Assembly: GCA_947484175.1 (NCBI GenBank) | Contig: CANKOI010000001.1 | Span: 83,752-147,751 of the forward strand | Source: Deltaproteobacteria bacterium | GTDB taxonomy: Bacteria > Myxococcota_A > UBA796 > SXON01 | Direction: 5' to 3' | Length of the DNA stretch: 64,000 nucleotides | Shown: in pieces, positions 1 to 64,000 of the stretch | How the letters are laid out: each line of letters opens with the position of its first letter | How positions within the stretch are numbered: the stretch's first letter is position 1 | Translations under genes and position numbers: made by a program | Notes under the pieces: model-generated | The model's input: the letters and a program-made list of their open reading frames with translations, nothing else | What the model was told of the DNA's origin: nothing | The model's database searches: none

Positions 1-5
1 GCCAG

Positions 6-557
6 GTGAGCTTCCTCGCGCTGCAGTCGCACCCCACCAGCACGAGCGTGACCCTCCGCGGCAAGTTCATTCGGGAGGTGCTGCTCTGCCAGAATCTTCC
101 TACTCCGCCCGCAGGCTTGAACACCGCCATCCCCGAGGCGAGCGAAGAGCTGCCGACGATGCGGGAGCGGGTGGCGCGCCACCTCGAAGACCCCAGCTGC
201 GCGGGCTGCCACCAGGTGATGGACCCCATCGGCCTCGGCCTCGAGAACTTCGATGGCCTCGGCCGCTGGCGAAACGAAGAGAACGACACTCCCATCGATC
301 CCACAGGGGACCTCGATGGCGACGACTTCGCCGACGCCTGGGCGCTCGCGCGCGCTGTGGCGGTGCACGACGACTTCGGGCCCTGCCTGAACCGGACGTT
401 GTTCCGATACGCGACCGGTCGTGCGGAGGCCGACGCGGAGCAACCCCTAGTGGACTGGCACGCCGACGGGCTCAAAGAAGCTGAATATCGACTGCAGTTC
501 CTGATGCGCGACATCGCGGCGGGTCCGGCCTTTCGCCTCGTGGGGAGTGTGGAATGA
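6..557 (+). CDS. C-terminal part of DUF1588/DUF1585 (planctomycete/myxobacterial-type cytochrome-like) protein; 5' end probably outside the window
   Basis: GKFIREVLLCQNLPTPP and HLEDPSCAGCHQVMDPIGLGLENFDGLGRWR resemble DUF1588/DUF1585; CxxCH motif; overlaps the start of the DUF1552 gene. Confidence 0.8.
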   Translation: MSFLALQSHPTSTSVTLRGKFIREVLLCQNLPTPPAGLNTAIPEASEELPTMRERVARHLEDPSCAGCHQVMDPIGLGLENFDGLGRWRNEENDTPIDPTGDLDGDDFADAWALARAVAVHDDFGPCLNRTLFRYATGRAEADAEQPLVDWHADGLKEAEYRLQFLMRDIAAGPAFRLVGSVE

Positions 558-1945
558 GCCCGTTCCGGACCTCCTCGCCGCGCGGCGTGGGCCCGCGGTC
601 TCCCAAACGTTCCGATGGCCGCGGTGCGGCGCCCTCGCGGCGCGGCTTCCTGCGCGGCGTCCTGCAAGGCAGCGCCATTTTCGTGGGGCTGCCGATGCTT
701 GAGGCGATGCTCAACGGCAACGGCACCGCGCTCGCCTGCGGGGGCGCCATCCCCAAACGTTTCGGGCTCTTCTTCTGGGGCAACGGCAACGTCCCCTCGC
801 GTTGGGTGCCCGCCACCGACGGCGCCGACTACACGTTGAGTGAACAGCTCGCTCCCCTCCTGGCCATGCAGCACAAGCTCGCCGTGGTGAGTGGGCTCTC
901 CGTGAAGGTGCCGAACCTCCTGCCGCACACCTCGGGCGCGGGGGGCCTGCTCAGCGGGATGGCGCCCCTCTCGTCGGATGGCAACGAGACCTTCGCCGGC
1001 CCCACCATCGACCAGGTGATCGCCGCGGAGGTCGGCGGCGACTCGCTGTACCCCTCGATCCAGACGGCCGCGAGTGACTCCAACGGCCAGAGTTACAACG
1101 GCCCCAACAGCCAGAACCCTCCCGAAACCGACCCCTACACGCTCTACGAGCGCCTCTTCGGGGCCAGCTTCCGCGAACCCGGCGAAGAAGCGCTGGTCGA
1201 CCCTACGCTTGGCCTGCGTCGCAGCGTCCTCGACTCCGTATCCACGGACATCCTCACGCTGCAGGCGCGGCTGGGTGCCGCCGACCGAGCGCGCCTCGAC
1301 CAGCACCTCACCGGGGTGCGCGACCTCGAAACGCGTCTCGCGCGCCTCGAAGAAGACCCCCCCTCCCTAGAAGCCTGCTCTCGACCGGCCACAGAGCCCC
1401 TCGCGGAGTACCCCGACGTCGCCGGGAGGCCGCAGATCACCGCGCGCAGCCGCGTGATGATCGACATGCTCGCGATGGCTTTTGCCTGCGACCAGACGCG
1501 CGTCTTTGGGCATTACATCTGCGATCCGGTGAGCAACAATCTCTTTCCGGGCACCTCGTCGGGCCACCACAACCTCACGCACGACGAGGGCGGGGATCAG
1601 CCCGAAGTCAACGCGATTACCATTCAGATCGTGACCGAGCTGGCCTACCTCCTCGAACGCTTCGACGCCGTGGCGGAGGCCGACGGAACGCTGCTCGACA
1701 ACTGCTGCATTCTCGGCTGCTCCGAAGTGAGCCTCGGGCAGACCCACAGCCTGGACGACATGCCGATCGTGCTCGCGGGCGGCCTCTGCGGCACCTTGCG
1801 CACCGGCCTCCATTACCGGAGCTACACGGGCGACAACGCCAGCAGCCTGATGTTGAGCATCCTCCGCGGGATGGACATCCTCGCCCCGAGCTTCGGCAGC
1901 GACGACGCGTACACCGAGGCGGGTCTCAGTGGGATCGAGGTGTAG
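554..1945 (+). CDS. DUF1552 domain-containing protein with Tat-like signal
   Basis: N-terminal SRRGFLRGVLQGSAIFVGLPMLEAML; DUF1552-like body; adjacent to a DUF1585-type gene, a common pairing. Confidence 0.8.
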   Translation: MSPFRTSSPRGVGPRSPKRSDGRGAAPSRRGFLRGVLQGSAIFVGLPMLEAMLNGNGTALACGGAIPKRFGLFFWGNGNVPSRWVPATDGADYTLSEQLAPLLAMQHKLAVVSGLSVKVPNLLPHTSGAGGLLSGMAPLSSDGNETFAGPTIDQVIAAEVGGDSLYPSIQTAASDSNGQSYNGPNSQNPPETDPYTLYERLFGASFREPGEEALVDPTLGLRRSVLDSVSTDILTLQARLGAADRARLDQHLTGVRDLETRLARLEEDPPSLEACSRPATEPLAEYPDVAGRPQITARSRVMIDMLAMAFACDQTRVFGHYICDPVSNNLFPGTSSGHHNLTHDEGGDQPEVNAITIQIVTELAYLLERFDAVAEADGTLLDNCCILGCSEVSLGQTHSLDDMPIVLAGGLCGTLRTGLHYRSYTGDNASSLMLSILRGMDILAPSFGSDDAYTEAGLSGIEV

Positions 1946-2839
1946 ATGGGCAACCAGAAGGCTCCGCCCGACGGGCGTCGCGGGTTGTTGGCCTGCTCGT
2001 GGCCGCTGGTTTTCGTTCCGCTTGTCGCGTGCGAGCCCGAGGGGGAGCCGGGCGAGTGCGCGCTCGATGCCGCCCCCCAACTGGTGGTGGTGCGCACCCT
2101 CCGCTTTGCGTTGGCCGACGAGGACGGGGTGAGCCTCGGTTTTGATCTGGACGGCGAGACCAGCGTGGAGAACGGCACGAGCGGCTGCGGCATTGCCGAT
2201 TACACGAGCCCCGAAGGTACGCCGGGCATCGACAACGCGTTCACCCGCCTCACTCCCGCCTTGGAATCTACGGAGGCGAAGGTCTCCGCCATCGAGGGGT
2301 TGGTGCAGGCGGCGATCACGTCGGGTGAGTTGTTGATCGTGGTGGAGCTCGGCGGCGTGGACGACTGGAACGACGACAGCTGTGTGGCCGGTGCGGTCGG
2401 CCAGGCCGCCGGCACGCCCATGCTCGGCACCGACGGCCTCATCCTGGACGGTCAGACCTTTGACCGCGACGACGATGTGGACCGCGTTGCGCTCGCAGAC
2501 GGCAGCATTGTGGATGGGGCGTACGAAGCCGGCGGGCTCAGCGTAGACCTTCCCGTGCAAATTCTGAACGCCAGCCTCTCGTTGCCGCTCCGCGACGGCA
2601 GGATGCATGTGGAGCGTACCAGTCTCGACCGATTCGAGGGCTACTTGTCGGGCAAGGTGAGCGCGGCGTACATGATGGAGATTTCCCAGACGGAGAACAT
2701 CGATCCTGCCGTGTCCGATTTGCTTGGCGTGGTGCTGTTGGCCAACGCGGACTTCGCCGACGAGGAAGGAACGGCATGTGGCGCGGTTTCCGTGACGCTG
2801 CAGTTCGAAGCCGTGGGCGCCTACTACTACGAGGATTGA
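1946..2839 (+). CDS. Putative secreted lipoprotein of unknown function
   Basis: 297-aa ORF immediately after the DUF1552 stop; hydrophobic N-terminus with Cys (PLVACEPEG). Confidence 0.65.
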   Translation: MGNQKAPPDGRRGLLACSWPLVFVPLVACEPEGEPGECALDAAPQLVVVRTLRFALADEDGVSLGFDLDGETSVENGTSGCGIADYTSPEGTPGIDNAFTRLTPALESTEAKVSAIEGLVQAAITSGELLIVVELGGVDDWNDDSCVAGAVGQAAGTPMLGTDGLILDGQTFDRDDDVDRVALADGSIVDGAYEAGGLSVDLPVQILNASLSLPLRDGRMHVERTSLDRFEGYLSGKVSAAYMMEISQTENIDPAVSDLLGVVLLANADFADEEGTACGAVSVTLQFEAVGAYYYED

Positions 2840-2842
2840 TCG

Positions 2843-3487
2843 ATGCGAACGAGCCTGCTCCCCCTCCCCGCCGCGTGGTTGGCCTTGGGCCTAGCCTGCT
2901 CGGGCAGCTCCGACACCCGGCCGCCGCCGCCCCCTCCTCCCGAAGGTGTCGTCGTTCCCGCCCTCGTTGTGCCGCCCCCGGCGGTCGTCCCCCCTGCAGC
3001 GGACGCCCGCCTCTTGCCTCCTCCTTGGGGCGACCTAGGCCTCGGGTACGCCGGCACCACCGTGCTGATCGTGGAGCCGTCCGCTGCCGTGCTTGTGACC
3101 ACCTCGGTCGCCGCGCAGGATGCCGTGGCGCTCTTTGCCGCGTGGAGCGCGGCGCTGATGGCCGCGGGTTTCACCGCCACGCCGGCCATCCCCGTTGGCG
3201 ATGACACCCTCCAGCTGTTCACGCTTGGCGAGCGGCGCATCGCGATCGCTCAGGGCATCGTTGACACCACGGCCTACGTCATGGTGGAAGACCAGCAGCA
3301 GCTGCCCAACGGCGCCATCGCGGCCAAGACGACGGATGGCGCCGTGAAGCTGCTCCTGACGGCCCGGGCTCCGCCCGCCGCCGACGGCCCGGTCGCGTCC
3401 GGAAAGAAACACCCCTTTGGCCCCGGCCGGGACAAGGTGGCGGGCAAGAAAGGTGGCGGAAAGCTGAAGGGCAAGAAGCACGAATGA
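2843..3487 (+). CDS. Putative lipoprotein, Pro-rich N-terminus, basic C-terminus
   Basis: Lipobox-like LALGLACSGSS, Pro-rich linker, Lys-rich tail; 3 bp after the previous gene. Confidence 0.6.
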   Translation: MRTSLLPLPAAWLALGLACSGSSDTRPPPPPPPEGVVVPALVVPPPAVVPPAADARLLPPPWGDLGLGYAGTTVLIVEPSAAVLVTTSVAAQDAVALFAAWSAALMAAGFTATPAIPVGDDTLQLFTLGERRIAIAQGIVDTTAYVMVEDQQQLPNGAIAAKTTDGAVKLLLTARAPPAADGPVASGKKHPFGPGRDKVAGKKGGGKLKGKKHE

Positions 3488-4185
3488 GTCATGCACGAAT
3501 TCTGGTGCTGGGTGGAGGCGTCGTGGCGGCCCTCGTTTCCGTCGGGTTGGCGGTCGCGAGCAGTCCCGCGCCCGCCGTTTCACAGGAGTCGGGCAATCCG
3601 ATCGACGAGAAAGGATTTGAGCTGCTGCCCCGCCCGATCTGGTCGGCAGAGCGGGAGAGGCGTTGTGGCCTCATCACGGTCGCGGAGGCGAGGCAGTACG
3701 CCGGGCTGGTGGTCACCACGACGCTCGAACTCAAGCGCGGCACCGCGCTGATGTCAGCGTGGCACTTCTACGATCCGCAACACAACCTCACGCTCACCCA
3801 GCAGGGCGCGGCCTGTTTCACCAACGTGAAGCTCAAACGGCCTCAGGGCAATTACCGTTTCGACTTCACGTTGCCGCTGGATCCCGTATCGTTCGATCCG
3901 ACCGTGAACGCGGCCGCCTCAGCCGACCCGGCGTTTCTGGCCTGCCGCTCCGCGCACCCCGAGAAGCTCGCTTCAGCGGTGGTCGTGAGCGTGCTGGTGG
4001 ATGCCGACGACTCCCTGTTCGTGAGCGCCGGCACGCGTAACGTGGACAACCTTCGTGACTGCTTAGGCAAGGCCCTCGCGGCCGCACTCGAGCCTCAGGT
4101 GAAAGGGGGCACCTTCGCGCTGGCGCGCCCCGCGGTGGTCACCGCCACGTTGCCTGTCGCGCCCGCGTCGCCCGTCGGCAACTAG
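3484..4185 (+). CDS. Hypothetical exported protein
   Basis: 233-aa ORF overlapping the previous stop by 4 nt; N-terminal hydrophobic segment. Confidence 0.6.
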   Translation: MSHARILVLGGGVVAALVSVGLAVASSPAPAVSQESGNPIDEKGFELLPRPIWSAERERRCGLITVAEARQYAGLVVTTTLELKRGTALMSAWHFYDPQHNLTLTQQGAACFTNVKLKRPQGNYRFDFTLPLDPVSFDPTVNAAASADPAFLACRSAHPEKLASAVVVSVLVDADDSLFVSAGTRNVDNLRDCLGKALAAALEPQVKGGTFALARPAVVTATLPVAPASPVGN

Positions 4186-4913
4186 CGCCTCGGGTTCGCT
4201 TCCACCCACTGCACGAACCGCGGAATGAGGCTCTGCGCCAGCTCGGTGTCAGGGGCTTCGGCCATGACGCGGTCGATCCGCTCGGCTTCGGCGGGGTTGC
4301 CGGCGTAGTGCGACCGGTAGTAGTTCCACCGCTCGGTGGTGGTGGCCTTGCGCAGCTCGGGGTGGAACTGGGCCGCCCAGAAGGGCGCGTCATTCACCTT
4401 GAACGCCTGGTTGTGCACGCGCCGACCGGTGGCGAGCAGGGTGACCCCCGGGGGCAAACGATCGACGTGATCGTGGTGACCGAGCTGAACGTCGAGGGTG
4501 CGCGGGAGCCCGCCGAACAGGGGGTCGAGCAAGGCGGCGTCGGTGAGCTCTACGGGAAAGGCGCCGAGCTCCTGGCGAGAGTCGTCGCGGTTCACTTCGC
4601 CGCCGAGCGCGCGGGCGAGACCCTGGAAGCCGAAACAACTGGCCCAGGCGGGGATGCGGCGGTCCACGCACTCCACGAGCCGGTCGAGCATCTGGTGAAC
4701 CCACACGTGGTCGTCGAGCACGCTGTACGCGCCGCTCCCTCCGAAGAAGAGGAGGCCGGCCTCGTCGAAGAGGCGGTCGTCGAGCTGGCCGGCGCTCGCG
4801 TAGGCGACTTCGAGCTCAGGGAGGCCCGCGGAGTCAGCAAAACACCGCAGCTCCTGACGCGACATCGGGTCGGCGGGATCACGCAGGGAGACGAGGACGG
4901 CTCTGCCAAGCAT
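4182..4913 (-). CDS. Type 1 (class I) glutamine amidotransferase-like protein
   Basis: Nucleophile-elbow-like ASCFGFQ and downstream AAQFHPEL (His/Glu). Confidence 0.8.
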   Translation of the reverse strand: MLGRAVLVSLRDPADPMSRQELRCFADSAGLPELEVAYASAGQLDDRLFDEAGLLFFGGSGAYSVLDDHVWVHQMLDRLVECVDRRIPAWASCFGFQGLARALGGEVNRDDSRQELGAFPVELTDAALLDPLFGGLPRTLDVQLGHHDHVDRLPPGVTLLATGRRVHNQAFKVNDAPFWAAQFHPELRKATTTERWNYYRSHYAGNPAEAERIDRVMAEAPDTELAQSLIPRFVQWVEANPRR

Positions 4914-4935
4914 CTGGACCCTGTAACTAGAAACA

Positions 4936-4965
4936 GGGGGGCAAGGCCTGGCCGGCCTCGCCCCC
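4936..4965. repeat. Palindromic repeat copy 1: gggggcaaggcc-tggcc-ggcctcgccccc
   Basis: 12-bp arms with one mismatch (G.U on minus-strand RNA); related second copy at 5109-5154. Confidence 0.6.
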
Positions 4966-4999
4966 TACCGTCGCCGACCTGTCGCCCTCCGCACGCTCC
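4950..4999. repeat. Direct repeat copy A (~50 bp, ~3 mismatches to copy at 5139-5188)
   Basis: ggccggcctcgccccctaccgtcgccgacctgtcgccctccgcacgctcc vs ggccggcctcgccccctaccgtcgccgacctgccgccctccgcccactcc. Confidence 0.85.
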
Positions 5000-5009
5000 G
5001 GGCGTCAGG

Positions 5010-5038
5010 ACGAAGGCGCGTTGATAACGCGCCTTCGT
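5010..5038. repeat. Perfect inverted repeat: 13-bp arms, 3-nt loop
   Basis: acgaaggcgcgtt-gat-aacgcgccttcgt; no T-tract on either side. Confidence 0.85.
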
Positions 5039-5108
5039 GGCGACTCTCCCCCCCTCCGCCAATCCCCGCGCCGCTCGAGCGTGTGATGGCTCTCGGAGCC
5101 GCCGCGGC

Positions 5109-5154
5109 GGGGGCAAGGCCGAGTGCCCGCACCCCGCCGGCCGGCCTCGCCCCC
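5109..5154. repeat. Palindromic repeat copy 2 with longer loop
   Basis: gggggcaaggcc ... ggcctcgccccc, same arms as 4936-4965. Confidence 0.6.
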
Positions 5155-5188
5155 TACCGTCGCCGACCTGCCGCCCTCCGCCCACTCC
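5139..5188. repeat. Direct repeat copy B
   Basis: See 4950-4999. Confidence 0.85.
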
Positions 5189-5273
5189 GTTCGGCGGCAT
5201 GGGGAACTTTTTCCTCTCGCGGCTGTAAGCACCTCCGGGGACCATCGTTGTCCCGGCGAATCTGGAGTCCCTC

Positions 5274-7505
5274 ATGCTTCTCTCCCTCGTTCTCTGGTCC
5301 TGCGCCAACAAGCCGATCGACACCGAGGTGCCGGCTGTTTCTCTCGACGCCCGCACCGGCACGATGGTGCCGGAGGCCGCGACGGCCGAGCCCGCGCGCC
5401 CCGCCGTTCGGATGCCCGAAGGGGAGCCCATCAGCCGGGAGTGCTACGCCGACTCCCGAAAGAAGGCGCGCAGCGCCCCTGCCGCAAGCGTTCCCACTGC
5501 AAGCGCCCCTGTCGCGGGTGGCGGGGCCAAGGGCAACCGCGGGGACAGCGGCTACGGGTCGACCAGCGGGAGCGGTGGCGTGGCCGCGGGCCCCTCGCCG
5601 TCGCCGTCGCCGAAGCTGAAGGTGGTGGAGCGCGAAGCCGCTGCCGTACCCACCGAGCCGACCGTGGCCGCTGCGTCGCCTCCTCCGGCGCCACCCCGCG
5701 CCGAACCCGCACCGGAACCCGCAAAATGGAGCCCGGTCGCAGACGGAGCGGACCGAGCGAACGACGAGCTCACGTCGGCCCGCCCTACCAAGCCGCTGGC
5801 CGCCGCCGAATCCACCCCTTTCGGCAAGGCCGAGGAGCAGAAGGCCGACAAGGATGACACGCTCCCCGATGCCGATCTCGAGCGGTCGATGGCCACCGGG
5901 ACCGAAAAACGGCCGCTCGGCAACAAGGTTGCCCAGGAGGCCGCCCGCTTCGACTGGGGCGGCACCACCTACCTGAGCAACGACGACTCGATGTCGCTGG
6001 CATCGGCACAACGCCTCCTCTGGGCGGTGCAGCAGCGCGGCCCGGTGAAGGCCAGCGAGGTGCGCCCCCACGAGCTGCTCAACTACTTCAGCTTCGACAC
6101 TTCCCCGGTGCCCTCCGGCGACACGTTCGGCGTGAACGCCGTGGCCGAACAGACCGATGAGCACACTCTGTCACTGGCCCTCGCCATCAAGGGGATGACG
6201 CCCGAACGGAAGCCGCTCGATCTCACGCTCGTGCTCGACCGCTCCGGTTCGATGTCGGCCGAAGGGCGCATGGAGTACCTCAAGCGCGGCCTGCGCCAGA
6301 TGTCGGGCCAGCTTGAGCGCGGCGATCGGGTGGACGTGGTGCTCTTTGATGGCGACGACTGCACGCCGCTGGAGAACTTCGTCGTGGGCCGCGACGACCC
6401 CGCGCTGCTCAGCGACGTGATCAACAATCTGCAGCCCCGCGGCAGCACCGACCTCAACGACGGGCTGCGAGAGGGCTACCGGGTGGCAAAGACCCACGCC
6501 GACGTGGAGGGCCGCAACCGGCGCATGGTGCTCATCAGCGACGCGCTGTTGAACACCGGCGAGGTGAACCCCGACATCGTGTCGGAGATCGGGCGCTCCT
6601 ACGAAGAGTCGGGGATCCGCCTCTCCGCGGTGGGCGTGGGGCGGGACTTCAACGACAAGGTGCTCGACCAGCTCAGCGAGAAGGGCAAAGGTGCCTACGT
6701 GTACCTCGGCAGCGAGGCGGTCGTGGACCGCGTGTTCGGCGCCGGCTTCCGCTCGCTCACCCAAACGGTCGCTCACGACGTTCACTTCAGCCTTCACCTG
6801 CCCCCTTCCCTCGCGATGGAGAAATTCTACGGCGAAGAATCGAGCACCGTGAAGTCCGACGTGCAACCCATCCACTACTACGCGGACACCACCCAACTCT
6901 TCGTGCAGGACCTCCGCATGAACGGCAGCCGCCCCGTCCGCAGCGACGTGGTCCGTCTCACGGCCGAGTGGACGGATGTGGACACCGGTGTTGCTCGGGA
7001 GCAGTCCTTTTCCGCCACGGTTGGTGACCTCGTGGACGGGGACGCTCGAAATCTCCACAAGGGACGCGCGCTGCTCGCGTGGACAGACATGATCCTCGCA
7101 CGCAGTCTTGGGAATGACCCGTGCGGAGCGCCATTCACGGCGTGGACCGAGCGCGTGGACACGTTGGGGGAGGACGCGGAAGTTGCGTGGCTCGACAGCC
7201 TCACCGCTCCGCTCTGCGGCGCGCGTCCCACCGTCCCCAAATCGGTCGCGACGGTTTCGGGTGTTCCGTACAAGGTGAGGGTGGACGCCGACCAGGTGAT
7301 CGCCGAGGTGGAGCTGCGCTGCGGAGCCGAGTCGCGGAGCGAGGCGCTCCGCGTGGGCAGCAACGTGGCGGTGTTCGACGTGCGCCCTGGGAGCTGCGAA
7401 GTGGTGCTCCAAGGCAACGTGCCTATGGTGGCAAGTGTGCAGGTGCCGAGCGTCGGCGGCGACGTCCGCTGCCTCGTTCGGGGGGGGCGCATCCGCTGCG
7501 GATAG
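5274..7505 (+). CDS. von Willebrand factor type A domain lipoprotein (YfbK-like)
   Basis: Lipobox-like LVLWSCANK; MIDAS DxSxS in LTLVLDRSGSMSAEGRMEYLKRGLRQM; YfbK-like N-domain RPHELLNYFSFD. Confidence 0.85.
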   Translation: MLLSLVLWSCANKPIDTEVPAVSLDARTGTMVPEAATAEPARPAVRMPEGEPISRECYADSRKKARSAPAASVPTASAPVAGGGAKGNRGDSGYGSTSGSGGVAAGPSPSPSPKLKVVEREAAAVPTEPTVAAASPPPAPPRAEPAPEPAKWSPVADGADRANDELTSARPTKPLAAAESTPFGKAEEQKADKDDTLPDADLERSMATGTEKRPLGNKVAQEAARFDWGGTTYLSNDDSMSLASAQRLLWAVQQRGPVKASEVRPHELLNYFSFDTSPVPSGDTFGVNAVAEQTDEHTLSLALAIKGMTPERKPLDLTLVLDRSGSMSAEGRMEYLKRGLRQMSGQLERGDRVDVVLFDGDDCTPLENFVVGRDDPALLSDVINNLQPRGSTDLNDGLREGYRVAKTHADVEGRNRRMVLISDALLNTGEVNPDIVSEIGRSYEESGIRLSAVGVGRDFNDKVLDQLSEKGKGAYVYLGSEAVVDRVFGAGFRSLTQTVAHDVHFSLHLPPSLAMEKFYGEESSTVKSDVQPIHYYADTTQLFVQDLRMNGSRPVRSDVVRLTAEWTDVDTGVAREQSFSATVGDLVDGDARNLHKGRALLAWTDMILARSLGNDPCGAPFTAWTERVDTLGEDAEVAWLDSLTAPLCGARPTVPKSVATVSGVPYKVRVDADQVIAEVELRCGAESRSEALRVGSNVAVFDVRPGSCEVVLQGNVPMVASVQVPSVGGDVRCLVRGGRIRCG

Positions 7506-7509
7506 GCGG

Positions 7510-8241
<732 letters not shown>

Positions 8242-8252
8242 GGCGGGGCTGC

Positions 8253-9200
<948 letters not shown>

Positions 9201-9244
9201 CGTGGGAAATCCGGTGGCGAGGGGCGTAACTCTGCCCAAAGCGG

Positions 9245-9271
9245 GCCGCATCCGCAAGCGGATTGTGCGGC
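9245..9271 (-). terminator. Bulged stem-loop directly after the nrdJ stop; possible terminator
   Basis: gccgc-atccgc-aa-gcggat-tgt-gcggc abuts the nrdJ stop; no clear U-tract. Confidence 0.35.
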
Positions 9272-12200
9272 TCAGCTGCAGCCGCTGGTGCCGCCGCAGC
9301 TCACGCACTTCAGGCAGGAGCCGTTCCGAACCATCGTGAGGGACCCGCACTCCGGACAGCTGTCCCCTTCGTACCCGCGCGCTTTCGCATCGCGGATCAA
9401 CTGGAGCTTTGGATTGGCCGGAGCTGTCGCCCCCGCCCCGCCGTTCAGCTGGATCCTCACCGCGGAGTCCTCACGACGCAGGACACCGGCCGCGACCGGG
9501 GCGGCGTCTACCTCGACGGCCACGTCGGAGAGCATCACGTTCCGGACGCTCACCTCCTCTTCTTCGTTCCAGCGGGTCTCCTCGCCGGTCTTGTGGAGGG
9601 TGTCGTGCCGAAGCTGTTCTTCGTCCACGTGCGCGAGGTCGTTGCGCCCGAGGTAGTTCACGGCGAGGTCGCGGAACATGTAGTCGATGATCGACGTGGC
9701 CATCTTGATGCGGTCGTGGCCGCGCACGGGCCCGTTGGGCTCGAAGCGCGAGAACACGAACTGGTCCACGAACTTTTCGAGCGGCACGCCGTGCTGGAGG
9801 CCGATGCTCACCGCAATCGCAAAGCTGTTCATCAAGCTGCGGAAGGCCGCGCCTTCCTTGTGCATGTCGACGAAAATCTCGCCGATGGTGCCATCGTCGT
9901 ACTCGCCGGTGCGCAAGAAGACCTTGTGGCCGCCCACCAGGGCCTTCTGGGTGTAGCCGCGGCGACGGTCCGGGAGGCGCCGGCGCTTCGCGAGATAACG
10001 AACGACCAGCTTCTCCGCGACGTGCATCACCTGGTCTTGCTGGGGCAAGGCGGCGAGGGGAGCCTCGACGACCTCGGACTCGCCGAGGTCGAGGGCGCTC
10101 ATCAGACTGTCGGCGAACTGGCTGGAGAGCGGCTGGCTGAGCTTGCTGCCGTCGCGGTACAGCGCGTTGGCCTTGATGCCCAAACGCCACGACATCAGGT
10201 AGGCATTCTTCACGTCGGCGATGGTCGCGTCGTTCGGCATGTTGATCGTCTTGCTGATCGCGCCGGAGATGAAAGGCTGGCACGCCGCCATCATGCGGAT
10301 GTGGGCCTCGGACGAAATGAAGCGCGTGCCGGTGCGACCGCAGCGGTTCGCGCAGTCAAAAACCGGCAGGTGTTCCGGCTTGAGGCCGGGGCTGCCCTCG
10401 ATGCTCATCGTGCCGCAGGCCCAGGCATTCGCAGCGTCCACCTGGTCGCGGCTGAAGCCGAGCGCGACGAGAAGATCGGGCGCATCCGGATCGATCCTCA
10501 GCACATTCTTGCAGAAGGTGGCGCCTAGGTTGAACTTCGAGAAGGCGAACTTGATGTCGAAGGCGGTGGGCAGCGCTTTTTCGACCTTGGCGAGCGTGAC
10601 GTCGTCAAAGCCCTTGGCGCGGAGCGATTCGTGGTTGATGCCCGGCGCGCCGCGAAGCGAGCCGCGCCCGCGGGCAAAGTCGACAATTGCGGCGATCTGG
10701 GGCTCGCTGTAGCCGAGGTGGCGTAAGGCCGGGGCAACCGACTCGTTCACGATCTTGAAGTAGCCGCCGCCGGCGAGTTTTTTGAACTTCACCAGCGCGA
10801 AATCAGGCTCCACGCCGGTGGTGTCGCAGTCCATCACCAGACCGATGGTGCCGGTGGGCGCGATGACCGTGACCTGTGCGTTGCGGTAGCCGTGTGCTTC
10901 GCCGAGCCGGAGCGCCTCGTCCCATGCTTTTCTGGCCGCGTCGGTGAGCAGCGCGGGGGCGTGCTCGGCCACGAGGCCGACGGGCTTGATCGCGAGGCCC
11001 TCGTACTCGGTGGAGGGGGCGTTGAACGCGGCCCGCCGGTGATTGCGGATGACCCGGAGCATGGCGGCGCGGTTCTTTTTGTAGCCGGGGAAGGGGCCGC
11101 GCTCGGCAGCGATCCGCGCGCTCTGGGCATAGGACTCTCCAGTGAGGATCGCGCTCAGCGCGGCACAGATGGCGCGGCCATCCTGGCTGTCGTACGGAAT
11201 CCCCATCACCATCAGGAGCGCGCCGAGGTTGGCGTAGCCGAGCCCGAGCGTGCGGAACTTCCAGGAGAGCTCCGCGATCTTCGGCGAGGGGTACTGGGCC
11301 ATGCCCACGCTGATCTCGAGCACGGTTGTCCACAGATGGACGCCGTGCACGTAGCCGTCGAGGTCGAAGGTGCCAGACACGGGCTCGAAGAACCGCATGA
11401 GGTTCAACGACGCGAGATTGCAGGCCGTATCGTCGAGGAACATGTACTCTGAGCAGGGGTTGCTCGCGTTGATGCGCCCATCTTCGGGGCAGGTGTGCCA
11501 GTCGTTGATGGTGGTGTCGAACTGAACGCCGGGATCGGCGCAGCTCCAGGCCGCCAGCGAGATGGTGTCCCAAAGCTCGGTTGCGCGCAGCGTTTTTACG
11601 ACCTTTCCGGAGGTGCGCTGGGTGAGCTTCCACTCTTCATCGCGCAACAGGGCGTCCATGAACGTGTTGGGGATGCGCACGCTGTTGTTGCTGTTCTGCC
11701 CGGCCACGCTGGCGTAGCCCTCACCGTCCCAGTCGGTGTCGTAGCTGTCGCAGCGGATCGCCGTGAAGCCCTGCTTGGCGAACTGCACCGTGCGCACGAT
11801 GTAGTTGTCATGCACACCCACGGCGCGGGCCTCTCGCATCGCCCGTCGGAGGGTCAGGTTGCGGTTGGGATCGAATCGATCGGCCTCGGCGAGCCCCTCG
11901 GCGGCGCGGGTGGCGCTGAAGATCGTGTTGAGGTGCTTCTCGTTGAGCTTGCTGCCCGTGACGAGCGCCGCCACCTTGCCTTCCTCCACCACCTTCCAGT
12001 TCACGAAGGTTTCGATGTCGGGGTGGTCGAGGTCGAGGGTGACCATCTTGGCGGCGCGGCGCGTGGTGCCGCCGCTCTTGATGGCGCCGGCCGCTCGGTC
12101 GCCGATGCGGAGGAAACTCATCAGCCCGGAGCTGCGACCGCCACCGGACAGGCGCTCGCCGGAGCCACGGAGTTGGGAGAAATTGGTGCCGGTGCCGGAA

Positions 12201-12901
12201 CCGTACTTGAAGAGGCGGGCTTCGCGGGTCCACAAGTCCATGATGCCGCCGTCATTCACCAGATCGTCGGTGACGCTCTGGATGAAGCAGGCGTGGGGCT
12301 GGGGGCGCTCGTACGCCGACGCCGACGCCACCAGCTTGCCCGTTCGGTCGTCGACGTAGTGGTGGCCCTGAGCGGGGCCGTCGATGCCGTAGGCCCAGTG
12401 CAGGCCGGTGTTGAACCACTGCGGGCTGTTCGGCGCGCACATCTGAGCGGCGAGCATGAACCGCAGCTCGTCGTAGAAGGTCTGGGCCTGCGCTTCGTCG
12501 CCGAACAGACCGTCCTTCCAGCCCCAATAGGTCCAGCACCCGGCGAGGCGGTCAAAAACCTGGCGCGCGTCGCGCTCTCCGCCGAAACGACGGTCGGCCG
12601 GCAGGGCGGCCATCTGCGCCTCGTCTGGCGCGCGGCGCTGCAGCCACTCGGGCACGCCCTTTTCTGCCACCGGCTTGGTGACCGCAGGCACCCCGGCCTT
12701 GCGGAAGTACTTCTGAGCGAGGATGTCGACCGCCACCTGACTCCAGGTGGCGGGAACTTGCACGCCGTCGGCCTCGAAAACGAGGCTTCCATCCGGGTTC
12801 CGGATTTCCGAACGGCGGCCGACCCACGTGAGGAGGTCGTAAGGTGAGCTGGAAGGGGAGGTGAAACGGCGGGAAATTTGCATGGGGTCTTGACTCCGCA
12901 A
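9272..12901 (-). CDS. nrdJ: Vitamin B12-dependent ribonucleotide reductase (class II)
   Basis: [71 protein letters not shown]-terminal zinc-ribbon-like [28 protein letters not shown]; start could be 12883. Confidence 0.95.
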
Positions 12902-12989
12902 GAGCTGCGCGTCGGGGGAGGGCGAAGCCCACAGGGCTTGCCCGTGGAGAGAGAGTATGAAATGTCGCGTGCGCGGTCAAGAGCCAGAG

Positions 12990-13005
12990 GCACAAGATGT
13001 TGTGT
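12990..13005. promoter_or_regulatory. Candidate NrdR box 1 upstream of nrdJ
   Basis: gcacaagatgttgtgt, 13/16 to the recalled consensus acaCwAtATaTwGtgt. Confidence 0.7.
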
Positions 13006-13021
13006 CTTCCTGAAGATACAC

Positions 13022-13037
13022 CCACTACATGCTGTGT
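13022..13037. promoter_or_regulatory. Candidate NrdR box 2 upstream of nrdJ
   Basis: ccactacatgctgtgt, 12/16 to the same consensus; 16-bp linker to box 1. Confidence 0.65.
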
Positions 13038-13044
13038 CCACAGC

Positions 13045-13080
13045 TTATCCATAGCCGCGGCGACGGTTATCCATAGCCGG
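13045..13080. repeat. Direct repeat of ttatccatagccg (13045-13057 and 13068-13080)
   Basis: Two exact 13-bp copies, 23 bp apart. Confidence 0.8.
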
Positions 13081-13133
13081 GAATCTTAATTCTCCAAGAA
13101 GTGGAAATTCGGCACAGGCGCGATTCGGCGCGC

Positions 13134-14375
13134 TCAGTACGAGAACAGCATGGTGCCGAGGCACATCTCGTCGCCGGTGCCCTCGCCCCAGTTCACATCT
13201 TCGTCGGTGGGGTTGTCCCAGGTGCAGGAAACGGTGAGCACGTCGCCCTTCTTCACGGTGACCGGCTCGGAGAGCACGTACGTGCGCTGCCAGTTGAAGT
13301 CCCAGTCTTCGATGGTCAGCAGGCAGCTCTTGTCGCCCCCCTCGTGCTCCACTTCCAGAAACGCGCTCCGCCCCAACTGGTGCATGTGGAGACTGGCGGT
13401 GTGTACCTGGAAGGTGCCCCACGTGTCGGCGAGCGAGAAGCTGTGGGTGGTGCCCTCGCTGTTCGCGGGGATGTCCATGCCCGACCCGTCGAGCCAGCGG
13501 GGGTTCGTCCACGGCTGGATGTAGGCGGGGCTCTCCACCTCCTCGCTCACCATCACTTCCATCTTCGTGAGGTCGGGCTCGGTGTCGCCGCTGCGGTTGT
13601 TGTAGTGCACCTGGAGCACCACCTCGCTGTCGGCGCGCATCGGGATGCCCGTGCCGTTGGGGAACTCCCCGTTCACGCCGCCGGGGGCCCAGGCACCGAG
13701 CCATTCGGCGTCGGCCTGATTGGAGAGCCCGGGGCCGCCGTAGCAGGTCCAGCCGGGGTCGGTGTCGGCGTCGTCGAGCGCGCGGTACTCGTCGAGCTGG
13801 CTTGCGGGTGCGATGTAGGCGATCACGTGGTGAACGAGGGCGGCGTTGCCCGGAAGCATGCGGTAGCCGGTGACGTAGGTCGACTCGGCGCGTGGCCAGT
13901 CCATGAGGAAGCAGCGGTAGTCATCGTCCACTCCGGCGGCCGGGGAGTAGGCGACGGGGAGCTCGAGGGTTTCGTCCACGCGCGGGAGCACGGAGCTGGG
14001 TGGCGCGCCAGGGGCGCTGTCGGCCGCGTTGCCTTCGGGGGCGCCGGCGTCGGACCACGAGCGGAGCCGCTTGATCGCCGCTGCGGAGAGGGAAGGATCG
14101 CCTTCGTAGTCGTTGCACCCCTCCACCGCCTTCCAGGGCGGCATGCGGCGGGCCTCGACGGCGTCGGCGATGGCGCCCGCCATGGGGGCCGCGGTGGCGT
14201 AGCTGTCGAGCGGAAAACCGCCGACACCGCCCGCCACGTGGCAGCCGGAGCACGACTGAGTGAGGATCGGCTCCACATCGCCGTACCACGCCACGTCGGG
14301 GGCGACGCCGCTGTCTGGGGGGGCGGAGTCTGCGTCGGGAGCGCAGGCAAACAGGGCGAAGAGCAGCACGGTCAC
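13134..14375 (-). CDS. Secreted cytochrome c-like / copper type II monooxygenase (PHM-like) fusion
   Basis: GTG start at 14375 in a 4-nt GTGA overlap with the upstream gene; CSGCH; HHVIAYI, HMHQLG and EMCLGTMLFSY resemble PHM-type copper motifs. Confidence 0.75.
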   Translation of the reverse strand: MTVLLFALFACAPDADSAPPDSGVAPDVAWYGDVEPILTQSCSGCHVAGGVGGFPLDSYATAAPMAGAIADAVEARRMPPWKAVEGCNDYEGDPSLSAAAIKRLRSWSDAGAPEGNAADSAPGAPPSSVLPRVDETLELPVAYSPAAGVDDDYRCFLMDWPRAESTYVTGYRMLPGNAALVHHVIAYIAPASQLDEYRALDDADTDPGWTCYGGPGLSNQADAEWLGAWAPGGVNGEFPNGTGIPMRADSEVVLQVHYNNRSGDTEPDLTKMEVMVSEEVESPAYIQPWTNPRWLDGSGMDIPANSEGTTHSFSLADTWGTFQVHTASLHMHQLGRSAFLEVEHEGGDKSCLLTIEDWDFNWQRTYVLSEPVTVKKGDVLTVSCTWDNPTDEDVNWGEGTGDEMCLGTMLFSY

Positions 14376-15493
14376 TCCGGGAGGCGTGGGGGGGCGGGAA
14401 CGGGGTCTGCCGTGCCGACGCGAATCCGGCCCTCGGCGTCGGCCACCAGCACGACGCTGCCGTCCCAGCCGGTGGCGTAGATCGCGTGGTCGATGGGGGT
14501 GTCCACGAACGATTTCATGGCGATGCCCACGGGGCGAAGCGCCTCGGTGCGCGGCCCCGTCACCCCGGACTCCAGCATGGCCAAAAGCTTCTCGCGGGGG
14601 TGGCCGTAGGCCCAGGCGGTCCAGCTGTGTTTGCGCGTGGAGGGCCCCACCTCCATCACCGCCCACTGCGGGGTCATCGCCGCCAAAAGGTCTGTGGTGG
14701 TGCCATTGTGCGATCCGTGGTGGCCCACTTGGTAGATGTCGACGTCGAGCAGCGGGCCGCGCGTGCGCACGAGCTCCTTGATCGCGATCTCCTCGAGATC
14801 GCCCGTGACGAGGAGCGAGGCGGCGCCGAAGTCTACGCGGGTCACGACGCTGTGATTGTTGTCGTTGTCGAAGTGCGCGCCGCCGTAGTCGTTCTCGCCC
14901 CAGCCCGGGTCGCCATCGAGGGCGCCCCAGAGGGCTTGCACGCTCGGGTCGACCCCATCACACTGCAAAAAAGGGTCGAGCCCCGGCGTTCGGAGGGCGG
15001 CGTCGGGCGCGGGGAAGTCGCGGAGCCGGACGACCGTGTGTTCCACCTCCGGGTGCGCCCGCAAGAAGTCATGGACGCCCGCCATCACCACCACGGCGTC
15101 AGTCTGGAGCGCCTCGCGGCCACCCTCCACCAGCGAGCGGACCGTGAAGCCTTGGAGCACGGCCGTAGCGCCACGAACGTGGTCGATGTGGGGGTGGGTA
15201 AGCAGCAGCACGTCGAGCACCCGGTTGAGGTCGGTGCGCCTCGCAAAAAACGCCTCCAGATAGGCCAAGAGCGACGGTACACTGTGGAAAGAGTTGTTTT
15301 CTTCGCCGCCGGTGTCGATGAGCATCGCGCCGCAGGGCAGCTCAACGAGCGTGGCTGCGCCTTGCCCCACGTCGATGAAGTGGATTCGCAGCTCGGGAGG
15401 GGGGGGCGGGGGCAGGAGCGTTTCGGCCTGCACCGGGGTGAGGCCGAGGAGGCCGAACAGCGCGATGGGGGCAACGAAGGCGGGGGGGCGCAC
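14372..15493 (-). CDS. ComEC/Rec2-like MBL-fold hydrolase with signal peptide
   Basis: HFIDVGQGAATLVELPCGAMLIDTGG, LLTHPHIDHVRGA, VGHHGSHNGTT. Confidence 0.85.
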   Translation of the reverse strand: MRPPAFVAPIALFGLLGLTPVQAETLLPPPPPPELRIHFIDVGQGAATLVELPCGAMLIDTGGEENNSFHSVPSLLAYLEAFFARRTDLNRVLDVLLLTHPHIDHVRGATAVLQGFTVRSLVEGGREALQTDAVVVMAGVHDFLRAHPEVEHTVVRLRDFPAPDAALRTPGLDPFLQCDGVDPSVQALWGALDGDPGWGENDYGGAHFDNDNNHSVVTRVDFGAASLLVTGDLEEIAIKELVRTRGPLLDVDIYQVGHHGSHNGTTTDLLAAMTPQWAVMEVGPSTRKHSWTAWAYGHPREKLLAMLESGVTGPRTEALRPVGIAMKSFVDTPIDHAIYATGWDGSVVLVADAEGRIRVGTADPVPAPPRLPE

Positions 15494-15545
15494 CGCGGCA
15501 ACGTAGCCCAGGAGCGCCGCGCGATGGGGGCGATAGGGGGGGCGG

Positions 15546-16238
15546 ATGGTGGACGAGCGGGAGGTGAACGAGTTTTTTGAGCGCTGGGCCGGGCTTCACC
15601 TCGCTGCGCTCGGCCACGCTGCCAACCGGGACGCCCTCGACCTGTGCCCCTTGGGCGTGCCTGCCCGCTTCTATGATGCCGTAGCGCACCCCGAACTCGT
15701 GCGAGCCTACGCGGCGGCGAACGCCCGGGCCTTTCCCGGCCCGTTGGCGTTGCCAGGCTGGGTGCTGGCCGACCTGTACGTGATGCCGGGTGCGGTGGCC
15801 CTCCTCGTGGACGGTACCGGGGCGATCGCCGCCGCGTGGTGCGGGGTTCCCACGGTCGTGGAGGGCGAGGTGATGGGCGTTTCGCTGTTCGCCGAGCCCG
15901 CGGGTCGCGGCGCCGCATCCGTGGTGAAACGGCTCGGCCTGGCGATGCTCCGGGCGCGCACCCAGCGGGGCATCACCCAGTGGACGAGCCGCTCCCTGCG
16001 CGCCCACACCCGGCTCGGCGCGCTCGATGTGCTCGGCCCCGCCCCGGCCGTTCACGGCGCGGCGGCGGACAGCTTCGTGTACCGCTGCCGAATCGGAATG
16101 GAAGGGGGGACCCCCACGGAGACGGCGCCCCCCCACGATGGGCCGGCCCTCGCCGCCGCGGCGGCGGGTGGCGTACGGATTCAGGTGGTCTCGCCGGGAC
16201 TCGACGCGGCGGGGCGCTTGGTGATCCGGCGCGGATAG
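15546..16238 (+). CDS. Hypothetical protein
   Basis: 230-aa ORF between convergent/divergent neighbours; no family recognised. Confidence 0.55.
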   Translation: MVDEREVNEFFERWAGLHLAALGHAANRDALDLCPLGVPARFYDAVAHPELVRAYAAANARAFPGPLALPGWVLADLYVMPGAVALLVDGTGAIAAAWCGVPTVVEGEVMGVSLFAEPAGRGAASVVKRLGLAMLRARTQRGITQWTSRSLRAHTRLGALDVLGPAPAVHGAAADSFVYRCRIGMEGGTPTETAPPHDGPALAAAAAGGVRIQVVSPGLDAAGRLVIRRG

Positions 16239-16345
16239 AGGCGCCGCCCCCGGAGGCGCTGCGACGTGCCGGGAGCCGCCTCGCCCCCACGTTGCCGGGC
16301 TTCGCACGTCGCCCCTTCCCCGCCGGTCGGGCTATGCGGGCCGCG

Positions 16346-17206
16346 ATGTCCACACGCCTCGTCATCTTCGACTTCGATGGAACCCTCACCGACATCGTCG
16401 CAGAGGGCCGCCAGTTCGAAGCGGCCTACACTCGGGCGGTGAGGGAGCTGTTTGGCGCGGTGCGGCTCCCCGCATGGCGCCAGGCCTTGGCGAGTGTCGT
16501 GGCCGAGGCTCCCGAACTGGGCTGGGACATGGGCAGCGGCGCCACGGCCCCGGGCGACGCCGACCCCTACATCACCGCTACCCTCGCCCTCGCGCGCTTT
16601 GCCCGCGCCGAGCGCCTGCCGATCCTCGGGAGCGAGGAGCCGGCACACGAGGCCGTGCGCAGCGCCTTGGGTGGGGCGCTGTACCACGCGGCCTACGCGG
16701 AGATCACGCCCACCTTCCGGCCCGAGGCGCGGCGGGTGATCGAGGAGGTGGCGGGGCGAGTTCCCCATGTGCGCATCGTGACCAATTCCAGCACGGCGAA
16801 GGTCACTGAGAAGCTGGCCCATCTTTCGTTGTCGGTGCAGGTACAGGTCGACGGTGACGCACGAAAATTTGAGGTGAGCGAGCCTAGCTCCAACCTCTCG
16901 GCGATGGCGGGCGTGCCGGTGTGGTGGCGGCTGCCGTCACTCCAACGGCCGATCTTGCCGCGGCGCGGGCGGTACTTCGACGTGTTGTCGAGGGTGTGGA
17001 GCGAGACGGGCACCACCCCGGCCGAAACGCTCGTGGTCGGTGACATCGTAGAGCTGGACCTCGTCCTGCCCGCACTCCTTGGCGCGGCGGTCCACTACGT
17101 AGAGCGGCCGCGAGGGCACGCCTACGAGGCGGAGGTGCTGGCCGAACTGGGCAGCAGGGGCGGCACGAGCCCCACGCTGGAGGGGGTACTCGAGCGCCTA
17201 GATTAG
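16346..17206 (+). CDS. HAD-superfamily hydrolase
   Basis: MSTRLVIFDFDGTLTD motif I, RIVTNSS, LVVGDIVELD; in-frame ATG also at 16334. Confidence 0.8.
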   Translation: MSTRLVIFDFDGTLTDIVAEGRQFEAAYTRAVRELFGAVRLPAWRQALASVVAEAPELGWDMGSGATAPGDADPYITATLALARFARAERLPILGSEEPAHEAVRSALGGALYHAAYAEITPTFRPEARRVIEEVAGRVPHVRIVTNSSTAKVTEKLAHLSLSVQVQVDGDARKFEVSEPSSNLSAMAGVPVWWRLPSLQRPILPRRGRYFDVLSRVWSETGTTPAETLVVGDIVELDLVLPALLGAAVHYVERPRGHAYEAEVLAELGSRGGTSPTLEGVLERLD

Positions 17207-18558
17207 GGCGCGCAGGTCACTGGCGCGGTGCCGGTGCAGCCCGTGGGGTCGCAGTAGACCGTGTCGGTGAGGGCCGCGGCGTTGCCGAAGCACCACGCGT
17301 TGTCGGCATGTGGCTGGCGGTCGATGTCTTCGGGGTCGTTGTCGTCTACGCCGGCATCCCCCCAGTCACAGCCGGTCGTCTCCATCGAGCCGTCGTTCTT
17401 GCTCGAGAAGTAGTAGCCACCGGCGATCGGCGCGGAGTTGCCCACGATGCCGGCGGCGCCGAGCGCGGTGCCTACGCAGCTGAGCTCGCCGTTGGCCTGT
17501 ACCCACACCCCACCGCCCACCTCGGTCGCCTCGTTGCCGATGATCAGGCTGTCATGGAGCGCCATCGAGGCGAAGTCCTTGAGCGCCACCCCGCCGCCGT
17601 AGGCCGTGCGGTTGCCGGTGATGATCGAGTCGCGGAGCGTGACGTTGGGCGCGGCGCTCACGGCGCCCGCCTGAGCGACGGCCATCCCGCCCCCCTTCGT
17701 GCCGTCTTCGCTGCCCACACCGCCCGTAATCGTGAGCCCCTCAATGGTGAGGGTGGTGTCGGTCACGGCGATCACGGAGCCGGTGGCGCCGCCGGTCGTT
17801 CCGCCGGTCGTGAGGGTGGTCAGGTCGGGGCCGGCGATGCCCACGACACTCAGATCACTTCCGAGATTGGCAAGTACAATCTTGGTGTACCAAGTGCCTT
17901 CGCAGAGGTAGACCGTGCCGTCGGAGACCTCGACTTGGTAGCCGGTCTGGTCGCCGATGGTGGTGGGAGCGGCGGCCGTACCTGCCGCGAGCGCAGCGGA
18001 GACGTCGAGGACGGTACCGTCCGTGGCCACCCAAGAGGCCGTGAGCGGGTCGTCAGCGGTGCCGGAGCAGTCCTCGTCCACACCGGAGCAGAGGTCGAGC
18101 GCGGAGGGGTTCACGGCGGCCGCCGCATCGTTGCAGTCGGTGTTGTCCGCCACGTGGCCCGCGGGCTCGGTGCAGCTGTGGGTGCTGGAGCCTGGGTCGC
18201 CGTAGCTGTCGCCATCCACATCGGCGAACCAGTCGCTGCCCAGGCCCTCGTCGGTCACGCCGTCGCAGTTGTCGTCGAATCCGTTGCAGGCCTCTACGCC
18301 AAGGGGGCTTACGGCGGCAGTTGCGTCGTCGCAGTCGTCGGCGTTCTCGACAGGATGCGGCGGCGGAGTTTCGCAGGAGGTGAAGGCGGCGCCCGCGCCG
18401 AAGCCGTCTCCATCGGCGTCCTCGTACACCAGACCTCCGGTGTCGGCACAGTCTCCGCCCGTTTCGCCGCCGGAGTCGACCTTCGGGTCATCGCTGTCGG
18501 ATTTGTCGGTGTTGGGGCAGCCCGCGAGGAGGAGAGTGGCCAATAAGGAACGGATCAT
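17203..18558 (-). CDS. Lipoprotein with MopE-type Asp-rich motifs and putative parallel beta-helix
   Basis: LLLAGCPNTDKSD lipobox; repeated DADGDGFG / CNGFDDNCDGVTDEG / VDGDSYGD; ITGNRTAYGGGVALKD-type repeats. Confidence 0.8.
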   Translation of the reverse strand: MIRSLLATLLLAGCPNTDKSDSDDPKVDSGGETGGDCADTGGLVYEDADGDGFGAGAAFTSCETPPPHPVENADDCDDATAAVSPLGVEACNGFDDNCDGVTDEGLGSDWFADVDGDSYGDPGSSTHSCTEPAGHVADNTDCNDAAAAVNPSALDLCSGVDEDCSGTADDPLTASWVATDGTVLDVSAALAAGTAAAPTTIGDQTGYQVEVSDGTVYLCEGTWYTKIVLANLGSDLSVVGIAGPDLTTLTTGGTTGGATGSVIAVTDTTLTIEGLTITGGVGSEDGTKGGGMAVAQAGAVSAAPNVTLRDSIITGNRTAYGGGVALKDFASMALHDSLIIGNEATEVGGGVWVQANGELSCVGTALGAAGIVGNSAPIAGGYYFSSKNDGSMETTGCDWGDAGVDDNDPEDIDRQPHADNAWCFGNAAALTDTVYCDPTGCTGTAPVTCAP

Positions 18559-18624
18559 GTGTTGAACATAGCCCGGAGTTCGGCTGCAAAGCGCAAACTA
18601 TCTGTGTTCCCCTGAGCGGGGCGC

Positions 18625-19689
18625 TCAGGTGTCGAGGAGTCGGTCGACATAGGCGCGGAGTGCCGCGCCCGAGAGGTCTGGAATGGAGACGCCGAGATCG
18701 GCCAAGAGCCCGTGGGCATTCGTGCAGTCGAAGCTGAGATCGCTGGCGAGGTACACGAAGGGGTGGCCGAGCGCGGCATGCGCGCGAGCTTCGAGGCGGG
18801 TGGGGTTGCGGACGGCGCCGAGGCGCGGCGTCTGCACGCGGAGCCCCGGGAACCCCGTCCGGTCGGCGAGGGCGGCGAAGAAGGCCTCCTGAGTTGGCGG
18901 GTGGGCAAGGAGGTGGAAAGAACGATCGGCGGCGGCGGAGGACGTGACGAGCGCAGCGGCGGCCCCCCCGACCCAAGCGGACGGGGAGAGAGCAAGCCGG
19001 GCTCCCCGGATTCCGGGCACGCGCAGCTGGCTGCGCCAGTTGCGAGGGTTCCAGGCCTCCGTGGCGAGGAACCCACCTAGCGTGGTGAAGCAGTCGGGAT
19101 GGCCTTGGCTGTCGAGGCCGTCTACATGGCCGAGGCGCAGCACGAGCGCCTCCGTCCCGATGCGGGCGCACGCCGCCCGCACGGCCAGCTCGGCCTCCAA
19201 CATCCCCTCCTCGCCTGCGTTGTGGAAGGATTGGCCGACGTCGTACTCGCCCTCGTACGCCCGCCCGCCGCGCGCGCCCGCGACGTGCACCGTGGAGAGG
19301 AGTACAAAGCGCCGGGGGCGCAGCGCCGAGATGAGCTCTAGCGCGCCGTGTACGTTCCGTCGGCGCTGGCCGCGGGCGTCCTGGGGGAAGAACGCGCCGT
19401 CGAGGGCGGCGTGAACGACCACCTCCCAACTGCCGCTCATCAGGGCGCCCGTTCGCCCTCCCAGTTCCGCCTCGACGAGCGGCAGTTCACCCGCGCCCAC
19501 GGCCGTCGCGCGTGCGTCGGCCGCAAACGCGCCCCGCGGACGTACCATCACGCTCAGCTCATGCCCGAGCGCGCCCAGCGGCCCGAACAACAGGCGCCCG
19601 ACCCGTCCGGTCACCCCAGTCAGCAGCAGCTTGGCCACGAATGCTCGGTAACCCACGCGGCGTGCCCGTTCCCGCACAAAGTTCCCCAT
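18625..19689 (-). CDS. NAD-dependent epimerase/dehydratase family protein
   Basis: KLLLTGVTGRVGRLLF Rossmann motif; RRFVLLSTVHVAG. Confidence 0.75.
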   Translation of the reverse strand: MGNFVRERARRVGYRAFVAKLLLTGVTGRVGRLLFGPLGALGHELSVMVRPRGAFAADARATAVGAGELPLVEAELGGRTGALMSGSWEVVVHAALDGAFFPQDARGQRRRNVHGALELISALRPRRFVLLSTVHVAGARGGRAYEGEYDVGQSFHNAGEEGMLEAELAVRAACARIGTEALVLRLGHVDGLDSQGHPDCFTTLGGFLATEAWNPRNWRSQLRVPGIRGARLALSPSAWVGGAAAALVTSSAAADRSFHLLAHPPTQEAFFAALADRTGFPGLRVQTPRLGAVRNPTRLEARAHAALGHPFVYLASDLSFDCTNAHGLLADLGVSIPDLSGAALRAYVDRLLDT

Positions 19690-19716
19690 GCTGCCGCACT
19701 CGCGTTAGCCGCGCAC

Positions 19717-20286
19717 ATGACCTCCTTCCGCTCGTCCGCGTTCGTCGTGACTCTCCTCCTACTGGTGCCGGCCCCTGTCGCCGCCAAGCCAGCAGCCGCG
19801 GACTGGATGGCGAAGCCCGCCATCTTCAGCAACGCCGACGTCATCAACGGCCGCGGTGCGGCGCTCACCGCCGGCGTGCTTGGGAAGGTGCCCGAGACGC
19901 TCCAAGCGCAATCCGCCTTGGTGACGCTCCTCGACAAGCAGGGCCTCAGCCAAGTGGAGATTCTCTGCAACACTTCCGGGATCTACGAGCTGCAGAACGG
20001 CTCCGAGTTTGGGCGCCGCTCTTCTCTGGGCAGTCTTCACGCGGCAGTGTTCTCCGCGGTGGTGGGCAACTCGGGGAGCGGTGGCGGTGGCGGCGCGTTT
20101 GGCCGCTTGGAGCTCGCCGCCAGCGCGGGTGAGAAGTCCTACGCTGAGTTCATCAAGGGGCGAGAAGCGGAAGACCTCGTGGTCACCCTCGGCTGGATGA
20201 TGAAGGAAGGCCCGCAGGTCTACGCCACCCTCTACAGCGACCGCATCGAGCTGAACGTCGAAGCGCCGAAAGCCGTGAAGAAGTAG
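19717..20286 (+). CDS. Hypothetical exported protein
   Basis: ATG at 19717 followed by a signal-peptide-like segment; 189 aa. Confidence 0.55.
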   Translation: MTSFRSSAFVVTLLLLVPAPVAAKPAAADWMAKPAIFSNADVINGRGAALTAGVLGKVPETLQAQSALVTLLDKQGLSQVEILCNTSGIYELQNGSEFGRRSSLGSLHAAVFSAVVGNSGSGGGGGAFGRLELAASAGEKSYAEFIKGREAEDLVVTLGWMMKEGPQVYATLYSDRIELNVEAPKAVKK

Positions 20287-20299
20287 GCGAGCGGCGCCG

Positions 20300-21490
20300 T
20301 CAGGCCACGACGCCCAGCTCGCGCCCCACCTTCACGAACGCCGCCACCGCCTGATCGATGTCGGGGATCGTGTGGGCGGCACTGAGCTGCACTCGGATGC
20401 GGGCCTGACCCTTCGGCACGACCGGAAAGCTGAAGCCGATCACGTAGATGCCTTCGGCGAGGAGGCGGGTGGCCATCTCCGTGGCGAGCCGGGCATCCCC
20501 CAAGAGGATCGGGCAGATGGGGTGGACACCCGGTCGGAGTTGGAACCCGGCGGCGGTCATGGCCGCGCGGAAGTGCGCCGTGTTGATTTCGAGGCGATCC
20601 CGGCGTTCCGTGCTCGCTGACAGGAGCTCGAACACCTTGATTGCGGCGCCCACGATCGGGGGCGCGACGGTGTTGCTGAACAGGTAGGGGCGGCTGCGCT
20701 GGCGCAGCAGGTCGATGACCTCCTGCCGGCCGCTGGTGAAGCCGCCTTGGCTGCCGCCGAGGGCCTTTCCCAGCGTGCTGGTGACAATGTCCACGCGGCC
20801 CATCACCCCGCAATGTTCGATGCTGCCGCGGCCGGTGCGGCCCACGAACCCCGTGGCGTGGCTGTCGTCGACCATCACCAGCGCCCCGTGGCGCTCCGCC
20901 ACGTCGCAGATGTCGGCGAGGGGGGCGATGTCCCCATCCATGGAGAACACGCCGTCCGTGGCCACCAGCTTGATGCGGGCGTCGGCGACGGAGGTGAGCT
21001 GGGCGTCGAGGTCGGCGAGGTCGAGGTGTTTGTAGCGGAGGCGTTTCGCCTTGGCGAGACGGATGCCGTCGATGATGCTGGCGTGGTTCAGTTCGTCGGA
21101 GATGATGGCGTCGTCTTCCCCGCAGAGGGTTTCGAACAGGCCTCCGTTGGCGTCGAAGCAGGAGCTGTAGAGGATGGTGTCGTCGGTGCCGAGGAACCGG
21201 GAAACGGCGGCTTCGAGCTCCTTGTGGATGTCTTGCGTGCCGCAGATGAAGCGTACGCTGGCCATGCCGAGGCCGTGGGAGTCGAGCGCGGCATGTGCGG
21301 CGTCGAGCAGGGCGGGATGATCGGCGAGCCCGAGGTAGTTGTTGGCGCAGAAGTTGAGCACCTCCGCGCCGCTCCGAACGCGGATTCGGCTCTGCTGCGG
21401 GGAGGTGATCACCCGCTCTTCCTTCCACGTGCCCGCCTCACGGATGGCGGTGAGGGCAGCGTTGAGCGGGGCCTTGGCGTGGTCGTACAT
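20300..21490 (-). CDS. kbl: Glycine C-acetyltransferase (2-amino-3-ketobutyrate CoA ligase)
   Basis: [76 protein letters not shown]. Confidence 0.93.
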
Positions 21491-21512
21491 GGGGGTCCGG
21501 CTAACCCGCGGC

Positions 21513-23015
21513 TCAGGGAGCGGTCGGGCGGCGCGCGGCGGCGCCTGCGCCCCCGAGGCGGCCCCCGTAGTACAGCGCCGAAGCGCTCCCCGAAAAGCCC
21601 CTGCCCGCTCCGCCGCCGGGCACCATGCCTACGCACTCTCCCGCCGCCCAGAGCCCCGGCACCGGCGTGCCCTCGGGGGTGAGCACCCGGCCGGCCGTGT
21701 CCGTGAGCACGCCGCCGAAGTTCTTGGCCAAGCCAGCGCGCACGCGCACGAAGACCCAGACAGCGCCCCGCAGCTGGTCGGTCGGGATCAGGTCATCCCC
21801 GAACTCGTCGGTCTGGGAGGTGAGCGCGAGGTCGTTGTACTCCCACACCTCCTGAATGACGGAGCTGTCGACCCCCGCCACCGAAGCGGCCACGGCCAGA
21901 TCGGGGTCCCGGACCAGCTCGTCGGAGCCCAACTCCAGCACCTCGCCGAACGAGTAGTACTCGGGAACAACGAGCGTGGCCCAGTTGTAGGCGGGAGGGG
22001 AAAACGTCAGGGTGTCGGGATCGTCGATCGCGGCCACGAGCCACACTCCCTGTTCGGGGGCCAACCCGACCACGTCGAAGGAGCCGAGCGACTTCTGGCC
22101 GATGAACCGCTGGCCGTCGGCGCCCACGAGCACATACGACGGGGTCTGGCCGAGGATGAGGGCTTCTCCAGTAGTCGTGCGCGGGTCCTCTACGGAGTGT
22201 ACGTACGCGCCGATGTCTTCGGGCCGGTGTCGAGCCGCGCCCACCGCGGTGAAGAAGGGGGTCCCGCCTCCGTTCGATGAGGGCAGCGTCTCGAAAATGG
22301 GGTCGAGCGCCACGAGATCTGGCCGCACCTCGGCGACCGCGGCGAGGTCTCGCAAGAATCCGCCAGTCGCGACCACCACACCGCCGGAGGCGGCCGTGGC
22401 GCCCGTCTCCCCCGTGGCCATGTCGCGCCAGTAAACGCCCACCACCGCACCGTCTTGCAGCGCTGGCCCGGTGACCTCCACTCCCGTTCTCAGGGTGTAG
22501 GCGGTTCCGGTGGTGATCTGCTCGAAGGGCGTGCCCTCTCCCGGCCAGCCCAAATCATGGATCCGCGCTTTGGTGCCCTCCCCGCTGGCCGCCCTAGGGC
22601 CGCTGACGCCGGCGCCGTGCTCATCGAGCCAGGACAGCGTTTCGCTCGTGCCGAGGAGGTAGGCGGTCACGCTCTCGCTCTGACCGTCTTCCCCGGTGGT
22701 CAACGTCCAGTCGGCCTGAGCCTCTTCGAGGGAGTCCACCACGCCCTGCTCGGTCTGCCAGGGTGTACCCGTGCCGTACGCCTGACCCGCCAGCCGCACT
22801 CCCCTCCCGGGCGTCGTTTCGCGCTCGAACATCACGACCGAGGCGCCGGCCGTTGTCGCCTCGATCGCCGCTGCCGCCCCGGCCGGCCCGCTGCCCACGA
22901 CGACCACGTCGTAGGTGGAGTCGAACACCGTCGGGCTAGCGGCCGCGGTATCGGCCGAGTCTTCCTCACGTGGCTGCTCGGCATTGCAGGCCACGGTCGC
23001 CGCGAAGAACAGCAT
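21513..23015 (-). CDS. FAD-dependent oxidoreductase (fumarate reductase flavoprotein-like), predicted lipoprotein
   Basis: [21 protein letters not shown]-terminal [32 protein letters not shown]; lipobox-like AATVACNAE. Confidence 0.8.
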
Positions 23016-23070
23016 CGCGGGAATGTAGCCCTATCCACAGGCTACCCGCCATCGGTTGACCGGTGGCCGC

Positions 23071-24882
<1,812 letters not shown>

Positions 24883-24985
24883 GACGGCACCTGGGAGCGG
24901 AGGGGTCGCCGTTTCACCCGAAAGGACGGCTTGCGCAAGCAGCCCTCGGGGGATTCCCTGCCGCGATGGCGCCGCCCCGGAGGCC

Positions 24986-26500
24986 TCAGAAGTTCGGGAA
25001 CGCGTAGGTGAGTGACAACGGATCCCCTTCGAACGGGGGGAAGGCGATGGCCTTCACCGCAGAAGACAAACAGGCATCGAAGTCGGTTCCCTTCCAGTCG
25101 CCGCTCGGAATCTTCGCCGACGACACGCTGCCCGAAGTCTGGACGGTCATCTTCACCTTCACGCCGCTCGGAAAGTCGCCGCTGGCCTTCTGCTCCTTGA
25201 TGTAGCAGAGTTTCACACCCTTGTTGTTCTTCATCATGGTGTCGATCACCCGCGTGTCGAGCGTGGCGGCCTGCGGCGACGGGCCCTCGTCGGCCGGTTC
25301 GGCACCCTTCGCGGGCGCTGGTTTCGGCTTGCTGACCGCGGCCTCCGGCTTGGGAGCGATGCGTTCGGGGGGGGGGGCCGCCTTCGCCGGGGCCGGCTTG
25401 GGGGCCTCCACGGGCTTGGGCGCCACGGCAACGGCCTTGGGCGCTTCGACGAGAGGCGGCACCGCGACGGGGGGCGCGGCCTCGACGGGAGGCGTTGCGA
25501 CCTCGACGGGAGGCGTTGCGACCTCGACGGGAGGCTTTGCGGCCTCGACGGGAGGCTTTGCGGCCTCGGCTGGGGGGGCGACGACCGGGCGGGCGATCGG
25601 GGCGACCTCCGGCGAGGGGCCGCCCATCGCGGAGAGGCCGCCACCCGCGAGAAAGTGTGCCAAGCCGAGGATGACGGCGAGGAAGAAACCGCCGGCCACT
25701 CCCAGCACGATGCTGGCCGGTCGAACACCGCGCCCACCGGTGAGGATGATCAGGGCGGCGCCCGCACATCCGAAGACCGACATGAAGGTGCCGATGGCGC
25801 CGATGGGGCTCAACACGAGGAAGGCCCCGGCGACGTGGATGAGGGCGCCGAACAGGCCGACCCCGGCAAGAAGCATGGCGAACGTGAGGTCGCCGCGCGG
25901 ATCATGGTGCGAGGCGACGGACTCCGCCGGGGGCGGGGGGGCAGCGGCCGGTGGCCGAACCGCGATCGGAGGCGGCTGAGGCGCGCGCGGCGGCGGCGCG
26001 CCTCGCTTCGCTGGCGGCGGCGGGGGACCTACGGACGGCCCCGCTGGAGGTGCGCCTGGCGGTCCGCCTGGCGGGGGCGGAAACGGCGACGCGGCAGGCA
26101 CGAAGGGGGGAGGGGGCTCGGGCTCGGGCGCCTGCACCACGGTGTCGCGCTCGCCGCCCTCGGGCTTGGGGGCCGCGGGGGCGGCGCGAGGCACTGTGGA
26201 CTCTGCTCCGGAGTTGTCGGGCGACACCTGGGTGGGTCGCGGATCCATGCTGCCATCGTCGCTGGGGGGCGTCGCGCGGGCGCGGGCTTGCTTTTCCAGC
26301 TCGGCCGCGCTGGTGATCAACGTCCGTTCGTCTGCCGCACTTTCCGCTTGGGGATCGCCTTCGGGGGCCGGCGCCTGATCCGGGCGCCGGATGAGGATGG
26401 GACTTCCGCACTTCCGGCACGTGGCCTTGTTCACGTCGCGCGTGAGCTTGGAGTCGGGGATCTTATAGGATGCACCGCAGTTATCGCATACGACGCGCAT
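24986..26500 (-). CDS. MJ0042-type zinc-ribbon protein with Pro-rich linker, TM segments and AgmX/PglI-like C-terminal domain
   Basis: [36 protein letters not shown]-terminal [32 protein letters not shown]. Confidence 0.8.
25480..25563. repeat. Four 21-bp tandem units within the Pro-rich linker coding region
   Basis: cctcgacgggaggcgttgcga x2 and cctcgacgggaggctttgcgg x2, encoding [14 protein letters not shown]. Confidence 0.9.
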
Positions 26501-26571
26501 GGATAGATTCCCTTGGCTGGGCGAACGGCCGAACCTACGGGTTCAGCCGCTGTTTGTCAATCGTTGCGGGG

Positions 26572-27603
26572 TCAGGGGGGCGTGACGATGAGGCTCCATT
26601 CCGCGGACTCGTGCACGGTCAACACGGGTGCCGGCTGGGCCGCAGCGATCGCAGCGGAGGTGCCCCCGCCTACGACGGCGACCAGCCCAACCCAGAACCA
26701 CCAACGGCTGGTGATCGGCCCGTCTTCGATGCGGACGGCCCGCCCCGTCTTGATACGAACGGGCTCGTCGCGGCCGCCCGAGGCGGACTTCGTGGTGGTC
26801 CGTGGCGCGGCGGGGGCGATCGTGGTGCTGCCGGTTCGCTCCGGAGGGGCTGCCGCCGCAACGGGCGCGGCGCTCAGCTGCCCGGCGAGCTGCCCGGCGA
26901 GCTCCTCCCAGTCGAGCCCAGCCGCGTTCACCGGAAGCTCCACGGAGGCATCTACGGTATGGGCCTCGCCGTCGAGCTTGTAGAGCAAGAGGTGGACGTC
27001 GCCATCCGCGCGGATGACGCCAACCACCAGCGCGTCGGTACCGAGGGCAGAAAGCAGCCCGAGGACGGTGTCGTCGTCGGGGGGAGCCCAAGCCGTGCGG
27101 GCCAGGCCGGCGTCCACCTCTGCCAGCATCTTCGCGGCTGTGCCCCTCACCGCGGGGTGCGTGGCCGCGTAGCCCGGCCAGAAGGTGGCGAGCGCCGTGA
27201 GGTCTTCGCGGGCGAGCAGCGTGTCGCCCAGCGAGAGTCGCGCTTCGGCGAGGCTCCACGCCACGTCGGCCAGTTCACTTCGCCGCGCCCACCCCGAGCC
27301 GGCCCCGAGGTGCAGGCGCGCGGCTTCGTCGAGCGCCGCTACGGCCTCCTTCGCACGGCCTTTCGAGAACAGGACCCGCCCTTCCGCGTAGCGCGTGCGT
27401 GCCTGCTCCAACGCCTCCTCGTGGCCGGCGGCGAGGGCGGCAGCGGCTGCGGTGGCTAGGGACACCTCGAGGCGCTCCAAGGCCAGCGCGTCCCGGAGCG
27501 TGTCGGTGGCGGCCGCCGCTTCGTCCCCAGACACCCCGCGCGCATCGAGGGGGAGCACCGCGAGGGAGGCGGCGAAGACGGGACCGGCGAGGAGGAGCAT
27601 CAT
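26572..27603 (-). CDS. Hypothetical exported, membrane-anchored protein
   Basis: Start re-assigned to MMLLLAGPVFAASLAVLPLDARG at 27603; C-terminal TM segment WWFWVGLVAVVGGG. Confidence 0.6.
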   Translation of the reverse strand: MMLLLAGPVFAASLAVLPLDARGVSGDEAAAATDTLRDALALERLEVSLATAAAAALAAGHEEALEQARTRYAEGRVLFSKGRAKEAVAALDEAARLHLGAGSGWARRSELADVAWSLAEARLSLGDTLLAREDLTALATFWPGYAATHPAVRGTAAKMLAEVDAGLARTAWAPPDDDTVLGLLSALGTDALVVGVIRADGDVHLLLYKLDGEAHTVDASVELPVNAAGLDWEELAGQLAGQLSAAPVAAAAPPERTGSTTIAPAAPRTTTKSASGGRDEPVRIKTGRAVRIEDGPITSRWWFWVGLVAVVGGGTSAAIAAAQPAPVLTVHESAEWSLIVTPP

Positions 27604-27669
27604 GGGCGGAACGGGGGGCCGTAGCGGAAACTTACGGCCGGCCGGGTCGTTAACCGCTACACGGCGGGT

Positions 27670-28392
27670 ATGGGCTTGTTCCTCCTCGCTGCGGGCTGTG
27701 TACCAGCAGCCGTGTACGGCCTTCGCTTCGACGGCGGCATGCCCGAGGCCACGGAGCTGAGCGCGGTCGGAGGCGTGTTTCCGGGCTTCGCCGGCGCCGC
27801 GATGCCCCTCGCCGACACCGCGGTGGTGGGCTTTCAGGGCCGGCAACGCCTCTCGGAGGGGGTGGCGGTGGCGCTCGCCGGCGGCGTGGCCGCGGACTCG
27901 CTCGAAGGCAACCCTGTGGGGGTTGTCGAGATCGAAGTTCAGGGCCGGGTCCTCGACGAAGCGCCGGTCACGCTCAGCCTCCTCGGCGGGGTGGATGGGT
28001 ACGGGCAAGTTGGCAATGAGGGAGGCCTGATCGGGGTTCATGCCGGCCTCGTGGTCTCGCGCCACGTGGGCGGAGACGTTCGCCCCTACCTGGCGGCAAA
28101 GGTGAACCCGATCCTCAACGTCGGGGACGAGGTCTTTCCGTGGGTACAGTACGGTGGCGGGCTGTCGTGGCGGCCGGAGCTGACGCCCGCCGCCCGCGGC
28201 CTTCTCGCCCTCGAGGCCAGCGGCTACCGGGGTTTCGGAGCCAACCTCAGCGACCGCGAGGATCTCGTCATGTGGGGAATGATGCTGCAGGTGGGCGCCA
28301 GCTTCGGCAACCGCAGCGCCCTCAGCGCCAGGAGCGGAGCAGATCGGCCAGACGCACGTATTGCTCGGGCCGATTGTAGAGCTGCCCGCTGA
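27670..28392 (+). CDS. Hypothetical outer-membrane/lipoprotein-like protein
   Basis: LFLLAAGCVPAAV lipobox; beta-rich sequence; 3' end overlaps a convergent gene. Confidence 0.5.
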   Translation: MGLFLLAAGCVPAAVYGLRFDGGMPEATELSAVGGVFPGFAGAAMPLADTAVVGFQGRQRLSEGVAVALAGGVAADSLEGNPVGVVEIEVQGRVLDEAPVTLSLLGGVDGYGQVGNEGGLIGVHAGLVVSRHVGGDVRPYLAAKVNPILNVGDEVFPWVQYGGGLSWRPELTPAARGLLALEASGYRGFGANLSDREDLVMWGMMLQVGASFGNRSALSARSGADRPDARIARADCRAAR

Positions 28393-29476
28393 TTCGTACG
28401 AACGAACGGTGGTCGTAGCTGGTGAAGGGCACCTCGATGCGGTGCTCGCCGTACATCCGCGCGGTCAGGAGGGGGCCGTCCGCCGGGGTTGCCCACGGCA
28501 CCTGCACGGCGGCCATGGGCCCGTACCACGTGGGGTCGTCGGGGTGGGGAAGGTCGACACCGAGGGCGTGAGCGAGTCGCTGCCGGCCCTCCTGGACCAG
28601 CGCGTGATTGCTGGCGCGAACGTCGTCCAACCCCAAGGCTTCGAGTCGGTCGAGCGCGGCGGGCACCGCCAGCCACGCTGTGGGGTCGAACGTGCCGGTC
28701 CATTCGAACTCGGCGGCGAGCCCCAGCTCGTAGCCGTGACTGGTGACGGTGGGGTGCGCTCGCTGACGCCAATCGGGATGCACCCAGAGAAACGCTGCGC
28801 CTTTGGGGGCGCACACCCACTTGTGAAGGTTTCCCGTGTAGAAGTCTGGAGCCAGCTCCGAAATCGTCAGCGGGAGCAGTCCCGGCGCGTGGGCGCCGTC
28901 TACGAGTACGGCGACGCCGCGGGAGCGCGCGAGGTCCACGAGTTGGGCCACGGGGAGCACGAGCGCGGTGGCGCTGGTCACGTGGTCCACGATCACGAGG
29001 CGGGTGCGGGGCGAGAAGGCGGCGGCGAAGGCCTCGACCACCTGTTCGGGCCGCTGGATGGGAAAGGGCAGCACCGCGGCCACCTGCCGCACGCCGTGGC
29101 GGTGCTCCAGCCGGACCAGCGCACGCCTCACGGCGTTGTAGCCGTGATCGCAGCGCACCACCTCGTCGCCCTCGCGCCAGTCGAGGCTCTCCAGCGCGGC
29201 CTGCACGCCGTGCGTCGCGTTGGGCACCAAGACCAGGCCGGCGGCATCGGCGTTCAGGAACGTTGAGAGGCGGGCACGCACGGCATCGAGGCGCGCGGGC
29301 AGCTCCCGGCCGAGGAAGTGCACCGGCTCACGCTCCATCTCCTCGCGAAGCGCAGTCTGCACCGCGAGCACCGAGCGGGGCGTGGCCCCGAAGCTGCCGT
29401 GGTTGAGGTAATCCACGGCGGGGTCCAGCCCCCACTCGGCCACGAGATCGGCGGAGCCGGTCGTCCAGGATGCCAT
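28322..29476 (-). CDS. Class V aminotransferase-fold PLP-dependent enzyme (isopenicillin N epimerase-like)
   Basis: YLNHGSFGATPRSVLAVQ, VLVDGAHAPGLLPLTISELAPDFYTGNLHKWVCAPKGAAFLW. Confidence 0.88.
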   Translation of the reverse strand: MASWTTGSADLVAEWGLDPAVDYLNHGSFGATPRSVLAVQTALREEMEREPVHFLGRELPARLDAVRARLSTFLNADAAGLVLVPNATHGVQAALESLDWREGDEVVRCDHGYNAVRRALVRLEHRHGVRQVAAVLPFPIQRPEQVVEAFAAAFSPRTRLVIVDHVTSATALVLPVAQLVDLARSRGVAVLVDGAHAPGLLPLTISELAPDFYTGNLHKWVCAPKGAAFLWVHPDWRQRAHPTVTSHGYELGLAAEFEWTGTFDPTAWLAVPAALDRLEALGLDDVRASNHALVQEGRQRLAHALGVDLPHPDDPTWYGPMAAVQVPWATPADGPLLTARMYGEHRIEVPFTSYDHRSFVRISGQLYNRPEQYVRLADLLRSWR

Positions 29477-29534
29477 CCGCGAGGCTATCCCGATGCCCGG
29501 TCAGGGCCGCCGCGCGGGCTGGTTAGGACGGGGC

Positions 29535-30329
29535 ATGCTCCTCCTCCTCCTGCCGTTCGCGCTCGCCGAAGAGTCCACGTTTGTCGGGGCTCGCGCCGAG
29601 GCGGAGGTGAGGAAGTCCCCCGAAGCGTTCGCCGCTGCCGAGCTGGGAGGCATCCTCTCCTTCGGCAACACCGAGTCGATGGCGCTGACCGGCCAAGGAG
29701 GTGCGTCGTATCGGTGGGGAGACAACGCGGTGGGCGGCACATTCGGGGTGAATTGGGGGCAGTCGCGGATCGACACCGACGGCGATGGTCGCCTCAACGA
29801 CGCCGAGCGCCGAGCCGACTTCGTGAAGACGGCGGAGCGGGAAGCGGCAACGCTCCGGTACGATCGGTTCCTCGGCTCCACCTACAGCCTCTATGCGTTG
29901 GGTGGGGCGTTCACGGACTCCTTCGCAGGCTACGACTTCCGGGTGAACGGCCAGTTCGGCGTGTCCCGGAGTTTCGTCGCCCGGCCCACGGCGGTCCTGA
30001 AGGCCGAGCTCGGGGTCGACATCGCGCGCGAGGATTTCGTGGACGAAGTCGTGCCGAACGCGCAGACCGTACCCTCGGCGCGCCTGCAGATCGGTGGGAA
30101 ATATGCCTTCAATTCGCACGTGTCCTTCGAGGACACCGTTGAGGTCTACGAGAGCCTGCTCGACTACGAAGATTTCCGGCTCAACAACACGGCAGCGGTC
30201 ACCTCCTCACTCACCGGCCGCGTGAGCCTGAAGTTGAGCCATGTCCTCGCCTTCGACAATGTTCCGGTCGAAGGCTACCAGTCGCTTGACCACAGCACGC
30301 TGGCGTCGCTGGTCCTCACCTTCCTGTGA
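29535..30329 (+). CDS. DUF481 (YdiY-like) outer-membrane protein
   Basis: Signal peptide then AELGGILSFGNTESMALTGQGGASYRWGDN; upstream ATG at 29493 also possible. Confidence 0.75.
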   Translation: MLLLLLPFALAEESTFVGARAEAEVRKSPEAFAAAELGGILSFGNTESMALTGQGGASYRWGDNAVGGTFGVNWGQSRIDTDGDGRLNDAERRADFVKTAEREAATLRYDRFLGSTYSLYALGGAFTDSFAGYDFRVNGQFGVSRSFVARPTAVLKAELGVDIAREDFVDEVVPNAQTVPSARLQIGGKYAFNSHVSFEDTVEVYESLLDYEDFRLNNTAAVTSSLTGRVSLKLSHVLAFDNVPVEGYQSLDHSTLASLVLTFL

Positions 30330-30333
30330 CCGG

Positions 30334-33135
30334 CTACTTTAGGAGCGCTCGCGACCAGCGCTCGCCCGACCTGCGCAGCTCGGTCGTGGGCCAGTAGTCG
30401 AGGTCGAGGCGCAGGGTGACGACCCCCGGGCGACCATCGAGGTTTTCGCCCTCCAGCCGTACGTTGGCACCGTCGGGCTTGTTCCTCACCGCGGCCGCGA
30501 ACGCATCGAGGTCGGCGACCGGCTGGCCGTCCACAGCGAGGATGCGCCAGCTGGGGCTCAGGTCGTACCGATCGGCGGGTCCGCCGAACCAGCGCCATCC
30601 CACGTACACCCCGCTGCCGGCCACCCCCGCCTGCAGCCCCGCCTCCTCGGAGATCTGCTGCACGAGCGCCCCCGCGAAGAGTACGGCACGGTCGAGCCCG
30701 CGGGTATTGACTACGGTGGTGGGCACGGCCAACGAAACGACGCCCCCCTGGCGCCACACTCGCAGCGTCAACACTTCCGCGCCGGTCTCCAGCTTGCGCC
30801 AGTCCGATGTGGGGGTGCCCGAAACGTCGAGCAGCAGGTCGCCTTCCACCACGAGGCCGCTGGCTCGACTGGTGGCCGAAACGTGGGTGACCGCGAGGAT
30901 GCGTGACTCTCCGGCGCGGAGGAGGGTGGCGGCCTCCGCGGGGGAGAGTCCCCGGTCCACCGCGAGGGCTAACGGCAGAGTTGCCCAGGCGACGCCCAGC
31001 GTGCGGTCTGGCGAGGCCCTTCCTGAGCGCAGCGCGGTGGCCACTTCGGCCACGATGTCTGCCGGCAGGCCGCGGAAGCCGGAGGACTGGCTCTTGCCCG
31101 AGCCCGTTAGAAACGACGCGAGGAGCGCGACCACCTCCCCCTTCCGGTTGACCACGACGCCCCCTCGCTCGAGCGGTTCATCCTGGGTGGCGAGGAGGTC
31201 GATGTTGAAGTCGCGGTACTGCGGCGCGTCGGGGGAGTAAAGCGTGAAGGGGCGGTACTCGCGCACCCGCGTTTGGCTCCAGGCGTACTCCAGTCGTCCG
31301 TTGAGTCCGACCTGCCAGACAGCGGTGCCGGGGGCCTGGCGCGCCGGTTGGAGCCGGGCCTCGCCGAGCGTGGTTCCGCCGAGCAGCTTGGGGTCGTACT
31401 GCAGCACCGCGAGGTTGTGTTCGGGGTGGAAATACACCGGGCGGGCGGGCACGCGCACGGCGCCGCCCACGAGCAGGCTCACCTCCGCGAGGGCCTGCGG
31501 GACGGTGTCGCGGTCCACCACTACCAGCCCAGCTTTCGCGTCGATCACGAGGCCAACCCCCGAGTAGAAGTCTCCTTCGTTGCCTGACAGAACGAAGGGT
31601 AGCCTCGTCTCCACCCAAACCAAGGCGCTCGCGACCTTGCCGGGTGGCCCCGGGGGAGGCTGGGGAAGGGTGACGGGAGCGGGCTGTGCCGGGACTTCTG
31701 GGGGGGGCGCCGCCAGCGCGACACAGGGCCAGCGGCCGGTTGCGTCGTCGCGGGTGCAGTGCTGCGCCGGAAAAAGGGAGCGATCGATTCGCCAAGACGC
31801 GAGCTTCGCCCGGTTCGGCTCGTCGAGGGTAACGTAACGAACCGGCACGCGGGTGTTCGCCGGCAGTCGGGCGAGGATGGCCTCCAACGCGGCGAGATCG
31901 GGGGTTTCCTCGCCGGCGACATAGTCGATTCGCGCACTGTCGGGCACCCCGCCGTGGCGGAGCCCGTAGGCAGCGGCGGCCACGTAGACCCCTCGAACGG
32001 GCACGAGGTGATTGCGCGCCTGCTGGAAGCTCAGATCGTGGAGGAGATCGCCCCCCACTTCGAGGTAGGCGCTGGGCGTGTCGGCGTGGAGGTCGGTCAC
32101 GGCGATCTCCACGTCGAGGGGGGCTCCGGCGCGCTCCAGCGAGAGCTTGAGCGTGCCGCCCACATGGTCGTCGAGGGCGGCTTCGAGTCGCGGGAAGCCA
32201 TCGAGCGGGGTGCCATCGAGGCCCACGACGATGTCGCCGACCTTCAGCACGTCGTGTGCCGGCCCGTCGGGCACCACCTCGCGCACGACGAGGAGTCCGG
32301 TCGCGTCGGGATTGCGCTGCCGCGCGGCTTTCTCGGTCTCCGGCCGGAGCCCGAGGCGCTGCAGTTCCTCCCACGGCGTGTTGCGCCACACCGCGTGTAC
32401 GCTGCCGCGGGTCACCGGGTGGCCGGCTTGGATCAGGGCCAGCGCCCGCGCCACCCGGTGCAGCGGCAGGTAGAAGGAAGCGGCGCTGTCGCGCCGGGAG
32501 CCCGCGTTCAGCGCCACGACGCGACCGTGGATGTCGAGCACCGGCGAACCCGAGCTGCCGCCCGTGGTGCCGGCCGCGGCTTGGATGTAGGCGGTGTTGA
32601 AGTCGTTGTACCCCTTGCCGTAGCGGGGCGCGTCGCGGTCGAGGCGCGCGATGGTGCCGCTGTGGATGGAGAGTTTTTCGCCGGCGTTGTTGCCGAGCAC
32701 ACGAATCTCCATCCCCACTCGGGCGCCAGCGGGGTCGAGCACCAGGGCGTTGACGTTGGTGTAGCGGAGCGCGGCGGGGTCGTACTGGTAGAATCCGAAG
32801 TCGTGGACGGGATCGCGGTAGATCGCGCGCAGCGGGACCACTTCGTTGTTCTGCGTGATGCCCTCGCTCTTCACGGGCCCCGGCGTGACGACGTGGCGGT
32901 TCGTGAGGATGATTCCGCGCTCCGCGTCGACCACAAAACCGGTTGCGAAGCTGTGCCCGGCGTTCCCGGTGTCAAAGGCCCGCGTGCTCAGGATGTCGAT
33001 GGAGATGACCGCCGGCGTGGCGGCCTGCACCATGCTGCTCCAGGGGTCTTCGACCGGTGCGGGCGCGCGGGTGGGCGCGGCGAAGGCGGGCGCGGCGGCG
33101 AGGGCAAGGGCGAGCGAAGCGAGGGGCCGGAGCAT
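30334..33135 (-). CDS. HtrA-like serine protease, Nma111/Deg7-like, with active and degenerate protease domains and PDZ domains
   Basis: GFVVDAERGIILTNRHVVTPGP, IYRDPVHDFGFYQYDP, YIQAAAGTTGGSSGSPVLDIHGRVVALNAG; degenerate GLVIDAKAGLVVVDRDTV; signal peptide. Confidence 0.88.
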   Translation of the reverse strand: MLRPLASLALALAAAPAFAAPTRAPAPVEDPWSSMVQAATPAVISIDILSTRAFDTGNAGHSFATGFVVDAERGIILTNRHVVTPGPVKSEGITQNNEVVPLRAIYRDPVHDFGFYQYDPAALRYTNVNALVLDPAGARVGMEIRVLGNNAGEKLSIHSGTIARLDRDAPRYGKGYNDFNTAYIQAAAGTTGGSSGSPVLDIHGRVVALNAGSRRDSAASFYLPLHRVARALALIQAGHPVTRGSVHAVWRNTPWEELQRLGLRPETEKAARQRNPDATGLLVVREVVPDGPAHDVLKVGDIVVGLDGTPLDGFPRLEAALDDHVGGTLKLSLERAGAPLDVEIAVTDLHADTPSAYLEVGGDLLHDLSFQQARNHLVPVRGVYVAAAAYGLRHGGVPDSARIDYVAGEETPDLAALEAILARLPANTRVPVRYVTLDEPNRAKLASWRIDRSLFPAQHCTRDDATGRWPCVALAAPPPEVPAQPAPVTLPQPPPGPPGKVASALVWVETRLPFVLSGNEGDFYSGVGLVIDAKAGLVVVDRDTVPQALAEVSLLVGGAVRVPARPVYFHPEHNLAVLQYDPKLLGGTTLGEARLQPARQAPGTAVWQVGLNGRLEYAWSQTRVREYRPFTLYSPDAPQYRDFNIDLLATQDEPLERGGVVVNRKGEVVALLASFLTGSGKSQSSGFRGLPADIVAEVATALRSGRASPDRTLGVAWATLPLALAVDRGLSPAEAATLLRAGESRILAVTHVSATSRASGLVVEGDLLLDVSGTPTSDWRKLETGAEVLTLRVWRQGGVVSLAVPTTVVNTRGLDRAVLFAGALVQQISEEAGLQAGVAGSGVYVGWRWFGGPADRYDLSPSWRILAVDGQPVADLDAFAAAVRNKPDGANVRLEGENLDGRPGVVTLRLDLDYWPTTELRRSGERWSRALLK

Positions 33136-33160
33136 GGCGCCCCGTTATCCCTCCGGGGCC

Positions 33161-34093
33161 CTACTCGGCGCTGACCGGCTCGTCTCCCGGGAAGGGCAGC
33201 CCTGCGAGTCCGTACCACATCAGGCGGCGAATCTCGTGGTGCCCGCGGTCGTTCGGGTGGATGCAGTCGGAGTCGAACCACTCGGTTGGATCGTTCTCCT
33301 CGTAGTAGTCGTTGTCCTCGTCTTCGGCGTAAAATCCGTGGCCCAGAAAGTGGCCGTGCATGTCGATCCACGCCACGTTCCGCTCCTTGGCATGTTCGAG
33401 AGTGGCGGCGTTCACGTAGTCGAGCGAGCCGAGCACCGACTCCAGGTTCAACCCACCGAAACAGCCGTCCACCTGGCCCACTCCGTCGCTTGGTTCGTAC
33501 ACGTTGGCCAAGTAGATCACGCTGCCGTCGGGAAAGCGCTCCGCGTCTTGGAAGTAGTCGTAGAACTCCCCGAGGTTCTCCAGAATGCCCTCCGTGGTCT
33601 CCTCCGTGTCGTTGGGCCGCGCGATGAGCGTTTGTACGTCGTTGCCGCCGATCGTCACGATCACGGCGGTGACTCCGCTCACCTGGTCGCCGAGCGCCTC
33701 CGTGACGTGGGGGAGCTGTTTGGAGACGAGCGAGGCGGTGGTGGCCCCGGGTAGAGACTCGTCGATGATCTCCGGGCTCTCGTCGTAGAGCGCGTCCAGG
33801 TCGAGCTCCTCACCCGTGGGCCACGTGTCGTCCGGGTTGTCTTCGAGCAGTTTGGTGTAGGCGAGCTTGGCTTTGCTGGCGCCGTCGCCCGCCGTGATGG
33901 AGTCGCCCACAAAGACCACCCGCGCCAGGTTCTCCGGCGCGTAGTCTTCGGGGAACCAACTGTTCACCATCCCATCGAGGTTTTCGTTGGGGTCGGGCTT
34001 ATCGCCCGTGTCCTCCGACTCCGACGGGCTCGTGTCAAGGTCGGTGACGGGCGCACAAGCAACGAGGGCGGAGAGGAGAAGAAGCGAAGGCAT
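33161..34093 (-). CDS. SGNH/GDSL hydrolase family lipoprotein
   Basis: VVFVGDSITAGDGASKAKLAYTKLL, VTIGGNDVQ, DCIHPNDRGH; N-terminal Cys after LLLLSALVA. Confidence 0.88.
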   Translation of the reverse strand: MPSLLLLSALVACAPVTDLDTSPSESEDTGDKPDPNENLDGMVNSWFPEDYAPENLARVVFVGDSITAGDGASKAKLAYTKLLEDNPDDTWPTGEELDLDALYDESPEIIDESLPGATTASLVSKQLPHVTEALGDQVSGVTAVIVTIGGNDVQTLIARPNDTEETTEGILENLGEFYDYFQDAERFPDGSVIYLANVYEPSDGVGQVDGCFGGLNLESVLGSLDYVNAATLEHAKERNVAWIDMHGHFLGHGFYAEDEDNDYYEENDPTEWFDSDCIHPNDRGHHEIRRLMWYGLAGLPFPGDEPVSAE

Positions 34094-34118
34094 GGGCGAC
34101 TCGGGGAGCGCGCCTATC

Positions 34119-34421
34119 CTACGCCTCGTTGGCGCGGCCGGCCCGCAAATTCGACGTGCCCGCCTTCGCCTTCGGCGCCTTCTTCACCTTCGGGGGCAGC
34201 GTCGCCGTGTTCTCGAACGCCTCGCGGGCGTACGCGGCGAGGAGGGTGGCGGTACGCGCTTCACCTACGCGGGCCACTAGGGTTTGCCCGAACGTACCGA
34301 AGTACATGTTGCCGTTTGCGAAGGCGCAGGCGTGCCCGAACATCTGCCCGCGCAACGAGCGAGGGTCGTTCGGGAGCGCACTCTCGAAGGCGGCCACGGT
34401 AGGGGCGTTGGGTCGTTCCAC
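34119..34421 (-). CDS. TfoX/Sxy N-terminal domain-like protein
   Basis: GQMFGHACAFANGNMYFGTFGQTLVARVGE; 5 bp downstream of gyrA. Confidence 0.75.
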   Translation of the reverse strand: MERPNAPTVAAFESALPNDPRSLRGQMFGHACAFANGNMYFGTFGQTLVARVGEARTATLLAAYAREAFENTATLPPKVKKAPKAKAGTSNLRAGRANEA

Positions 34422-34426
34422 GTGAA

Positions 34427-37057
34427 CTACTCGGCTACGGCCTCGGCCACGGCGTCGCCCTCGTCGCTCTCGTCTTCGGGCACGCGCGCGATCGAGACGA
34501 TGCGCTCGTCCTCGTCGAGGCGCATGAACCGCACGCCCTGAGTGTTGCGCCGGGTGGCGCGCACGTCGGCGATGCGGCTGCGAATCACGCGGCCGGTGTC
34601 GGTCACGACAAAGACTTGGTCACTCTCGGAGACGATCAGCGTGCCCACGACGAGGCCGTTGCGGGTCTTCATGTCGAGAATGCCCTTGCCGCCGCGCGAG
34701 GTGAGTCGGTAGCCCTTGGATCCGTCCTCGTCGGCAGGCGCCGCGCCGTCGGGCGCCGCGCCGTCGGGCGCCGCGCCGTCGGCGCCGCCCTCGACCTCGG
34801 ACTCCTCGGGCTCGTCCCCCGCCTCGATCCCCTCGGCGTCGTCGCCCAGATCGGCGGGCGCTCCGCTGGCATCGAGCCAGGTGCGCTTGGCGAAGCCTCG
34901 TTCGCTCATCGTGAACACGAAGCGGCCCGCGGAGTCGGTGATCACCGAGAAGCCGACCACTCCGTCGCCTTCGTCTACTCGAACGGCGCGCACCCCGCGC
35001 GAGACACGCCCAAGCGGGCGCAGGCCTTTGCCGGGGTCGTCCATCCGGAAGCGGATCGCCCGCCCTTGCCGGGTGCTGAAGAGCAGCTCCGCCTCGGGGC
35101 CGGCGTGCGCCACACTCAAGAGCTCGTCGCCCTCGACGATGTCCAGAGCGATGATGCCGTTGGCGCGCACGTTGGCGTACGCGGAGAGCGGCGTACGCTT
35201 CGCAAGCCCGCGGCGGGTGGCGAACACGAGGTCGCCTTCGTCGTTCAGCCCGCGGATGGGCACTACACTGGTCACCGTTTCGCCGTCTGCGAAGGTGACG
35301 AGGTTCTGGATGGGCTTGCCGCGCGCGGCCGGAGCCGCCTCGGGCACCTCGATCACCGGGAGCAGGAACATCCGGCCCGTGTTCGTGAACAAGAGCAGCT
35401 TGCCGTGGGTGTTCGCCACAAAGACGTCGCGGACGAAATCGCCGTCGCGGGCCGTCATGCCGGTCTTGCCCACGCCGCCGCGCCGCTGCGTGCGGTACTC
35501 GCTCATGGGTGTGCGCTTGATGTACTGGAGATTGGACATCGTGAGCACTTGGTCTTCCTCGGCCACGAGGTCGAGGCGGTTGATGTCGCTCGCGCTGTCT
35601 TCGATACGCGTGCGGCGCGGATCGGCGTGTTTTTCGCGGAGCGCGACCAGCTCCGAGCGGATCACTCCCCAGAGTTTCGTTTCGTCGCCCAGCACACTTG
35701 CGAGCCACTCGATCTGTCGGCAGAGCTCGGCATACTCTTCTTCGATCTTGTCGCGCTCCAGCCCGGTGAGGCGGCTCAGGCGCATCTCGAGGATGGCCTG
35801 CGCCTGCGTTTCGGAGAGGCCGAATTCCGCGATGAGCCCGAGCCGTGCGAGATCGGTGGTCCGGGAGGCGCGGATGAGGGCGATCACGGCGTCGATGTGG
35901 TCGAGCGCGATGCGGAGGCCTTCGAGGATGTGGGCCCGTTCGCGGGCCTTCTTGAGCTCGTAGCGGGTGCGGCGCACCGTGACCTCGCGCCGGTGCGCCA
36001 AGTAGTAGTAGATCATCTCCCGGAGGTTGAGCACCCTCGGGCGCTGCGACACGATGGAGAGCAGGATCACGCCGAAGGTGTTTTGCAGCGCGGTGTGCTT
36101 GTAGAGCGAGTTGAGCACGATCTCGCGGATGGCATCCCGCTTGAGCTCGATCACCACACGCATGCCGGTGCGGGAGCTCTCGTCTCGCAGACCGTAGATG
36201 CCCTCCAGCTTCTTGTCCTTCACCAGCTCGGCGATGTACTCCTGCAGCCGCGCCTTGTTCACTTGGTAGGGCAGCTCGGTGATGATGATCGCCTCGCGGC
36301 CTTCCACGTCCTCGAACTCCACGGTGCCGCGCACGGTGAGCGAGCCCCGGCCGGTTTCGTACGCGTCGCGAATGCCGGCGCGCCCACAGATCACGCCTGC
36401 GGTCGGAAAGTCGGGCCCCTGGATGTACGCCATGAGCCCAAGCACATCGATCTCAGGATTGTCGATCATCGCCACGCAGGCATCGACGACCTCGCCGAGG
36501 TTGTGCGGCGGAATCTTGGTGGCCATGCCCACGGCGATCCCTTCTGCGCCGTTGACGAGCAGGTTGGGGAAGGCGGCCGGCAGCACCTCAGGCTCGCTGT
36601 GAGCGCCGTCGTAGTTGGGCTGGAAGTCGACCGTTTCTTTGTCGATGTCGGCGAGCAACTCCTCGGCGAGGCGCGTCATCCGCGATTCGGTGTAGCGGTA
36701 GGCGGCGGCGTTGTCGCCGTCCACACTGCCGAAGTTGCCCTGGCCGTCGACCAGCAGGTACCGCATGTTCCAGGGCTGGGCCATGCGCACGAGAGCGTCG
36801 TAGACCGCGGCATCCCCGTGGGGGTGGTACTTCTTGAGCACTTCGCCCACGACGCCGGCGCACTTGCTGTACCTGCGGTTGCTCAGCAGGCCTTCGCGGA
36901 ACATCGCGTACAGGATGCGCCGGTGTACGGGTTTTAGGCCATCTCGCACATCGGGCAAGGCGCGGCCGATGATGACCGACATTGAATAGTCGAGATACGA
37001 AGAGCGCATCTCGTCTTCAATCTGGATCTTCACGAGGTTGCGGGCGATCGGATCCAT
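34427..37057 (-). CDS. gyrA: DNA gyrase subunit A
   Basis: [45 protein letters not shown], GyrA-box-like [10 protein letters not shown]. Confidence 0.97.
34740..34782. repeat. 15-bp tandem repeat inside gyrA (DGAAP x3)
   Basis: gccgcgccgtcgggc repeated about 2.9 times. Confidence 0.85.
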
Positions 37058-37141
37058 CGGGCTGCCTTCACGAACCCGCGAAGTTAACCCGATCCACGCG
37101 CCGCGTCATATCTAAATTGGGTTGGTTCAACCGCGATCGTA

Positions 37142-37187
37142 AAGCCCGAACGTGGGCTTCACCAGCCGCCGCGCCGAGGCGCGGCGG
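37142..37187 (-). terminator. Two stem-loops between the RRM gene stop and gyrA; possible terminator/processing site
   Basis: ccgccgcgcc-ga-ggcgcggcgg (37166-37187) and aagccc-gaacgt-gggctt (37142-37159); weak U content. Confidence 0.4.
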
Positions 37188-37193
37188 GGTCCC

Positions 37194-38072
37194 TCATCCC
37201 CAGTCGTCGCCGCCGCCGCTATCCGGTTCGGGCTCGCTGCCGGTGTCGGCCTCGTCTTCGTCGCCCGTGTAGCGGCGCTTGCCCTTGCGGCGCTCCCATT
37301 CCTGGGCCTTGCGGTTGCGCTCTTCTTCGAATTTGGCTTCTTCCATGCGCCGACGGTTCGCGCCGAAGCCGGCTCCGCCGCCACCGCCACCGCCACCGCC
37401 ACCGCCGCCGAAGCCGCCAGGACCACGGCCGCCGCCGCCTCCGAAGCCGCCGCCCGGGCCTCGGCCACCGCCGCCACCTCCGTAGCCGCCGCCACCGCCG
37501 CCACCGCCGCCACCGCCACCACCGTAGCCGCCACCGTAGCCGCCACCGCCGCCTTCTCGGCCGCCTCCCCCGCCGTACCCGCCCGCGCCGCCGCCGTACC
37601 CGCCGCCGCCCGGCCGGCCGCTCGGGGGGGCCCCGTATCCGCCACTGCCGGCGCCACCGCCACCGCCACCGCCGTAGCCACCGCCTTCGCCGCCGCCCCC
37701 TTCACCTTCCGCCCCTCGCGGGCCGCCTGTGCGGTACACCGCTTGCGGCGCGAAGCCTTCCCTTGGACGCCGCGGCCCGCTGGGCCCGCCCGGACCCATA
37801 GGCCCGCCCGGACCGCCGCCTTCGCGCGGGCGTGCGATGTTCACCTTGAGTGGCCGCCCCCCCACGTTGTAGTTGTCGAGCGCCTGCACGGCCGCTTCCG
37901 CCTGCGCCTCCGAGGCGAACTCTACGAACCCGAAGCCCCGCGGCTTGCCGGTCTCCCGGTCGATGATCAGGTTGATGCTGACAACTTCACGGCCGTCTTG
38001 GCCGAAGATCTCCCGCACATCCTCGTCGGAGATGCGGTAGGGGAGGTTCCCCACATACACGTTTCGGGACAT
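37194..38072 (-). CDS. RRM-domain RNA-binding protein with long Gly-rich C-terminus
   Basis: RNP2 VYVGNLPY and RNP1 KPRGFGFVEF; C-terminal GGGGGYGGGYGGGG low complexity. Confidence 0.92.
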   Translation of the reverse strand: MSRNVYVGNLPYRISDEDVREIFGQDGREVVSINLIIDRETGKPRGFGFVEFASEAQAEAAVQALDNYNVGGRPLKVNIARPREGGGPGGPMGPGGPSGPRRPREGFAPQAVYRTGGPRGAEGEGGGGEGGGYGGGGGGGAGSGGYGAPPSGRPGGGGYGGGAGGYGGGGGREGGGGGYGGGYGGGGGGGGGGGGGYGGGGGGRGPGGGFGGGGGRGPGGFGGGGGGGGGGGGAGFGANRRRMEEAKFEEERNRKAQEWERRKGKRRYTGDEDEADTGSEPEPDSGGGDDWG

Positions 38073-38228
38073 TCGCTAGATCAGTCCGATTTTTCGATGG
38101 AGCCGATGGTCGTTAGGCGGCGTCCGTGGAGGCACGACGCCCACGGGGCGCCAGAGTGCCCCCGTTGCGCCACTTTGATCGATTTGTCGCGGTTTGTCAA
38201 GTAGCGGCCGTGATCGCCACCCGCCCGA

Positions 38229-38804
38229 TCAGAACTCGACCAGCCCCTCGAGACTGAGCTGCGGCTGGATCAACCCAGACGGGGTGCCGCCGAAGCTGTG
38301 CTGGGCTTCGTACACCCACCCACGTCCGGAGGCGCGCACGCCGAAGGAACCAAAGCGGACCATGAGGTCGAGGCCACCGAAGCCGCCCGCAGCCGCCGTC
38401 GTCGACCCGGCACCGCTGTTCTCCGTGATCGCCTCGGGCTGGGTGTCGGTGTACCAGATCACGCCCGCACCGCCGCGAAAGAAGATGTCCCACGACCACG
38501 TGCGCGGCTGCGGGTGGGGGATGCGCAACCCGGGAGCGAAGTACACGCCATGCCGTAGCCGGTAGTAGTCGGTCTCCACGTCCTGATCGCGGTAGTCGGA
38601 CTCCTCGATGCCCGCCACGGAGCCAAACCCGCCGAGGTCGATGGCGAGGATGCGCGTGAGCCGGGCATCGAGCCCTGCCGTGAGCCCGAAGGGCGATGGC
38701 CCCATCACGTAGTTCACGCCTGCGTGGACCCGCACCTGCGGCTCAAGCACGCCCGCCTCGGCGGGGGCGAGCTGGGTGGCGAGCAGGGCAAGGAGGGGGA
38801 ACAT
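38229..38804 (-). CDS. Hypothetical outer-membrane beta-barrel protein
   Basis: Signal peptide, beta-rich sequence, C-terminal Phe. Confidence 0.6.
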   Translation of the reverse strand: MFPLLALLATQLAPAEAGVLEPQVRVHAGVNYVMGPSPFGLTAGLDARLTRILAIDLGGFGSVAGIEESDYRDQDVETDYYRLRHGVYFAPGLRIPHPQPRTWSWDIFFRGGAGVIWYTDTQPEAITENSGAGSTTAAAGGFGGLDLMVRFGSFGVRASGRGWVYEAQHSFGGTPSGLIQPQLSLEGLVEF

Positions 38805-38847
38805 CGAGTCTCCGTGGTGGCGCGGTGACTATACCCCCACGGGCGCT

Positions 38848-39963
38848 TCATCCAATCAGGAAACGGTGAAGCGTCAAGAGGGCATCGAGATCGTGCACTT
38901 CTCCGGCGAGGCGGGGAACGACGTGGAGGGTGACGGCCGGGCCGGCGGCCCGGCGGAGTGTGTCCACTCGCGCCGCCTCGATCGTCGCCAGATCCGCGAG
39001 GCGCGCGTGGGCCGCACCCAGACGCGCGAGCAAGGGCCCCGCCGCCTCGGCGTCGATCGCGCGCGCTTTCGCCCCGAGCAGCGCCTCCACATCCGGCGAC
39101 GCCGCCCGGGCCTGATGCACCTGGTTCGCCACGAGGGCCGCCATCGGCAGCCCCCGGGCGCGCAGCTCGCTGAAGAAGAAGCCCGCCACCTCCATCGAGG
39201 GCTCCGTGGGCGCCGCAACCACCACGAATGCCGTACTCGAGGAACGAAACATCCTCTCAACCGCCTCATGGCGTTCGCGAAAACCATCGTACAGGTCCTT
39301 GAACAGCGTGAAGAACGCCGCGATGTCGCCGAGGAAGGCTTCGCCGAAGATGTGGCCGAGGAGGCGGTACACCACCGCGGTCGTGCCTGCGAGGAGGCGA
39401 GCGCCGAAGAAGCCTGCGTCGCTCTCATTCGGCGTCAGCAGGCGCTTCATCACCTGTTTGTCGAGGAACCGGGCCAGGCGCCCCGGCGCGTCCAGAAAGT
39501 CCAGCGCGTTCTTCACGGGCGGGGTGTCGAGCACCACGAGGTCGTAGCGGCCGCTCTGCACCACATCGAACAGGCGCTCCGTGGCCATGTACTCCTGGCT
39601 TCCGGAAAAACTGGCGGCGATGGAACGGTAGATGCGATTCTGGTAAATCGCTTCGCGGGTGGCGTCGTCGCGCGCCACCTTGCGGATCACGTCGTCGAAC
39701 GTGCTGGGCGCGTCGAGCATCATGGCCCACAGCTCGCCGCGGGTGCCTTCGGGGAGCACGACGCGGTGCTCCTCGTTGCCGATCTCGGTGAGCCCCAGCG
39801 AGTTGGCAAGGCGCCTTGCCGGGTCGATGGTGAGCACCAGCGCGCGCCGTCCAGCGAGAGCACCCGCGAGCGCGATCGACGCTGCGGTGGTGGTCTTGCC
39901 GACGCCGCCGGAGCCCACGCACACGAGGAGCCGTTTTTCTGCCACGAGGGTTGCGAGGCGCAT
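38848..39963 (-). CDS. ArsA/Get3-family ATPase
   Basis: Start re-assigned to MRLATLVAEKRLLVCVGSGGVGKTTTAASIALAGALAGRRALVLTIDPARRLANSLG; stop/start junction with 39963-40916. Confidence 0.88.
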   Translation of the reverse strand: MRLATLVAEKRLLVCVGSGGVGKTTTAASIALAGALAGRRALVLTIDPARRLANSLGLTEIGNEEHRVVLPEGTRGELWAMMLDAPSTFDDVIRKVARDDATREAIYQNRIYRSIAASFSGSQEYMATERLFDVVQSGRYDLVVLDTPPVKNALDFLDAPGRLARFLDKQVMKRLLTPNESDAGFFGARLLAGTTAVVYRLLGHIFGEAFLGDIAAFFTLFKDLYDGFRERHEAVERMFRSSSTAFVVVAAPTEPSMEVAGFFFSELRARGLPMAALVANQVHQARAASPDVEALLGAKARAIDAEAAGPLLARLGAAHARLADLATIEAARVDTLRRAAGPAVTLHVVPRLAGEVHDLDALLTLHRFLIG

Positions 39964-40916
39964 CAGTGCGCCCCCCGCGGCGGCGCGCGCAGGCCAGCGA
40001 GGCGTGCGAGGGCGGCCACGAGCATCTGAGTGGTGCGGCGTGCGCCATCCCGGCGCGACACCGCCGGCAGCACGACCACCGGCCGGCCGGCCTCCTTCAA
40101 ACGTGTCTGGGCCTCGGCGGTGGCGGCCTCCAGCGACTCCTCCCACCGCCCCGCGGCCAGCACGTCGGCCGCGACAGGGTCACCGATCGGCAGCGCCTCC
40201 AACGCGGCAAGCAGGGAGCGCTCCGCGTCGGTGAAGCTAGGAACCGACGCACGATTCAGGAGGATGAGCGGCACCCGCAGACCGCGCACGTCGCGCAGGA
40301 GTTTCGCGGAGGTCTCGAGGGTTTCGTTGACGACCATCTCCTCGGGCAGGGCCACCAGCACCGCCGCGGTGTCGCGGCGCGCGTAGAGCGAGAGGAGCTC
40401 GTCGGCGCAGCGCCGGATGGGGCCCGACGGGAACAGGCGTTCGGCGGTGAGCGGCACCGACAACATCGCGACCGCGTTTCCCGATGCGGGAAGGTCGACC
40501 ACCACGAGGTCGTAGCGCGACGCGAGCTGGTGGGTGCGCCACAACATCACCAGATCGCGCGCGCCGGGCGTGACCTGCAAGAACAGCGACACCACGCGGT
40601 TCTTCATGATGAGGCGCACCAAGCGGCGCATCGACACGATGCTCTCCACCCAGTCCTCCAGAGCGGGAGCCCAAGCGATGTTCGCGATCGACAGGTTGCG
40701 CTCGACTTCCACGGGCTCATAGGCGGTGGGGGTGCCGAAGATGGCGGGAAGCGTGGGGTGCTGGTTGTCGACCTCGAGCACGAGCGTACGTTTGCCCTGA
40801 CCCGCCGCCAGTCTCCCGATCGCCGCGGACAGCGTGGTCTTGCCCACGCCGCCCTTTCCGGTCACGAACAGCACGCCGCTCCCGACGAGCACGCTCAGGT
40901 CGTCGGGCGCCGCCAC
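39963..40916 (-). CDS. Second, divergent ArsA/Get3-family ATPase
   Basis: GTG start at 40916; GVLFVTGKGGVGKTTLSAAIGRLAAGQGKRTLVLEVDNQHPTLPAIFG. Confidence 0.85.
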   Translation of the reverse strand: MAAPDDLSVLVGSGVLFVTGKGGVGKTTLSAAIGRLAAGQGKRTLVLEVDNQHPTLPAIFGTPTAYEPVEVERNLSIANIAWAPALEDWVESIVSMRRLVRLIMKNRVVSLFLQVTPGARDLVMLWRTHQLASRYDLVVVDLPASGNAVAMLSVPLTAERLFPSGPIRRCADELLSLYARRDTAAVLVALPEEMVVNETLETSAKLLRDVRGLRVPLILLNRASVPSFTDAERSLLAALEALPIGDPVAADVLAAGRWEESLEAATAEAQTRLKEAGRPVVVLPAVSRRDGARRTTQMLVAALARLAGLRAPPRGAH

Positions 40917-40918
40917 GT

Positions 40919-41911
40919 TTACCAGCGCACGAGGCTGGCGCCCCACGTGAGCCCCGCGCCGAGCCCCGCGAGCAGCACAAGGTCGCCTGGTTTTACGCGC
41001 CCTTCCTGCACCGCCTCGTGCAAAGCGATGGGAATGCTGGCTGCCGTGGTGTTGCCGTACTTGTGGATGTTGTGCATCACGCGCTCGGGCGGCAGCGCGA
41101 GGTGGCGCGCCACCAGCTCGTTGATCCGCATGTTCGCCTGATGGGGGACAAGCAGGGCCACATCGTCGAGTGTGTGCCCGTTCCGCGCGAGGATGGAGTG
41201 TATCAGCCGCGGCAGCTTCTCCACGGCGTGCTTGAACACCGCCTTGCCGTCCATCTTCGGGAAGTGTCGGCCCTCCTCGATCATGGCAGGCGTGAGCCGA
41301 GGGTTGAGCCGGCTCGCCGGCGCCTCGACCATCAGGATTTCGGCGTACCGGCCGTCGGCGTGCAGCTCGTGGTCGAGGAGCGTGCCCCGGCCCTCGCCGC
41401 CGGTCACCACCGCGCACCCGGCGCCGTCGCCGAACAGCACGCTCACGTCGCGCCCGCGGGTGCTGAGGTCGAGCCCGGAGCTGTGCACCTCCGCGCCCAC
41501 GACGAGCACACACTTCGCCATGCCCGATCGCACCATCGCGTCGGCCGTGGCGAGGCTGTACAGGAAGCCGGTGCACTGCGTGCGGATGTCCATAGCCGGC
41601 ACGCCTGGGATGCCCAGCCGGGCCCCGAGCAGACAGCCGCTGCCGGGGAAGTTGAGGTCGGGCGAGAGGGTGGCGAACAGGATCATGTCCACGTCCGCGA
41701 CCGTGCGGCCAGCCTCCGCCAACGCCTGCAACGCCGCGGGCTCGGCGAGCTCGCTTGCGCCTACGTTTCCCTCCACCCAGCGGCGCTCCCGGATGCCCGA
41801 ACGCTGCTGGATCCACTCGTCGGACGTTTCCATCCACTCGCACAGCTCGGCGTTCGGAACCACCCGCTCCGGCAGGTAGTGGCCCATCCCGGCGATCCGG
41901 CTGCGCTCCAT
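40919..41911 (-). CDS. fabH: Beta-ketoacyl-ACP synthase III
   Basis: Cys in DIRTQCTGFLYSL, VPHQANMRI, Asn in HKYGNTTAASIPIAL. Confidence 0.93.
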   Translation of the reverse strand: MERSRIAGMGHYLPERVVPNAELCEWMETSDEWIQQRSGIRERRWVEGNVGASELAEPAALQALAEAGRTVADVDMILFATLSPDLNFPGSGCLLGARLGIPGVPAMDIRTQCTGFLYSLATADAMVRSGMAKCVLVVGAEVHSSGLDLSTRGRDVSVLFGDGAGCAVVTGGEGRGTLLDHELHADGRYAEILMVEAPASRLNPRLTPAMIEEGRHFPKMDGKAVFKHAVEKLPRLIHSILARNGHTLDDVALLVPHQANMRINELVARHLALPPERVMHNIHKYGNTTAASIPIALHEAVQEGRVKPGDLVLLAGLGAGLTWGASLVRW

Positions 41912-41920
41912 ACGCGGCTC

Positions 41921-44377
<2,457 letters not shown>

Positions 44378-44475
44378 CTACTCCTGCGCGGTCGCGAGCG
44401 CGCGGATCTAACACGGCGCGCCCCTCGGGGGGGCGGTTGTCGGCAGTTGGCCGCGACCCTTCTGGTCGTGGCGGA

Positions 44476-45666
44476 CTAGCGCCCGAAGGCTTGGAGCGCC
44501 GCCCCCAGAATCTCGATGCCGCGGCGCACCTCAGCGGGGTTTTTCACGGCGGCGAGGCGCACCACGTCACGCCCGTCGGCCGGGTTCGCGTAGAACCCGG
44601 GGCCGGGCGCCACGACGAGGCTCTCGGGGCGCCCGGTGCGGTGGTCGCGGAACTCGGTGACGAGGAAGCGCGCGAAGGCTTCGGTGTCGGCCACGGGCAG
44701 CCGCGCCATCGTGTAGAACGCGCCCTCGGGGCGGTGGAACTGCACGCCGGGGAGCTCGGCGAGTGCGTCCATCATCGCATCGACGCGGGCCCGGTAGGTG
44801 GCCCTCAGCTCCACGTAGAACTCGGGCGGGAGAGCCAGCGCGGCGATGGCGGCGTTCTGGGCACGCGGCTGCGGCCCGAGGCGCGCCTGCCCGAGCCGCT
44901 CCACCCGTTCCATGAACTCGAGGTTGCGCGACAGGAGGAACCCGATGCGGAGGCCACATGCGGAAAAGGTTTTGGAGGTGCTGTCCACCACGATCACGTG
45001 ATCTTCGTGGCCCGCGAGCTCCAGCGCCGAGAGCGGCGGCTTCTTGAACCAGATGTGACGGTACACCTCGTCGGCCACGATCCAGAGGCCGCGGGAGCGC
45101 GCCCACTGGGCCACTCGGCGCAGGTCGGCTTCATCGTAGACCGCACCCGTGGGGTTGCCCGGATTGGCGAAGAGGAAGATGCGGGTGCGGTCGGTGACAT
45201 GGCGATCGAGCACGTCGTTCGGGGGGATGCGGAACCCCTCCTCGAGGCGCGTGCGGATCGGCACCACCTTCGCCGCCGCCACCGTCGCGAACCCGTTGTA
45301 GTTGGTGTAGTAGGGCTCGGGCACCAGGATTTCGTCGCCGGGGTCGCAGAGCGCCGTGAACGCAAAGAGCAGCGCTTCTGAGCCCCCCTGGGTGACCACG
45401 CAGTGCTCTGGGCCCACCCCCGGCGAGGTGCGTGCGTGAAACGCCGCTGCGGCCACGCGGCAGGCCATCAGCCCGCTCGATGGCCCGTACGCGAGCACGG
45501 GCGAGTCAGGCCGGGCGAGCGCCTCCATCACCGACGGCGGCGTGGGAACGTCGGGCTGGCCGATGTTGAGCTTGTGGAAGTGAACTTCGGGAGCGCGGGC
45601 CACGGCGCCGTCGAGTTTACGAATGGCCGATTCCTGAATGACCTGAGCGCGATGACTGAGCCGCAC
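44476..45666 (-). CDS. Class I/II PLP-dependent aminotransferase
   Basis: NPGNPTGAVYDEADLRR, DSTSKTFSACGLRIGFLLSR. Confidence 0.9.
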   Translation of the reverse strand: MRLSHRAQVIQESAIRKLDGAVARAPEVHFHKLNIGQPDVPTPPSVMEALARPDSPVLAYGPSSGLMACRVAAAAFHARTSPGVGPEHCVVTQGGSEALLFAFTALCDPGDEILVPEPYYTNYNGFATVAAAKVVPIRTRLEEGFRIPPNDVLDRHVTDRTRIFLFANPGNPTGAVYDEADLRRVAQWARSRGLWIVADEVYRHIWFKKPPLSALELAGHEDHVIVVDSTSKTFSACGLRIGFLLSRNLEFMERVERLGQARLGPQPRAQNAAIAALALPPEFYVELRATYRARVDAMMDALAELPGVQFHRPEGAFYTMARLPVADTEAFARFLVTEFRDHRTGRPESLVVAPGPGFYANPADGRDVVRLAAVKNPAEVRRGIEILGAALQAFGR

Positions 45667-45690
45667 GGGGGCCTCGGGTGGGGCGGCGCG

Positions 45691-46716
45691 CTAACCGGCC
45701 GCCGCGTTCGCGGCGCCCTCCTGCGCGCGCAAGAGCGCCTCCACCCGCGCTCGCTCCTCGGCATCCCACCGCTCCAGCTTCCGCTGCCCGTGCCGCCTGC
45801 GGCGCCACGCGCCCAACGCGAGAAAGCCCGCGATGGCGCCCCACCACGGCGCAGGGTTCGTGACCCAGCGGTACCAGTCCGACGTGGCCGGCTGGGTGGA
45901 GCGCCAGGCTTCGTCGGCTTCGTCGAGGGTGAGGCCCGCTGCGGCGTACACCGCCTCGCTCGTTTCAGCCCCGGCGGCCAACTCCACGACCAGCGTACGC
46001 AGGGCGTCGTCGCCCCCGCGAGCGTGGAGCCACGTCACGAAGTCGGCGCTTTGGGCGTACGCGAGCTGGGCACGCACCGGGTCGGGGGGAAAGCCCGAGG
46101 TGATCGAACCGAGCGGCATGGGCTCGAGGCCGAAGTCGTTTCGCGCGAGGGCGATGGCGCGCTCCCAGGTGGCCTCGCCCGAGTAGAACTGGGCCATCCC
46201 CTCTTGGAGCCACCGGGGCACGGGTCGGGGGCCGAAGGCCTGCCCCAACAGCACGTGCACGAGCTCGTGCTCGAGCACCTGCTCCAAGGGGGCGGCGGTG
46301 CCCGAACGGATGTCGGGGGTCTTCAGGAAGATGAGCCCGTGCCGGGGCCACGCGGTGCCGTCGGCCCAGTCGGGGGTGCGCCCCGGCTGCACGCTGTGGA
46401 AGGCGGCTTCGGTGGGGAGCACGTAGACGTCGATGAGGCCGGAGGGGCGCAGCCCGAGGCGCGCGGCGAGCGTGGGCACGGCGCTGGCCGCGTGGTTGGC
46501 GAGCCTCACCACGACCGCTTGGTCCTCCCACGCCCCGTGAACGTCGGCGTAGAGGCCCACCTCGGTGCGCCAGCCGCCGGCGGGCTCTTCCACGGTCGGC
46601 CGTGCAGCCGCGGCCGGCGCTACGTCCCACCGCTCCGCGGCGGCCTCGGCAGGCGGGGCCGCCTCGGCGGGGCCGCCCAGCAGGCTGGCGGCGAAGGCGA
46701 GCGCGGGCAGCAGCAT
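45691..46716 (-). CDS. Peptidase MA-like (gluzincin) exported, membrane-anchored protein
   Basis: HExxH in VLEHELVHVLLGQAFGPRPVPRWLQEGMAQFYSG; start re-assigned to MLLPALAFAASLLG at 46716. Confidence 0.75.
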   Translation of the reverse strand: MLLPALAFAASLLGGPAEAAPPAEAAAERWDVAPAAAARPTVEEPAGGWRTEVGLYADVHGAWEDQAVVVRLANHAASAVPTLAARLGLRPSGLIDVYVLPTEAAFHSVQPGRTPDWADGTAWPRHGLIFLKTPDIRSGTAAPLEQVLEHELVHVLLGQAFGPRPVPRWLQEGMAQFYSGEATWERAIALARNDFGLEPMPLGSITSGFPPDPVRAQLAYAQSADFVTWLHARGGDDALRTLVVELAAGAETSEAVYAAAGLTLDEADEAWRSTQPATSDWYRWVTNPAPWWGAIAGFLALGAWRRRRHGQRKLERWDAEERARVEALLRAQEGAANAAAG

Positions 46717-46788
46717 GGAAACGAACCTAAGCGCCGATCCCGCACCGTCACCTTCCACGGAGCGGGCCGGCCCGATAGACCGCCGCCC

Positions 46789-48171
46789 GTGCCGCGTTTC
46801 TCCCGAGGACTCGCCGCCGCGCTCGTACTCGGCGCGGTTGTGCGCTGGCTGCCGCTCGAAGAGTGGTCGCGCCGCCCCTGTGTGCGCGACGAGTGCACCT
46901 ACCGCGCCCTCGCCACCAACCTGCTCCGCGGCGAGGGGATGGTGGGCACCAAGGGGTGGTTGTGGGCGCCCGGCTACCCGGCCGCGATCGCCGCCCACGC
47001 CGGCCCCTTCGGGCAGATCAACGACGTGAAGATCAGCCAGATTCTCGTGGCGCTGCTCACCGTGGCGCTGCTCTGGCGCTTCACCCGCGACCACTTCGGC
47101 ACCCGCGCCGCCACGATCGCGGCGTTCCTGCTCGCGCTGAACCCCACCCATGTGTTCTACGCTTCAAGCCTGTGGAGCGAGTGTTTTTACACGGCGCTCC
47201 TGTTCGGCACCGTGTACGCCCTCGGCTGGGCGCGCGGCGAACGGCCCGGCGCCGCCTTCGACCCCGCCGCCCCGCTGCCGCACCCCCTGCGCGGCCTCCT
47301 CCCCGGCCTTCTGCTCGGCGCTTGCGTGCTCTTCCGGGGCGTGGCCACCTACCTGCTCCCCTGTGTGGCCGTGGTGCTCTTGTGGCAGCGGTGGCGCCTG
47401 CCCGGAGCCTGGAAAACGGCGGGCGCCGCCACCTTGGCCGCCGTCGTCGTCGTGGCCCCGTACAGCGTGTACGCCACCCACAAGTTCGGCGGGCTGGTGG
47501 TGAGCGACCGCACGCTCGGCCAGATGATGTGGCTCGGCGACAACGACTTCGCCCCCCTCACCTTTGACTTCGGCAACGGACCGCTCAACGACCGCGAGCG
47601 CGACCGGATGACCGCGGAGGGCCGCGACCACTGCCCGCATGAGGCCGACCCGATTCGACAGGACGCCTGCGAGGTGGCGGCGGGTGTCGCCTGGGTCAAG
47701 GCCCATCCTGCCGAGTTCGTGGCGCGCATTCCGCTGCGGGTGTCCCAGCTGGTGAACCCCCATTCGCTGCTCACCCGCAACCTCCGGACCGGAAAATGGA
47801 AGGGACTCCCGCAGTGGGTGGATGAGGTGCTGGTGGTAACGGTCGTGCTCGGCAGCTTCGTGGTGCTCGCGGGCGGAACCGTCGGCCTGTTCGCGCGCGG
47901 GCGCGGCTGGTTCGCCGTCGCGGGGGCCTTGATCGTGGGGTACCACGTGGCGGCCATCGCCTGCCTCGCCGGGCTCTCCCGGTACCGCGTGCCGTTGGAG
48001 CCGCTGTGGATGGTGTACGCGGCGGGCTTGCTTGCGGAGCCCCGCGCGGCCTGGGATGTTCTCCGAGCGAGCCGCCCGCGCGGCCTCGGCGCCCTCGTGG
48101 TCGGCGGGCTACTGCTGGTGCTGATGGCCCGTTTTCTCCCTTCCGGCTGGCGTTCGTGGTCGGAATGGTAG
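46789..48171 (+). CDS. GT-C fold glycosyltransferase (family 39/ArnT-like) membrane protein
   Basis: GTG start at 46789; RDECTYRALATNLLRGEGMVGTKGWLWAPGYP, multiple TM segments. Confidence 0.75.
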   Translation: MPRFSRGLAAALVLGAVVRWLPLEEWSRRPCVRDECTYRALATNLLRGEGMVGTKGWLWAPGYPAAIAAHAGPFGQINDVKISQILVALLTVALLWRFTRDHFGTRAATIAAFLLALNPTHVFYASSLWSECFYTALLFGTVYALGWARGERPGAAFDPAAPLPHPLRGLLPGLLLGACVLFRGVATYLLPCVAVVLLWQRWRLPGAWKTAGAATLAAVVVVAPYSVYATHKFGGLVVSDRTLGQMMWLGDNDFAPLTFDFGNGPLNDRERDRMTAEGRDHCPHEADPIRQDACEVAAGVAWVKAHPAEFVARIPLRVSQLVNPHSLLTRNLRTGKWKGLPQWVDEVLVVTVVLGSFVVLAGGTVGLFARGRGWFAVAGALIVGYHVAAIACLAGLSRYRVPLEPLWMVYAAGLLAEPRAAWDVLRASRPRGLGALVVGGLLLVLMARFLPSGWRSWSEW

Positions 48172-49577
48172 GCCTGCTTTCGCTCCTCGCATGCAACGGC
48201 GATCGCTTGCCCGCCGGCGACCCCGTTCGGCCCGACGTGATCCTCGTCTCCATCGACACGCTGCGTCCCGACCACCTCGGCGCCTACGGGTATGCGAGAA
48301 GCACCAGTCCCTTCCTCGACAGCCTTGCCGCTTCGGGCCTGCGCTACACCGAGGCGCGCTCCCACTCGCCGTGGACGCTCCCCTCGCATGTGACGATGCT
48401 CTCCGGCCGCTCCCCGCTCGACCACGCCGTCATCGAGGCCGATCGCCGCATTCCCGACGACCTCCCGCTTGTTCAAGAAGCCTTTGCCGCGGCCGGCTTC
48501 GCAACGGCCGGGTTTGTGTCCACCATCTTTGTTTCCGACGCCTACGGGTTTGGGCGCGGCTTCGATCGGTACGAGGACTTCAACATCGCTCAGGAGGACA
48601 ACCTTCAGCACACCGTGCGGGCCGAGAAGGTCGTGAACGAGGCCCTTGCGTGGGCCCACCAACAGTCCGACAAGCCGATCTTCTTGTTCGTCCACCTCTA
48701 CGACGTCCACTACCCCTACCTGCCCCCGGAGCCGTGGAATTATCAGTTTGACAAGCCGGGCAGTCGCAAGTCTACGCGCTACCGAAACTACGAGTTCTAC
48801 AAGGCCAAACCGCTCCCGGCCGAGCGGATGGACCACCTGCGCGCCCAGTACGACGAGAGCCTTGCGTATGCGGACGCCCAGCTCGCCCGACTTGGGGACG
48901 CATGGGCGCAGTCCGGACGCAAAGTGAGTTGGGTGGTGACCTCCGACCATGGCGAAGAGTTCGGAGAACGGGGGTCATGGGGGCACGCTCACACGCTCTA
49001 CCCCGAGGTGATGCGGGTTCCGCTCTTGGTGTCGGGTGCAGCGGTCAGCTCGCCAGCCGTGCGGCACGACCGGGTAGGAACGGTGGACGTCGCCGCCACC
49101 CTCGCGGGCCTTGCGGGCCTGGAGTTTGCGAGCGCGGGGGTGGACGTTCGCGGCGACGTTCCGGAGCGGGACCACGTGTTTGAGACCAGCCGTTTTGACA
49201 CCGCGCGCCTCGGCCTCCTCTCCGGCAACCGCCGCATCGACGTGGACTTCGAACGGGACCGCATCGACGTGTTCCACGTGGAACGCGACCCCGCCGAGAA
49301 GATCGTCACCCTCGACTCCGACCCCGCCCTCGAACAGCGCCTTTACGCCCTGTTGGGGGAGCCCTGGAGCACCGCGGAGACGGTGATTTCGCCGGGGTGG
49401 ATGCTGTCGGGAGGCAAGCGGGTGGACCACCGCTTTGAGGGCCCGGGGCGGTTCGCCGTGTATCCGCAGGACAGCGCGATCACCGGGGCCACTACGCGCG
49501 CGACGCCCCTTCCCGAGAAGGTGGTGCTCAGTGGCGAAACCCGCGCCCAGCTCAAGGCGCTCGGGTACGAACAGTGA
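48165..49577 (+). CDS. Sulfatase-like (alkaline phosphatase superfamily) lipoprotein
   Basis: Start re-assigned to MVGLLSLLACNGD; PDVILVSIDTLRPDHLGAYGY, SPWTLPSHVTMLSGR, WVVTSDHGEEFGERGSWGH. Confidence 0.87.
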   Translation: MVGLLSLLACNGDRLPAGDPVRPDVILVSIDTLRPDHLGAYGYARSTSPFLDSLAASGLRYTEARSHSPWTLPSHVTMLSGRSPLDHAVIEADRRIPDDLPLVQEAFAAAGFATAGFVSTIFVSDAYGFGRGFDRYEDFNIAQEDNLQHTVRAEKVVNEALAWAHQQSDKPIFLFVHLYDVHYPYLPPEPWNYQFDKPGSRKSTRYRNYEFYKAKPLPAERMDHLRAQYDESLAYADAQLARLGDAWAQSGRKVSWVVTSDHGEEFGERGSWGHAHTLYPEVMRVPLLVSGAAVSSPAVRHDRVGTVDVAATLAGLAGLEFASAGVDVRGDVPERDHVFETSRFDTARLGLLSGNRRIDVDFERDRIDVFHVERDPAEKIVTLDSDPALEQRLYALLGEPWSTAETVISPGWMLSGGKRVDHRFEGPGRFAVYPQDSAITGATTRATPLPEKVVLSGETRAQLKALGYEQ

Positions 49578-50866
49578 GCTTCGCGGAAGCGGTGGAGGCG
49601 CTCGAAGAGGGCGATACCGCGTGGGAGGCCGAAGAGCGGCGAGCCGCCGTGGCGGCCTGGCGAAGGGCGCTGGGCTTGGCGGGTGCCCCGCTCTGCGAGC
49701 CGGTGGCCTGTCGGGCCGTGGAGGCGATGGCGCACCTGCGGCTTGTGCACCAGGAGGGCAACCTCGCCCCCTTCTGGCGTGAGCCGGGGTGGACGAGGGC
49801 GCTTTCCGTGTGCCCGCCCGCCGATCCGTGGTGCACCCTCGCCGAGATCGATCGGAACCTCCTCGTTCCGGCCTTCGCCGGTGGCGACGCCGCTGCCGTT
49901 CCGGGGCTCCTCGCCGCCCTGGACGGCCAGCCAGCGCTCGCGGCGGCTGTGGAGCGGCGTCAGCGCTGGGTGGTCGCCGGCCGGCCGGCCGGCCCGGGCA
50001 CCTGGACCATCGCGCTGGGCCTCTCTGCTGCTCCGGGGGCAGGACTCGGCGGGGCCCTCCGCTTTGTTCACCCTGATGTCGGCGGGGCGGCGCACCGCCT
50101 CGCCGTGGTGGCCTTCGGCAACAGCGCCGCGGAGGGCGGGCTTGCCCTGAGCTTCATGGACGCCACGTTCCACAGCACCACGCGCGTGTCGGCGGCCCGC
50201 CTGCAGCGCTACGCCTGGGTGGGAGAGGAGGCGCTCGCGTTTCGGTCAGACCGGGCCGAGGTCGATTTCGGGGTGCCGGTGCCCGTGGGGCCGCTTGTGG
50301 TGACCGGCGGCGGCACCGCGCTCGCCGAGGAGCTCGGCGGAGCGCCGGCCGCCGCCTTCGCTGACCGCGTCTACGCCGCCGGCCCGCGCCTCGGCGTGGC
50401 CGCCGAGGCGCTCGCCCGGCGGCTTCGCGGGAGCGTGGGCGGCCGTGTGCTCTTCGACCTCGACGGCGCGGCCCCCCACGTGCTCTCCGAGGCCGCCGTC
50501 ATGCTGCACCAGCCGGTCGCACGCGGCGTGTTCGCCGCGCGCGTGGGCGGCGAGTGGGCCCCCGACGAGGCGGTGTGGTTCCTCCTCCCTGCGGTCGGCG
50601 GCACGACGCTCTTGCGCGGCCTGCCCTACGGACGCTTCCGCGCCGAAGCGCTCGCCTCCGCGCAGGCCGAGTTGCGCTACCCGCTCTTCGGGCCGGTGCA
50701 CGGCGCGGTTTTCGTGGACAGCGCATGGTGCGACGGGCCGCACGTCAGCGGCGGAGGTGGCCTGCGGCTGGTGCTGCCCCCGGCGCAGGACAACACCACA
50801 CGATTGGATGTGGGGGTGTCGCCCGACGGGTGGGGGGTGGTGCTTGCGTTTGGGGAGGCGTTCTGA
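49574..50866 (+). CDS. Omp85/BamA-like outer-membrane protein
   Basis: GTGA overlap with the upstream stop; C-terminal LLRGLPYGRFRAEALASAQAELRYPLFGPVHGAVFVDSA ... GVVLAFGEAF resembles the bacterial surface antigen domain. Confidence 0.6.
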   Translation: MSFAEAVEALEEGDTAWEAEERRAAVAAWRRALGLAGAPLCEPVACRAVEAMAHLRLVHQEGNLAPFWREPGWTRALSVCPPADPWCTLAEIDRNLLVPAFAGGDAAAVPGLLAALDGQPALAAAVERRQRWVVAGRPAGPGTWTIALGLSAAPGAGLGGALRFVHPDVGGAAHRLAVVAFGNSAAEGGLALSFMDATFHSTTRVSAARLQRYAWVGEEALAFRSDRAEVDFGVPVPVGPLVVTGGGTALAEELGGAPAAAFADRVYAAGPRLGVAAEALARRLRGSVGGRVLFDLDGAAPHVLSEAAVMLHQPVARGVFAARVGGEWAPDEAVWFLLPAVGGTTLLRGLPYGRFRAEALASAQAELRYPLFGPVHGAVFVDSAWCDGPHVSGGGGLRLVLPPAQDNTTRLDVGVSPDGWGVVLAFGEAF

Positions 50867-51556
50867 TCAGCCCTTGCCCGACGCCAGGCGAAACCCCACC
50901 CCTCTCACCGTCTCGATCTGACTTCCCGCCCTGTGCAGGCGGGTGCGTAGGCGGGAAATCCGTGCATCCAGCCACCGCGGGCCGGTCGTCCGCTCGTGTC
51001 CGATCAGCACCCCCTCCAGAGCCTGACGTGCGTGCACCCTTCCCGCCGGGCTGGCCAGAGCCAACAGGAGCCGGAACTCTGCAGCGCCCACCACGACCTC
51101 GGCGCGATCCACCCAGACTCGGTAATCCGCCCGATCCAGGTCTATCCTCCCATACCGCTCCCGGGACGTCGGGGGCAGCGCCAGCGCCTTAGTCCGGCGC
51201 GACAGCGCCCCGATCCGCAAGTTGAATTCCCGGGGGGAGGTGTCGCTCCCTACGAAGTCGTCGGCGCCCAGCTCCAGGGCCACGATCCGGTCGATCTCGC
51301 CGGCGTCTTCTCCCACCACGAGCAACGGCGTGAAGGCGAGTCCCGGCGCTCGGCGCACCGCCCGGACACACTCGCCGAACGAGCCGTCGGCGAGCCGCCC
51401 CACCAGCACCACCAGCCCCGCGGCCCCCCGACAGAGGAGGGCCACCACCTCGGCGCACGTGCGCGCCCGAACGATTTCGTAGCCCTCGCCCCGCAGGCTG
51501 GTCTCCAGCGTCGTCAGTTCCACGTCCGCGGCGCCGGCAAGGAGGATCCGGATCAT
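50867..51556 (-). CDS. OmpR-type winged-helix response regulator with degenerate receiver
   Basis: Start at ATG 51556; C-terminal EFRLLLALASPAGRVHARQALEGVLIGHERTTGPRWLDARISRLRTRL...IETVRGVGFRL. Confidence 0.82.
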   Translation of the reverse strand: MIRILLAGAADVELTTLETSLRGEGYEIVRARTCAEVVALLCRGAAGLVVLVGRLADGSFGECVRAVRRAPGLAFTPLLVVGEDAGEIDRIVALELGADDFVGSDTSPREFNLRIGALSRRTKALALPPTSRERYGRIDLDRADYRVWVDRAEVVVGAAEFRLLLALASPAGRVHARQALEGVLIGHERTTGPRWLDARISRLRTRLHRAGSQIETVRGVGFRLASGKG

Positions 51557-51636
51557 CTGGGGGAACTCGTAACGGTCGTTTTCGACGCTCTCGCGACCTG
51601 TGTGCGTCGAGCAGGCGACGATTGTGCGCCCACGGG

Positions 51637-54600
51637 TCACGGGGTCCACGTGACGCCCAGCCCCACGGACCAGCCGTTGCGGGTTTCTTCGCTGATTTCG
51701 TTCCCCACCTGCTGCCGAACGGGCCAGTCGAGAAGGTTCGTTCCCTTCAGGCGGGCGGAGAAGTTCTTGCCGATCCCCTGCGTGTAGACGAGGTCGAGCT
51801 GGTGTACGGGCAGCTCGTAGGTATCGGGGATCCCCGAGGTTCCTACGTCTACGATGCGCGGGCCGAACACGTTGTAGAGCAGCGACACGTTGGTTCGCAG
51901 GTCCGGGTTCTCGTAGCTGACCGTGAGGTTTAGCACCCAAGGGGACTGGCCCTGCAGGGGGCGCTCCTCGGAGGTCTGGTTGCCCTCGGTGGCGCTGAGG
52001 TCGACCGTGGAGACGATCGCGGCAACGTTGCCGCTCAGGTACAGGTCACTGAGGGTTTCGTGCACCACGTCGAGGCGCTGGCGTGCGTCGACTTCCACCC
52101 CATAGTTGGTGGCGCTGGCGGCGTTCGCGAACGTGCCGACGCTCCCGGACACCGCGCTTACCGCCACGACGGACTCGATCGGATGGTCGAAATACTTGAA
52201 GAAGACGCCAGCCGAGACGCTCTCCCCCTCCCTCGGATACCACTCCCACCGCACGTCGGCGTGGTCGATGGTCGCCCGCCGCAAGTCGGGGTTGCCGTAG
52301 AGGGTGCGCCCGGAGCGGTAGTCGTAGTACTGCACCTCCGTGAGCTCTCGGAATTCGGGTCGGGAAAGCGTGCGGCCATACGCCGTGCGCACCAACATCG
52401 CGTTCGGTTTTTTCTGGGATCCGATGTCCACGGTGACCGTGGCAGAGGGGAGCCAGTCGGTGCTGCCCAGTTCGGCAAGGACGGGCTCCTTGGAGGTGTC
52501 GAACTGCTGGAAGGTGGTCACCGTCTGAACCGAGCGTTCCACGCGCACCCCACCGAGCGCCCGCACCCGCGGCAGGAGCCCGGTGTCGACCATGGCGTAC
52601 GCGGCGTAGGTCTCCTGACCGGCGGTGTAGTCGTCGGAGTTGATGGTGTTCTCCTCGAACTGCAAGAATCCGGGGTCGCCCTCCTCGGCTTCGCCGATGT
52701 TCTCTGGCACGATTAGCGACTCGATGGGCGCGGTGAGATCGAGCCCTTCGGTGCCCTTGAACGAGTAGCCGAAGCGTCGGGTGCCGGCGGTGCGAGTGCG
52801 GGATGCCCGCTGCCCGCCGAACTTCAGGCGCGTGTCGAGTCCGAGTTTTGGGAGCGGCACGGTCAGGTCGGCCGCACCGTCCTGGGTGTGGTCGTCGAGG
52901 GTCAGGTATTGGATGTCGCTCCACCCGCCCCGCTGCGAAAGCACGTAGTGCCCATCCTCGGTCTGGCTGTAGGTCCACTCGCGGCGATCGGGCTCGTCTC
53001 GGGTGGCCAGAGCAACGGAGTACCTTGCCTCCAGGAGCACCACGCCGATGTCTGCGCGGGCCGCCAGTTGTTCGAAAATCAGCTGCTGCTCCACCCACGA
53101 CGAACGCTGCGAACGGGTGTCCCCGGCGCCGGTGGGGTCGTCGGCTTCGTACGTGAGCCCCGTAGCGGTGCTGCTCCGGTTCACCAGTGTCGTGGAGGTG
53201 AGCGAATAGTCGTCGTCCCACGCCATCCCGAGAGACATCGCGCCGCCGACGCGGACGCGGTTCTGGGCCTCCACAAACGAGGTCTGGCGGCTCACCACCA
53301 AGCCATCGCCGCTGTTCGCGAACACCGACCGCCAGCCTTCGTCGATGTCCCAGCCGTTGCCGTATAGCAGACCCAGGAGGCCGCCGAGCGAGAGTCGCCC
53401 GAAGCGGAGGCTGCCGCCCCCGTTGAGGGTGGCGCCGAAGTCGGGAGGCACCTCGCGGGGGCTCAGCCCCCACCGGTTGTCGATCGACTCGCCGAGAGTC
53501 GCCAGATCCTCGGCAGTGTACCCCCCTTCGGTGAAGATGCCGGCCGGTTTGATCGCGGCGTTGGCGCTGGCGTCGGCCACCGCGGCAGGTAGCGCGCGGA
53601 ACTCCTGCCCCAGCCCCAGCCAGTCCGTCGGCCCCTCCGGGCCGAGGTTCGCCGTCTGCAACGACGTTCCGGACACCCAAGCGCCGGACAGGCCGAGGTT
53701 GAAGATGGGCTTCTCTGGGATGGCGCGCGTCCTCACCTCCACGATGCCGCCGCCCCACTCCGCGGGCCGGTCGGGCGAAACCGTTTTTTGGATCACCACG
53801 GCTTCAATGAGCGACGTGGGAAACAGGTCGAGCGGCACCACCCGCTTCTCCGGCTCCGGACTGGGCAGGGAGGAGCCGTTCAGCAACGTGGCGCTGTACC
53901 GATCGCCGAGCCCGCGGACGTAGACATATTTCCCGCCAATGACGGTCAGGCCTGTGACTCGTTTTAGCGCGCTCCCCGCATCGCTGTCTCCCGCTTTGCT
54001 CATCTGCTCCGCCCCGAGCACATCGCTGACGGTGGAGGCCTCGCGCCGCTCGTCGAGGGCCAGCGCGGTCCCGCCCACGATCCGCGGCGCTGACACGGTG
54101 AGGTCGGGCAGTTCGAGTCCTGATGTTTCCAACTCCACGTTGAGGGGACTGTCGGTGTCGGCGACGATGGCGACGGTCAGCGCACGTGTTCGGTACCCCG
54201 GCCGAAGGACGGAGATATCCCACGTGCCTTCGGGTAAGTTCAGCTCGAAGTTACCCCGGTTGTCACTCATGGCGGCGGCGGTGGTGCCGCGCACAAAAAT
54301 CCGGACGTCGGCGATCGGAGCCCCGGAGGCTGGATCGATCACGCGCCCCTGAACGGTGCCGTGCGGGCCGTTCGGGGCCACCGCTCCCGCCCTACTCCCG
54401 TTTGGGAGTTCCAGCGCCACCTGCGGAGGCCGGCTGAGGGTAACGAGCAACTCGGTGGTCGCTCCGGGACGAACGTCCACGGCTGGGATCGTGGTGGCAT
54501 CGGTTGAGCCAATGACGGCGTCGAATTTTCCCTCAGGCACGTCGAGGGCGAACGCCCCACGTGCGTCGGTCTTCGTGGTGGCGTCGCCAACGCGCACCGT

Positions 54601-54708
54601 CACGGAGGAAACGGGTCGGCCCGCTTCGTCAAATACCATCCCGCACACGGTGCCGAGCTCCGCGGCCCTGACGAATGCTGCGGACGCGAGGATGAGAAGA
54701 ACCGTCAC
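51637..54708 (-). CDS. TonB-dependent receptor with two N-terminal carboxypeptidase-regulatory-like domains
   Basis: GTG start at 54708 (GTGA overlap); plug-like EQMSKAGDSDAGSALKRVTGLTVIGGKYVYVRGLGDRYSATLLNGSSLPSPEPEKRVVPLDLFP. Confidence 0.92.
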   Translation of the reverse strand: MTVLLILASAAFVRAAELGTVCGMVFDEAGRPVSSVTVRVGDATTKTDARGAFALDVPEGKFDAVIGSTDATTIPAVDVRPGATTELLVTLSRPPQVALELPNGSRAGAVAPNGPHGTVQGRVIDPASGAPIADVRIFVRGTTAAAMSDNRGNFELNLPEGTWDISVLRPGYRTRALTVAIVADTDSPLNVELETSGLELPDLTVSAPRIVGGTALALDERREASTVSDVLGAEQMSKAGDSDAGSALKRVTGLTVIGGKYVYVRGLGDRYSATLLNGSSLPSPEPEKRVVPLDLFPTSLIEAVVIQKTVSPDRPAEWGGGIVEVRTRAIPEKPIFNLGLSGAWVSGTSLQTANLGPEGPTDWLGLGQEFRALPAAVADASANAAIKPAGIFTEGGYTAEDLATLGESIDNRWGLSPREVPPDFGATLNGGGSLRFGRLSLGGLLGLLYGNGWDIDEGWRSVFANSGDGLVVSRQTSFVEAQNRVRVGGAMSLGMAWDDDYSLTSTTLVNRSSTATGLTYEADDPTGAGDTRSQRSSWVEQQLIFEQLAARADIGVVLLEARYSVALATRDEPDRREWTYSQTEDGHYVLSQRGGWSDIQYLTLDDHTQDGAADLTVPLPKLGLDTRLKFGGQRASRTRTAGTRRFGYSFKGTEGLDLTAPIESLIVPENIGEAEEGDPGFLQFEENTINSDDYTAGQETYAAYAMVDTGLLPRVRALGGVRVERSVQTVTTFQQFDTSKEPVLAELGSTDWLPSATVTVDIGSQKKPNAMLVRTAYGRTLSRPEFRELTEVQYYDYRSGRTLYGNPDLRRATIDHADVRWEWYPREGESVSAGVFFKYFDHPIESVVAVSAVSGSVGTFANAASATNYGVEVDARQRLDVVHETLSDLYLSGNVAAIVSTVDLSATEGNQTSEERPLQGQSPWVLNLTVSYENPDLRTNVSLLYNVFGPRIVDVGTSGIPDTYELPVHQLDLVYTQGIGKNFSARLKGTNLLDWPVRQQVGNEISEETRNGWSVGLGVTWTP

Positions 54709-55880
54709 GGGCAGCCTGCTTCCGCGCAGGCAGCCATCGCCTCGCGAAGGTCGGTGGCACGGCGGAAGGCCTCCGGCTCGGTGATGTCGCGCAACCACCG
54801 CTCGGCCGTGGAGAGGTCGCCGAGACGGAACGCGGCGTAGGCGAGACCGTAGGCTACTCCGCTGTCGGTGCCGAGCCCCAGTCGCAGCAGACGCTCGTCG
54901 AGGGCCATCGCTCGCTCCCACTCTTCCGCATCGAGCAGCAGCCCGAGCCGCTGGCGGGCCTTCGCCACCGGGTCGAGTACCCGGCCGTTGGCGCGCAGCG
55001 CAGCGTCGTGCTCGCCCGCCCGGCGGTAGGCTTCCGCCGCTTCGAGGGAGAGGGCCGGGTCGATGGCCGCCGCACGCTCGAGGAAGCGGCCGGCCGCACG
55101 GGGGAGGCCGTCGTCGAGCGCGGCGCGGGCCGCCTGCACCAGCAGGTCGCGATCCTCGCCTTCACGGAGGCATGCGGCCTCGAGGAGGGTCATGGCCTCA
55201 CGCGTTTCTCCTCCCTGCCGCAGGGCCTCGGCGATGGCTACCGCGTCGTCCGCGTCTGCGTCTGGCCGGGCGAGCAGGCGCTCACCCAACTCTCTGGCCT
55301 CACGGAACAGCCCCAACCGTACCAGCAAGAACACCTGCCGTCGCCCCGCCTCGCCCTGCTCGGGGAACCGCTGCGCCCCTTCTCGCAGCGCCGACCAGGC
55401 CTCATCGGGCGAGCCGCGGGCCTCTTCCGCCTGCGCGCGCAGAAGCCACGTTCCCGGAAGGGCGGCGCCCACCTCTCCGGCCGCGTCGAGGGCGGCAACC
55501 GCGTCTTCGGGGTGGTTGTTCATGAGGCAGGCGCGAGCCAGATGCAGGTGCAACAGGCCACGGCCGTCGGCTCGGCCATCGGCCGTGATGGCGAGGGCGT
55601 GCGCGAACGCCGCCTCGGCCTCTGCGCCCCGTTTGTCGTGCAGTTCCACCAGACCGATCAGCGTGTACAGGCGAACCTGATCGAGACCCCGCGCCTCCGG
55701 GTTGACCGCCTCGAGCTCGACCCTCGCGCGTATCCACTCACCCTCCCGCACCAGTAGCCCCGCGTCCTCCAGTTTCTGCACCTGCGCCTCGTCGCGTTTC
55801 GACTTCGCCGCGGCCGCGGTTCCGAAGCCGCCGAGCGCGAGAACCAGAATTAGGGCGCGCAGTGCGCTGCGCTTTCTCAC
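54705..55880 (-). CDS. Tetratricopeptide-repeat protein
   Basis: GTG start at 55880 (GTGA overlap); TPR-like helical repeats. Confidence 0.8.
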   Translation of the reverse strand: MRKRSALRALILVLALGGFGTAAAAKSKRDEAQVQKLEDAGLLVREGEWIRARVELEAVNPEARGLDQVRLYTLIGLVELHDKRGAEAEAAFAHALAITADGRADGRGLLHLHLARACLMNNHPEDAVAALDAAGEVGAALPGTWLLRAQAEEARGSPDEAWSALREGAQRFPEQGEAGRRQVFLLVRLGLFREARELGERLLARPDADADDAVAIAEALRQGGETREAMTLLEAACLREGEDRDLLVQAARAALDDGLPRAAGRFLERAAAIDPALSLEAAEAYRRAGEHDAALRANGRVLDPVAKARQRLGLLLDAEEWERAMALDERLLRLGLGTDSGVAYGLAYAAFRLGDLSTAERWLRDITEPEAFRRATDLREAMAACAEAGCP

Positions 55881-56497
55881 TGCAAATCGAAGCGGAGGGT
55901 CTGCCGCACGCGCACGGCCACCGGCGCTCCCTCCTGTTGGCCGGGGTTGAACCGCCACGTCCTCACCGCGTCGGTCACGGCGTCGTCGAACACCCCCGGC
56001 GCGGATGCTTCGATGACCAAGACGTCCTGCGTGGAACCGTCGACATCCACGACGAAGCTCACGGTCACGGATCCAGATTGCCCGAGCGCCCGCGCCCGTG
56101 CCGGGAAGGCGGGCGGCGAACGGTCGATGGGGAGGGGGGGGGCCTGTACGTCGGCTTCGTCCACCACCGCCCCGCCTAGGTCGCCCATGAGTTGCCGGGT
56201 GGCATCTGCCATCGCCAGGTCGGCCCCGTCGCTAAAGCCGAAGTTCAGGCCTGAGAGCCCTGCCGCGAGCATTGGCGACGGGGAGGGCGCCGACTTGCGC
56301 GACCGTTGGGGTGCCGGAGCTCGGTGCCGGGAACGTGCGGGCGGGTTGGCCGATCGAGCGACGGGCGCGATCTCTGCCACCACGCTTACCGGCTCCGTGG
56401 CCGCACGTTGAACCACGCTGTTCATGCCGAGGCTAAGGCCGACGACCCCCACCATCCCGGCCACCCCGATGAGGAACGCAATGAGGAGGCGTTCCAT
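55877..56497 (-). CDS. Energy transducer TonB
   Basis: N-terminal TM, Pro-rich linker, C-terminal PPAFPARARALGQSGSVTVSFVVDVDGSTQDVLVIEASAPGVFDDAVTDAVRTWRFNPG. Confidence 0.9.
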   Translation of the reverse strand: MERLLIAFLIGVAGMVGVVGLSLGMNSVVQRAATEPVSVVAEIAPVARSANPPARSRHRAPAPQRSRKSAPSPSPMLAAGLSGLNFGFSDGADLAMADATRQLMGDLGGAVVDEADVQAPPLPIDRSPPAFPARARALGQSGSVTVSFVVDVDGSTQDVLVIEASAPGVFDDAVTDAVRTWRFNPGQQEGAPVAVRVRQTLRFDLQ

Positions 56498-56901
56498 CAG
56501 CCGGCCTCGGTCTCGGTCATCACGCCGATGTTCTTGGCGCCTGCTAGGCGGCACTGGTCCACCACCTCAACCAGCTTCTCCGCCGGGACACGACGGTCGG
56601 TCACCACCAGCACCGTCTTGTCGGCCACGCCGCCAAGGGCGTCGCGCACGCGGCTCTGGATCATCCAGAACCGAACAGGCGTTTCGTCGATGTAGACGTT
56701 CAGTGACCGGTCGATGAACACCCGCAGGGCCTTGTCGCTCGCGGGCGTCGCGCTTTGGGCACCCGGCCGTTCGATCTCCAGAGAAGCATCTTTGGCGAAG
56801 GTGGTGGTGACCATGAAGAAAATGAGCAGCACCAGAATGCAGTCGATCAGCGGCACCACATCAATGTGGGGGTCGCGATGTTCCTCGACGTGCCTCCTCA
56901 T
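56497..56901 (-). CDS. ExbD/TolR-family biopolymer transporter
   Basis: HIDVVPLIDCILVLLIFFMVTTTF; ATGA junctions on both sides. Confidence 0.92.
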   Translation of the reverse strand: MRRHVEEHRDPHIDVVPLIDCILVLLIFFMVTTTFAKDASLEIERPGAQSATPASDKALRVFIDRSLNVYIDETPVRFWMIQSRVRDALGGVADKTVLVVTDRRVPAEKLVEVVDQCRLAGAKNIGVMTETEAG

Positions 56902-57503
56902 CGCTCGCCCTGGGCCGCGCCCGCGAAGAGGGCCTTGAGCGAGGCGAGATCGCGGCGGATCCGTGCTTGCCGCTGGTGCAGCGCGCCGCCCGCCAACAGG
57001 CCGGGCACGGCGATCGCGAGGCCCATCTGGGTGGCGTAGAGCGCCTCCACGATGCCCCCCGCGATGCCTTCGGAGGCGGCAGAGGCCGACGACGCACCGA
57101 GGGAACCGAAGGTCTCGATGAGCCCGAGCACGGTTCCGAGGAGCCCCATCAGCGGAGCCATGGCGACAAGGCAGCCCACCACGCGGGCGCCCGCGCCGAG
57201 CTGTGCTTCCAGATCGGCGAACGCTTCGTGGAGCAGGGCCTCGGGAACGGAGCCTCCCCGCTCGCGCCACAGCTTCCCTCCGCGAGCGGCCGCGACGGTC
57301 ACCAGTCCCTCGGGCGGAAGCGGGTCACCGTTTCGCCCCAGACGCGCCAACTCGCGAACGGGGCGACGGTCGCCGCGCCGGAGCGTGAGCCAACGCAGAC
57401 CGATCGCGAACCACAGCGAGAACGCCGTGAGAAAGAGGGCGGGCATGACCAACCCGCCTTCGCTCAGAAAATCCCCCGCCTGGAGCCACACCCCGCCGAT
57501 CAA
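56898..57503 (-). CDS. MotA/TolQ/ExbB proton channel protein
   Basis: GCLVAMAPLMGLLGTVLGLIETFGSLG; EALYATQMGLAIAVPGLL. Confidence 0.92.
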   Translation of the reverse strand: MIGGVWLQAGDFLSEGGLVMPALFLTAFSLWFAIGLRWLTLRRGDRRPVRELARLGRNGDPLPPEGLVTVAAARGGKLWRERGGSVPEALLHEAFADLEAQLGAGARVVGCLVAMAPLMGLLGTVLGLIETFGSLGASSASAASEGIAGGIVEALYATQMGLAIAVPGLLAGGALHQRQARIRRDLASLKALFAGAAQGER

Positions 57504-58798
57504 GACGCGTCCCGGCGGGCCGCTTGCACGGCGTTCTGGAGCGAGAGCGCGGCGCGGTCGATCGAGTTCTTGACGCCGTCACCGACCGTGGCCAGCACGT
57601 TGCCGGCGAGGAGGGTGGGGATCGCGACGGCGAGGCCGAACGCGGTGCAGATCAGCGCCTCCGCGATGCCAGCCGACATCAGCTTCGGATTGCCGGTCCC
57701 ATGCTCCGTGATCACGTTGAAGGTGGCGATCATGCCGGTCACGGTGCCGAGAAGGCCGAGGAGCGGGGCCCCCGCGGTGATGACCGTGAGCGCCGAGGCG
57801 AAGCGATCGATTCCGGGTGTTTCCTTGAGAATCGCCTCGTCCACCACGCGCTCCAGCTCGGCGGGGGGGCGGGCTGCGGAGCGCACGATGGCCCGCAGCA
57901 CGCGCGCGAGCGGTCCGCCGCGCCCGTGCAGCACCGTTTCGGCGCCGCCGAGCTGCCCTGCTCGTACCTGGGCCGCGACCGCGTCCACCAACGTGTGCCC
58001 CCCCCGCCGCGCAAAGGCCAGTCCGACAGCTCGGAAAATGGCGAGCGTCGCGCTCACGACCCCGAGCGCGAACAGGAGTTGTCCCATGCTGCCGGATTCT
58101 CGGAGCAGGGCCGGGAGCCCCCCTGCTTTCTCGGTCTCGGCGGTGCCGCGCTCGGGCTCGAACACGTGAACCTCCCAGCGGGGGGGCACCGCGGAGACCA
58201 GCTCGGCGGCGGTGGCCGCGCCGAAGCTGGCTCGGAGCTGGAGGCGACCTTCACCGGCGGGGACCAGCGAGCCGGCGGCCCCTGTGGCGAGTCCCCACGC
58301 CCCCACCTGCCCGAGCCGGAACACCTTGCCGCGGGCTTCCTCGCCGGTGGGAAGGAAGAAAGACGCGTCGCGCCACCCCACCGCATTCTGGTCCGTCAGC
58401 TGCGCCGCCAAAAGGCGGAACGTTTCGGCGATCGCGACTGCAGGATCGCTGGAGGGAGTCACAGCGAGGGTGTCGCTCGCTTGTGAGAGCGTGGTCTCCA
58501 GGATGGCGTGGGCGTCGGCAGCGGCGCTTGACTCGCGCTCGAGGGCATCGAACTCGTCTTCGGCGAGGTCGGCCCGGCGGGAGGTCGCCACGAGCGTTGC
58601 CTGAAGGGAGTCGAGCTCCGCCTCGGCCTTCGCCACGCGGTGTTTGGCGTCCCGTTCCAACTCGGCGGCGCGCTCCACCAGTTCGGTGCGCTCCGCGGCG
58701 AGGTAGGCGTGTTCCTTCTGATAGGCTGCTTCGAGGCTCCCGGCGGGGGCGGGGTCTGCCGCGAGCCCGAAGGCTGCGAGGAAAAGGGGGCCCATCAA
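57500..58798 (-). CDS. TtpC-like protein: coiled-coil periplasmic region fused to ExbB domain
   Basis: Long N-terminal helical region, then ITAGAPLLGLLGTVTGMIATFNVI and AEALICTAFGLAVAIPTLL. Confidence 0.87.
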   Translation of the reverse strand: MMGPLFLAAFGLAADPAPAGSLEAAYQKEHAYLAAERTELVERAAELERDAKHRVAKAEAELDSLQATLVATSRRADLAEDEFDALERESSAAADAHAILETTLSQASDTLAVTPSSDPAVAIAETFRLLAAQLTDQNAVGWRDASFFLPTGEEARGKVFRLGQVGAWGLATGAAGSLVPAGEGRLQLRASFGAATAAELVSAVPPRWEVHVFEPERGTAETEKAGGLPALLRESGSMGQLLFALGVVSATLAIFRAVGLAFARRGGHTLVDAVAAQVRAGQLGGAETVLHGRGGPLARVLRAIVRSAARPPAELERVVDEAILKETPGIDRFASALTVITAGAPLLGLLGTVTGMIATFNVITEHGTGNPKLMSAGIAEALICTAFGLAVAIPTLLAGNVLATVGDGVKNSIDRAALSLQNAVQAARRDAS

Positions 58799-59544
58799 CT
58801 TCCTGTGGGGCGCGGGCTGGGGAGCACGAAGTCCCCTGAACGCACGCCGTGTTTGAATTTCTCAAAAAGTGTTTCCAGTGCCCTCGCGTCTTCCCGGTCG
58901 GGGAGCGCCTCCCAGACCCAGCCCGTAGGTGAGGGTCTCGCCACTCCGGCGAGCCCGGCGTCGGTATGGCAGTACAGGGCAGCCATACCGAGCCGGGCGA
59001 TGTCAGCCAGAACGTCGGCCCCCCCGATGCTCACGACCTGTCGGTCGAGCCCGTTTTCGCGAGCGAGACGGAGCTCGTCCTCGCCGAACGCCCAGAGTCG
59101 GGCGGTGGCGGCTTCGGCCCCCACATCGCCCGCATCGAGCTGCGCGTCGAGTTTGTCGAGCTCCTGAAGCCTCTCCGTGCGGTGGTAGGGCAAGCCCTCG
59201 GACACGTACTGTCGGAGCGTGTCGACTGCCGTTTTCACGGCGGGTCCGAGGGTGGTGCCGCGCGTGGTGCTTTCGGCCACGGCGGCACGTCGACTCACGG
59301 CCTCCCCTTCCACCTGCGCGAGCCGCAGGTCTTCACGCCGGAGTTGCACCTGCACTTCGGCCTTCTGCCCTTCGATCGCCTTCAGGCGGGCGCGCAGCTC
59401 GTCCTTCGTCAGCGAGAGCTCGCTGGAGAGGGTTTCGACCTCACGTCGGAGTCTGGCCAGCTCCGCGGCGCGCGAGTCGCCGTGGTCGTCGGCCTTCGCA
59501 GCGGGGCTCGCCACGAGGAGGAAGTGCAGGAGGGGAAGCAGCAT
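58795..59544 (-). CDS. DUF3450-like periplasmic coiled-coil protein
   Basis: Signal peptide, coiled-coil; position next to TtpC as in TonB2-type clusters. Confidence 0.75.
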   Translation of the reverse strand: MLLPLLHFLLVASPAAKADDHGDSRAAELARLRREVETLSSELSLTKDELRARLKAIEGQKAEVQVQLRREDLRLAQVEGEAVSRRAAVAESTTRGTTLGPAVKTAVDTLRQYVSEGLPYHRTERLQELDKLDAQLDAGDVGAEAATARLWAFGEDELRLARENGLDRQVVSIGGADVLADIARLGMAALYCHTDAGLAGVARPSPTGWVWEALPDREDARALETLFEKFKHGVRSGDFVLPSPRPTGS

Positions 59545-59547
59545 GGC

Positions 59548-60897
59548 TCAGTCGGCGTCGTGACGTGTCCAGCCCGCCGTCCAATCGGTCGTCCCGTCGA
59601 ACGCACCGATGTAGGAGACCTGCTCGAAGAAGCTGTCGCTGGGGGTGACACCGCCGCTGGCGAGCGACGAGCCGGCCGCGAGGCGGAAGTCCGGCGCGGT
59701 GGTGTTCCATGCGTCCTTCAGCTTCAGATCGGTCAGCACGCTGTTGGCTCCCCACACCGCCTCTTCGGTGCCGGCGTCGGCGTCGTCTCCAGTTTCGAAG
59801 GGGTCCTCGCACGCGAGCGCGCTGCCCCACACGCCCGCGTCTCCGCTCGAGAACGCTGCGTAGGTGGCTTCGTCGCGCACGCTGAGGCAGGCCGTCGAGA
59901 ATCCGTCGACCGCGAGGCCGTACGCCATCGGGCTGAAGCCCCGGCGCCACAGCATGCCGAAGTTGGACTCGGCCACGTCGGGGTCACCGATCAGGGTGAC
60001 GTTGGCGATGGTGGGCGTGGTGCCCGGCTCGGCTGTGTGAACGTCGGGGTTGTTGTCGGCCTCGATGCCGTTGTTGCCGCCTCCACCCCACTGCTGCACC
60101 ACGGCGAACTGGATCTTGCCCCGGTAGCCGAGGTCGAAGTCGATGCCGTCGTCGCCGGGCGAGGTGCAGACCAAGTGCTTGGCTGTGGCGGCGCCGCCCC
60201 AGAACTCGACGCAGTCATCGAGGGTCTGGTGCACCTGCACGTAGTCCATTTCGGTGCCGCTTCCGACGGCCTGGAGGGAGATTCCGTTCACCTCGTTGTC
60301 GGGACTCACTTCGGTGCCCACGAACTCCACCACGACGTACTTGAGCACTCCCGAGGAGTCGGCCCAGTCTGTACCGCCGTACGTGCCGGTGTTGCCTTCA
60401 CCTTCGGCCTCGCACGGCGTGGTGCCGTCGGTGCATGCGTTGATTGGGGCTCGTCCGTTGAGGACCAGGCCGCCCCAATCTCCTCGCGCCCGCGACCCGA
60501 CGGCCTGATCGCTCGTGAAGACAATCGGGTCGGCGGCGGTGCCGTGTGCCCAGATCTGCGAGCCGCGTCGGACGATCAGAACGGCGTCGGTGGCCGCCTC
60601 GCCGTACACCGTGGTGCCGGGTTCGATCTCGAGGATGGTCTCGTTCGTGTCGTCTCCGATGAGCACGCCGGAGCGCAGGAGCCACGCCTTGTCGGCCGTG
60701 AGTCTCATGCTCTGCGTGTACGCTCCGGTGAGCACGCAGGCGCCGTTCTCGTCGACACACTCGGCTGCGGGAATGTCGGAGCCGGAGCCTGTGTCGGTTT
60801 CCACGTCCGTGTCCGTGTCGGTTTCCGTGTCGGCGTCCTCGCCGGTGCAAGCGGCGAGCAGCAGGGGAAATAGGATCGAGTGGAGCGAGGGTCGCAT
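59548..60897 (-). CDS. Putative surface lipoprotein, beta-helix-like
   Basis: LLLAACTGEDADTETDTDTD lipobox and linker; VRRGSQIWAHGTAADPIVFTSDQ, GDWGGLVLNGRAPIN; 3 bp upstream of the DUF3450 gene. Confidence 0.8.
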   Translation of the reverse strand: MRPSLHSILFPLLLAACTGEDADTETDTDTDVETDTGSGSDIPAAECVDENGACVLTGAYTQSMRLTADKAWLLRSGVLIGDDTNETILEIEPGTTVYGEAATDAVLIVRRGSQIWAHGTAADPIVFTSDQAVGSRARGDWGGLVLNGRAPINACTDGTTPCEAEGEGNTGTYGGTDWADSSGVLKYVVVEFVGTEVSPDNEVNGISLQAVGSGTEMDYVQVHQTLDDCVEFWGGAATAKHLVCTSPGDDGIDFDLGYRGKIQFAVVQQWGGGGNNGIEADNNPDVHTAEPGTTPTIANVTLIGDPDVAESNFGMLWRRGFSPMAYGLAVDGFSTACLSVRDEATYAAFSSGDAGVWGSALACEDPFETGDDADAGTEEAVWGANSVLTDLKLKDAWNTTAPDFRLAAGSSLASGGVTPSDSFFEQVSYIGAFDGTTDWTAGWTRHDAD

Positions 60898-61088
60898 GTG
60901 GAGTTCCGGTCGCTCGGGGAAGCACAGAAGGCTGTGGTCCGAGGCGCGCCGAACTTACGTGCGGCTGGTGCCGGGCTCGCGCCTGATGCGTGAATGCTTC
61001 GGATCGGCTGCGCCCGCCTTTGCGCAACTTGTGTGACTGTTTCGTGTCGCACGGCCCCCGCCGGTCTCGCTAGGCCCACGAAAGCGCC

Positions 61089-62999
61089 TCAACGGGCAAC
61101 CACCCCCGCACAGTCACGCACGCTGTACAGGGCCAGCACGACCGGGTCGCGGCCGAAGTCCACCCAGCCGTCGCTCAGCGGAGCCGCGTGGCGCTCTTGG
61201 AGCACGTCGAGGCCACACGCGGCGCCCGCCCAAGAGGCGGCGAGGCGATCGGCCGTGCCGCGCACGACAAGGTCGCCGGGAGCGGGGCGCCCGCTGCCCC
61301 AGGCTCGCCAGGGGATGCCGGTGCGGAGCTGCATCCACAGGCCGAACGCGCCGTTGGAGTCTTGCGAGGCGTCGTACCAACCCTGCCCCGAGGCGGAGGG
61401 CGGCAGCGACTCGGTGAGAAAGCGGTACTCCTCCTCCCAGGCCCACGGCCGCGGGTGAGGCGACGGCGTGTGGCGGGGTGCGAGGGCGCCGAGGAGGGCT
61501 ACCGCAGCGGCAGAGTAGAGGATGCGGCGGCCGACGGGGCCCCGGTTGGCGTGGAGCGCGCCCACGAGCAGCGGAACAGCGGCGGCCGTGAGGAGGAACA
61601 GCCAGCTCGCCCCGGGCAGCGCGAAGCGCATCGGGTCGCCGTCGGGCTGACTCTTTGGCAGGTACGGAAGCGTGGTGGCGAGGAACACCAGCGCGGCCCA
61701 CCCGTAGCGCCACTGGAGGCGCGACTCCCTCCACCGCGGCGCGCCCGCCACCAGCCCGCCGAACAGGAGCACCCCTGCTGCCGCCCCCGCCACCCCCCAC
61801 GGCGCCGTGAAGGCTCGCAGCATCGTGGGCAGGTCGGAGGGGTGCAGCAGACGGGAGAGCGCGATGGGGTTGTGGGTGCTGTCGGGCAGGTAGAGGAGTC
61901 GGGCCGCCATCAGGGCCGCTCCAGCAGCGAAGGAGGCGCGTCGGCTGGTGGCGAGCGGCAGCAGGAGCACGGCCGCTACGGGGAGTTGGTCGGGGCGTAG
62001 GTGGGCGAGCAGGACGGCCGCCGCGACCGCGAGGCCGGCGTCGCGTTGCCGCGCGCCCAGCGCCGCCCACCCCGCCACTAGTTGCAGGGTGGCGACAAGC
62101 GGCGCGTGGTCTTCGACGCGGGCGAGGTGGATGGCATGGGGGAAGCAGGCGAGGGCGAGCCCGGCAGCGACAGCGGCCGGGCGGGAGAGCCCGAGCCGCA
62201 CCGCCACCCCCGCGACTAGCACCGGGGCGGCGCTCGAGACGAGCAGGTTGGCGGTGTGGACGAAGTCGGTGGGCCCGGCGGCCGTGCTCGGGAGCCGCAC
62301 CAGAACCTCGTGAACGAGGCCGAAAAGGCTCATCCACGTGTCGCCGTAGTAGCGGTCGGTTTCGCCGCGGCCGAGCGCGGAAACGAGGCGCTCGTAGGCG
62401 GCGTCGCCGCCGAGTAGGGCGGTGGGGCGAGCGAGCGCGAGGCGGAGGCCGAGCGCGAGGCCGAACAAGGGGAGCGCGTACGCCCAAGCGCGCCGCCGGG
62501 TACCGGCGGCGACCGCGAGGGCGAAGGCGGCGGCGGCCAGCACGACGCCGTGCATCCAGCGGGGGGCGAACAGCGCCAAGCGTGCGGAGCTGCGCCCCTC
62601 GCCGGGGTTGTCGCCCAGCGAGGGCACGCCGTCGGGGCCGGGGCCGCCCGTTTGAACACCCAGCGCCGCCATCTGGGGCAGCAGCCCGGGCGCGGCGGCC
62701 TCCAGCCGCTCGCATGCGGAAGCCACCGGTGGGGGTACGTCGTCGAGGACGAAGGACTCGGCGTGGTCATCCAGCGAGCGCCGCACCTGCAGTACGAGCC
62801 CTCCGCCCCGGCAGAACGCGCTGCCGCCCCGGTCGGGGGTGACGTCGATCCAGTAGCGGCCGATCCCCGGGCTCTCCCATTCGGCGCGCACGAGGTCGGC
62901 GCCGAGCTGCTCGTTGGCAAGACGGTGGCCCTCGGGGGAGGGTCCGAAGGCCTCCCAGGCGCCCGCGAAAGCGAAGGACAGCGCGAGGAGGGCGGCCAT
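61089..62999 (-). CDS. Multi-pass membrane protein, glycosyltransferase (GT-C/PMT-like) candidate
   Basis: Many TM segments; ORF extends to 63038 but MAALLAL start at 62999 fits better. Confidence 0.6.
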   Translation of the reverse strand: MAALLALSFAFAGAWEAFGPSPEGHRLANEQLGADLVRAEWESPGIGRYWIDVTPDRGGSAFCRGGGLVLQVRRSLDDHAESFVLDDVPPPVASACERLEAAAPGLLPQMAALGVQTGGPGPDGVPSLGDNPGEGRSSARLALFAPRWMHGVVLAAAAFALAVAAGTRRRAWAYALPLFGLALGLRLALARPTALLGGDAAYERLVSALGRGETDRYYGDTWMSLFGLVHEVLVRLPSTAAGPTDFVHTANLLVSSAAPVLVAGVAVRLGLSRPAAVAAGLALACFPHAIHLARVEDHAPLVATLQLVAGWAALGARQRDAGLAVAAAVLLAHLRPDQLPVAAVLLLPLATSRRASFAAGAALMAARLLYLPDSTHNPIALSRLLHPSDLPTMLRAFTAPWGVAGAAAGVLLFGGLVAGAPRWRESRLQWRYGWAALVFLATTLPYLPKSQPDGDPMRFALPGASWLFLLTAAAVPLLVGALHANRGPVGRRILYSAAAVALLGALAPRHTPSPHPRPWAWEEEYRFLTESLPPSASGQGWYDASQDSNGAFGLWMQLRTGIPWRAWGSGRPAPGDLVVRGTADRLAASWAGAACGLDVLQERHAAPLSDGWVDFGRDPVVLALYSVRDCAGVVAR

Positions 63000-63040
63000 T
63001 TGCCGAGCTAACGCGGACGACCCCGCGGTATGCTCCACGA

Positions 63041-63814
63041 ATGTTCACTCTCGTGCTCCTCGCCTGCACCTCGTCACCCACCGAAACCGGCTCCACCGCG
63101 GAGACCGGCTCCACCGCGGAGACCGGCTCCACCGCGGAGACCGGCGGCGAGACGGGGGGAGAGACCGGTGAAGAAACGGGAGGAGAGACGGCCGAGGAAA
63201 CGGGGGGCGACACCGACACGGCGCCGGAGCGCCTCACGTTCACGAACACGCTGTTTCCGGTGTGGGCGGAGGCCTGTGGCGGGTGCCACGCGGGCTGGGG
63301 TTCGTTGGGCGACCCCGAGGCCCTGTTGGCGAACATGCTCACCAACGGGCACGACGGCCCTCCGCTCGTGGCGGGAGACCGCGCCGCGAGCGCCGTCTAT
63401 ACCAAGATCGCAGCCGACGACACCGGGCGAGACAAGGAGCGCATGCCGCTCCAACTCACGGTGCTCTCCGACGAGGAGGTCGCCGAGTTCGGGGCGTGGA
63501 TCGATGCCGGCGCCGCGAACGACTCGACCTGGTCGGGCCTCTTCCGCATCACCTGGGAGCAGCGGAAGTGCGGCATGTGCCACCAGGCGTGGGGAGGGTT
63601 CAGCCCGGACGCTGTTCATGAGTTCATCACCACGGAATCCGTGTACAGCGGCGCGCTGGTCACGCCGGGGAGCGCCGCCGACTCGCTCGTGTACCAGCAG
63701 ATGGCCAGCACCACCGCCGACGAGGACCGTATGCCCCAGCGGTTCGACTACGTGGACGACGCCACGGTGGAACGGATCGGGCAGTGGATCGACGAAGGGG
63801 CGGTGTTCGAGTAG
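63041..63814 (+). CDS. Lipoprotein with Thr/Glu-rich linker and two CxxCH c-type heme motifs
   Basis: MFTLVLLACTSS lipobox; CGGCH and CGMCH. Confidence 0.8.
   Translation: MFTLVLLACTSSPTETGSTAETGSTAETGSTAETGGETGGETGEETGGETAEETGGDTDTAPERLTFTNTLFPVWAEACGGCHAGWGSLGDPEALLANMLTNGHDGPPLVAGDRAASAVYTKIAADDTGRDKERMPLQLTVLSDEEVAEFGAWIDAGAANDSTWSGLFRITWEQRKCGMCHQAWGGFSPDAVHEFITTESVYSGALVTPGSAADSLVYQQMASTTADEDRMPQRFDYVDDATVERIGQWIDEGAVFE
63091..63144. repeat. Three exact 18-bp tandem units encoding STAETG
   Basis: ctccaccgcggagaccgg x3. Confidence 0.9.
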
Positions 63815-63894
63815 CGCCCGCTGCGATCCTTGTGGTCGGGGCCACGGTCGCCGGGTGAGGAGCGCGATAGCTTCGCGGCACCTCGAGGCACCCG

Positions 63895-64000
63895 ATGTCC
63901 AGCACGATGACGGCGCTCACCTTTGACTCTCAGCGTGATGGCTGGTCGCGTTCCACGGGGTTGGTGAAAGAGCTGGTGCCGGTGCCGGATTTCGACCCGG
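63895..64000 (+). CDS. Partial ORF, possibly the N-terminus of a zinc-type alcohol dehydrogenase (MDR)
   Basis: MSSTMTALTFDSQRDGWSRSTGLVKELVPVPDFDP, truncated by window end. Confidence 0.35.
   Translation, partial: MSSTMTALTFDSQRDGWSRSTGLVKELVPVPDFDP

Follow-up and report, generated by a model that had tools for sequence, protein, structure and literature searches.

An ElpS-like lipoprotein and a TonB-dependent receptor share one operon with a Vibrio TonB2-type energizer: a probable phosphate-starvation uptake machine

The closest characterised relative of the energizer described here is the TonB2 operon of Vibrio vulnificus, in which ttpB2 comes first and ttpC2 second, exbB2, exbD2 and tonB2 are included and ttpD2, encoding a TPR protein, is last; TtpB2 and TtpD2 are both essential in that system (PMC6957404). 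A receptor hard-wired to TonB genes is likewise already known and is not new: the Vibrio TonB3 operon starts with a receptor gene (PMC6957404) and peuA, which encodes an enterobactin receptor, shares an operon with TonB2 genes (PMC4141801). In Myxococcus, Oar together with ExbB/ExbD/TonB is required for secretion of PopC (PMC6434023), and in SusCD pairs the receptor is coupled with a surface lipoprotein. Finally, the Caulobacter lipoprotein ElpS is palmitoylated, surface-exposed and produced on phosphate starvation, and its gene adjoins a TonB-dependent receptor gene and type II secretion system (T2SS) genes (PMC2996285). The receptor gene, cc0171, is reported to be constitutive, deletion of elpS left alkaline phosphatase activity unchanged, and the ElpS study saw no change in intracellular phosphate (PMC2996285).

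Reading of the open reading frames in a 64,000-nt stretch of DNA from a Deltaproteobacteria bacterium (hereafter, the window) reveals eight minus-strand genes in the order LP-ttpB-ttpC-exbB-exbD-tonB-TPR-receptor, where LP denotes the surface-lipoprotein gene or its protein; TBDT is used below for the TonB-dependent receptor. The features of the locus, in the direction of transcription, are:

61033..61048, minus strand: Pho-box-like direct repeat GACAC-GAAACA-GTCAC, 9/10 match to GTCAY-N6-GTCAY; spacing-specific enrichment before LP genes
59548..60897, minus strand: LP, ElpS-like lipoprotein; signal peptide, lipobox LLAAC, acidic D/T-rich linker, right-handed beta-helix
58795..59544, minus strand: TtpB-like protein (DUF3450), secreted coiled-coil; PF11932, E 8.7e-24, 84.6 bits (cut-off 32.6)
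57500..58798, minus strand: TtpC-like protein, N-terminal extension and ExbB/MotA channel domain; PF01618, E 7e-27, residues 296-406; start at TTG (58798) or ATG (58795)
56898..57503, minus strand: ExbB, TTG start; PF01618, E 1.1e-21
56497..56901, minus strand: ExbD; PF02472, E 3.2e-26
55877..56497, minus strand: TonB; PF03544, E 1.4e-20
54705..55880, minus strand: TtpD-like TPR protein, GTG start; TPR_14, E 8.9e-12, and other TPR models
51637..54708, minus strand: TonB-dependent receptor, GTG start, 1023 aa (coding sequence limits approximate); PF13620 in two stretches, PF07715 and PF00593
50867..51556, minus strand: PhoB/OmpR-type regulator, degenerate receiver; Trans_reg_C, E 6.2e-12; PhoB profile, 128 bits

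The eight genes form a real operon. An earlier note on this DNA had proposed them in this order and on this strand, and all the reading frames were found, with Pfam backing the DUF3450, both MotA_ExbB, the ExbD, TonB_C, TPR and receptor assignments. LP and ttpB are separated by a 3-nt gap, and the remaining junctions overlap by 1-4 nt, as claimed: TTGATG at ttpB/ttpC (1 or 4 nt), TTGA at ttpC/exbB (4 nt), ATGA at exbB/exbD (4 nt), TGATG at exbD/tonB (1 nt) and GTGA at both tonB/TPR and TPR/receptor (4 nt each). The restriction of these overlaps to ATGA/GTGA did not hold, given one TGATG junction and two of the TTG type. A scan for sigma-70 promoters and terminators was uninformative. Linkage of the eight-gene set is consistent in 18/20 relatives from the same order, the neighbourhood check that the note had asked for; because these relatives keep the gene order, it is not due to chance. 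The other two loci (L009 and L010, from one genus) keep LP-ttpB-ttpC and lack the rest after ttpC, a loss that is clear in L009, the L010 sequence ending soon after ttpC. With this conserved linkage, the view of the operon as a dedicated machine that brings a receptor and a lipoprotein of its own is supported. The genome contains 9 Plug-domain and 12 ExbD-domain matches, so the operon is not its only unit of this sort.

The middle of the operon is a TtpB(DUF3450)-TtpC-ExbB-ExbD-TonB-TtpD(TPR) energizer of the Vibrio TonB2 type, as judged from the gene order, the DUF3450 protein, which is the only one in the genome, and a TtpC with a long N-terminal extension and an ExbB domain. These results bear out the assignments given in the note to the genes at 57500 and 58795, and the likeness it drew to the Vibrio TonB2 cluster is supported, the order ttpB-ttpC-exbB-exbD-tonB-ttpD being found in V. 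vulnificus as well (PMC6957404). Residues 35-409 of the TtpC-like protein share 28% identity over 411 columns with a Pseudoalteromonas TtpC-type protein that occupies the same position in its own cluster; the class assignment is based on domain layout and this comparison. The same six genes are present in both systems, with TtpB first, TtpD last and TtpC an N-terminally extended ExbB-type protein, but the window adds LP before and a receptor after them in one overlapping operon. The TonB3 and peuA-TonB2 units resemble it in that each couples a receptor gene of its own to TonB genes of the TtpC type, whereas a surface lipoprotein is not mentioned in the parts of the accounts available for either. 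TonB3 was also considered as a phosphate system and dropped, the control cited for it being Lrp/CRP, as indicated by a reference title.

The receptor displays Plug and barrel domains, which place it among TonB-dependent transporters, and two CarboxypepD_reg stretches. Its partnership with LP is well supported and extends far beyond the order. In distant relatives the LP-TBDT pair holds while the energizer is relocated or replaced, being found between the two genes, after them, before them or not at all. Such pairs occur in loci labelled Myxococcota, Poribacteria, Latescibacteria, Planctomycetota, Acidobacteria, Gamma- and Alphaproteobacteria, Bdellovibrionota-type and Bacteroidota. A TBDT is present at 100/124 LP loci and at 0/40 random loci. 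Moreover, LP and TBDT distances correlate across 122 loci (r 0.79; null maximum 0.08). Over 33 loci, the partial correlation of LP and TBDT given TtpC is 0.34, against 0.02 for LP and TtpC given TBDT.

Alphaproteobacterial LP loci share the elpS-receptor-T2SS layout. Furthermore, Caulobacterales LPs paired with a receptor are homologous to the window LP, several of them in the cc0170-cc0171-gsp layout, and the one compared directly is 37% identical to it. The LP of one locus (L197) carries LAGC and, 18 residues beyond the Cys, an Asn, both matching the account of ElpS (the spacing was counted by eye); it lies next to a receptor, with no gsp hit in the stretch. LP thus appears to belong to the ElpS family, ElpS itself (cc0170) having been compared through layout and Caulobacterales homologues rather than letter for letter. 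Both systems place a lipoprotein gene beside a TonB-dependent receptor gene; they differ in that the window receptor has a TtpB/TtpC-type TonB complex of its own wired to it, with no adjacent T2SS. The window LP and most of its relatives have a signal peptide and lipobox; LP is predicted to sit on the surface of this organism.

In a rival reading, LP is the cargo: the receptor and its private TonB complex would export a phosphate-starvation beta-helix protein, in a system spread over many phyla, and its phosphorus work would be done outside the cell. The persistence of the LP-TBDT partnership with or without the TtpB/TtpC cassette fits this, as do the LP lineages with plain secretion signals and no clear lipobox, the arrival of ElpS at the surface without need of the type II system (PMC2996285) and the PopC precedent, Oar being, like the window receptor, a protein with a carboxypeptidase-regulatory-like domain wired to Ton genes. 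Distant Myxococcota LP loci run tonB-exbB-exbD-exbD-TBDT-LP. However, TonB-dependent receptors otherwise import, the M. xanthus Oar set differs (two exbD, one exbB and tonB, with TtpB/TtpC absent), and ElpS is still made by a cc0171 deletion mutant, an observation that concerns production only (PMC2996285). The cargo of Oar is PopC, and the available parts of the Oar accounts do not describe an LP. We consider export unlikely.

The AlphaFold2 model of LP is a right-handed beta-helix (pLDDT 92.7). LP has no match in Pfam or NCBIfam, nor by PHROGs or PDB sequence search, and a fold search of the PDB gave no match at E <= 0.001 (best E 1.8e-3, TM at most about 0.46). Its best fold neighbours, all generic beta-helices, are tailspikes, pectate lyase Pel9A and other polysaccharide-acting proteins, and the receptor matches TIGR01782 (TonB-Xanth-Caul type) below the cut-off. 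Both features would suit uptake of glycans or other organic carbon, with LP as a carbohydrate-active protein. Yet LP matches no known enzyme family or fold, a Pfam search of 70 LP members found neither a CAZyme nor a SusD (a single weak Beta_helix match only), and no carbohydrate-active gene was recognised among recurrent neighbours of LP loci, which were annotated unsystematically. SusCD pairs, in turn, differ in that LP is a beta-helix outside the SusD family by Pfam. Given also the Pho boxes upstream of LP, glycan uptake seems improbable.

PhoB adjoins LP in 44/124 loci, compared with 1/40 random loci, and some LP loci have PhoR, PhoB-PhoR, PstS or pst-phoU as neighbours; at the majority no Pho gene is within reach. 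The pst/phoU genes by themselves are not significantly enriched against the small control (13/124 versus 1/40, p 0.10). Related loci are not independent of one another, and p-values throughout are optimistic to that extent. An annotated Alteromonas macleodii plasmid brings these elements together as phoB-phoR-PstS-2OG oxygenase-LP-TBDT-DUF3450-ExbB-ExbB-ExbD-TonB-TPR. In the window, the Pho-box-like repeat sits 136 bp upstream of the LP ATG. A Pho box with 11-bp phasing lies upstream of LP in 20/38 Myxococcota loci, including the window, and in 17/36 loci outside Myxococcota, versus 12/320 control regions; about half of the tested LP promoters have none by the criterion used. Because some of these very sequences had gone into the first high-GC pattern, we relied on a gap test over all spacings, in which the 11-bp phase alone is enriched upstream of LP, together with the random-region control. 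Against the E. coli-type consensus, the window scores only 11/18 and several other LP loci 16/18. A regulator gene follows the receptor by 80 bp as a ninth gene on the same strand, in a layout that is identical in L023 of the same genus. In the alignment its receiver lacks the phospho-acceptor Asp and other active-site residues, and since the phospho-acceptor site is missing it is not a normal PhoB. On the basis of the Pho boxes and PhoB neighbourhood, Pho-type regulation of the LP operon is well supported, and control by PhoB would be expected in vivo; the Caulobacter PhoB regulon takes in TonB-dependent receptors (PMC11208175).

These data bear on whether the operon is instead devoted to iron, siderophores or another metal, with incidental Pho neighbours, as its closest characterised TtpB-TtpC-TtpD counterpart, which serves siderophore uptake (PMC6957404), might suggest. 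The Pho boxes and PhoB/PhoR/Pst neighbours recur across several phyla, however, and the ElpS literature concerns phosphate starvation. The Vibrio TonB2 operon has a reported Fur site, in contrast to the Pho box here, and the window operon is not iron-linked by its neighbourhood. Vibrio TonB3, with its own receptor gene, is inactive in iron transport. The comparison over many phyla indicates phosphorus rather than iron scavenging, and we give an iron function little credence.

Our preferred explanation, which we regard as probable, is that the operon encodes a Pho-type, phosphate-starvation outer-membrane uptake machine with its own TonB motor. A PhoB-type regulator would act on the Pho box 5' of LP. 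LP, a surface-anchored beta-helix of the ElpS kind, may capture a phosphorus-containing compound beside the receptor or, alternatively, hold or assist an enzyme that processes such a compound there. The receptor, unlike the enterobactin receptor PeuA, is predicted to import the phosphorus compound, powered by the private complex of TtpB/DUF3450, TtpC, ExbB, ExbD, TonB and TtpD/TPR. Against this explanation stand the Caulobacter results on elpS and cc0171, the LP promoters lacking a Pho box, the many loci distant from any Pho gene and the loss of the phospho-acceptor site in the window regulator. The earlier note rightly saw the TonB2 likeness and the dedicated machine and overlooked the phosphate link, the downstream regulator and ElpS. 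Literature searches turned up no account of LP-TBDT-TtpB/C in the role of a phosphate system.

Little is understood of the way in which bacteria take phosphorus compounds that are scarce or bulky through the outer membrane, and ElpS received its name in a 2010 paper that left its job open. Here, one operon linked to phosphate starvation, which is also present in cultivable Alteromonas, joins an unclassified beta-helix family and a family of receptors to a TonB motor of six parts known from iron uptake. If the proposed function is true, the TtpB/TtpC/TtpD motor extends beyond iron, and a surface protein listed mostly as hypothetical by genome pipelines gains a candidate, testable function.

All eight minus-strand genes that the earlier note had placed at 51637-60897 were found in the claimed order: a gene for a predicted beta-helix surface lipoprotein (LP, 59548-60897), ttpB (DUF3450), ttpC, exbB, exbD, tonB, a TPR gene and a TonB-dependent receptor gene (51637-54708). 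The sequence also confirms the described junctions, a 3-nt gap followed by overlaps of 1-4 nt. The assigned families (DUF3450, two MotA_ExbB, ExbD, TonB_C and TPR) hold, as does the receptor architecture of plug, barrel and two CarboxypepD_reg stretches. The two genes whose family assignment the note had made a condition of refutation bear it out: the product of 58795-59544 matches DUF3450 above the curated cut-off, and that of 57500-58798 carries an ExbB domain and a long extension at its N terminus and aligns, over residues 35-409, with its positional counterpart in a Pseudoalteromonas cluster. The draft genome (4.37 Mb, 167 contigs) has a single DUF3450 match versus 12 ExbD and 9 Plug matches, implying that the receptor in the window has its own motor, one among several. 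The tonB2 operon of Vibrio vulnificus has ttpB2 as its first gene and the TPR gene ttpD2 as its last, and TonB2 siderophore uptake requires every one of the six gene products; the similar Vibrio TonB3 operon has a receptor gene as its first gene and is inactive in iron transport (PMC6957404). Thus, the energizer is of a known type, and so is the wiring of a receptor to it.

The idea of a dedicated machine carried an expectation of conserved linkage among relatives, which was borne out. DUF3450 matches occur in 26 of the 58 genomes of the order (21 above the cut-off), and among 20 loci fetched around strong matches, with genes called from open frames and profiles built from the fetched loci themselves, 18 have the LP-ttpB-ttpC-exbB-exbD-tonB-TPR-receptor series, either whole or truncated only by contig ends. 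The other two, both from one genus, retain only LP-ttpB-ttpC; in this genus a serine-hydrolase/beta-lactamase-like lipoprotein gene follows ttpC, in the place of exbB (L009, 5935-7692). Within the order, LP is 41-86% identical to that of the window, and relatives are present in 210/380 genomes of the phylum and in many further phyla. A metagenome bin titled Klebsiella pneumoniae, a label that is probably wrong, contains an LP 53% identical to that of the window and adjoining a receptor (L033, CAMBIK010000084.1).

Over all loci, LP precedes the receptor in 39 pairs and follows it in 32; the layout LP-ttpB-ttpC-...-receptor was found in 28 loci and an exbB-type set followed by receptor and LP in 13, while in rarer layouts the cassette lies upstream or downstream of the LP-receptor pair. 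Of 124 distinct LP loci, 100 include a receptor (contig ends truncate many of the others), versus 0 of 40 random 20-kb loci. LP and receptor distances are correlated (r 0.79, 122 loci), and in 33 loci, where receptor distances track both LP and TtpC, partial correlation gave 0.34 for LP-receptor with TtpC as control and 0.02 for LP-TtpC with the receptor as control. This pattern is consistent with a receptor touching LP outside and the motor inside, although shared ancestry contributes too. LP and receptor together are the conserved unit. In distant Myxococcota (L121-L140), the pair is accompanied by two exbD genes and one exbB of ordinary type, reminiscent of the Ton set reported for Oar, the Myxococcus receptor needed for PopC secretion (two exbD, one exbB, one tonB). 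Export of LP by the receptor is the main rival to an import function. A recurrent open frame of ~200 aa beside receptor-LP pairs of Acidobacteria and Poribacteria (L085, 8013-8615, and 13 other loci) has no Pfam match and may be spurious.

The AlphaFold2 model of LP (mean pLDDT 92.7) is rich in strands and resembles right-handed beta-helix proteins; its nearest folds are tailspikes and pectate lyase Pel9A, with no PDB match reaching E 0.001. Among 70 family members, Pfam gave one weak Beta_helix match and NCBIfam none. Among the residues that do not vary between phyla are D227, D228, E231, D249, D250, D253, E279, D281 and R318, and the spacing of the acidic ones places them on successive helix turns, suggesting a metal-assisted binding groove. 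Alteromonad members and many of the alphaproteobacterial ones have two or three tandem domains (e.g. L059, L071, L086, L092 and L193, from Alteromonadales and other Proteobacteria).

A possible functional parallel is ElpS (cc0170) of Caulobacter crescentus, a surface-exposed palmitoylated lipoprotein produced under phosphate starvation, whose gene adjoins receptor cc0171 and T2SS genes; extracellular phosphatase activity rises when ElpS is overproduced, although the protein itself is apparently no phosphatase (PMC2996285). TonB-dependent receptors are among the members of the Caulobacter PhoB regulon (PMC11208175). The same layout of lipoprotein, receptor and type II secretion genes is found in alphaproteobacterial LP loci (L083, L088, L090, L094, L099, L101, L192, L196 and L201-L206), including Indioceanicola and several Caulobacterales genomes. 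Given this layout and the 37% identity between the window LP and that of L197 (Caulobacterales), we take LP to be ElpS-like, cc0170 itself being compared by description.

Phosphate genes recur beside LP. PhoB is near LP in 44/124 loci versus 1/40 controls (p 7e-6, optimistic since the loci are related), together with PhoR in 23/124; pst or phoU genes occur in 13/124, the 40 control loci being too few for a pst comparison. An annotated Alteromonas macleodii plasmid shows this most clearly: it encodes phoB, phoR, a phosphate-binding protein, a 2OG oxygenase, LP (as 'hypothetical protein'), the receptor and then the energizer (DUF3450, two ExbB, ExbD, TonB, TPR). In L015, a locus from the same order, the operon and a pst-phoU-phoR-phoB set are divergently oriented. 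Genome G000 has a tandem pair of PstB-like ATPases (contig C18, 36343-37835; 297 and 282 bits) under the curated PstB cut-off, above which it has no match. The operon of the window is itself followed by a ninth gene and preceded by a candidate regulatory site:

50867-51556, minus strand: PhoB/OmpR-type regulator with a degenerate receiver, 80 bp after the receptor gene on the same strand

61048-61033, minus strand: Pho-box-like repeat GACACGAAACAGTCAC, 136 bp before the LP start

The regulator follows the receptor at a similar distance in a genome of the same genus. Its receiver is missing the acidic pocket, the phospho-acceptor Asp and the Thr and Lys that are conserved in PhoB, and the regulator may work without phosphorylation; in several order-mates, a PhoB with intact receiver residues adjoins the operon, often alongside PhoR. 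The half-site GTCAY was sought on the coding strand upstream of LP with each spacing between 1 and 15, and the sole one to stand out was 6, an 11-bp phase that is also that of known Pho boxes: 20/38 loci in Myxococcota and 17/36 outside (0-7 at other spacings in both sets), versus 12/320 control regions. By this test the box is absent from about half of LP promoters. The Pho boxes in LP promoters are evidence independent of the neighbouring Pho genes. Uptake of iron or of glycans is less likely because of this Pho evidence.

Computation shows the genes and their linkage, the adjacent Pho genes, the Pho boxes and the fold. The operon is most likely a phosphate-responsive capture-and-import machine with its own motor. 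Low phosphate would activate it through a PhoB-type regulator, LP would be exposed at the surface, next to the receptor, a phosphorus compound would be captured or released locally there, and its import would be powered by the private TtpB/TtpC TonB complex.
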